IMG/VR virus record: IMGVR_UViG_3300034407_000315 | Coordinates: 1 to 31,979 of that record | Direction: 5' to 3' (one strand) | Source: a virus | DNA: 31,979 bases | Shown: positions 1-31,979 of the stretch, piece after piece | How positions within the stretch are numbered: position 1 is the first letter of the stretch | Layout of the letters: every line of letters starts with the position of its first letter | Notes under the pieces: generated by a model | What the model was told of the DNA's origin: nothing | Database searches by the model: none | What the model saw: only the letters and a program-made list of their open reading frames with translations | Made by a program: the position numbers and the translations under genes

Positions 1-141
1 GAGGGTAATTCAAGTGGCGACAGAAGTTTTACTGGAACAGGAATTGTAACTGGTATGTCTGTAAATAACTCAATGGATGCAATTATCTCTAGAACTGTTA
101 CTTTTCAAGGAACTGGTGCATTAACAATAGGAACTGTATAA
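1..141 (+). CDS. Tail tube (major tail) protein, C-terminal 46 residues, 5' end cut by window
   Basis: An open frame runs from base 1 to a TAA at 139-141 and has no start inside the window. The visible end is rich in Gly, Thr and Ser and closes with GTGALTIGTV, the kind of ending seen in siphovirus tail tube subunits. It lies 9 bp upstream of the tail assembly chaperone gene, which is where the tail tube gene normally sits. The function rests mainly on position. The rest of the gene probably lies just beyond the far end of the window. Two of the only three GTWAC sites I found in the window are here. Confidence 0.6.
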   Translation, partial: EGNSSGDRSFTGTGIVTGMSVNNSMDAIISRTVTFQGTGALTIGTV

Positions 142-150
142 TCCTAATTT

Positions 151-492
151 ATGAAATTTATTGACAGAGCAAAATCTCATTTTGAGTCTCTTGGTGTTCA
201 ACATATAGAAGTTGAAGAATGGAAAGATGAAGCTGGTAATCCAAGTGTAATATATTGGAGTCCAATTACTTTATCTGAAAAAAATAAACTATTTAGAAAA
301 TCTGATAATCTTAATGATGTCAGTATTCTTGCTGATATTCTAGTTATGAAATCACTAGATAAAGATGGTAATAAATTATTTACATTAGAAGATAAACTTG
401 GTTTGATGCACAAAGTTGATTCTGATGTACTCTCTAGGATAGCGACTGCTATGGTACAAGCTATCAATCCTGAACAGGTAAAAAAAAACTAA
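151..492 (+). CDS. Tail assembly chaperone, short form (lambda gpG analogue)
   Basis: A 113-residue protein starting with MKFIDRAKSHFESLG and containing the block VIYWSPITLSEKNKL, a pattern typical of siphovirus tail assembly chaperones (the family is known; the match is by eye). These proteins bind the tape measure and recruit tail tube subunits during tail assembly and are not in the virion. The gene lies between tail tube and tape measure, the canonical place. It ends GTA-AAA-AAA-AAC-TAA, so the stop directly follows a slippery run, and the next 167 bases stay open in the -1 frame. Confidence 0.8.
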   Translation: MKFIDRAKSHFESLGVQHIEVEEWKDEAGNPSVIYWSPITLSEKNKLFRKSDNLNDVSILADILVMKSLDKDGNKLFTLEDKLGLMHKVDSDVLSRIATAMVQAINPEQVKKN

Positions 493-659
493 AATCTGAG
501 CCTGAATTTAAGAATTGTTTTATTGTAGCTGATAGATTAAAAATACCTTTAAGAGAAGTTTTACAAATGGAAGAATGGGAGTATAACCATTGGATAGGCT
601 ATCTTTTATTAGAAAACGAAGAACACGAACAAGCTATGAATAAAGCAAGGCACAGATAA
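151..659 (+). CDS. Tail assembly chaperone, long frameshift form (lambda gpG-T analogue)
   Basis: A -1 slip on the A run at 480-489 moves ribosomes out of the 151-492 frame. The -1 frame then reads 56 more codons, LKSEPEFKNC... to NKARHR, and stops with TAA at 657-659, one base before the tape measure ATG. The product would be 169 residues. The extension contains REVLQMEEWEYNHWIGYLLLE, the acidic and Trp-rich kind of sequence found in gpT-type extensions. No plausible independent start with a ribosome binding site is visible for the second frame. In lambda-like phages the long form links tape measure and tube subunits. Confidence 0.8.
480..489 (+). promoter_or_regulatory. Programmed -1 ribosomal frameshift site
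   Basis: Nine consecutive A residues followed by C give two overlapping X_XXY_YYZ heptamers in the chaperone frame: A_AAA_AAA at 480-486 and A_AAA_AAC at 483-489. The zero-frame stop TAA follows at 490-492. Either slip gives a 169-residue product. A short AGG lies a few bases upstream at 476-478 and could act as a weak internal stimulator. I did not find an obvious strong downstream hairpin. Confidence 0.75.
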
Positions 660-2597
660 ATGGCACAAAATTTAGTATTAAATATATTAGCAAAAGACAA
701 AACCAAACAAGCTTTTAATGGTATTAGGGCTGGTTTAACAAATTTAAGAAGTTCAATATTTTCTATTCAAACTGCACTACTTAGTATTGGTGGTGGTCTT
801 GTTGTAAGGTCATTTATTAATGTAGGTAGAGAAGTTGAAGAACTAGGTATTAGATTTAATTTTTTATTTGGTAATGTTCAAGAGGGTTCAAAAGCTTTTA
901 AAGGATTAACAGACTTTGCATCTAAAGTTCCTTTTTCATTAGAAGAAATAGCTGGTGCATCAGGAAACCTAGCTGTTGTATCAAAAGATGCAGATGATTT
1001 ACAAAAAATATTAAAAATTACAGGTAATGTTGCATCGGTCACAGGATTAGATTTTAGAACAACAGCAGAACAAATACAAAGGTCATTTGCTGGTGGTATA
1101 GCTTCAGCAGACATTTTTAGAGAAAGAGGTGTAAGAGCATTATTAGGTTTTAAAGCTGGAGCAACTGTATCAGTAGAAGATACAATAGAAGCATTTGAAA
1201 AAGCATTTGGAGAAGATGGTAGATTTTCAAAAGCGACAGAAGTTTTATCAACTACACTTACAGGTACTTTATCAATGTTAGGAGATAAACTTTTTAAATT
1301 TAGACGAGAGACTAATGAAGCTGGTTTTTTTGATTTTGTAAAACAAGGTTTAGTAGATATTAATAAAATTATAGATAACAATGGAGATTTGTTAAAGAAG
1401 TTAGCAATACAAACATCTGACTTTATGATTAATTTTACTAAATCTGTTCTTATAGGTGGAGCAGTTTTAATGGACACTTTAAGACCTGTATTTAAAATGA
1501 TTGGTTCTGCTATTGGTGGAATTATAGAATCAGTTAAAGCTTTACCATCAGGCATTAGAGAATTTGGTATTATTGGTTTCCTTATGTTAGGTGGAAAAGG
1601 TAAATTGCTTGTAGTTGCAATAATGTCCACAATAGACATTATAAGGTCTGCTCTTGGAGATTTAAGTAATGCTATGGGTACTATGATTGAGGGCATGGCA
1701 AAAGGATTAAGGTTTTTAAAATTAATATCAGAAGATACATTAAAAGCTAATTTAAAAACAGTTGAAGAATTTAGAAAAGCTGGAGAAAGATTAAAAATAC
1801 CTTTAAAAGAAATAAATCAAGAGTCTAAAGAAACATCAGAAAATTTTGGAAAAGCAGAAGCTACTATTAGAAAGTTTTTAAAAAGTTTAGAACAAAATGC
1901 TGAAATTTCTAAAAAACAATTTAACGAAATGATGAACGCACTTGATAGTGCAGATAAATCAGCAGAAGAATTTGGATTAAGTTTAGCCAAAATTAAAGAC
2001 AATGTTTTAGAAGCATTTAAAAAAGATTTTGAAAATTTAAACAATACAATTACAAAGATGGCAACAAGTGGATTAAAAGCATTTTCAAGAGGATTAGCAG
2101 AAGCTTTAGTTCTTGGTAAAGATTTAAACATGACATTTAAAGAAATAGCACAAAAATTATTAGTAGATATTGTAGCATTTACAATTCAAATTGTTATTCA
2201 AGAAACAATTAGAAATGCACTTAAAAAAGAACAAGTTAAAGATGAGGGTCTAATAGTTGCTTCATTAAAAAGTCAAACATCAGAATTAAAAAAACAAATG
2301 GCTTTAAGGGCAGTTGGCTCTTTCTTTGGTATGCCTATGATGGCAAATGGTGGAGCAGTATCAAAAGGTAAGCCTGTTGTGGTCGGAGAACAAGGTGCAG
2401 AATTATTTATACCAAACTCATCAGGTCAAATAACACAATCAGCTAGAGGTACAGGTGGTGGTGCAGTTAATGTGAACTTTACAATTAACACAATAGATTC
2501 AAGAGGGTTTAATGATGCTTTACAACAAAACAGAGGTACTATAACAGCAATAATAAACAATGCTTTATCAGAAAAAGGAAGAAGTGAGTTAGTATAA
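660..2597 (+). CDS. Tape measure protein
   Basis: A 645-residue protein, the longest of the early tail genes, directly after the chaperone. It has hydrophobic stretches near residues 35-55, 260-275 and 300-328, and long Lys/Glu-rich helical regions at about 370-480. The N-terminal block with FASKVPFSLEEIAGASGNL is typical of phage tape measure proteins of the marine and lambda type. The C-terminus has the motif ANGGAVSKGKPVVVGEQGAE (about 562-581), the conserved Gly-rich end of gpH-like proteins. Tape measures set tail length; 645 residues suggests a tail of roughly 90-100 nm. The stop overlaps the next ATG (TAATG). No lytic transglycosylase or peptidase motif was seen. Confidence 0.92.
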   Translation: MAQNLVLNILAKDKTKQAFNGIRAGLTNLRSSIFSIQTALLSIGGGLVVRSFINVGREVEELGIRFNFLFGNVQEGSKAFKGLTDFASKVPFSLEEIAGASGNLAVVSKDADDLQKILKITGNVASVTGLDFRTTAEQIQRSFAGGIASADIFRERGVRALLGFKAGATVSVEDTIEAFEKAFGEDGRFSKATEVLSTTLTGTLSMLGDKLFKFRRETNEAGFFDFVKQGLVDINKIIDNNGDLLKKLAIQTSDFMINFTKSVLIGGAVLMDTLRPVFKMIGSAIGGIIESVKALPSGIREFGIIGFLMLGGKGKLLVVAIMSTIDIIRSALGDLSNAMGTMIEGMAKGLRFLKLISEDTLKANLKTVEEFRKAGERLKIPLKEINQESKETSENFGKAEATIRKFLKSLEQNAEISKKQFNEMMNALDSADKSAEEFGLSLAKIKDNVLEAFKKDFENLNNTITKMATSGLKAFSRGLAEALVLGKDLNMTFKEIAQKLLVDIVAFTIQIVIQETIRNALKKEQVKDEGLIVASLKSQTSELKKQMALRAVGSFFGMPMMANGGAVSKGKPVVVGEQGAELFIPNSSGQITQSARGTGGGAVNVNFTINTIDSRGFNDALQQNRGTITAIINNALSEKGRSELV

Positions 2598-3208
2598 TGA
2601 GTGGTGCATTTCCAATATCAACATCTAAATTTCAAACACTTGGTATCAAGTCTAATCAAAATACAATTATTTCAAAATCTTTATCAGGAAAAAAATTAAC
2701 AAGACAAATAGATAATCAAAAATTTAGTTTTACTGCTAGTATTATTACAGCTAAAAGGTCAGATGTTTATGGAGAACTTATGGCTTTTATTATGAAACAA
2801 AGGTCTAGCAAAGAAAACTTTACGATAATCCCACCTGAACTAGAAGATGCTAGAGGTAATGTAAGTGGTACTGTTCTTGTTAATGGTGTTCACGCAGTTG
2901 GAGATACAACAATAGATATTGATGCTATGACCGGAACTTTAAAAGCTGGAGACTTTGTTAAATTTGCATCACATAATAAAGTTTATATGGTAGTTGCAGA
3001 TGCAACAGCCGATGGGTCAAATGAAGCAACAATTACAATAGAACCACCTCTTATAACTGCTTTAGCAGACGACTCTGTTGTGACTTATGACAATGTGCCT
3101 TTTACTGTTCATTTAACAAACGATATTCAAGAGTTTGGTGCAGTTAGTTCAGATAAAGATGGAAATTTATTATACCAATTTGAGTTAGATGTTGAAGAAA
3201 CTCTTTAA
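2597..3208 (+). CDS. Distal-tail / minor tail protein
   Basis: A 203-residue protein coupled to the tape measure by TAATG and to the next gene by TAATGA. The N-terminal part has KKLTRQIDNQKFSFTAS, resembling distal tail or beta-sandwich minor tail proteins. A central block (about 115-140, TGTLKAGDFVKFASHNKVYM) looks like a small beta-barrel insertion of the kind found in several phage tail proteins. The position right after the tape measure fits the distal tail protein that joins tube and tip. The family assignment is by pattern and synteny. Confidence 0.6.
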   Translation: MSGAFPISTSKFQTLGIKSNQNTIISKSLSGKKLTRQIDNQKFSFTASIITAKRSDVYGELMAFIMKQRSSKENFTIIPPELEDARGNVSGTVLVNGVHAVGDTTIDIDAMTGTLKAGDFVKFASHNKVYMVVADATADGSNEATITIEPPLITALADDSVVTYDNVPFTVHLTNDIQEFGAVSSDKDGNLLYQFELDVEETL

Positions 3209-3438
3209 TGAAAAAATACAAAATTACACATCTAATAAGTGCTGACTTTGAAGCAACTGCTATTGTTAATGAAGATGAAATAGATACTAATTTAAACGAT
3301 TTAAAGGAGTATAAAAAACCTGATAGTAAATTTAATTTTACCATGATAAAAGGTACAGAAAGCATAACTAGAACATATTACGAGGAACATGGCACGAACA
3401 CTAACGACAGCACTAAAAAACGAATTATTAACAAATGA
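3208..3438 (+). CDS. Small tail-module protein, unknown function
   Basis: A 76-residue hydrophilic protein starting within the stop of the previous gene (TAATGA). The first 60 residues (for example HLISADFEATAIVNEDEID) look like a real small domain. The last 17 residues are encoded in the 50 bp that overlap the next gene's start and may be incidental. I do not recognise a family. Transcription and translation are tightly coupled to the tail-tip genes on both sides. Confidence 0.6.
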   Translation: MKKYKITHLISADFEATAIVNEDEIDTNLNDLKEYKKPDSKFNFTMIKGTESITRTYYEEHGTNTNDSTKKRIINK

Positions 3439-3955
3439 TATTAGACCTGTTCATCTTATAGAAATAGGATTTTCAACACCTGTATATCTTACTGATTGTG
3501 GTTTTCCTCTAACATCATCAATATCAGGAACTAGCAGAACATACTCAGCATCATCTTTTCTTGTAGGAGCATCTTCATTTGAAGAACAAGTAGATATTAC
3601 AAAAACAACTTTAAATTTATTTTTATCAGGTGCAGACCAAACATTTATATCAACTTGTTTAAATGAAAATATAGTTAATGATACTGTTGAAATATATAGA
3701 GGATTGTTAAGTTCAAGCAATTCAATAATAGCTGACCCAATATTATTATATTCAGGAAATATTGATACATTTGAAATATCTGAATCAACCACAGAATCGA
3801 ATGTTAAATTACTTGTAGTTTCACATTGGGCTGATTTTGATAAAAAAAATGGCAGAAAAACAAATAATGCTTCACAGCAAAGATTTTTTAGTACAGATGT
3901 TGGAATGGATTTTTCAAGTCAAACAGTATTAGATATAAAATGGGGAAAAGAATGA
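3389..3955 (+). CDS. Minor tail / tail-tip protein (DUF2163-like)
   Basis: A 188-residue protein beginning MARTLTTALKNELLTN and ending with a block containing SHWADFDKKNGRKTNNASQQ and then FFSTDVGMDF. A conserved GR.TN..SQQ..F..D.GM.F end is typical of tail-tip proteins found between the distal tail protein and gpJ-like genes in alphaproteobacterial and marine siphoviruses. It overlaps the previous gene by 50 bp and the next by an ATGA junction. The likely role is tail-tip hub assembly. The family name is from memory and not verified. Confidence 0.65.
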   Translation: MARTLTTALKNELLTNDIRPVHLIEIGFSTPVYLTDCGFPLTSSISGTSRTYSASSFLVGASSFEEQVDITKTTLNLFLSGADQTFISTCLNENIVNDTVEIYRGLLSSSNSIIADPILLYSGNIDTFEISESTTESNVKLLVVSHWADFDKKNGRKTNNASQQRFFSTDVGMDFSSQTVLDIKWGKE

Positions 3956-4356
3956 TTAACGATATTGTTAGTTTTTACAAATCATTTAATAGATATAATT
4001 GTTTTAGTAATGAAACAATATTTGAAGAAAATAAAAATTGTTTTAAATACAATCATTACAAAGTATTTCAAGATAAAAAAGGTATTTATGGTTTTGTAAA
4101 TTGGACTTTTCTTGATTTAGAAAACTTAAATTATTTTTTAAAAACAGGCATAGTTCAAAAACATAACTCAGGGAATATATTTGTTCATCTTGATTTTTTA
4201 GCAAAAAAAAATATTAAACACATTTACAAATGGTCTTTAAAAAATATAACTAAATATATTGGTGTTAATAAACAAACACAATGGTTAAGATTAAATAAAG
4301 ATAATGGTGTTAGAAACATTGTAAGAAAAACAGTAAAGGAATCTTGGAATGGGTAG
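3952..4356 (+). CDS. HlyC-like (toxin-activating lysine acyltransferase fold) tail-module protein
   Basis: The ATG at 3952 overlaps the previous stop (ATGA) and is preferred over an in-frame ATG at 3940; the product is 134 residues. Read by eye, the order of motifs follows HlyC: a Tyr-rich start, then YGFVNWTFLDLENLNYFL (HlyC has AYCSWANLSLENEIKYL), then SGN.FVHLDFLA (HlyC has SGDRKWFIDWIAP). The catalytic-type Asp is kept (D81). The region aligned with the HlyC S-x-x-H has SFNR (11-14), so the catalytic His may be replaced. HlyC enzymes move an acyl chain from acyl-ACP to lysines of RTX toxins. Here the substrate would have to be a phage or host protein, or the fold serves structure only. 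In the tail-tip operon, position suggests a role in tip maturation. Confidence 0.5.
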   Translation: MINDIVSFYKSFNRYNCFSNETIFEENKNCFKYNHYKVFQDKKGIYGFVNWTFLDLENLNYFLKTGIVQKHNSGNIFVHLDFLAKKNIKHIYKWSLKNITKYIGVNKQTQWLRLNKDNGVRNIVRKTVKESWNG

Positions 4357-7237
4357 AGTATTTAAAAAAGCAAAGCAAATTTTTAATCCTGTCACTACTA
4401 TTATTTCTAATTTATTTCAAGGTGGTTTTAATCCTTATGTTGCTTTAGGAGTATTTGCTATTGGTTGGTTATTTTCAAGGTCAATGAAACCTGATGTACC
4501 TGACTTTGGTACAAATGATTTTGAAGAAACTGAAAGAGGAATACTACTTAATAAACAATCAAATAATGCTTGTGTTCCTGTTATTTATGGAGAAAGATTA
4601 GTTGGTGGAACAAGAGTGTTTTTAGAAACTTCAGGAACAGATAACACTTATTTATATGTCGCTTTGGTACTTTCAGAGGGAGAGGTAAATTCAATAGAAG
4701 AAATCAAAGTTGATGACAAAGTAGTCACATTTGATGGAGCATTAACACATGGCACAGTAAGAGAAGTAGCAAATAGTGATAGTAATTTTTACAAAGACTC
4801 TACAAGCCATATTCAGATACAAGCTTTTATGGGAACAGATGACCAAGTAGCATCAAGTGTTTTAACACCTTTATCATCATGGGGAAGCAATCATAGATTA
4901 AGAGGTATTTGTTATCTTGCTTTAAGGTTTAAATGGAATCAAGATGTCTTTGGTGGTATTCCACAAGTTCAAGCTAAAGTAAAAGGTAAAAAAGTAATTA
5001 CACTAGCATCTAACTTATCAGAGCAAACTGCATCTTTTTCTACAAATCCAGCTTTTTGTTTATTAGATTATTTAAGAAATGAAAGATATGGAAAAGGAAT
5101 TGCAACAGCAGATTTAGATTTACAAAGTTTTTATGATGCTTCACAAGTTTGCGTCACACAAGTCACACCATATTCAGGTGCTAGTGATATAAATATATTT
5201 GATTGTAATGCTGTTATAGATACATCAAAAAAAGTTTTAGATAATGTAAGAGAAATAGTAAAAGGTATGAGAGGTTATCTTCCTTATGTTCAAGGTAAAT
5301 ATAAATTAGTTATTGAGACAACAGGCACAGCTTCAGTATCACTTACAGAAGATGATATTATAGGTGGATATTCTTTAGCTTCTCCTACAAAAAATTCTAA
5401 ATATAATAGAGTAATTGTTTCATATATAAATCCTGATAGAAATTACCAAGTAGATGAAGTTCAATATCCAGCAATAGATGATAGTGGATATGCTACTGCT
5501 GATAAACACGCAACTATGAAAACAGCAGATGGTGGGTTTTTACTAGAGGGTAGATTTGATTTTAGAACTATTAGCTCAACTTATCAAGCTGAGGAAATGG
5601 CTGAAATTATACTTAGACGAAGCAGAGAATCTTTAGGTCTTAGTATTAACTGTGGATTTAAAGCTTATGAATTGCACATAGGAGATATTGTAAATGTCAC
5701 TTTATCTAGTTTAGGATTTTCGAGTAAAGCTTTTAGAGTGCTTTCAATGACATTTAATGAGGATTATACTATCAATCTTAACTTAGTAGAGTATCAAGCA
5801 TCACATTATACTTGGGCAACAAAATCACAAGTAAGTTCAACACCATCAACAAATTTACCAAATCCATTTACAGTTCAACCACCAGCAAGTGTGACTTTAT
5901 CAGACCAACTTATTGAATATAATGATGGAACTGTAATTGTAGCTTTAGATGTAAGTGTTGGTGCTTCTCCTGATTCATTTATAGATTTTTACCAAGTAGA
6001 GTATAAATTAAGTTCTGATTCTAATTTTATTATATATGCACAAGGCTCAGGTCTTAATCACAGAGTTTTAAATGTAATAGACCAAGAAACTTATGATGTA
6101 AGAGTAAAAGCAGTAAATACTTTAGGAGTGTCATCATCTTATGTTTCAGCACAAAGAAAAATTGTAGGAGCTATTGCACCACCATCAGATGTTCAAGATT
6201 TATCTTGTAATATTACAGGTCAAGATGCACATTTATCTTGGACAGCCATAAATGATTTAGATTTAGCATTTTATCAAATAAGATTTTCTAATAAAACAGA
6301 TGGAACAGGAGAGTGGTTAAACTCTGTAAATTTAGTCACTAAAGTATCAAGACCAGCAACATCGGTCACAGTACCAGCAAGGGCTGGAACTTATCTTATC
6401 AAAGCAGTAGATAAACTTGGAAATTTTAGTTCTAATGCAACAGCTATTGTATCAAATGTGACAAGTGCAGAAAATTTTAATGCTATTACAAGTGTAAGTG
6501 AACATCCTACATTTGGTGGAACTAAGACAAATGTTTCAATATCTGACGATTCACTTATACTAAATTCTAGTGAATTGTTTGACTCTGCTTCAGGTTTATT
6601 TGATGCAAACACCACAAGATTTTTTGACTCAGGTGTAGCAAATGCAGACTTTTTAGCTTCAGGTAATTACGAGTTTGAAAATGTTATAGATATTGGTGCA
6701 AAACATACAGTAAGAGTCACAGCTTCATTAACACAATCTGCTAGAAATCCTGATGATTTATTTGATAATAAAACAGGTAATTTTGATGATGCAAAATCTA
6801 ATTTTGATGGAGATACACCAGCTAATTGTGATGCACATTTAGAGATTGCAACTAGCGATGACAATTCAACATTTACATCTTTTCAAAATTTTGTTATTGG
6901 AAATTATACAGCAAGATATTTAAAATTTAGAATTGTAATGACTTCAACAGATTTAGCTTCAACACCTGTAATTTCAGAAGTCACAATAACAGTTGATATG
7001 CCTGACAGAATATTTAGTGGTAATGATATTGCTTCAGGTACTTCTACAAAAACTGTTTTATTTACAACACCATTTAAGACCACAGCTTATGCAGTTGGAA
7101 TTACAGGAGAAAATATGGCAACAGGAGATTTCTTTACAGTTTCCAACAAAACTGTTAATAGTTTTGATGTTTTATTCAAAAATTCAAGTGGCACAAATGT
7201 TTCAAGAAATTTTGATTTTATTGCAAAAGGATTTTAA
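4349..7237 (+). CDS. Tail tip attachment / host specificity protein (gpJ-like)
   Basis: A 962-residue protein, the largest in the window, starting 8 bp inside the previous gene. A hydrophobic N-terminal segment (about 27-46, FNPYVALGVFAIGWLF) is followed by the conserved tip-hub start ILLNKQSNNACVPVIYGE. The central region (about 230-480) resembles the phage tail protein 3 / gpJ hub. Two fibronectin type III-like domains follow at about 510-608 and 609-707 (APPSDVQDLSCN, AHLSWTAINDLDL). The last 250 residues are beta-rich and Asp/Thr-rich. It probably forms the central tail tip and contributes to receptor binding. Confidence 0.85.
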   Translation: MGRVFKKAKQIFNPVTTIISNLFQGGFNPYVALGVFAIGWLFSRSMKPDVPDFGTNDFEETERGILLNKQSNNACVPVIYGERLVGGTRVFLETSGTDNTYLYVALVLSEGEVNSIEEIKVDDKVVTFDGALTHGTVREVANSDSNFYKDSTSHIQIQAFMGTDDQVASSVLTPLSSWGSNHRLRGICYLALRFKWNQDVFGGIPQVQAKVKGKKVITLASNLSEQTASFSTNPAFCLLDYLRNERYGKGIATADLDLQSFYDASQVCVTQVTPYSGASDINIFDCNAVIDTSKKVLDNVREIVKGMRGYLPYVQGKYKLVIETTGTASVSLTEDDIIGGYSLASPTKNSKYNRVIVSYINPDRNYQVDEVQYPAIDDSGYATADKHATMKTADGGFLLEGRFDFRTISSTYQAEEMAEIILRRSRESLGLSINCGFKAYELHIGDIVNVTLSSLGFSSKAFRVLSMTFNEDYTINLNLVEYQASHYTWATKSQVSSTPSTNLPNPFTVQPPASVTLSDQLIEYNDGTVIVALDVSVGASPDSFIDFYQVEYKLSSDSNFIIYAQGSGLNHRVLNVIDQETYDVRVKAVNTLGVSSSYVSAQRKIVGAIAPPSDVQDLSCNITGQDAHLSWTAINDLDLAFYQIRFSNKTDGTGEWLNSVNLVTKVSRPATSVTVPARAGTYLIKAVDKLGNFSSNATAIVSNVTSAENFNAITSVSEHPTFGGTKTNVSISDDSLILNSSELFDSASGLFDANTTRFFDSGVANADFLASGNYEFENVIDIGAKHTVRVTASLTQSARNPDDLFDNKTGNFDDAKSNFDGDTPANCDAHLEIATSDDNSTFTSFQNFVIGNYTARYLKFRIVMTSTDLASTPVISEVTITVDMPDRIFSGNDIASGTSTKTVLFTTPFKTTAYAVGITGENMATGDFFTVSNKTVNSFDVLFKNSSGTNVSRNFDFIAKGF

Positions 7238-7254
7238 AAGGAGTATAAAACGAT

Positions 7255-8151
7255 ATGGCTCAACATGACATGAATATTGCGAATCAGAGTTTTCCTGATT
7301 TTAGAACAGATTTAAACAACTCGCTTTCAGCGATTAATTCAATGCACTCAGGCACATCAAGACCAAGTGGTGCTGTTGCTGGAACTCTCTGGTTGGACAC
7401 GACCAATTCAGGTTCAAACAGTTTAGAAATTAAATTTTTTGATGGTTCAGATGATATTTCATTTGCAACAGTAGATACATCTGCAAATACTATTAATTTT
7501 ATTGATAGTGCAGTTGCATCAGATTTAGTTAATGATACTTCTCCACAATTAGGTGGTAGTTTAGATATAAATGGAAATGATATAGTTTCAACATCAAATG
7601 CAGATATTGATATTATTCCAAATGGTACAGGAGATGTAAATTTAGGTGCTGATACAGTACAAATTGGAGATAACAATGCAAACGCAACTCTTACAACACA
7701 AGGAACAGGCGACTTAATTTTAAATACTAACAATGGCACTAATGCTGGAAACATAACTTTAGAAGATGGTGCAAATGGTCATATCCAATTTACAACAAAT
7801 GGTACAGGAACAATTAAATTTAACGATTTAGCTTATATACCTCAACAAGCATTAACATCATCTTCAAATGCTGTTGCATGGGATACACAAGCTAAACCAA
7901 ACGCATATCATTTAACAACAGAAAACACTACTTTCTCTGCACCAACTAATCCTATTGAGGGTGCTTTTATTTCATTAGAAATTAATTATGATGGTTCACA
8001 CACAATAGCTTTTAATACTGTGTTTGAATTTGCTGGTTCAACTGCTCCAACATTTACTTCAACTGATGGCAAAACTGATATATTAGTATTTAGATATAAT
8101 GGTGCTGTTTGGCAAGAAGTAGGCAGAACATTAAATTTAAGTGAAAGTTAA
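7255..8151 (+). CDS. Tail fibre protein with beta-repeat shaft
   Basis: A 298-residue protein with an AAAGGAG ribosome binding site 11 bases before the ATG. The N-terminus (MAQHDMNIANQSFPDFRTDL) resembles the virion-anchoring start seen in many marine phage fibres. Residues about 95-190 hold five imperfect repeats built around NGTGDVNL, QGTGDLIL, NAGNITL, GHIQF and NGTGTIKF, as expected for a beta-helix or triple-stranded shaft. The C-terminal 100 residues form a separate beta-rich end. It probably forms a side or tip fibre that meets the host surface. Confidence 0.75.
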   Translation: MAQHDMNIANQSFPDFRTDLNNSLSAINSMHSGTSRPSGAVAGTLWLDTTNSGSNSLEIKFFDGSDDISFATVDTSANTINFIDSAVASDLVNDTSPQLGGSLDINGNDIVSTSNADIDIIPNGTGDVNLGADTVQIGDNNANATLTTQGTGDLILNTNNGTNAGNITLEDGANGHIQFTTNGTGTIKFNDLAYIPQQALTSSSNAVAWDTQAKPNAYHLTTENTTFSAPTNPIEGAFISLEINYDGSHTIAFNTVFEFAGSTAPTFTSTDGKTDILVFRYNGAVWQEVGRTLNLSES

Positions 8152-8154
8152 GAT

Positions 8155-8775
8155 ATGTATGCAATAGTAGAAGAAAATCAAATTACACAATATATAAATA
8201 ATCCTAAATCAGTTGTGATAGGAGATGTAATATACCCAGCTAAAATATTTCAGTTATGGTCGCAATCTCAATTAAATGAAATAGGTATTTATGAAGTAAT
8301 TACTGATGCAACAAACAAAAAAGATGAAGAATATTATAACAATACAAACGAAGAATATAATTATACAGATGGACAAGTAATTAAATCATGGCAAACTGCA
8401 ACACCAAAAAGATTAGAAGATGAGGATGCAAAAGATAGAAATGGTGAAAATGTTTTAGATGAAGATGGTAATCAAGTAATTAATTATGGTTTAAAAACAG
8501 AAAAAAAAAGAATTGTAAAACAACAAGCATCAGGATTATTAGCACCAACAGATTGGTATGTAGTAAAATCAACAGAGGTAGCAGACTATGATGTACCAGC
8601 TAACATATTATCTTTTAGAGCAGATGTGAGAGCAAAATCAAATGAAATGGAAACTCAAATAGATGCCTGTACTACTGTTGATGAACTTAAAACACTTTAT
8701 GAATATGTAAATACAGGAACAGATGAAAACCCTGTTTATGAAAGACCACTAGCAGAATTTCCTAAGGAGATTTAA
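8155..8775 (+). CDS. Tail fibre assembly chaperone-like protein (DUF4376-type end)
   Basis: A 206-residue protein 3 bp after the fibre gene. The C-terminal half contains LLAPTDWYVVKSTEVADYD and then IDACTTVDELKTLYEY, a pattern common to phage fibre chaperones and DUF4376-like proteins (LxxTDWxxxR and D...L..aT...EL). The N-terminal half is acidic and low in complexity, with KNGENVLDEDGNQV-like text suggesting a beta-hairpin. It probably helps trimerise the neighbouring fibre, or is a short baseplate-bound accessory. Confidence 0.55.
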   Translation: MYAIVEENQITQYINNPKSVVIGDVIYPAKIFQLWSQSQLNEIGIYEVITDATNKKDEEYYNNTNEEYNYTDGQVIKSWQTATPKRLEDEDAKDRNGENVLDEDGNQVINYGLKTEKKRIVKQQASGLLAPTDWYVVKSTEVADYDVPANILSFRADVRAKSNEMETQIDACTTVDELKTLYEYVNTGTDENPVYERPLAEFPKEI

Positions 8776-8778
8776 AAA

Positions 8779-10215
8779 ATGCCTTTAATACTTGGAACTA
8801 ACTCCATAAAAGACACAACTTTTACAGTTGCTAATTCGTGCAGATTTGATGATAGTAGCAGTACAAGATTACAAAGAACTATATCTTCTGGTTCATCAAG
8901 TAATACAAAATTTACAATTAGTTTTTGGTTTAAAATGTGCCATAATCATACAAACGATGAATGGTTTTTTGAAAATTATAATAGTGCCTCAGCGAGAACT
9001 TGGATTAGATTTAATTTAGATACAGGAGACCCACGATTAGAAGTTAGTGAATATACAGGAAGTTATATTTTTAGAAAAATAACAAATAGAGTTTTTAGAG
9101 ATATTGGTGCATTTTATCATATTCATGTAAAATTTGATTCTACACAAAGCACAGATACAGAAAGATTAAAAATTTATATAAATGGTGTATTAGAAACAAA
9201 TTTTGCTCAAACTAATCATCCATCGCTTAATGCAACATCAATAGTTGCAAATACAGGAAATCAACATATTGCATATAGTGAAAATATAGGTGGTGCTTAT
9301 TTTTCTGGCTATATGTGTGAATATGTATTTTTAGAGGGAGTGGCAGTAGAACCTAATGGCAACACAGGAGAATTCGATACTGATAGCCCTAATATTTGGA
9401 AACCTGTTGATGTATCTGGTTTAACTTTTGGTACAAATGGATTTTATTTAGACTTTGAAGATAGCTCAGCTTTAGGTAATGATGCAAATGGTTCTAATAA
9501 TTTTACAGTCACTAATCTTACAGCAGAATCTCAATCTCTTGATACTTGCACTAATAATTTTGCGATATTAAATTCTTTACGAAATCAAGTTCATACTTTA
9601 TCAGAGGGTAATTTAGAATATACTGCTTCTACTTCCACTTGGAATGGTGTTTTTTCAACAATAGGTGTTAGTACAGGAAAATGGTATTGTGAAGTAAAAT
9701 ATTCTAGTTTAGATGGTTCAACTTTTAGATTTTACACAGGTATAGCAGATGCAAGAGATTTTAATACTGTTCATAAAGTTGGTCAAAATGAATCAGGCAG
9801 ACTTGGAGATACTATTGGTTTTTTACCTGATAGTGCTTCACCTGATGTACTTAAAAATGGCTCTGATGCTGGTGGCAGTTGGAGTACAATGTCAGTTAAT
9901 GACATTTTAGGAATGGCTATTGATTGTGATAATGGTGCTTTATATTTTTCAAAAAATGGTGTGTGGGAAAATTCAAGCAATCCTGAAAGTGGTGCTTCTA
10001 AAACAGGTGGAATAACTTTTACTGTTGGAGAAACTTATCTTTTTGGTTTTGGTACTTATGGTGGTAGTAGTCCACAACAGCAAGTAAATTTTGGTAGTCC
10101 AATTCATAGTATTTCATCAGGCAACGCAGATGCCAATGGTTATGGTAATTTTGAATATGCAGTACCATCAGGATATTTTAGTCTTTGCACAAAAAACTTA
10201 TCGGAGCATGGCTGA
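8779..10215 (+). CDS. Adhesin with LamG-like and SPRY-like domains
   Basis: A 478-residue protein with a strong TAAGGAG site. Residues about 20-190 form a concanavalin/LamG-like unit (NTKFTISFWFKM, RLKIYINGVLETNF, YFSGYMCEYVFLEGVAVEP). Residues about 270-455 look like a SPRY domain (STGKWYCEVKYSS, RLGDTIGFLPDS, YFSKNGVWENSS, YLFGFGTYGGSS). The end SGYFSLCTKNLSEHG is the point where, in many related marine phage proteins I know of, the polypeptide continues directly into the domain found in the next gene. Here it stops and couples to that gene by TGATG. The likely role is binding surface glycans or proteins. Confidence 0.75.
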   Translation: MPLILGTNSIKDTTFTVANSCRFDDSSSTRLQRTISSGSSSNTKFTISFWFKMCHNHTNDEWFFENYNSASARTWIRFNLDTGDPRLEVSEYTGSYIFRKITNRVFRDIGAFYHIHVKFDSTQSTDTERLKIYINGVLETNFAQTNHPSLNATSIVANTGNQHIAYSENIGGAYFSGYMCEYVFLEGVAVEPNGNTGEFDTDSPNIWKPVDVSGLTFGTNGFYLDFEDSSALGNDANGSNNFTVTNLTAESQSLDTCTNNFAILNSLRNQVHTLSEGNLEYTASTSTWNGVFSTIGVSTGKWYCEVKYSSLDGSTFRFYTGIADARDFNTVHKVGQNESGRLGDTIGFLPDSASPDVLKNGSDAGGSWSTMSVNDILGMAIDCDNGALYFSKNGVWENSSNPESGASKTGGITFTVGETYLFGFGTYGGSSPQQQVNFGSPIHSISSGNADANGYGNFEYAVPSGYFSLCTKNLSEHG

Positions 10216-11618
10216 TGGCTTATTCAAATATAGATAACCCTGAACTTCATTTTCAAACATTATTACATGCAGAAGATGATTTATCATTTACTTTTGATGG
10301 TTCAGAAAATATGAGACCTGATTTAGTATGGAACAAAAACAGAGATGCTAGTGGTTATGAGCCTCATTTTGCAAATAGTGTTAGGGGTAGCACAAAATTA
10401 TTAAGAAGCACCTCAACTATTGCTGAATTTACATCAGCAGATTCTTTTACAAGTTTTGATGCAGATGGCTTTACTATTGGTAATGATAATAATGGATATG
10501 TTTCTTCAGGAGCAGATAAACAAGTTAGCTGGTGCTGGAGTGCTGGTGGCTCAACACCATCTCAAACTTACACAGTAAAAGTAGTTTCTGATAGTGGAAA
10601 CAAATATAGATTTGATGATTTTGGTACAAGTGCTGTCACATTAGATTTACAAGAGGGTGGTACTTACACATTTGACCAATCTGATAGTTCAAATTCAGGG
10701 CATCCATTAAGATTTTCTACAACATCAGATGGCTCTCATGGTGGTGGGAGTGAATACACAACAGGAGTCACAACAGTTGGAACTGCTGGAAGTTCAGGTG
10801 CAAAAACAATTATTACAGTTGGAAGTGGAGTTGCAACACTTTATTATTACTGTACACAACACTCAGGAATGGGTGGACAAGCAAACACAAATTCACTATT
10901 TGGTTCATCAAATTTTTCTGGCACTATTCAATCTATTGTATCGGCTAATATTACTGCTGGATTTAGTATTATAAGTTGGCAAGGAAATGCCACATCAAGT
11001 CAATCGGTTGGACATGGATTAAATGCTGTTCCAAAAGTTATTTTTACAAAAAATACTAGTGATGGTGGACAGCCTTGGAAATGTTATTTTGAAGAAGTTG
11101 GTAATAGCAGTTATTTACAACTAAATGGTAATGATGTACCAGCTACAAGTGGTGTTTGGAGTAATACCACACCGACATCTTCAATTATAAGTATTAGTAA
11201 TGATACAGGAATAAATGGAAGTGGTAATACCATAATAGGTTTTGCTTTTTCAGAAATAAAAAATTACTCAAAATTTTTTCAATATGAGGGAAATTCTAAT
11301 TCTGATGGAAGCTATATACATCTCGGTTTTGCTCCAGCTTTTGTTATGGTGAAGCCAATAGATTTTGCTGATAATTGGAATATTTTTGATAACAAAAGAA
11401 GTAATGCAAATGGAAATAGTACAACTGCACCATATTTTATTTATGCAAATAAAAATTTTGCTGAAACAACAGATACAAAACAATTAGATTTTTTATCAAC
11501 AGGTTTTAAAATAAGAAATAGTGGTAATACAATAAACAGGTCAAGTACATTTGTAGGGATGGCTTTTGCTTCGACACCATTTGTAAATTCTTCAGGTGTA
11601 CCTAATAACGCAATCTAG
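10215..11618 (+). CDS. Second adhesin with inserted cupredoxin-like domain
   Basis: The ATG at 10215 overlaps the previous TGA (TGATG) and has GGAG at 10203-10206; the product is 467 residues. The N-terminal block (MRPDLVWNKNRD, SVRGSTKLL, FDADGFTIG) and the C-terminal block (TAGFSIISWQGN, VGHGLNAVPKVI, HLGFAPAFVMVK, FVGMAFASTPFVNSSGVPNN) belong to a common marine phage fibre family. Between them, residues 117-221 insert a domain like a cupredoxin: YTFDQSD, then HPLRF, then LYYYCTQHSGMGG. Candidate copper ligands are H163, C213, H216 and M219. The outer parts probably bind the host surface. Whether copper is bound is unknown. Confidence 0.75.
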   Translation: MAYSNIDNPELHFQTLLHAEDDLSFTFDGSENMRPDLVWNKNRDASGYEPHFANSVRGSTKLLRSTSTIAEFTSADSFTSFDADGFTIGNDNNGYVSSGADKQVSWCWSAGGSTPSQTYTVKVVSDSGNKYRFDDFGTSAVTLDLQEGGTYTFDQSDSSNSGHPLRFSTTSDGSHGGGSEYTTGVTTVGTAGSSGAKTIITVGSGVATLYYYCTQHSGMGGQANTNSLFGSSNFSGTIQSIVSANITAGFSIISWQGNATSSQSVGHGLNAVPKVIFTKNTSDGGQPWKCYFEEVGNSSYLQLNGNDVPATSGVWSNTTPTSSIISISNDTGINGSGNTIIGFAFSEIKNYSKFFQYEGNSNSDGSYIHLGFAPAFVMVKPIDFADNWNIFDNKRSNANGNSTTAPYFIYANKNFAETTDTKQLDFLSTGFKIRNSGNTINRSSTFVGMAFASTPFVNSSGVPNNAI

Positions 11619-11627
11619 GAGTTAATC

Positions 11628-12110
11628 ATGCAATTATCAAAAAATTTTACATTAGAGGAGATGGAAAAGTCTCAAACAGCTACAAGAAAAGGTATTAAAA
11701 ATAAAGCTGGTAGTGGAGAGATTAAAAATTTAGGCGACCTTTGTTATGAAGTATTAGAGCCTGTAAGAGCAAAGTTTGACAGACCTGTTACAATTACATC
11801 AGGATATAGAAGTCCTGAATTATCAGAAGCAATAGGTAGCAAATCCACTTCACAACATTGTTCAGGGGAAGCTTGTGATTTTGAGATAGCTGGAGTTTCA
11901 AATTTACAAGTAGCTTTATGGATTCAAAATAATGTAAATTTTGACCAATTAATTTTAGAGTTTTGGAAAGAGGGAGAGCCTAATAGTGGTTGGATTCATT
12001 GTTCTTACAAAGAGGGGTCTAATAGAAAACAAGTTTTGACATATTCAGGTGGAGAATATAAAAATGGATTACCTGATGCCAAGTGGTCAGATGGTAAATT
12101 TGCTAACTAA
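11628..12110 (+). CDS. Endolysin, M15-type D-Ala-D-Ala peptidase
   Basis: A 160-residue protein with a GGAG site. It shows the peptidase M15A zinc site: SGYRSPELSEAIG (58-70), then S.HCSGEACDFE with H77 and D84, and GWIHCSY with H124. These supply the His/Asp/His zinc ligands of the family. It would cut peptide cross-links in the host cell wall at lysis. No signal peptide is seen, so it needs a holin, and candidates follow downstream. Confidence 0.88.
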   Translation: MQLSKNFTLEEMEKSQTATRKGIKNKAGSGEIKNLGDLCYEVLEPVRAKFDRPVTITSGYRSPELSEAIGSKSTSQHCSGEACDFEIAGVSNLQVALWIQNNVNFDQLILEFWKEGEPNSGWIHCSYKEGSNRKQVLTYSGGEYKNGLPDAKWSDGKFAN

Positions 12111-12119
12111 GGAGAAACT

Positions 12120-12209
12120 ATGCTAACAAAAAAACAAAAGAAATTACCAATGGCTTTACAAAAAGCTATAATGAAGAAACAAAAGAAAAAGAAGAAAGCG
12201 AGAAAATAA
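12120..12209 (+). CDS. Tiny lysine-rich protein (29 aa)
   Basis: The ATG at 12120 has an excellent AAGGAG site seven bases upstream and lies 9 bp after the endolysin stop. The 29-residue product contains 13 lysines, ending KKQKKKKKARK. It is the first of five consecutive small basic genes. The function is unknown. The charge suggests binding to nucleic acid, or to packaged DNA. Confidence 0.65.
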   Translation: MLTKKQKKLPMALQKAIMKKQKKKKKARK

Positions 12210-12210
12210 T

Positions 12211-12279
12211 ATGGCTTATGGATATAGTATGAAACCTAAAAAGAAAAAAAAGAAAAAGAAAAAAAATAGAAAGAAGTAA
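12211..12279 (+). CDS. Tiny polylysine peptide (22 aa)
   Basis: The start at 12211 follows the previous stop by one base, and the stop at 12277-12279 abuts the next ATG. The product begins MAYGYSMKP and then has nine lysines in a row; 12 of 22 residues are lysine. MAYGY-type starts followed by polylysine occur in other marine phage peptides as I recall. I infer translation from the tight junctions. No function is known. Confidence 0.5.
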   Translation: MAYGYSMKPKKKKKKKKKNRKK

Positions 12280-12462
12280 ATGGTTAAAGTAGCATCAATC
12301 ACAGGAATCATTCAAGGTCTTAAACCAAGACAACAAAAGACTATGAAAGCACACGCAAGACATCACTCACTTAAACACATGCGTTCAATGGCAAGAGCCA
12401 TGAAAAAGGGTGCTACTTTTTCTTCTGCACATACTAAAGCTATGAGGAGTGTAGGAAAATGA
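12280..12462 (+). CDS. Small basic protein (60 aa), unknown function
   Basis: A 60-residue protein rich in Lys, Arg and His (KAHARHHSLKHMRSMARAMK in the middle), with pI well above 10 by inspection. It starts directly after the previous stop and ends overlapping the next ATG by 4 bp (12459-12462). It is probably one helical nucleic-acid-binding protein of the basic cluster. No family is recognised. Confidence 0.65.
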   Translation: MVKVASITGIIQGLKPRQQKTMKAHARHHSLKHMRSMARAMKKGATFSSAHTKAMRSVGK

Positions 12463-12632
12463 AAAGACGCAGAGTACCAAAAGATAAAAAAACAAAAATT
12501 CCTAAAAAATATTTATCAGGTCTTAAAGGTGGTAAAAGGTCTGCTAGAGCAAGTCTTATTAAGGCTATGTCAGAAGCTTACAAAAAAGGTCAAAGAATAC
12601 CAAAATCAATGTTTCAAGCGAGGTATAAATAA
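12459..12632 (+). CDS. Small basic protein (57 aa) with VPKDKKTKIPKKYLSGL motif
   Basis: The ATG at 12459 overlaps the previous stop (ATGA) and is preceded by GTAGGAAA; the stop at 12630-12632 overlaps the next ATG. The 57-residue product begins MKRRRVPKDKKTKIPKKYLS and ends with GQRIPKSMFQARYK. I recall this PKKYLSG...R.A..IK motif in short proteins of other marine phages and some giant viruses, always uncharacterised. It is highly basic. Confidence 0.7.
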   Translation: MKRRRVPKDKKTKIPKKYLSGLKGGKRSARASLIKAMSEAYKKGQRIPKSMFQARYK

Positions 12633-12877
12633 TGGCTGTTAGGAGACGACCACTATCTGCAAGAGTTATTTCAACACTTAGAGCAAAAGCTAAAGGTAGA
12701 AAAAATATTACATTAGGTACATTAAAAAAAGTATATCGTAGAGGTCAGGGTGCTTTTCTGTCATCAGGTTCAAGACCTCGTACATCAATGGCTTCTTGGT
12801 CAATGGGCAGAGTCAATAGTTTTTTGCGTGGTAGTAGAAAACATGATACAGACCTAAGAAGAAAGAAAAAAAAATAA
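12632..12877 (+). CDS. Small basic protein (81 aa), DUF5824-like
   Basis: An 81-residue protein with the pattern LGTLKKVYRRGQGAFLSSGS, then RTSMASWSMGRVNSFL and DTDLRRKKKK, matching what I recall as DUF5824 (GT..KVY.RG..A......G.....W...RVNSFL). That family occurs widely in marine phages next to structural or terminase genes, and its role is unknown. Junctions at both ends are 1-base overlaps. It is the largest of the basic cluster. Confidence 0.7.
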   Translation: MAVRRRPLSARVISTLRAKAKGRKNITLGTLKKVYRRGQGAFLSSGSRPRTSMASWSMGRVNSFLRGSRKHDTDLRRKKKK

Positions 12878-13062
12878 TGAAAACTAATAAAGAAAAATTT
12901 GTAGAAATAGATGGTAGAATTAAATTAGTAAATCAAAAAATTGATTTGATAATTAAAAACCATTTACATCACATGAAGCAAGACATAGACAGAATCTTAT
13001 ATGGTCTAGGTGCTGTTGGTCTTTTAGTTTTAGGTCAATTACTTTACTTACTCACGAAATAG
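12877..13062 (+). CDS. XhlA-like membrane protein, holin candidate
   Basis: A 61-residue protein with a charged amphipathic helix (IDGRIKLVNQKIDLIIKNHL) followed by a single membrane segment at about 42-59 (LYGLGAVGLLVLGQLLYLL). This order, coiled helix then C-terminal membrane helix, is that of XhlA/haemolysin-type lysis proteins. It starts within the stop of the preceding gene and lies two kilobases or less from the endolysin. The role is inferred. A second holin candidate is at 14107. Confidence 0.6.
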   Translation: MKTNKEKFVEIDGRIKLVNQKIDLIIKNHLHHMKQDIDRILYGLGAVGLLVLGQLLYLLTK

Positions 13063-13078
13063 TTGTATTAAGACTTAT

Positions 13079-13780
13079 ATGATTTATAAGTCAGTTTTGA
13101 TAATTAGCGATACTCATATTCCATATCATGTTCCTGAATTAATGGACTTTTTAAAATTACTTAAAAAAAAATATAAGCCTGATAGAGTTATTCATATTGG
13201 AGACGAAGTAGATAAACATGCTATGTCATTTCACGATAGCGACCCTGATTTACCTAGTGCTGGAGATGAATTAAAATTATCACTACCTATAATAAAAGAA
13301 TTAGAAAAGATGTTTCCTAAAATGGATATACTAGACTCTAATCATGGTAGCTTAGTTTTTAGACGAGCATTTAAACATGGCATCCCAAAAGCATATATAA
13401 AAAAATACAATGATTTTTTAGAAGTCAATAAAGGTTGGGTTTGGCATGATGATTTAACAATAGATACACCTTTAGGAAAAGTTTATTTTTGTCATGGTAA
13501 AACAGCAGATGTTTTAAAACTAGCACAATCTATGGGTATGTCTTGTGTTCAAGGTCATTATCATAGCTTGATGGGTGTAAGATACTATGGCAACAGCTTA
13601 GGTCTTTATTTTGGGCTTCAGGTAGGGTGTATGATAGATAATAAGAGTTTGGCATTTAGATATAACAAAGTACAAAAAGCTAGACCAATTATAGGCTGTT
13701 CGGTCATTTATAATGGATTACCAATAATTGAGCCTTTTATTAAAGATAAGACAGGAAAATGGGTCGGAAAGCTACTTTAA
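13079..13780 (+). CDS. Calcineurin-like metallophosphoesterase
   Basis: A 233-residue protein with all motifs of the family in order: SDTH (D11, H13), GDEVD (D42), SNHG (N88, H89, replacing the usual GNH), FCHG (H139) and GHYH (H160, H162). These residues bind two metal ions. The family includes phosphodiesterases and protein phosphatases; the phage substrate is unknown. No clear ribosome binding site precedes the ATG. It overlaps the next gene by 22 bp. Confidence 0.85.
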   Translation: MIYKSVLIISDTHIPYHVPELMDFLKLLKKKYKPDRVIHIGDEVDKHAMSFHDSDPDLPSAGDELKLSLPIIKELEKMFPKMDILDSNHGSLVFRRAFKHGIPKAYIKKYNDFLEVNKGWVWHDDLTIDTPLGKVYFCHGKTADVLKLAQSMGMSCVQGHYHSLMGVRYYGNSLGLYFGLQVGCMIDNKSLAFRYNKVQKARPIIGCSVIYNGLPIIEPFIKDKTGKWVGKLL

Positions 13781-14010
13781 AGCCACAGAGAAGCACAGAG
13801 AGGGCTACTAAGAGACAAATAGGTGGCAACCATTACAAGCTTCCAATAAGCCCTTTAAAATTTATCTTAGCCAATAAGCTTAACTTTGTAGATGGCAATA
13901 TAGTCAAATATGCTGTCAGAAATAAAGATGGAGAAACCTTAGAGCAAAAGTACAATAAGATAATCCATTATGCTGAACTTGGTAAAGAATTGTTGAAAAA
14001 TAAAAAATAA
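13759..14010 (+). CDS. DUF3310 protein
   Basis: An 83-residue protein with QIGGNHYKLPISPLKFILA (21-39) and then FVDGNIVKYAVRNKDGETLEQ, the signature of DUF3310, a small domain common in phages near nucleotide metabolism genes and sometimes labelled nucleotide kinase-like. Its biochemical role is not established. It starts inside the phosphoesterase gene, so the two are probably translated together. Confidence 0.8.
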   Translation: MGRKATLKPQRSTERATKRQIGGNHYKLPISPLKFILANKLNFVDGNIVKYAVRNKDGETLEQKYNKIIHYAELGKELLKNKK

Positions 14011-14026
14011 GGAATATTAGGAATGA

Positions 14027-14110
14027 ATGAAACTAGCATATTTAATTTATTCAATTCTTGTAGTATATTGGACAACATTATTAATTTTAACAGGTAATAC
14101 TTATTTATGA
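14027..14110 (+). CDS. Small membrane peptide (27 aa)
   Basis: The ATG at 14027, preceded by TTAGGAATG, opens a 27-residue frame (MKLAYLIYSILVVYWTTLLI then LTGNTYL) that is almost entirely one membrane helix. The stop overlaps the next ATG (ATGA, 14107-14110), the same junction used by many genes in this genome. It may act with the adjacent holin candidate as an antiholin or accessory, which is inference. Confidence 0.5.
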   Translation: MKLAYLIYSILVVYWTTLLILTGNTYL

Positions 14111-14472
14111 TATTTGGTTTATTAAACAATCCTTTAACAAAAATCGTTTTAAACAAAGCTACTGACCATTTTAAACACAAAGCTGAAAAGGTTAAAACTA
14201 TTAGACAAGCAGAAATAGAAGCTTGTAAAGATGTTGATATAACAAGAATTAAAAGCCAAGACAAAAGTTGGAAAGATGAAATATTAATGGTTTGGCTTAT
14301 AGCAATGTTAAGTACAGGGTGGTTTGAAAGCACTAGAGATAACTTTGAGGAGTGGGTAAGAATAATTAACGATTTACCTGACTCAGTATGGTACTTAGTA
14401 ATTATTGTATTTACAGCAACATTTTCTACTAAGATGACAGATAAGGTTTTAAACAGAAACAAAAAGAAGTAA
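14107..14472 (+). CDS. Holin-like protein (GTA-type 3TM holin family candidate)
   Basis: A 121-residue protein with a basic amphipathic start, then DKSWKDEILMVWLIAMLSTG (55-74) and a second hydrophobic segment at about 93-108 (SVWYLVIIVFTATFS), ending in a basic tail. The 'D.SWKDE' element before the first membrane helix is typical of phage and gene transfer agent 3TM holins. It would form the membrane hole that lets the endolysin through. It lies about 2 kb downstream of the endolysin. Confidence 0.65.
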   Translation: MIFGLLNNPLTKIVLNKATDHFKHKAEKVKTIRQAEIEACKDVDITRIKSQDKSWKDEILMVWLIAMLSTGWFESTRDNFEEWVRIINDLPDSVWYLVIIVFTATFSTKMTDKVLNRNKKK

Positions 14473-14481
14473 TATGTCCTG

Positions 14482-14718
14482 ATGGACATAGACGCAGTAA
14501 TTATAGAAGTAGAGTTTCAGTTAGAATCTGATTATCAACCCTTTGGTCATTTTGTTTGTTTAAGATTTGTAGATATGCTTCCAAATAGAAATAAATTAAA
14601 TTCAATAGTAAAAGATATGTCTAAGTTCCCTGATGTAAGAGTTGTTGATTATAATTATACTGTAAAACCAATAGATGAAACAACTGACATGACAGGATTA
14701 GAAATTACAAAACATTAG
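14482..14718 (+). CDS. Small protein, unknown function
   Basis: A 78-residue acidic protein (MDIDAVIIEVEFQLESDYQP start). It appears to be a compact alpha/beta domain, and no motif is recognised. It is the last gene of the rightward late block, and a hairpin follows its stop by one base. The reading frame is clean and has no competing frame. Confidence 0.6.
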   Translation: MDIDAVIIEVEFQLESDYQPFGHFVCLRFVDMLPNRNKLNSIVKDMSKFPDVRVVDYNYTVKPIDETTDMTGLEITKH

Positions 14719-14719
14719 C

Positions 14720-14745
14720 GACCCACCAAGTCTCCCTGATGGGTC
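14720..14745. terminator. Hairpin between convergent operons
   Basis: GACCCA (14720-14725) pairs perfectly with TGGGTC (14740-14745) around a 14-base loop, starting one base after the stop at 14718 and followed by TATCTTTATG. It separates rightward late genes from the leftward operon ending at 14805, so it may end both transcripts. The T tract is weak, so confidence is moderate. Confidence 0.45.
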
Positions 14746-14804
14746 TATCTTTATGTAATGTTAAAAAACTATTCAAGGAGCTAATTTCAACATAAAGAAT
14801 TTTG

Positions 14805-15149
14805 TTATCCATCTTGCTTACCAGCAAGTGTTAAATCTCTTTTTACTTCTGTTTGTCTAACAGACAAGTATCTATCAAGATTGTTATACATAAGCTTTGC
14901 TTTTATTAAATTTGCTTCTGCATGAGCATAGCTTTTAATTATTTCTTTATACTCAGGGTCAGTTCTTGCTTTATGTTCAGCTTCTCCAACTGTTTTAGTA
15001 TCAAGTTTGTATTTGAGAAAAAGTTTTGAGAACATAGCTTTTCTTCCCTCATCAAGTATAATTGATTTTTCTGCCCACTCTGACCATAGGCTACTTGCTT
15101 CTGTCATTTTTTTATAAGCTTCTCTACTATTTAAGTTCATGGTTTCCAT
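14805..15149 (-). CDS. Conserved phage hypothetical protein, last gene of leftward operon
   Basis: A 114-residue, helix-rich protein starting METMNLNSREAYKKMTEASS and containing SLWSEWAEKSIILDEGRKAM. As I recall, similar proteins (A...N...Y..M.E....W..W......L...RK) occur in many siphoviruses near recombination or early genes and are uncharacterised. An AAGGAG site precedes the ATG. Its first 13 bases overlap the end of the lipoprotein gene, indicating one operon. Confidence 0.65.
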   Translation of the reverse strand: METMNLNSREAYKKMTEASSLWSEWAEKSIILDEGRKAMFSKLFLKYKLDTKTVGEAEHKARTDPEYKEIIKSYAHAEANLIKAKLMYNNLDRYLSVRQTEVKRDLTLAGKQDG

Positions 15150-15316
15150 TTAGACTCCTTTTGTAAAATATATCTAAACGATGCTGTTGTTGGGTCAAAG
15201 TCTATTTTAGAACATCCAACTAATAATACAAAAACAATAATTGATATTACACCTATAAAAATTCTATAAACTGTTTTTGTATATTTACGATGTATTGGTT
15301 GTCCAAATATAATCAT
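15137..15316 (-). CDS. Small lipoprotein (59 aa)
   Basis: A leftward frame, 59 residues: a basic start (MIIFGQPIHRKYTKTVYR), a hydrophobic stretch, then LLVGC-S, a good lipobox with Cys at about position 36, leaving a mature part of about 24 residues. The start overlaps the stop of the preceding coiled-coil gene (ATGA). A short phage lipoprotein could be an Rz1-like outer spanin or a surface-exclusion protein. The partner gene upstream lacks a membrane segment, which weakens a classical spanin pair. Confidence 0.65.
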   Translation of the reverse strand: MIIFGQPIHRKYTKTVYRIFIGVISIIVFVLLVGCSKIDFDPTTASFRYILQKESKWKP

Positions 15317-15591
15317 GGGTATTGCAACATCTCCTTAGCTTCTATTTCTAAATCTTGTACTTGCTTTGCTAATTTTTTATTATCAGATTTTAACTCATCT
15401 ATTTCTTTTCTTAATTGTCCATTTAATTCTCTATGGCTATCATTAGCATTTACTAAAGCTGTCATCTCAGCTTCTTTACTATCAATTATATTTTTTAAAT
15501 TAATTACAACATCATTAAGAGCATGAGTTTCTTTTTCTTTAATTTCTAATTGTTTGGTAAGGTCTAAATCTCCTCTATCATCTTTTGTCAT
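15313..15591 (-). CDS. Coiled-coil protein, first gene of leftward operon
   Basis: The start at 15591 is chosen because AGAGGAGATAAA directly precedes this ATG; a longer frame to 15645 would run through the leader hairpin. The 92-residue product begins MTKDDRGDLDLTKQ and continues as an almost unbroken heptad coiled coil (for example LRKEIDELKSDNKKLAKQVQ). There is no signal or membrane segment. The function is unknown. As the first gene of a separate leftward operon it may be expressed at a different time from the rest. Confidence 0.7.
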   Translation of the reverse strand: MTKDDRGDLDLTKQLEIKEKETHALNDVVINLKNIIDSKEAEMTALVNANDSHRELNGQLRKEIDELKSDNKKLAKQVQDLEIEAKEMLQYP

Positions 15592-15643
15592 TTTATCTCC
15601 TCTAAAGGTGCTGGGCAGTAGAGAGAGATAAACTGCCCAACAC
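15592..15643 (-). promoter_or_regulatory. Leader hairpin with loop complementary to the ribosome binding site
   Basis: On the leftward transcript, GUGUUGGGCAGU (15643-15632) and ACUGCCCAGCAC (15619-15608) form a 12-bp stem with one mismatch. The 12-base loop UUAUCUCUCUCU can instead pair with the AGAGGAGAUAA ribosome binding site of the coiled-coil gene: seven contiguous pairs, then four more after one bulged U. The two structures probably exclude each other, so the leader could control translation. The pairing is read from sequence; the switching is inference. Confidence 0.55.
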
Positions 15644-15917
15644 ATAACCTAAAAGTATTTGTTATGAAAAAAATATACTTTAACTGCTTACGCATTAAAT
15701 TCTCTCTATCATAAAAGTTTTAAAAATCATAACGAATCATTTGTATCTGATTTGCTTTGATTTGAAAAACATTAAATATTCACTTTTAAATTGTATCTAA
15801 TCTTAAATAAGCTAGGTTTTAAGCCATAAAATAAAGGGTTGTAATTCAACCTTAATAATGCTTATATGTCTGTATATGTTAAATATAAAAAAAACAAATA
15901 ACCTAAAAGGAGTAAAT
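15644..15917. promoter_or_regulatory. Divergent control region between leftward and rightward operons
   Basis: This is the only long gap without a convincing gene. It holds an 8-bp direct repeat TTGTATCT at 15741-15748 and 15791-15798 (similar over TTGTATCTRAT), exactly 50 bp apart. It also holds an inverted repeat GGTTG-TAATT-CAACC at 15837-15851, extendable to AAGG[G]TTG...CAACCTT, and TCTCTCTATC at 15701-15710. Divergent promoters must lie here. TATGAT on the leftward strand (near 15708-15713) and TATAT-type elements near 15855-15875 on the rightward strand are weak -10 candidates only. The repeats are plausible operators for the XRE protein at 17909. Confidence 0.5.
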
Positions 15918-16295
15918 ATGAAACATATGAGAGAAGATGTATCTAAAAAAATTTTTTATTTAGATGCACAAAAAGGTAAATTAGAAATTTACTTTAAAGC
16001 AAACCTAAAAGAACAAATCATAAAAGCAACAACAGTAAAACAAGTTGTTGATGCTCTTAACATAACAAATGGAACTGATGATGACTTGTATCATGGGTCA
16101 GGTTTTGATTATGCAAAAGAGAATGGTTTTAAAAATGATGATAGTGCAAAAAAACTTTGGCAGACAGGTTATGAAGTTTGGTTGTACTCAATTCAAATCC
16201 AACCAAATGGAAAACCACTTGGTTTTCATTTAGCATTTATGAAATACAAAGAAGTAAATGCTTTAACATCAAATAACTTAACAGGGAGAGCATAA
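15918..16295 (+). CDS. Early protein, unknown function (125 aa)
   Basis: The start at 15918 is chosen for AAAAGGAG seven bases upstream; an in-frame ATG at 15858 has no such site. The 125-residue protein (MKHMREDVSKKIFYLDAQKG) has a mixed alpha/beta pattern with GSGFDYAKENGFKNDDSAKK in the middle. No family is recognised. It is the first gene of the rightward early operon, so probably among the first expressed, and a candidate for host takeover. Confidence 0.65.
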   Translation: MKHMREDVSKKIFYLDAQKGKLEIYFKANLKEQIIKATTVKQVVDALNITNGTDDDLYHGSGFDYAKENGFKNDDSAKKLWQTGYEVWLYSIQIQPNGKPLGFHLAFMKYKEVNALTSNNLTGRA

Positions 16296-16531
16296 TGACT
16301 AAAATAAAAGTTGGAAACATTGTAGAGTGTGTAGAACATCCAAAGTACCCAAAAGAATTTGAGGGTCAGGCAGAAGTGACAAGTGTTTTTACTGAGCCAA
16401 ATGGGTACTTATGGGTTGATTGGCATTATGGTCATGGAATGATTTTAGCTAACAAAGTTAAATTAGCTAAAGACCAATCTAAATGTGTTGTTGCAATTCC
16501 TAAATATTTAAAAAGGAGAGCAAATGTATAA
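16295..16531 (+). CDS. Small early protein, unknown (78 aa)
   Basis: A 78-residue protein with GGGAGAG before its ATG, which overlaps the previous stop (TAATG). The text VGNIVECVEHPKYPKEFEGQ and YLWVDWHYGHGMILANKVKL suggests an SH3-like small beta barrel, by impression only. It overlaps the next gene by 8 bp. Confidence 0.6.
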   Translation: MTKIKVGNIVECVEHPKYPKEFEGQAEVTSVFTEPNGYLWVDWHYGHGMILANKVKLAKDQSKCVVAIPKYLKRRANV

Positions 16532-16907
16532 CCAATTAAATCAAAAATTATCTGAAGTTAAGTCAGGTAATTATTTAATACAAGTCACTAACATAAGTGA
16601 CAAAAGACCAAACAAACATTATTCAAAAGAATATTTTGTGACAGTTAAATATCAAGTCACAGATTTGAATAATGCTAAAAGAAAGTTTGGAGTAATAGTA
16701 GCTGGTATGGGTGCAAAACCTATTGAGTTAAATGTTGATAGAGAATTGCATCCTACAAATTATTTTACTTGGGAAAGCTTTGATGAAACTTTGTTTCAAA
16801 GATTATGCAAAACCCAAAAGGAAATAAATGAGGATGGTTATTATCCAAAAGATAGAGACACAGGTCAAATAGTAGTACCAAACAACAACCTAAAAGGAGA
16901 CAAATAA
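16524..16907 (+). CDS. Early protein, unknown (127 aa), possible OB-like fold
   Basis: A 127-residue protein with AAAAAGGAGAG before the ATG. Beta-rich text (SGNYLIQVTNISDKRPNKHY, EYFVTVKYQVTD, KFGVIVAGMG) resembles a single-strand-binding or DUF669-like beta barrel, but I cannot confirm this. Its neighbours are small early genes and the nuclease/SSB-like group lies 1.5 kb downstream. Confidence 0.6.
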   Translation: MYNQLNQKLSEVKSGNYLIQVTNISDKRPNKHYSKEYFVTVKYQVTDLNNAKRKFGVIVAGMGAKPIELNVDRELHPTNYFTWESFDETLFQRLCKTQKEINEDGYYPKDRDTGQIVVPNNNLKGDK

Positions 16908-17143
16908 TGTCAAAAAAAAATGTTAAATCTAAATTGCTTAGTCAAGCAATTAAGGAAATGCAAAATCACAATGCTAGGATTGGTGCAGAAAAAGTAATTC
17001 AACAAGCTATTGATTATGGTATCGAAACAGAGACACCAAAATTAAAAGATGATGAAATGCTATCTGTAAAGGTTTCAAAAATTCCTAATATTGGATTTAA
17101 AGTTGATGTTTTAAGAGTAAAAAAGGAGAGCAATAATGACTAA
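16907..17143 (+). CDS. Small early protein, unknown (78 aa)
   Basis: A 78-residue protein with AAAAGGAGACA before its ATG, overlapping the previous stop (TAATG). The N-terminal half is helical and basic (MSKKNVKSKLLSQAIKEMQN); the C-terminal half has VSKIPNIGFKVDVLRVKK. No family is recognised. It overlaps the next gene by 8 bp. Confidence 0.6.
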   Translation: MSKKNVKSKLLSQAIKEMQNHNARIGAEKVIQQAIDYGIETETPKLKDDEMLSVKVSKIPNIGFKVDVLRVKKESNND

Positions 17144-17444
17144 ATTAATATTATCAATTAACACTAGAAATAAGTCATTTAATTTGCTAGAAGATGTATA
17201 TAAAGATTTTGGGGTTATATTTCATCCCAAAACACCTGTGATAGAGGTGGAAAACTTTGTAAAGGAGAAGCTAAATGCAAAAGCAAATAGTGAAGCTTCA
17301 GGCAAAGTACGACAAGCAAGTAATGAGAGAACAAGACTTGTTGGAAAAGCTGAAGAAACTGAGGCTTCAAAGAAAAACAGTTGCTTGGAAGATGCACCAA
17401 ATAAAATATCATCCAGCGACTTTATAAAGAGAGAGGATAAATAG
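17136..17444 (+). CDS. Small early protein (102 aa) whose C-terminal half overlaps another frame
   Basis: AAAAAGGAGAGCAATA precedes the ATG. Residues 1-47 (MTKLILSINTRNKSFNLLED, DFGVIFHPKTPVIEVENFVK) look like a real domain. Residues about 48-102 are rich in Ser, Asn, Glu, Thr and Lys and read like the out-of-frame image of a helical gene. A second frame with its own strong ribosome binding site, 17275-17427, lies entirely inside this part. Either the C-terminal half is a disordered tail or it is tolerated overlap. Confidence 0.55.
   Translation: MTKLILSINTRNKSFNLLEDVYKDFGVIFHPKTPVIEVENFVKEKLNAKANSEASGKVRQASNERTRLVGKAEETEASKKNSCLEDAPNKISSSDFIKREDK
17275..17427 (+). CDS. Nested coiled-coil protein (50 aa) inside the 17136 gene
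   Basis: The ATG at 17275 is preceded by AAAGGAGAAGCTAA, as strong as any site in the window. The 50-residue product begins MQKQIVKLQAKYDKQVMREQ and continues DLLEKLKKLRLQRK, a clean amphipathic heptad pattern. It uses a different frame from the surrounding 102-residue gene. Small coiled-coil proteins at this kind of place are common in phages. I judge it likely to be real. Confidence 0.6.
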   Translation: MQKQIVKLQAKYDKQVMREQDLLEKLKKLRLQRKTVAWKMHQIKYHPATL

Positions 17445-17446
17445 TT

Positions 17447-17722
17447 ATGAAAAACATACTTTTAGTAGCGATACTTGTCTGCTTTTTAAATGGTTGTGCA
17501 TCATATTCGCCAATCATTGACACTAAAGGCAAGTCTAAGTTTGAGACATCTAACGCAAGTGAAATTTCTAACGATAAAATTTTGTGTGATAAACTTGCAA
17601 AAAACAATACGACATTTTTTGGTAATATAAATTTTTGGATATTGTCTCCAAGAGCAGAGACTCAATATACAGACATTTATAGAAAATGCCTTTTGGGTCG
17701 TAATCATCAAGTGTTGAACTAA
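17447..17722 (+). CDS. Lipoprotein (91 aa)
   Basis: A signal peptide MKNILLVAILVCFLNGC-A with the lipobox LNGC puts Cys17 at the processing site. The mature part starts ASYSPIIDTKGKSKFE and has two more Cys (ILCDKLAK, RKCLLG). The pattern GCA.Y.P..D..G....... .D...C..LA occurs in lipoproteins of many phages and bacteria, often before a glycine-zipper segment, which is missing here. It would be anchored in the outer or inner membrane of the infected cell. Expressed early, it could affect superinfection, which is inference. Confidence 0.75.
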   Translation: MKNILLVAILVCFLNGCASYSPIIDTKGKSKFETSNASEISNDKILCDKLAKNNTTFFGNINFWILSPRAETQYTDIYRKCLLGRNHQVLN

Positions 17723-17940
17723 TGCCTAAACCATCAACACATATAAAAAGATTAGCTTTCATCTGTGCTAAGTGCTTTACTGAAAAAGCAGATAAATTAG
17801 CATGGTTTGTAGGAAGCACCCTTTTTAATGAGTCACTACTCTGTCGGACTTGTTGGCAAGGGCAATTCAATAGATTGACAGAGAGAGAACGAAAGGAATG
17901 GGGTTTTTATGATAATAAAAAACCAAGAACAGATAAGTGA
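17722..17940 (+). CDS. Small zinc-ribbon protein
   Basis: A 72-residue protein with two CxxC pairs, AFICAKCFT (C15, C18) and LLCRTCWQ (C41, C44), typical of a four-Cys zinc site. The C-terminus is basic (LTERERKEWGFYDNKKPRT). It overlaps the regulator gene by 32 bp and the lipoprotein stop by one base. Its role may be in DNA binding or protein recruitment. No named family is recognised. Confidence 0.65.
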   Translation: MPKPSTHIKRLAFICAKCFTEKADKLAWFVGSTLFNESLLCRTCWQGQFNRLTERERKEWGFYDNKKPRTDK

Positions 17941-18268
17941 ACTAACATATCTTATTCCACCTGTACTCAATATGTTTGGAGTGTCAGAGGAACAAAACGA
18001 AATAGTTTTAAAAAAGGTATTTGGTTTGCAGTTAAAGAAGATGAGACTAATGCGAGGTTATACTCAGACAAGAGTTGCTAAAGCTATAAAGGTCACATTT
18101 CAGCAAATACAAAAATATGAAAAAGGTAAAAATGCTGTGAGTGTGCATAATGAACTTAAATTAGCCGAGTTCTTAAAGTGTGATAGAAACTATTTTATCC
18201 AGCCTATTATTGAAAATGGCTATAAATTTATAACAAAGAGAGGGAATGGACATGATAATCAAGAGTAA
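17909..18268 (+). CDS. XRE/Cro-type transcription regulator
   Basis: A 119-residue protein with a helix-turn-helix at about 39-95: LKKMRLMRGYTQTRVAKAIK (43-62), then VTFQQIQKYEKGKNAV and a closing LAEFLK. This is the Cro/CI family pattern. The N-terminal 38 residues may mediate dimerisation. It is the only clear DNA-binding regulator in the early operon, and its best candidate targets are the repeats at 15741-15853. No integrase or second repressor was found, so control of early transcription is more likely than lysogeny. Confidence 0.8.
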   Translation: MIIKNQEQISELTYLIPPVLNMFGVSEEQNEIVLKKVFGLQLKKMRLMRGYTQTRVAKAIKVTFQQIQKYEKGKNAVSVHNELKLAEFLKCDRNYFIQPIIENGYKFITKRGNGHDNQE

Positions 18269-19022
18269 AGATAAGCATGGAAATCAAATAGAGTTCAATC
18301 CAAAAGGTAGAGGAGCAAGATATACTGTAAATGGATTGAAGAAAAAAGGAGTCACTACAATCATTGGCGAAAGATTCGGTAAAGGTGCTTTGATGTGGTG
18401 GGCTGAAAATTGTGTTTATGAAGCTTTAGGACAGCTTATGAAACATAATAAAAAACCTGTTGATGAAGTACAACAGACTATGGATGACCTAAAATATAGG
18501 GTTAAATCAATAAAAGAAAATGCTATGCACATTGGAACTAATATGCACTCTTTAGCTGAAGATTATATTTTAGGTAAAGAAGTTATTGCTCCAAACTCAG
18601 AGCCACTTAAAACTATGTTTGAAAAGTTTAAGAAGTTTTGGGATAGCAAAAAAATCAAAGTAGTTGAGACAGAAAAAACATATTACTCAAAAGAGTTAGA
18701 TGTTTGTGGAACTCTTGATTGCCTTGTTAAGTATAAAGGAAAGATTGGAATATTAGATTTTAAAACATCTAAGGATTTTTACCCTGATATGCCAATTCAA
18801 ATTCATACTTATAGAAAATTAGTGGAAGATTCTACTAATTTAAAAGTCGAGTTCTTAGCAGTTATTAATATTCCAAAAGAGCCTGTTAAGGATGTAGAGA
18901 TGAGGATATTTCAAATTAAGCCTAAGTATCTAAAAGGCTTCAAAGCTTGTAAATATCTAAACAGCTTAGAAGAAGATTTTAAGCAAAGAAACTTGGAATA
19001 TAATAAACAGAGGAGCAACTAA
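18252..19022 (+). CDS. PD-(D/E)XK exonuclease (Cas4/RecB-like)
   Basis: I chose the ATG at 18252 (256 residues) over that at 18246 because GAGAGGG then sits at normal spacing. The nuclease core is clear: HIGTNMHSLAEDY with a His, a conserved Glu (ETEKTY), GTLDCLVKYKGKIGILDFKT with D156, D169 and K171, and QIHTYRKL with Q183 and Y187. These match the RecB-type catalytic pattern. With the SSB-like gene directly downstream, it probably works in phage recombination or DNA end processing. Confidence 0.85.
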   Translation: MIIKSKDKHGNQIEFNPKGRGARYTVNGLKKKGVTTIIGERFGKGALMWWAENCVYEALGQLMKHNKKPVDEVQQTMDDLKYRVKSIKENAMHIGTNMHSLAEDYILGKEVIAPNSEPLKTMFEKFKKFWDSKKIKVVETEKTYYSKELDVCGTLDCLVKYKGKIGILDFKTSKDFYPDMPIQIHTYRKLVEDSTNLKVEFLAVINIPKEPVKDVEMRIFQIKPKYLKGFKACKYLNSLEEDFKQRNLEYNKQRSN

Positions 19023-19456
19023 TGTACCAACAACAACAAAAAACACCTTTTTGTGCTTTAACAATGTATCTCAGACCAACAGGAAATAAATCTCCTAAGT
19101 TTGAGTACAAAGCTGATGCCAAAAGTTTATTTACTTGTAGCTTAACAAAGAAAAAATATAAGCTATCGCAAATAGACGAGTGGTATCATACAGAGGGAGT
19201 ACAAAACTTTGTAAGACAAGGTTATACAGGAAAATGGTATGCTAAGACTCAGGACATTGAGACACCTAATAAATACGACCAAGGTACGACTCAAATGGTT
19301 TTAAGTTTTATTATGACTAAGCCTTATAAACCTCAACCTAATGTAGATGGTATGAAACCTATCGCACAAGCTATTCCACAGGTGCAACAGCAACAAGTAG
19401 AGATTGCTAGAAAGCAACCTGAAGAATCTTTTGATGATGATTTACCACCATTTTAA
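19022..19456 (+). CDS. ssb: SSB-like protein with classic acidic C-terminal tip
   Basis: A 144-residue protein with GAGGAGCAACTA before the ATG, directly following the exonuclease. The last eight residues, FDDDLPPF (137-144), closely match the bacterial SSB tip (DFDDDIPF) that binds partner proteins. A Gln/Pro-rich linker (about 102-133) precedes the tip, as in SSB. Residues 1-100 would be the DNA-binding part but do not resemble the usual OB-fold sequence. The symbol reflects function only. The last 23 bases also encode the start of the next small gene. Confidence 0.65.
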   Translation: MYQQQQKTPFCALTMYLRPTGNKSPKFEYKADAKSLFTCSLTKKKYKLSQIDEWYHTEGVQNFVRQGYTGKWYAKTQDIETPNKYDQGTTQMVLSFIMTKPYKPQPNVDGMKPIAQAIPQVQQQQVEIARKQPEESFDDDLPPF

Positions 19457-19553
19457 TAAACTAAAAGAAAAGCTAAGTGTGTGGTCACTATATAACAGAG
19501 AATATATAGTTGGCTTCATACTTGGCTTTGTAATAGGAGCAATATTGTTATGA
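19434..19553 (+). CDS. Small membrane peptide (39 aa) overlapping the SSB-like tip
   Basis: A frame of 39 residues opens with ATGATG at 19434, inside the codons for the acidic tip. It begins MMIYHHFNKLKEKLSVWSLY and ends in a membrane helix (EYIVGFILGFVIGAILL). Its stop overlaps the next ATG (ATGA, 19550-19553). That junction and the good membrane segment support translation; the ribosome binding site is weak (GAAGAA). The function is unknown. Confidence 0.55.
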   Translation: MMIYHHFNKLKEKLSVWSLYNREYIVGFILGFVIGAILL

Positions 19554-19840
19554 AACAATTAGAGTTGGAATATCCAGCACATAATTTTACAGATACAAGT
19601 AAATCAGCTTGGGTTAATAAAAAAGATAAACTGACAAAAAGAGAACAAGTTTATGAACTATTGAAACTTAACCCTTTATCTAATTATCAAATTGCAGAGG
19701 AGTTAGAAATGCCATTGTCTAGTGTATGTGCGAGAGTACGAGAACTGCAACTGACAGGTCACATAGAGGATAGTAAGATAAGAAGAAAAACACAATTTGG
19801 AAAGTTTGCAATAGTATGGCAAAAAAAAGACCAACAGTAG
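19550..19840 (+). CDS. Winged-helix DNA-binding protein
   Basis: A 96-residue protein whose residues about 28-90 read as a winged helix: TKREQVYELLKL, NYQIAEELEMPLSSVCARVR (recognition helix), ELQLTGHIEDSKIRRKTQFG (wing), FAIVWQ. It resembles phage regulators or replication adaptors of the MarR/LexA-like shape. It overlaps the downstream nuclease gene by 25 bp. Confidence 0.7.
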   Translation: MKQLELEYPAHNFTDTSKSAWVNKKDKLTKREQVYELLKLNPLSNYQIAEELEMPLSSVCARVRELQLTGHIEDSKIRRKTQFGKFAIVWQKKDQQ

Positions 19841-20139
19841 CAGAGAAAAAGTGGATGCAACAAGTAGCTGATTATGGATGTATAGCCTGTCATCAAGATG
19901 GGCTTAATGTACCAGCAGAAATTCATCACATAAGGTCTCTTAAAAATGGGTCAGGAATGGGTCTGAGACCACCACACACGAGCATCTTGCCATTATGTAG
20001 TGTCCACCATAGGACAGGTAAAATATCGGTACATTTAGGTAAAGAAGCTTTTATTAAAAAGTATGGTACTGAAGAACAATTAGAAAAACAACTGAGAGAG
20101 AGGATAGAAACATGGAACGCAATAGTGGGTATTTTTTAG
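19816..20139 (+). CDS. HNH nuclease, Ref-like (recombination enhancement)
   Basis: A 107-residue protein with GCIACHQDG (C22, C25), EIHHI (H37, H38), GMGLRPPHTSILPLCSVHHR (C61, H64, H65) and ISVHLGKEAFIKKYG. The order and the 'HH...G.G.R..H....PLC..HH' pattern match the Ref family (RecA-dependent nuclease of phage P1) as I know it. Such enzymes nick DNA at RecA-bound displacement loops. It sits among the exonuclease, SSB-like and replication genes. Confidence 0.75.
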   Translation: MAKKRPTVAEKKWMQQVADYGCIACHQDGLNVPAEIHHIRSLKNGSGMGLRPPHTSILPLCSVHHRTGKISVHLGKEAFIKKYGTEEQLEKQLRERIETWNAIVGIF

Positions 20140-20690
20140 TTTGGAGAAAGATATGGAAATCTCCTGTATTTAAAAATCTAAAACAATGTGCAATTTGGAT
20201 ATATATGATTAGTCAAGCAACACATCAGGATAAGACTCTTAACTTTTTAGACAATAAAATATTTGTTAAAAAAGCTGAGTTAATATTTCCATTAAGAAAA
20301 AATGCTGAAATTTGGGGTATTACATATTCTGAGATGAGGACTTTTATCAAAAGGCTTAAAAATAGGAAGATGATTAATGTCCGAATGCACCACCTTTTAC
20401 CCACCAGCAATCACCCTAGTCGTAAAATATCTATTATTGAATGCTTAAACTATGACAAGTATCAATACCTAGAGGATGTGCAACCACCTCAACACCAGCT
20501 ATCGCCTTATACTAATACACTTACTACTAAAGAAACTATTAGTATAGGGTCAAGCAAGAATGTGAATAATGGGTATAAGTCTGTTGGAGAATGGGGTCAG
20601 TACACAATACTAGAAAAAGATGGGAAAAAGTACCAAAAGCATAAATGGAAAGATGAACCAATAAAAGAATACAATGAAAGCAATACTTAG
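20112..20690 (+). CDS. Putative replication initiator (DnaD/O-like N-terminal domain)
   Basis: A 192-residue protein with AGAGAGAGGATAG before the ATG. The start GYFLVWRKIWKSPVFKNLKQ resembles the winged-helix start of phage replisome organisers (G+....+K...SP.F......W.Y...A). Residues about 60-95 (FPLRKNAEIWGITYSEMRTF) fit the recognition part. The middle is Pro/Thr-rich and the basic end has KYQKHKWKDEP. Proteins of this type bind the phage origin and load the host helicase. The phage has no polymerase or helicase in this window, so it must recruit host enzymes. Confidence 0.6.
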   Translation: MERNSGYFLVWRKIWKSPVFKNLKQCAIWIYMISQATHQDKTLNFLDNKIFVKKAELIFPLRKNAEIWGITYSEMRTFIKRLKNRKMINVRMHHLLPTSNHPSRKISIIECLNYDKYQYLEDVQPPQHQLSPYTNTLTTKETISIGSSKNVNNGYKSVGEWGQYTILEKDGKKYQKHKWKDEPIKEYNESNT

Positions 20691-20808
20691 AATATTCCGA
20701 TATGCTAGAAAAAGATTGATTAAGCTTTCATTAGAAAATAAAATGCTTAAAACTCAGCTTGAATATTATAGAGCAATAGTTGAGTCAAATAACAATAGAA
20801 AACATTAG
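20674..20808 (+). CDS. Small basic protein (44 aa), unknown
   Basis: The ATG at 20674 opens a 44-residue frame overlapping the previous gene by 17 bp. The product starts MKAILRIFRYARKRLIKLSL and then shows a short heptad stretch (ENKMLKTQLEYYRAIVE). The stop at 20806-20808 abuts the next ATG directly. Tight junctions support it. No function is known. Confidence 0.5.
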   Translation: MKAILRIFRYARKRLIKLSLENKMLKTQLEYYRAIVESNNNRKH

Positions 20809-21093
20809 ATGGTTAAAAAAAAGTCAAAGTTTAGACATATTTCAATAAATACAAAGAAGTATTATTTCTTTGAGATTAAGTGGTGGGATATATTGGGAGA
20901 CTCAGGTCACGCTGGAACTAAAGAGTTTGATTTAATGAAACCAGCTTTAATGACAACAACAGGATATGTTTATTCTAAAGATAAGAAACATTTAAAAACA
21001 TTTGCTAGTTATGATGAGAACGAAGAAAGCTTTAGTGATAGAAATGTCTTTCCTATTGGTTGCATTAAGGAGTTAAAAAAGATAGAGATATAG
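20809..21093 (+). CDS. Conserved phage hypothetical protein (WxDI...DSG...PA type)
   Basis: A 94-residue protein with YYFFEIKWWDILGDSGHAGT, then LMKPALMTTTGYV and SFSDRNVFPIGCI. I recall the arrangement 'W.DI.GDSG....E....PA...T.G........A.Y......SDRN.IP.G.I' from many siphoviruses and podoviruses, always hypothetical. The conserved GDSG and SDRN blocks suggest a compact beta fold. It lies just before the small terminase. Confidence 0.75.
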   Translation: MVKKKSKFRHISINTKKYYFFEIKWWDILGDSGHAGTKEFDLMKPALMTTTGYVYSKDKKHLKTFASYDENEESFSDRNVFPIGCIKELKKIEI

Positions 21094-21097
21094 GATT

Positions 21098-21484
21098 ATG
21101 AAATCCGACATAAATAAGGCAGAAAAGAAGAAACAATTAGGCAGACCACAAAAGTCTATTGATGAAAAAGTATTAGCAAATTTAAGTCAAATAGGATGCA
21201 CACAAGAAGAAATAGGAAGCATTGTAGGAATATCAGCAAGAACATTGCAAAGAAGATTTGCCGATTTATTAGAGGTAAATAAAAACAAAGGCAAAGCTAG
21301 TTTAAGAAAAAGAATGTACGAAAAAGCTATGAAAGGTAATGATAAACTTTTGATATGGCTGTCTAAGAATTACCTGAACATGGTAGATAAAGTTCACACA
21401 ACATCTACAACAGAGCCTTTACCATTAATCATAGAAGCACAAGCTGAAGAAGTTAAAGATATAAATGGCAAAGAAAAAAGGTAA
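21098..21484 (+). CDS. terS: Terminase small subunit
   Basis: A 128-residue protein with an N-terminal helix-turn-helix: LANLSQIGCTQEEIGSIVGI then SARTLQRRFADLL (about 27-60), followed by LRKRMYEKAMKGNDKLLIWL, the typical oligomerisation region of small terminases. It recognises phage DNA for packaging and activates the large subunit. The gap of about 1.9 kb to the large terminase is filled by nine or so tiny genes, which is unusual. Confidence 0.7.
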   Translation: MKSDINKAEKKKQLGRPQKSIDEKVLANLSQIGCTQEEIGSIVGISARTLQRRFADLLEVNKNKGKASLRKRMYEKAMKGNDKLLIWLSKNYLNMVDKVHTTSTTEPLPLIIEAQAEEVKDINGKEKR

Positions 21485-21614
21485 TGTCTATGGTGCAGTT
21501 GTACTGTACGAAAAAACTTACAAAGGTACTTCTATTGGCAGACGACCAAATACTTCATCAATGAATAAAAACAAAAGAAGAAGTTTTAAAAAATATAGAG
21601 GACAGGGCAGATGA
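21465..21614 (+). CDS. Conserved small basic phage protein (49 aa)
   Basis: The ATG at 21465 overlaps the terminase gene by 20 bp. The product starts MAKKKGNVYGAVVLYEKTYK and ends with SMNKNKRRSFKKYRGQGR. The end (SIGRRP....MNK.KR.S.KKYRGQGR) is a motif I recall from many marine phages next to terminases. It is highly basic and uncharacterised. The stop overlaps the next ATG (ATGA at 21611-21614). Confidence 0.7.
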   Translation: MAKKKGNVYGAVVLYEKTYKGTSIGRRPNTSSMNKNKRRSFKKYRGQGR

Positions 21615-21820
21615 ATAATAAAAGGTCAATGTTCTATCCTAATGGAGAGTTTATTCCATATCAGATGCCGGAAGATTATAGACCATCAACAGGTAGAGGT
21701 AGCTGTGGCTCATGTGGACTTTTTAGTCAAAAATTTATGTTCTGTGGTCTATTTAGAACTAAAGGAGTTAGAGATACTTATGTTTGCAATAAATGGAGAA
21801 AAAGACATTTTAAAAGATAA
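21611..21820 (+). CDS. Small Cys-rich zinc-ribbon-like protein
   Basis: A 69-residue protein with four cysteines: GSCGSCGLF (C32, C35), FCGLF (C45) and YVCNKW (C59), with basic ends (RKRHFKR). The spacing fits a zinc- or Fe-S-binding fold. It starts by ATGA overlap and ends by TAATG overlap. The function is unknown. An overlapping frame at 21642-21842 has no support and was dropped. Confidence 0.65.
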   Translation: MNNKRSMFYPNGEFIPYQMPEDYRPSTGRGSCGSCGLFSQKFMFCGLFRTKGVRDTYVCNKWRKRHFKR

Positions 21821-22026
21821 TGGAACTTATAATTTTAAATGATGGTGTGTATCAGTTAATTCCTGTCACAAAAGAAATATTAAAAGGTATAGAAATTATA
21901 AGTGAAGCTACCTGTTTTGATGTATGTGATATTCTTAGACTCAAACTTTCAGGATATGTAGATAGTTTAAATCTTCATGTGATGAATGATGGTAGTGGCT
22001 ATCTTTTTGGGTGCATTTGTAGATGA
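21820..22026 (+). CDS. Small protein, unknown (68 aa)
   Basis: A 68-residue protein coupled to the preceding gene by TAATG. It reads MELIILNDGVYQLIPVTKEI then CFDVCDILRL and ends YLFGCICR, with four Cys. No family is recognised. It follows the Cys-rich protein and may act with it, by position only. Confidence 0.5.
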   Translation: MELIILNDGVYQLIPVTKEILKGIEIISEATCFDVCDILRLKLSGYVDSLNLHVMNDGSGYLFGCICR

Positions 22027-22045
22027 TAAATGTTATTTACTTTGC

Positions 22046-22318
22046 ATGGCTAAATACAAAGGTAGAACTGTTAAATTAAATAAACCCTCTCGTGGAAATG
22101 TTAAGAAATTCAAAGTATTTGTAAAAGATAATAGGTCAGGTAGAGTTAAAAAGATTAATTTTGGCTCAAAGACAATGAGTATTAAAAAGAATATACCAGC
22201 TAGACAGAGAAGCTTCTTTGCTAGATTTAGACCTATCTTGGCTAATGTAAAAGGGCAAAAGAGTTTGAGTCCTGTTTTTTGGGCGATGAAAAGTTGGAGA
22301 AAAGGTTTTAAAATATGA
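22046..22318 (+). CDS. Conserved small basic phage protein (90 aa)
   Basis: The start at 22046 is preferred over in-frame ATGs at 21986/21989 because the family begins MA.YKGR.V.LNKP. The product (MAKYKGRTVKLNKPSRGNVK, then VKKINFGSKTMSIKKNIPAR) follows a pattern I recall in T4-like and marine phages: LNKP, KV.FGD..M.I+...., R..SF.AR. In those relatives the end is RARHNCD...YWSC..W; here it is FFARFRPIL...FWAMKSW, so the Cys are lost. The function is unknown, possibly structural. Confidence 0.65.
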   Translation: MAKYKGRTVKLNKPSRGNVKKFKVFVKDNRSGRVKKINFGSKTMSIKKNIPARQRSFFARFRPILANVKGQKSLSPVFWAMKSWRKGFKI

Positions 22319-22455
22319 TTGATAAGTTTTGTTATTTAATATTTGGAACATTAGACAAGTGGTGTGCTTGGGTAGATGATATGTTCACAGTAAAACCAAA
22401 GAAGAAAAAAAAGAAAAAACAAACTGCACCAGAGGATTTATTTAATGGGGAATAA
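22315..22455 (+). CDS. Small protein with polylysine stretch (46 aa)
   Basis: The ATG at 22315 overlaps the previous stop (ATGA). The 46-residue product has an aromatic-rich start (MIDKFCYLIFGTLDKWCAWV) that could lie on a membrane, then PKKKKKKKQ and an acidic end (PEDLFNGE). It resembles other short 'MLD.......W' phage peptides found before terminases. No function is known. Confidence 0.55.
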   Translation: MIDKFCYLIFGTLDKWCAWVDDMFTVKPKKKKKKKQTAPEDLFNGE

Positions 22456-22456
22456 A

Positions 22457-22819
22457 ATGAAATTAAGTGAAAATACATCAGTTGCTATGCCTATAAAAAA
22501 TATGGTTGGTATTATTATTGGTGTCAGTATGGGCATATTCGCTTATACTGAAATTACTGCAAGACTCACATCTTTAGAAACATCAAGAGAATTAATGAAT
22601 GCAGATTTATTAAAAGCTAGTGAGCAGACAACAGTTGATAAAGAGCAGTTTTTATTATTAGAAGATTTATATGAAACAATAGAAAAACACCAAGAGTTAT
22701 TAGATAAAAATATTCATAATCAAGTAATGTTAGAACATGTTGAAAAACAATTAGATAAAGCATTAGCTGATATAGAAAAATTAAAAGACAAAGTTAGAGA
22801 AAATGGAAAGACATATTAA
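22457..22819 (+). CDS. Membrane-anchored coiled-coil protein
   Basis: The ATG at 22457 directly follows the previous stop (22453-22455); an earlier in-frame ATG at 22445 overlaps it. The 120-residue product has one N-terminal membrane segment (about 14-31, NMVGIIIGVSMGIFAYTEI) and then a long coiled coil (for example VEKQLDKALADIEKLKDKVR). Such a layout is common just before marine phage terminases as I recall. It could be a spanin-like inner membrane part, but the place argues against lysis. Confidence 0.6.
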   Translation: MKLSENTSVAMPIKNMVGIIIGVSMGIFAYTEITARLTSLETSRELMNADLLKASEQTTVDKEQFLLLEDLYETIEKHQELLDKNIHNQVMLEHVEKQLDKALADIEKLKDKVRENGKTY

Positions 22820-23031
22820 TGATTGAAACTGTTGTAGCTTTATTAATGATTGTAAATAATGAAATTAAAGAACATAGAATACAATCATCTATGTCAGAAT
22901 GTTTAAAAGGTAAAAGAATTGCATCAAGAAAAATTGACGATAATGTTGAGTATCAATGTATTAAATCTAAAGCAGAATTAGAAGATAATATAGATGGCTC
23001 TAAATCAATAAAAAAATTAATTTTAGAATAA
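22819..23031 (+). CDS. Conserved small phage protein (70 aa)
   Basis: A 70-residue protein starting by TAATG overlap. It has a short hydrophobic start (MIETVVALLMIVNNEIKEHR) followed by MSECLKGKR and YQCIKSKAELE with two Cys. I recall the series 'VNNEIKEHR.Q.SMS.CLK.KR.A.R......Y.C....A.LE' in several marine phages. The N-terminus may be a signal-like or membrane segment. The function is unknown. Confidence 0.65.
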   Translation: MIETVVALLMIVNNEIKEHRIQSSMSECLKGKRIASRKIDDNVEYQCIKSKAELEDNIDGSKSIKKLILE

Positions 23032-23032
23032 T

Positions 23033-23227
23033 ATGATTGACGAAGATAGGACATACGAAAACGAAGTGAGATTCAACAATGATAGATTGGGTGTTAAAAA
23101 CAATAGAAAAGATAACAAGGGCAATATTCCATTGGACTTGGCGAGTTCAAACACACCGAAAATACAAAAGGAAAAAGTAGATGGAATATGTCTTAACGAT
23201 GATAATATGTGCATTTGTAGAGGGTAA
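23033..23227 (+). CDS. Possible small acidic protein (64 aa) overlapping two other frames
   Basis: The ATG at 23033 follows the previous stop by one base. The first 18 residues (MIDEDRTYENEVRFNNDR) look like genuine coding. From about residue 16 on, the same bases also carry the 23079 gene and then the 23181 gene, both with better support. The frame may encode a real short protein, or only its first part may matter. Confidence 0.35.
   Translation: MIDEDRTYENEVRFNNDRLGVKNNRKDNKGNIPLDLASSNTPKIQKEKVDGICLNDDNMCICRG
23079..23180 (+). CDS. Small basic protein (33 aa)
   Basis: The ATG at 23079 opens a 33-residue frame, MIDWVLKTIEKITRAIFHWT followed by a basic end, stopping at 23178-23180 directly before the next ATG. 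The aromatic and basic pattern is like the short 'MLDW......W' peptides of other phages. It lies within the possible 23033 gene in another frame. Confidence 0.5.
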   Translation: MIDWVLKTIEKITRAIFHWTWRVQTHRKYKRKK

Positions 23228-23429
23228 AACATCTTGTATGCAACCTTATCAATTTCAAACTCCATATAAAGATGGTTATGAATGTATGCTTGATGGTTAT
23301 ACAAAAGCTTATGATAAGATTGTTGAATTAGGCAGAGACGATGTTAATAAATATAATATCTATATAAAGTTTGGCTGTAATGAAAATCACACTAACAAAA
23401 CCACAACATCTAATATCATCATCCAATAA
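23181..23429 (+). CDS. Conserved small Cys-containing phage protein (82 aa)
   Basis: An 82-residue protein with AAAGGAAAAAGTAG before the ATG. It starts with a hydrophobic MEYVLTMIICAFVEGKTSC and continues YKDGYECMLDGYTKAYDKIV, then DVNKYNIYIKFGC. I recall this combination (hydrophobic start, CL..GY, ...IG+..VN.....IKF.C) in many marine phages just before the large terminase. The four Cys and signal-like start hint at export. Its last 50 bp overlap the terminase gene. Confidence 0.7.
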   Translation: MEYVLTMIICAFVEGKTSCMQPYQFQTPYKDGYECMLDGYTKAYDKIVELGRDDVNKYNIYIKFGCNENHTNKTTTSNIIIQ

Positions 23430-24615
23430 AAGATTTAGAGTCTTAATATCAGGTAGAAGATTTGGTAAGACATATCTTGCTATAACTGAGATGATGAAAT
23501 ACGCATCAAAGCCAAATCAAAAGATATGGTATGTAGCACCAACACTAAAAATGGCAAAAGACATTTGCTGGAGTCAATTAAAAGAAGTTCTAAATCAGTT
23601 TAATTGGATAGAAGATATAAACGAAACTACACTTACAATAACTATAAGAAAAACTAATAGTACAATAAGCTTAAAATCTAGTGATGCTCCTGATTCATTA
23701 AGAGGTACAGGATTAAACTTTTTAATATTAGACGAATTTTCTGACATAGATAAAAGAACTTGGTTTGAAGTATTAAGAGCATCAGTATCAGATACATTGG
23801 GTCATGTTCTTATGTGTGGAACTCCTAAAGGTTATGGTAATTGGACTTATGAGATGTATCTTAAAGGAAAGCAAGACTCTGATTGGGATAGCTTTCAATT
23901 TACTACTTTACAAGGTGGTATGGTTGCTCCACATGAAATAGAACAAGCTAGACAAGACTTAGACCAAAGAACATTTAGACAAGAATTTGAGGGTACTTTC
24001 GAGAATTATGCTGGAGCAATATATTATAATTTTCATCCTGTTGAGTCTGTTATTGAAAAACCATTAGACTATACAAAGCCTTTACATATTGGGATGGACT
24101 TCAATGTTAATCCAATGTCATGTTGTGTAGCACAAATAGAAAAAGATAAGATATACATAGTTGATGAGATAGTCATTTATTCAAGTAATACTGATGAAAT
24201 GGTACAAGAAATAAGAGATAGGTATGGAACTAAGATGCACATTACTATTTATCCTGACCCAGCTTCAAGACAAAGAAAAACAAGTGCTGGTGGGAGAACT
24301 GATTTATCAATATTACAGAATGGTGGCTTTCATGTTAAAGTTAAAACAAGACATCCAGCAGTAAGAGATAGAATCAATGCAGTAAATTCTAAACTTAAAG
24401 ATACTAATGGAAATAGATATATTTTTGTTTCCAAATCTTGCAAAACATTGATAAAAGGATTACAAAGACAAACATACAAGGAAGATACAAATATTCCGAA
24501 TAAAGAAGATGGATTTGACCATATGAATGACGCATTAGGCTATATGATTGATTATATAAAACCTTTAGTAGTTCAGATGCCAAGTTCAAGACCAATTAGA
24601 TGGACAATGAAATAG
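23380..24615 (+). CDS. terL: Terminase large subunit
   Basis: The ATG at 23380 gives 411 residues (an upstream in-frame TTG at 23371 is less likely). ATPase motifs: Walker A GRRFGKT (25-31), Walker B LNFLILDE (D118, E119) and coupling motif CGTPKG (146-151). Nuclease motifs: GMDFNVNP (D240), YPDPAS (D293) and FDHMNDALGY (D384). It pumps DNA into the prohead and cuts it. Size and motifs are complete. Confidence 0.96.
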   Translation: MKITLTKPQHLISSSNKRFRVLISGRRFGKTYLAITEMMKYASKPNQKIWYVAPTLKMAKDICWSQLKEVLNQFNWIEDINETTLTITIRKTNSTISLKSSDAPDSLRGTGLNFLILDEFSDIDKRTWFEVLRASVSDTLGHVLMCGTPKGYGNWTYEMYLKGKQDSDWDSFQFTTLQGGMVAPHEIEQARQDLDQRTFRQEFEGTFENYAGAIYYNFHPVESVIEKPLDYTKPLHIGMDFNVNPMSCCVAQIEKDKIYIVDEIVIYSSNTDEMVQEIRDRYGTKMHITIYPDPASRQRKTSAGGRTDLSILQNGGFHVKVKTRHPAVRDRINAVNSKLKDTNGNRYIFVSKSCKTLIKGLQRQTYKEDTNIPNKEDGFDHMNDALGYMIDYIKPLVVQMPSSRPIRWTMK

Positions 24616-24618
24616 ACT

Positions 24619-26028
24619 ATGGCATATTCAAGAGACGAAGCATTTGAAACACACAAAGATTATAAAGAAAATGTTAATCAATGGGAATATTACATTAGGT
24701 CATTTAATGGTGGTTATGATTATACATTGGGTCAATATCTTAACAGATATAATTTAGAATTAGATAACGAGTACAATCAAAGACTTGGTAATACTCCTTG
24801 TGATAACCATTGTAAAAACATTATACAAATTTACTCATCATTTTTATTTAGAGTAAAAGCATCAAGAGATTTTGGTGCTATGGCTGATGAGCCTAGTTTA
24901 GAATCATTTTTAAAAGACTCTGACTTAGATGGAAACCATTTTGACTCTGTAATGAAACAGGCTCAAAACTATGCTTCTATTTATGGACATTGTTTTTTAG
25001 TTTTAGATAAACCAAAAGTCACAACGAATACAAGAGCAGAAGAACTAGACCAAGACATAAGACCATATATGTCAATACTTACACCTGAGAATGTTTTAGA
25101 TTGGAATTTCAAAAGAGAAATAAATGGAAAATACACATTAGATTATCTGAAAGTAAGAGAGGAAGTAGATAAGGATGGTGGCACTTACTTTAGATTATGG
25201 TATCTTGACAGGATTGAAACTGTTTATGCTAAAACAGACAGAGATGAGCCTGTTGTAATAGATACTGCCGATAATCTGATTGGCAAGATACCAGCAGTTA
25301 TCTTATACAATTCCAAATCGCACAAAAAGGGGATTGGTCAATCAGACCTAACTGACATAGCTGATTTGCAAAAAGCTATCTACAATGAATTATCAGAAGT
25401 AGAACAGCTTATTAGATTAACAAATCATCCTAGTTTAGTTAAGACTCCATCGGTTAATGCGTCTGCTGGTGCTGGTGCTGTAATAGAAATGCCTGAAGAA
25501 CTAGAGCCTAATTTAAAACCATATTTACTTCAACCATCAGGGCAAAACTTACAGGCTATTATGGATTCTATAAATGGTAAAGTAAATGCAATAAATAGAA
25601 TAGCACATACAGGAGCAGTAAGAACAACTAAACAAGCAGTATCTTCAGGAATAGCTTTACAAACAGAATTTGAATTACTTAATGCAAGACTATCAGAAAA
25701 AGCAGACAATCTACAAATAGCAGAAGAACAGATATTTAGATTATATGCACTATTTCAAAATTCTACATTTGATGGAGAAATAAACTATCCTGATTCATTT
25801 AACATTAGAGATTATGCTACTGATTTAATTTACTATCAACAAGCTAAGTCATTAAGTATTGGCTCTCCTACATTTATGAAAGAAGTAGATAAAGAGATTG
25901 CAAGAGCAGTAGTAGATGACAACGAAAAACTAAATGAGATATTTGATGAAATAGACTCAGCTTCAGAAGTTGGTCAATTTACACAAGACGAAGTACAACA
26001 AGAAACAGTAGCAGAAGAAGAAGTTTAA
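24619..26028 (+). CDS. Portal protein
   Basis: A 469-residue protein 3 bp after the terminase. Features of SPP1 gp6-like portals include FNGGYDYTLGQYLNRY near the start, NAINRIAHTGAVRTTKQAVS around 330-350 and a Gln/Glu-rich acidic end. Portals form the dodecameric DNA gate of the capsid and the docking site for terminase and tail. The location between terminase and MuF-type head protein supports the call. Confidence 0.85.
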   Translation: MAYSRDEAFETHKDYKENVNQWEYYIRSFNGGYDYTLGQYLNRYNLELDNEYNQRLGNTPCDNHCKNIIQIYSSFLFRVKASRDFGAMADEPSLESFLKDSDLDGNHFDSVMKQAQNYASIYGHCFLVLDKPKVTTNTRAEELDQDIRPYMSILTPENVLDWNFKREINGKYTLDYLKVREEVDKDGGTYFRLWYLDRIETVYAKTDRDEPVVIDTADNLIGKIPAVILYNSKSHKKGIGQSDLTDIADLQKAIYNELSEVEQLIRLTNHPSLVKTPSVNASAGAGAVIEMPEELEPNLKPYLLQPSGQNLQAIMDSINGKVNAINRIAHTGAVRTTKQAVSSGIALQTEFELLNARLSEKADNLQIAEEQIFRLYALFQNSTFDGEINYPDSFNIRDYATDLIYYQQAKSLSIGSPTFMKEVDKEIARAVVDDNEKLNEIFDEIDSASEVGQFTQDEVQQETVAEEEV

Positions 26029-26031
26029 TGA

Positions 26032-28026
26032 ATGTCAGATATAGTAAAAGACTTAACAGAATACAGAATCAGAGGTATTGAAAAAGCCGAAGTTGAATTT
26101 TACGAATCACTTACAAAAACATTAGATAAAATAGAAGATGAGATAGTAGCATTAGCTGATGTTAATTTACCAAGACAGGCTGGTAAGCTTATTGAATTAC
26201 AAAGTGCAGTAGCCATAAGACCAAAGATAAAAGCAATACTTGATAAAGAATATTTACCATTTGCAGATAGAGTTGTTAGAAAAGGTTTTGGAGAACAAGC
26301 TAAGAGAGTTGAAAGACAATTTAAAACAATAGGTATTATACCACCTGAATTTCAAGAACTTACTAAGGGAGATTTAGCTTTAGTTAAAAATTTAAAACAA
26401 CAATATTACACACAGTTTAAAGATGTATCAAACAATTTTACAAGAATATTATCAGATAAAGTTTATCAAAACACATTAGTTGGAACTGAATTTACAGTAT
26501 TAGAAAAAGAATTAAGAGAATCTATCAATGGTATTTATGCAAGTTCAAGAGACCCAGCAGTAAATAGATTAGTTAGTTATGTTAAAAGAAACAGAGATAA
26601 TCCAAGATTAAAAGGTAGAGTAGATTCAGCTATCAAACAATTACAAAGTAAATACGCAAGAACTAGAACAGGAGAGAACATGAAAAGGTATGCTGGTCAA
26701 ATACTTAATGATTCTTTGCGAGACTTTGATGCTACATTAAACTTTAATAAATCAAAAGATGCTGGACTTACATTTGTAAAATACTATGGAGATGTAATAC
26801 CTACAACAAGAGATTTATGTAGAAGAATGGTAGGTGGACAGCTTAACAAAAGAAAGAATGGTTTATTTACAATAGCAGAGATACAAGACATTTGGGCTGG
26901 TAGAAGTTGGTCAGGTAAAAAGGGTGGTAATCCAATGGTAGTGAGAGGTGGATATAATTGCAGACACCAATTCAGTTATGTAAATCCTGATTGGTACGAA
27001 GAAGATGGAGAGGAATCATCATTACTTACAGGTGTTGATAAACCAACTGCTGTACCAAATCCAACCAAATCAATATTTGGAGAAACAAGCAAAGACGAAA
27101 AAGTATTACTAGAAAAAGCTTTTGGTACTGAGCCATCTGCATTTTCAAAAGCTATTGCATTTATACCAGCACTTAAAACATTAAAGAAATCAGGCAGAGG
27201 TTTTTATAGAAGAAGTGATGATACATTAAACATTGGGTCTAGTAGAATTGGAGAAGCAGAAGAAATGAAAGTATTTATTCACGAATACACACATAGAATT
27301 GATAGGATTATTGGTGCAAAATTATCTGATGGTGCTTTGTTAAATAAATTTGCAAAAGGTGTAGATGAGAAAATAACAAAAAATTCAAGATTTTTTGCAA
27401 GTATATCACATCTAAAAGCACAGAGTTTAGTTAATGATAATGTTGAGTTAGTAAAAAATTTAAGAAAAAGAAAATTAGCATTGATGAAAGACCATACAGA
27501 AGTTGTAGCAAAACAACCACCTATTCTAACTGCAAGTCAAACAGAAATAGATAATTATTATAAAAATCTTAATAGTAAGTTAAAAGTAATATTGACAGAT
27601 GATGAAATAAGTACTTATTTAAAATCAAATCAAAGGTCATTTGGACAAAGACAAATTTATTATTTTAAACTTAAATTAAAACACAAAGTATTAGACCCAA
27701 GACATAAAGGGGGTTTTGATTTACAATTTTCAGGAGATTTTAACGATTATCTAGGTGCAATTACAAAAGAAACTGTGGGTGGTGGACATGGTAAAGCTTA
27801 TTATGATAAATATAGCACTATATTAGGTGTAAGAGATGGAATAAAAAAAAATTATACAGAGGGTCAAACATTAGAAGCATGGGCTAATCACTCTGCTATG
27901 ACTTTAAGCCCAAAAAGGATAGATAATAAAGATATAAAAGTAATTGAAAGGAAACTTATGAATTACTTTGCACCAAACACAACAAAAGGATTTGACGACT
28001 TAGTAAATAACTTAAATGATTTATAG
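26032..28026 (+). CDS. MuF-type head morphogenesis protein fused to a zincin-like domain
   Basis: A 664-residue protein 3 bp after the portal. Residues about 130-320 are the Mu F / SPP1 gp7 head protein domain: YYGDVIPTTRDLCRRMVGGQ (C263) and GGYNCRHQF (C310). Residues about 380-660 are a second domain with an HExxH motif, VFIHEYTHRIDRIIG (H417, E418, H421), then DFNDYLGAITKETVGGGHGK (H586) and LEAWANHSAM (E615 as possible third zinc ligand). MuF fusions with enzymatic C-termini are known, and HExxH examples occur in phage minor head proteins. It could trim head proteins or be injected with the DNA. Confidence 0.85.
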   Translation: MSDIVKDLTEYRIRGIEKAEVEFYESLTKTLDKIEDEIVALADVNLPRQAGKLIELQSAVAIRPKIKAILDKEYLPFADRVVRKGFGEQAKRVERQFKTIGIIPPEFQELTKGDLALVKNLKQQYYTQFKDVSNNFTRILSDKVYQNTLVGTEFTVLEKELRESINGIYASSRDPAVNRLVSYVKRNRDNPRLKGRVDSAIKQLQSKYARTRTGENMKRYAGQILNDSLRDFDATLNFNKSKDAGLTFVKYYGDVIPTTRDLCRRMVGGQLNKRKNGLFTIAEIQDIWAGRSWSGKKGGNPMVVRGGYNCRHQFSYVNPDWYEEDGEESSLLTGVDKPTAVPNPTKSIFGETSKDEKVLLEKAFGTEPSAFSKAIAFIPALKTLKKSGRGFYRRSDDTLNIGSSRIGEAEEMKVFIHEYTHRIDRIIGAKLSDGALLNKFAKGVDEKITKNSRFFASISHLKAQSLVNDNVELVKNLRKRKLALMKDHTEVVAKQPPILTASQTEIDNYYKNLNSKLKVILTDDEISTYLKSNQRSFGQRQIYYFKLKLKHKVLDPRHKGGFDLQFSGDFNDYLGAITKETVGGGHGKAYYDKYSTILGVRDGIKKNYTEGQTLEAWANHSAMTLSPKRIDNKDIKVIERKLMNYFAPNTTKGFDDLVNNLNDL

Positions 28027-28034
28027 GAAAAATT

Positions 28035-28232
28035 ATGAACGAAAATTTAATAACTTTATATAACGATTATGTTGAAAAATATGACGATTTTCCAATAGTT
28101 TTATATAATCTTACTGAAGAACAACAAGAAGCATTAATAGAAGTAATTGAATTAGCTTTGACAGAAAACAGACAAATAACAAAAACAGAGATAGACAAAT
28201 TTCAACCTGATGATGATGGGATTGATTTTTAA
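28035..28232 (+). CDS. Small acidic protein between head genes (65 aa)
   Basis: A 65-residue protein with TAGGAAAA before the ATG. It is strongly acidic and helical (MNENLITLYNDYVEKYDDFP, EEQQEALIEVIELAL), ending QPDDDGIDF. It sits between the MuF-type protein and the scaffold. It could be a small capsid accessory or assembly inhibitor. No family is recognised. Confidence 0.6.
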   Translation: MNENLITLYNDYVEKYDDFPIVLYNLTEEQQEALIEVIELALTENRQITKTEIDKFQPDDDGIDF

Positions 28233-28276
28233 CAATTATACTGATAAATCAAGAGTATTAACAAATAGGAGAAACA

Positions 28277-28984
28277 ATGTCAGACGACACACAGGTTAAT
28301 CAACCGAAAAATGATGTTCAGGAAGCTGAAGTTAAACAAACTCAAACTGACGAGAAACCAACACCAACATTTAATCAAGAAGATGTAGATAGAATTGTCA
28401 AGCAAAGACTTGAAGCTGAGAAGTCTAAGCATCAAAGAATGTTAGACCAAGCTAGAAAACAAGAAGAAGAACTTGTTAAAGAAAAAGAAATACAGGAAGC
28501 AAAAACAAAAGCTGATTTAGAAAATCTTATGAAGCAGAGAATAGCTGATAAAGACAAAGAGTTAGCTGATTGGAAGTCTAAAGTTAAAACAATAAATGTA
28601 GATAACTCTATATTATCTTTAGCTTCTAAGAACAATGCTATTGCTCCTGACCAAGTAGTATCTTTGCTAAAGAATGAAGTTAATTATAATGATGATGGTC
28701 GAGTAGAAATACTTGATAATAATAAAAACATAAGATACAACTCAAAAGGGGAATTATTAACAATAGAAGATAGAGTTAATGAATTTTTAGATGCTAACCC
28801 ACATTTCCGAAAAGGGTCTTTGTCAGGCACAGGTAGTCAGAGTAGCATCGAGGGTAAAACTGTAAAACCATTTAATATTCAGGACTTAGATATGAGCAAG
28901 GCAGAGGATAGAAAAAAGTATGCAGAATATCGCAAACAAAGAGATTCTAGCCCTGTTCAAATTAACTTAAACAATAATAAATAA
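28277..28984 (+). CDS. Scaffolding protein (GP20-like)
   Basis: A 235-residue protein with TAGGAGAAAC before the ATG. After an acidic disordered start it has FNQEDVDRIVKQRLEAEKSK (41-60) and a long coiled coil to about 110, then a low-complexity end. That is the layout of siphovirus scaffolds, and the FT.EQVD.IV..RL.RE+ motif is typical. It lies directly before the major capsid gene and would guide prohead assembly. Confidence 0.8.
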   Translation: MSDDTQVNQPKNDVQEAEVKQTQTDEKPTPTFNQEDVDRIVKQRLEAEKSKHQRMLDQARKQEEELVKEKEIQEAKTKADLENLMKQRIADKDKELADWKSKVKTINVDNSILSLASKNNAIAPDQVVSLLKNEVNYNDDGRVEILDNNKNIRYNSKGELLTIEDRVNEFLDANPHFRKGSLSGTGSQSSIEGKTVKPFNIQDLDMSKAEDRKKYAEYRKQRDSSPVQINLNNNK

Positions 28985-28999
28985 TAAAGGACAAACACA

Positions 29000-29857
29000 A
29001 TGGCAAACGAAAGCACAAGTTCTACACTCGAAGAATTATATACTGAGATTGTAGCAGAAGCATTATTCGTAGCATCAGAGCAATCAACAATGAGACCTCT
29101 AGTACGAAACTATGCAATAACAGGTGGTGGAAAGTCAGTTGAAGTTCCAATTTACTCAACAGTTTCGGCTGGTGCAGTATCGGAAGCATCTGATTTATCT
29201 AACACAGCAATAAACCCAACTTCAAAAACTATCACAGCAAGTGAAGTTGGTATTATGACAACTCTTACAGATTTAGCAAGAAACTCAGCACCAAGAAATG
29301 TTGCTGGAGATATTGGTAAATTATTTGGAGAAGCGATTGCAAAAAAAATCGATACAGATTTAGTTGCAAATTTTGATAACTTCTCACAAGAAATTGGAGA
29401 TGGTACAGCAGTTCTAAGTTCAGCTAACATTTTTAATGCAGTAGCAATTCTTAGAAAAAATGCAGTTCCAATGTCTGACCTAGCTGGTGTATTTCATCCT
29501 TTAAATGCGTTTGACCTAAAGAGTGGTTTAACAAACACATTTGTTGGTAGAGATACTGAATTATCAAACGAAGCTTTAAAATCAGGTTTTGTTGGTAATG
29601 TAGCTGGTGTTCCGATATTTGAAACTTCAAATATTGCTGACACATCAGGAAATAATCCAGGCACAACAGGAGACTATAAAGGTGCTGTATTCCATAGAGA
29701 TGCTTTAGCATTGGCTATGATGCAAGACCTAAAAATCGAAACTCAAAGAGATGCGTCTCTTAGAGCAGACGAGATTGTAGCAACTGCTGTATATGGTACA
29801 GGAGAACTTAACGATACTTATGGTGTTGAATTGAATGTAGATTCATCAATCCAATAG
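29000..29857 (+). CDS. Major capsid protein
   Basis: A 285-residue protein with AAAGGACA before the ATG, between scaffold and a hairpin. Features include TMRPLVRNYAITGGGKSVEV (about 31-50), ITASEVGIMTTLTDLA, FHPLNAFDLKSGL and FHRDALALAMMQDLKIETQR followed by a RADEIVATAVYG end. The last part is the classic 'FH+dAl...........+......+....Y G' capsid end. It forms the HK97-fold shell. No N-terminal delta domain is obvious, and scaffold is separate. Confidence 0.92.
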   Translation: MANESTSSTLEELYTEIVAEALFVASEQSTMRPLVRNYAITGGGKSVEVPIYSTVSAGAVSEASDLSNTAINPTSKTITASEVGIMTTLTDLARNSAPRNVAGDIGKLFGEAIAKKIDTDLVANFDNFSQEIGDGTAVLSSANIFNAVAILRKNAVPMSDLAGVFHPLNAFDLKSGLTNTFVGRDTELSNEALKSGFVGNVAGVPIFETSNIADTSGNNPGTTGDYKGAVFHRDALALAMMQDLKIETQRDASLRADEIVATAVYGTGELNDTYGVELNVDSSIQ

Positions 29858-29866
29858 TCGTACTTT

Positions 29867-29892
29867 TATCAGGGGGAGCAATCTCCCTGATA
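29867..29892 (+). terminator. Strong hairpin after the major capsid gene
   Basis: TATCAGGGGGA (29867-29877) pairs with TCTCCCTGATA (29882-29892) over 11 bp with one G-U pair, closed by a GCAA (GNRA) tetraloop. It starts 9 bases after the capsid stop and is followed by ATTAAAAGGAG, which is the ribosome binding site of the next gene. There is no long T run, so it may end transcription partly or protect the capsid mRNA from 3' decay. Confidence 0.65.
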
Positions 29893-29908
29893 ATTAAAAG
29901 GAGAATTT

Positions 29909-30112
29909 ATGGATATAAAACTTACAAATGGCAAAAAAATAATTATTAAAGATAAAAAATTTTACGAAGCCAATATAAATCATTTTAAACATTGGGGTTA
30001 TGCTCCTGTTGATTTAATAAAAAAAGAAATTAAAAAAGCGACAGTAAAAGACATTTCTGATAAAGTTGTTCAATTAAAAACTAAGAAAAGAAAAACAAGG
30101 AAAAAGAAATGA
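29909..30112 (+). CDS. Small basic protein (67 aa) after the capsid gene, paralogue of 31880 product
   Basis: A 67-residue protein with AAAAGGAG before the ATG. It begins MDIKLTNGKKIIIKDKKFYE and has EANINHFKHWGYAP, then a Lys-rich tail (TKKRKTRKKK). The product starting at 31880 has the same plan (DIKL......I.I.....N..HF...GY). The function is unknown; it might be a small head or head-tail accessory. Confidence 0.6.
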   Translation: MDIKLTNGKKIIIKDKKFYEANINHFKHWGYAPVDLIKKEIKKATVKDISDKVVQLKTKKRKTRKKK

Positions 30113-30231
30113 ACAAAATTATAATGATGAAAGCTAAGAAGTGGTCTAAATGGGTATGGGTCAAAGCAAAAAATAATCCAATGTATTCAATACCTTTAGT
30201 ATTAATTATAGCTTATTTAGTTTGGAAGTAG
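30109..30231 (+). CDS. Small membrane peptide (40 aa)
   Basis: The ATG at 30109 overlaps the previous stop (ATGA). The product has a basic start (MNKIIMMKAKKWSKWVWVKA) and a membrane helix near the end (YSIPLVLIIAYLVW). It fills exactly the gap between the preceding small gene and the connector gene. The function is unknown. A membrane peptide among head-tail genes is unusual. Confidence 0.5.
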   Translation: MNKIIMMKAKKWSKWVWVKAKNNPMYSIPLVLIIAYLVWK

Positions 30232-30234
30232 TTT

Positions 30235-30720
30235 ATGGCTAACTATACAGGTGCAAATGTTATAACTGCAAGTGATGTCACTAAGTATCAACCTGATGCT
30301 TTTGGTTTTGGTATTGCTTCAACAGATACAGAAGCAGTAAATTTCTTTACACAAACAACTAATGATATTTTAAGACAGTTAAGAGTAGAGTGGTGGCAGA
30401 CATATAAAACAAATATATTTACAGATATTACAGTATTAAATACTGCTGAAATGGTTGATACAAAAGTAAATTTAGACCAATTCGAGAGGGCTGGTGTATA
30501 TCTATTTTTAGGTAGATTCTTTTGTCCGGCATTAACTAAGTTTAGACCTGAAACTGAAAAAGATAGATTTGAAAGAATGGGCGAGTTCTATATGTCAGAG
30601 TACAATAAAGAATGGAGAACAATTTTAGAAGATGGTGTTGAGTACGATGAAACAGGAGATGGCACTATACAAGTTTCTGAAAGAGAGCCTTTACATGGAT
30701 TTAGAAGATTGACTAGATAA
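30235..30720 (+). CDS. Head-tail connector (adaptor) protein
   Basis: A 161-residue protein 3 bp after the preceding gene. Elements such as ASDVTKYQPDAFGFGI near the start, NDILRQLRVEWWQTY in the first helix and RFFCPALTKFRPETEKDRFE later look like small helical adaptor proteins that bind under the portal. The place after the capsid gene and before the gp10-like gene supports it. The family is by synteny and general look. Confidence 0.6.
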   Translation: MANYTGANVITASDVTKYQPDAFGFGIASTDTEAVNFFTQTTNDILRQLRVEWWQTYKTNIFTDITVLNTAEMVDTKVNLDQFERAGVYLFLGRFFCPALTKFRPETEKDRFERMGEFYMSEYNKEWRTILEDGVEYDETGDGTIQVSEREPLHGFRRLTR

Positions 30721-31202
30721 TGGCTTTAGACATTAAGATTAAAACAAATTCTAAAGCTATTGAAAAAAGATTTAAAAGATTACAAAGTAGATTTCCAACA
30801 ATTATTGATAAAGGTATTTTACAAGGTGGATTCCAATTACTAGATATTGTCAGAACTAAAACAGCTAAAGGGATTGATTTTAGAGATACACCATTTGCTC
30901 CATACTCTGCTAGTTATTTAAAACAATTACAAAGAGAGGGAAAACCAACTAATGTAGATTTATTTAATACAGGTAGGATGTTAGGTGCAATAACACCATC
31001 AGGAAGAACAATTAAGATTACAGGAAAAAATAAAGTATCTATAAGTTTTAGTAATGCACAAATGAGACAAAGAGCATTATTTAACCAAGTATTGAATGAG
31101 CCTAAAAGAGAATTTTTTGGCTTTAACAATAGAACAGAAAAGATTATAAACAAACAATTCAACAGATTTGTTGAAAAAGAATTAAAGAAAATGAAACTAT
31201 GA
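30720..31202 (+). CDS. HK97 gp10-like / virion morphogenesis protein
   Basis: A 160-residue basic protein starting in the previous stop (TAATG). It contains GIDFRDTPFAPYSASYLKQL, LFNTGRMLGAITPSG, and REFFGFNNRTEKIINKQF, the hallmarks of phage virion morphogenesis / gp10-like tail completion proteins ('G..F.PYS..Y', 'L..TG.ml..i', 'R.FFG.'). It helps join head and tail. It ends in an ATGA overlap with the next gene. Confidence 0.75.
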   Translation: MALDIKIKTNSKAIEKRFKRLQSRFPTIIDKGILQGGFQLLDIVRTKTAKGIDFRDTPFAPYSASYLKQLQREGKPTNVDLFNTGRMLGAITPSGRTIKITGKNKVSISFSNAQMRQRALFNQVLNEPKREFFGFNNRTEKIINKQFNRFVEKELKKMKL

Positions 31203-31639
31203 GTGTACGAGAAAATATTGCATCTAATTTATTATCAACCATTTCAGGTATCAGTAGCCCAATAACTATTAAAAAAGCTACAAGACAACCATTTCAATTA
31301 GACGAATTATCAGACAAACAATACCCAGCAGTAATAGTACAAACATCAGAAGAAACTAGAGAGGACTCAGAATTAGGAAGTGGAGCAAAAACTAGAATTG
31401 GAACTATTGATTTTTCTATACTTGGATTTGTAAAAGGTGCTGAATCTAATATAGATACACTTAGAAACCAGCTTATTACAGCTATTGAAACTGCATTAGA
31501 ATCTGATATTACAAGAAGTAGCAACGCACTAGATACAGAAGTCACAAGTGTAGAAACAGACGAGGGTACATTGTTTCCTATTGGTGGTATAAGAATGGTT
31601 GTAAGATGTACTTATGAGTTCCAAGCTGGAACACCATAA
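31199..31639 (+). CDS. Tail terminator / minor tail protein U-like
   Basis: A 146-residue protein in the usual place for the tail terminator, after the gp10-like gene and before the tail tube. The start RENIASNLLSTISGISSPIT and the end TLFPIGGIRMVVRCTYEFQA match the gpU-like pattern (a helix that begins '..I...L...L', a beta core, an ending '..y....'). Tail terminators cap the tail tube and fix its length. Confidence 0.6.
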   Translation: MSVRENIASNLLSTISGISSPITIKKATRQPFQLDELSDKQYPAVIVQTSEETREDSELGSGAKTRIGTIDFSILGFVKGAESNIDTLRNQLITAIETALESDITRSSNALDTEVTSVETDEGTLFPIGGIRMVVRCTYEFQAGTP

Positions 31640-31652
31640 ACAAGGAGAATAT

Positions 31653-31868
31653 ATGGCAAATAAAGATAAAATTATAGATAAGATAGAAAAAAAAATAGAC
31701 AGTATTGAAAAGCTACATGATAAAGAATCAATGATGTGTGAAGAAGTCAAAGACTTACTTGCTGATTTAAGAGACCAAGAAGAAGATGAGAAATGGGAAG
31801 ATGACTCAGAAGAAGATTTTGATGAAGATAATGATGACGAAGATATTGACGAAGAAGAAGAAAACTAA
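31653..31868 (+). CDS. Small acidic coiled-coil protein (71 aa)
   Basis: The start at 31653 is chosen for AAGGAGAATAT; an in-frame ATG at 31614 has none and overlaps the previous gene. The product starts with a coiled coil (MANKDKIIDKIEKKIDSIEK, CEEVKDLLADLRDQEE) and ends in about 30 mostly acidic residues (EEDFDEDNDDEDIDEEEEN). It lies between tail terminator and tail tube. It could be a tail assembly chaperone or a decoy for basic proteins; this is not established. Confidence 0.6.
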   Translation: MANKDKIIDKIEKKIDSIEKLHDKESMMCEEVKDLLADLRDQEEDEKWEDDSEEDFDEDNDDEDIDEEEEN

Positions 31869-31879
31869 TAAAAGAACTT

Positions 31880-31979
31880 ATGGCTAAAGACATTAAATTA
31901 TTTAAAGATAATTCAGAGATAGTTATTAATGAATCTAATCTTGAACATTTTTTAAGTTTAGGCTATAAGGAACAAAAAC
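31880..31979 (+). CDS. Small protein related to the 29909 product, 3' end cut by window
   Basis: The ATG at 31880 opens a frame that runs off the window after 33 codons. It starts MAKDIKLFKDNSEIVINESN and continues LEHFLSLGYKEQK. The arrangement 'DIKL...N...I.I.....N..HF...GY' is shared with the 67-residue protein at 29909, so the two genes flank the connector/terminator block. The next gene is expected to be the tail tube. Confidence 0.55.
   Translation, partial: MAKDIKLFKDNSEIVINESNLEHFLSLGYKEQK

Follow-up and report, generated by a model that had tools for sequence, protein, structure and literature searches.

The closest described counterparts of the phage domain reported here are type 1 copper proteins. 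Amicyanin and plastocyanin (PF00127, TIGR02657) share its cupredoxin fold and have His, Cys, His, and Met at equivalent places, and the ligand loop of amicyanin, C-x2-H-x2-M, is the same. However, both are free periplasmic or lumenal electron carriers, while the phage domain is built into fibre and baseplate proteins and has a His followed by Pro and a different middle loop. Its top structural matches, the N-terminal domain of 2dv6 and rusticyanin, are likewise electron-transfer proteins or domains, at only 14–18% identity.

Metal on phage fibres has a described precedent: receptor-binding fibres of marine phages hold iron via HxH motifs, the basis of the “Ferrojan horse” idea (PMC11705849), a paper that cites T4 gp37 for such iron-holding fibre motifs. 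The likeness is that metal is held on receptor-binding fibres. The iron sites are paired HxH motifs in octahedral geometry, while the phage site is of the copper type, complete, and contained in a separate domain; the HxH motifs show that fibres can hold metal but are not related to the cupredoxin-like domain.

Cupredoxins themselves are well known, but as far as we could check, phage fibres and baseplates have not been described as bearing a conserved type 1-like site: the literature searched for cupredoxins, copper, or metal in phage tails or virions, which mostly did not cover subscription journals, yielded no description of the domain. Copper, a trace metal, is both scarce in the ocean and toxic, and most of it is complexed by organic ligands whose identity is poorly known. 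Copper sites on the tails of phages that infect SAR11, cyanobacteria, and Methylophilales, if present, would make virus particles a pool of copper ligands and could render infection copper-dependent. The domain occurs in cultured phages, which makes the copper question immediately testable. A functional name would also be gained for a very widespread module that has had none and that is, in some copies, currently annotated as an immunoglobulin domain. Here, we describe one such module, an insert in a tail fibre that is probably a cupredoxin whose type 1-like copper site, of the amicyanin kind, is functional; this metal binding is inferred.

The fibre gene and its insert

The window, i.e., the whole stretch of DNA analyzed (31,979 nucleotides; positions 1 to 31,979 of IMG/VR virus record IMGVR_UViG_3300034407_000315), derives from a tailed phage. 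Based on PHROG and Pfam matches, it encodes tape-measure-like and distal tail proteins, a central tail fibre J-like protein in the tail module (4349–7237; PHROG 31), putative fibre proteins, an endolysin (11628–12110; PHROG 894), an exonuclease, terminase, portal, scaffold, and major head protein. The tail and lysis genes, and all features within them given below, lie on the plus strand. The 467-aa gene of interest (10215–11618), a tail-fibre/adhesin gene with a PHROG match to tail fibre/virion structural protein, sits within the tail module, and its ATG start at 10215 is part of a TGATG overlap with the stop of the preceding gene. The putative fibre/adhesin neighbor (8779–10215; Pfam Laminin_G_3, PHROG 27411) has a LamG-like domain and lacks the cupredoxin-like domain, which occurs in a single copy in the whole record. 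Elsewhere in the window, a 664-aa gene (26032–28026) with the portal on one side and the scaffold on the other has no PHROG or Pfam matches.

By profile score, the 467-aa protein is assigned to DUF7483 (PF24299), with 248.8 bits in two stretches against a Pfam cut-off of 27 bits. The N-terminal part (10245–10568) matches profile positions 4–112, and the C-terminal part (10902–11579) matches positions 108–330. Because DUF7483 matches flank them on both sides, the approximately 110 residues in between constitute an insert, placed at profile position ~108–112. Relatives without an insert—Pelagibacter phage HTVC011P, the second repeat of S-B68, L087, L009, and L032—join the two DUF7483 halves directly at the same place, with a W-x-A-G stretch on one side of the junction and S-x-V-S on the other. 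While the window protein belongs to the same family as the HTVC011P fibre, 67 of 68 nearest relatives of HTVC011P have no insert at the junction. A preliminary description, made from the sequence alone, had claimed that about 105 residues interrupt a marine phage fibre protein at 10563–10877. The interruption is borne out by the Pfam matches, but the end was placed slightly too early: the last strand reaches ~10892 in the AlphaFold2 (AF2) model, and the cupredoxin-like domain covers residues 117–226 (10563–10892).

Four residues in this domain are predicted copper ligands: H163 (10701–10703), the N-terminal His, which precedes a Pro; C213 (10851–10853), the sole Cys of the domain, at the end of the penultimate strand; H216 (10860–10862), the second His, in a C-x2-H arrangement; and M219 (10869–10871), the axial Met, in H-x2-M. 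The assignment of H163 draws on its invariance in alignments of 45 relatives and of 17 members and on hhalign alignments to amicyanin, pseudoazurin, and rusticyanin, in which it falls on the ligand His. That of C213 draws on conservation, the AF2 model, and hhalign, and those of H216 and M219 on conservation, profile alignment, and hhalign. The numbering first proposed for these four residues is exact when the ATG at 10215 is taken as the start.

Predicted fold and relation to copper proteins

Residues 117–226 are confidently predicted to form a Greek-key beta-sandwich of the cupredoxin fold. The AF2 model of the domain, built on an alignment of the 45 relatives, has a pLDDT of 90.3 and a pTM of 0.84, and the model of the whole fibre protein has a pLDDT of 88.7 and a pTM of 0.91. 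In the domain model, H47 (equivalent to H163) stands immediately ahead of a strand, C97 (C213) ends the penultimate strand, and H100 and M103 (H216 and M219) are in the loop ahead of the last strand; this modeled layout is that of type 1 copper proteins. In Foldseek searches against the PDB, ranks 1–33 are all copper proteins (the HdNIR N-terminal domain, rusticyanin, and multicopper oxidases), with amicyanin at rank 40, although E-values are modest (best 1.9e-3). VIA-align of the domain model gives a Z of 9.8 with 2dv6_A 27–135 (99 residues, 2.6 Å), the N-terminal type 1 copper domain of Hyphomicrobium denitrificans nitrite reductase. Residues 112–228 of the whole-protein model recover the same copper domains, with a Z of 8.9 for rusticyanin 2cal (107 residues, 3.0 Å). 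On its own, a Z of 8 to 10 is not high; what counts is that all top matches, the sequence, and the ligands agree. The preliminary description had proposed comparing a predicted structure with plastocyanin, and had named a fold unlike cupredoxin as a refutation. Instead, AF2 gives the cupredoxin fold for both the domain and the whole protein, and type 1 copper domains are its closest matches among solved structures.

Homology to known cupredoxins is supported at the profile level and is not evident from single sequences. A phmmer search of the PDB with the whole fibre protein returned no match, single members score weakly against Pfam cupredoxin families (borderline or near noise), and matches of the close relatives to Pfam and NCBIfam are merely borderline. 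A profile of the close relatives (the 45-relative alignment) drew antibody chains and pseudoazurin from the PDB, none significant. This was resolved with a more divergent profile of 17 members of the family, which matches algal plastocyanin (E 1.1e-4) and amicyanin (5e-4) in the PDB, as well as Cu nitrite reductase, rusticyanin, and others. In hhalign, the same profile scores 32–39 against amicyanin, plastocyanin, and rusticyanin, while 60 shuffles of each reach no more than 17; for amicyanin alone, the score is 33.8 against a shuffle maximum of 13.8 (60 shuffles). E-values for these copper-protein references range from 1e-5 to 3e-6. The amicyanin reference sequence agrees with the PDB alignment. 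Against azurin, hhalign gave no meaningful alignment, and the amicyanin model TIGR02657 has no match in the window domain, with other family members at E 6e-4 or weaker. Repeated weak matches were seen to Pfam PF25489 (At5g54830-like domain), named after a plant protein, which hints that the cupredoxin-like family may extend into eukaryotes.

The hhalign alignment pairs H163, C213, H216, and M219 with H53, C92, H95, and M98 of amicyanin, its copper ligands. HMMER alone puts H163 two residues off the ligand His of plastocyanin and amicyanin, and the assignment of this residue thus rests on hhalign, which puts it on the ligand, and on conservation. The ligand loop of the window domain, C-x2-H-x2-M, is the short loop of the amicyanin type. 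His, Cys, His, and an axial Met occupy the places of type 1 copper ligands, as the initially suggested spacing implied, though we have no distance data for their side chains.

Conservation of the ligands and what the site may bind

IMG/VR contains at least 599 related stretches, and the ligands are among the most conserved columns, which takes the domain far beyond chance. All four ligands are invariant in the 45 relatives. Since our initial search patterns included ligand residues, we used a second query that stopped ahead of the first ligand; among the sequences it retrieved, all four were kept in 66/66 complete copies, with one further copy cut by a contig end. Of 177 complete copies drawn from isolates, metagenomic phages, and bacterial contigs, 175 retain all four, as do 30 of 32 clusters at 70% identity. 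The 80 loci fetched with cyanophage gp9 behave similarly (116/117 complete copies, two further copies being cut by sequence ends), and the single exception lacks only the axial Met. An alignment of 17 divergent sequences has just six invariant columns, four of which are the ligands; the family diverges to 25–35% identity, yet the ligands remain among its best-kept columns. One copy (L071) retains them despite a loop that is two residues longer, C-x4-H-x2-M. On this comparative evidence, the four ligands are under strong selection; free variation in homologues, which the preliminary description had named as a refutation, is not seen.

Losses do occur, mostly concerted and in degenerate tandem copies that adjoin an intact one. 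In the structural protein downstream of gp9 in P-RSM4 and syn9 (L205 and L206), one copy is intact and the next, the second, has lost all four ligands, a single event in related phages. In a giant protein of the SAR86 relative L402, the first copy has its His, Cys, and second His replaced, and the second copy is intact. In L402 and another SAR86 relative, L401, the domain is contained in giant proteins with open frames of ~3500 residues.

These degenerate copies bear on the first alternative, namely that the insert is an empty beta sandwich, which keeps the cupredoxin fold without metal purely as a module for protein or glycan contact. The ligand-less copies next to intact ones in P-RSM4, syn9, and L402 still have open frames, which indicates that the fold can serve without the site. 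However, an empty sandwich does not account for four chemically special residues among the best-kept columns at 25–35% identity, mostly lost together, and where just one ligand is missing, in a single copy, it is the axial Met, which is variable in known type 1 sites too. We consider this alternative improbable. The preliminary description had left it open; for the window copy it is disfavored, and it stands only for a few tandem copies elsewhere that have lost all or nearly all ligands.

A second alternative is that the site binds zinc or iron, or acts as a thiol redox switch, in a structural capacity only. In purified cupredoxins, zinc can occupy a Cys-His2-Met site. Phage fibres are able to hold iron through HxH motifs (PMC11705849). 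On the other hand, both the set of ligands and their spacing in the loop match type 1 copper proteins, and the domain offers no second Cys with which a switch could form a disulfide, leaving this reading rather improbable too, and slightly harder to defend than an empty sandwich. Finally, there is very little to sustain the already disfavored reading of the insert as one of the immunoglobulin-like domains common in phage structural proteins: its YYC motif resembles that of the Ig V-set and produces weak profile matches to antibody chains, and homologues in P-HM1 and MED4-213 are annotated as PF07686/immunoglobulin domain, but with a single Cys the core-disulfide partner of the V-set (PF07686) is absent, Foldseek puts cupredoxins above antibody chains (the first at rank 34, TM 0.39), the VIA-align list includes no antibody chain, and an Ig fold has no use for the conserved His and Met. 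The PF07686/immunoglobulin annotation of these two homologues (PHM1_104 of P-HM1, our L173, and L171 of MED4-213) probably arose through YYC; they are more likely cupredoxin-like.

We return, then, to a type 1-like copper site. The fold, ligand set, conservation, spread, and insertion site are computational results; that the domain binds copper is an inference we hold to be likely, in the absence of metal or side-chain distance data.

Distribution of the domain and a possible role in host contact

Besides DUF7483 fibres, the domain is found in a T7-type pelagiphage fibre (L184), at the C-terminus of gp9 in T4-like cyanophages (P-RSM4, syn9, and P-TIM40), in a putative proximal tail fibre of P-SSM2, in a portal-adjacent virion protein of S-TIM5, and in fibre proteins of Methylophilales and Pelagibacter phages. 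The cyanophage gp9 baseplate wedge/tail-fibre connector has the same domain with ligands kept, but it is a T4_gp9_10_N protein of contractile phages, in which the domain is terminal and not inserted. Similar inserts in other marine phage structural proteins had been mentioned in the preliminary description, and the occurrences in gp9 and in P-SSM2, pelagiphage, and Methylophilales phage fibres bear this out. Gene context and annotation place the domain on adhesion proteins. Cultured phages that carry it include P-SSM2, syn9, S-TIM5, P-HM1, S-B68, Pelagibacter phage Baldr, and Methylophilales phage Melnitz. By fold, 66 matches in BFVD reach an E-value of 1e-3 or better. Also in BFVD, pithovirus and marseillevirus “beta-sandwich proteins” match at E ~1e-5, by fold only.

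The domain is also present in cellular genomes. In SAR86, it occurs in lipobox-bearing exported lipoproteins of ~180 residues and in longer lipoproteins. The exported lipoproteins have a single copy with all four ligands, as in the phage fibre; however, they are encoded by a cellular, non-phage gene with conserved cellular neighbors, the ~180-residue lipoprotein genes being flanked by cellular metabolic genes and a gene for a 966-aa secreted protein. No relative of the SAR86 lipoprotein was found in plasmids. A SAR11 contig (L184) was considered as a host gene and rejected, as it is phage-like, with a T7-type fibre N-terminus; the remaining SAR11 matches, not read individually, have similar frame lengths. 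Since both SAR86 exported lipoproteins and phage fibres and baseplates carry the domain, it is a module common to bacterial surface proteins and phage adhesion parts, and the two sets of copies are homologous.

Altogether, this suggests that phages with the domain carry bound copper on the parts that touch the host. In the mechanism we propose, the cupredoxin domain, set as a domain of its own in a loop of the DUF7483 fibre, would fold in the virion and acquire copper once the cell has lysed or in the external medium; uptake probably follows release, as little copper is free in the cytoplasm. The copper-loaded domain may then serve in contact with the host envelope as a metal-stabilized adhesion module; alternatively, it may dock on a partner of bacterial cupredoxin lipoproteins. 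A role in host contact, whether through the metal or the domain surface, is a guess that we would put at somewhat below even chances. A copper-dependent or redox-sensitive trigger is possible, with no direct evidence. The more ambitious reading, that marine tailed phages have a type 1 site on their tails dedicated to copper and that this metal helps them to recognize or enter the host, is doubtful at present, its redox or docking role being conjectural. Under this reading, recognition or entry would involve either docking on a partner in the envelope that depends on copper or a trigger sensitive to redox state, through the same module as in bacterial surface cupredoxin lipoproteins, and would parallel, with copper, the “Trojan horse” idea put forward for iron.

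At all three of the SAR86 loci that we read (L185, L194, and L198), the gene next after that for the small cupredoxin-like lipoprotein encodes a secreted protein of ~966–976 aa and unknown family. This secreted protein is a candidate partner of the SAR86 cupredoxin-like lipoprotein.
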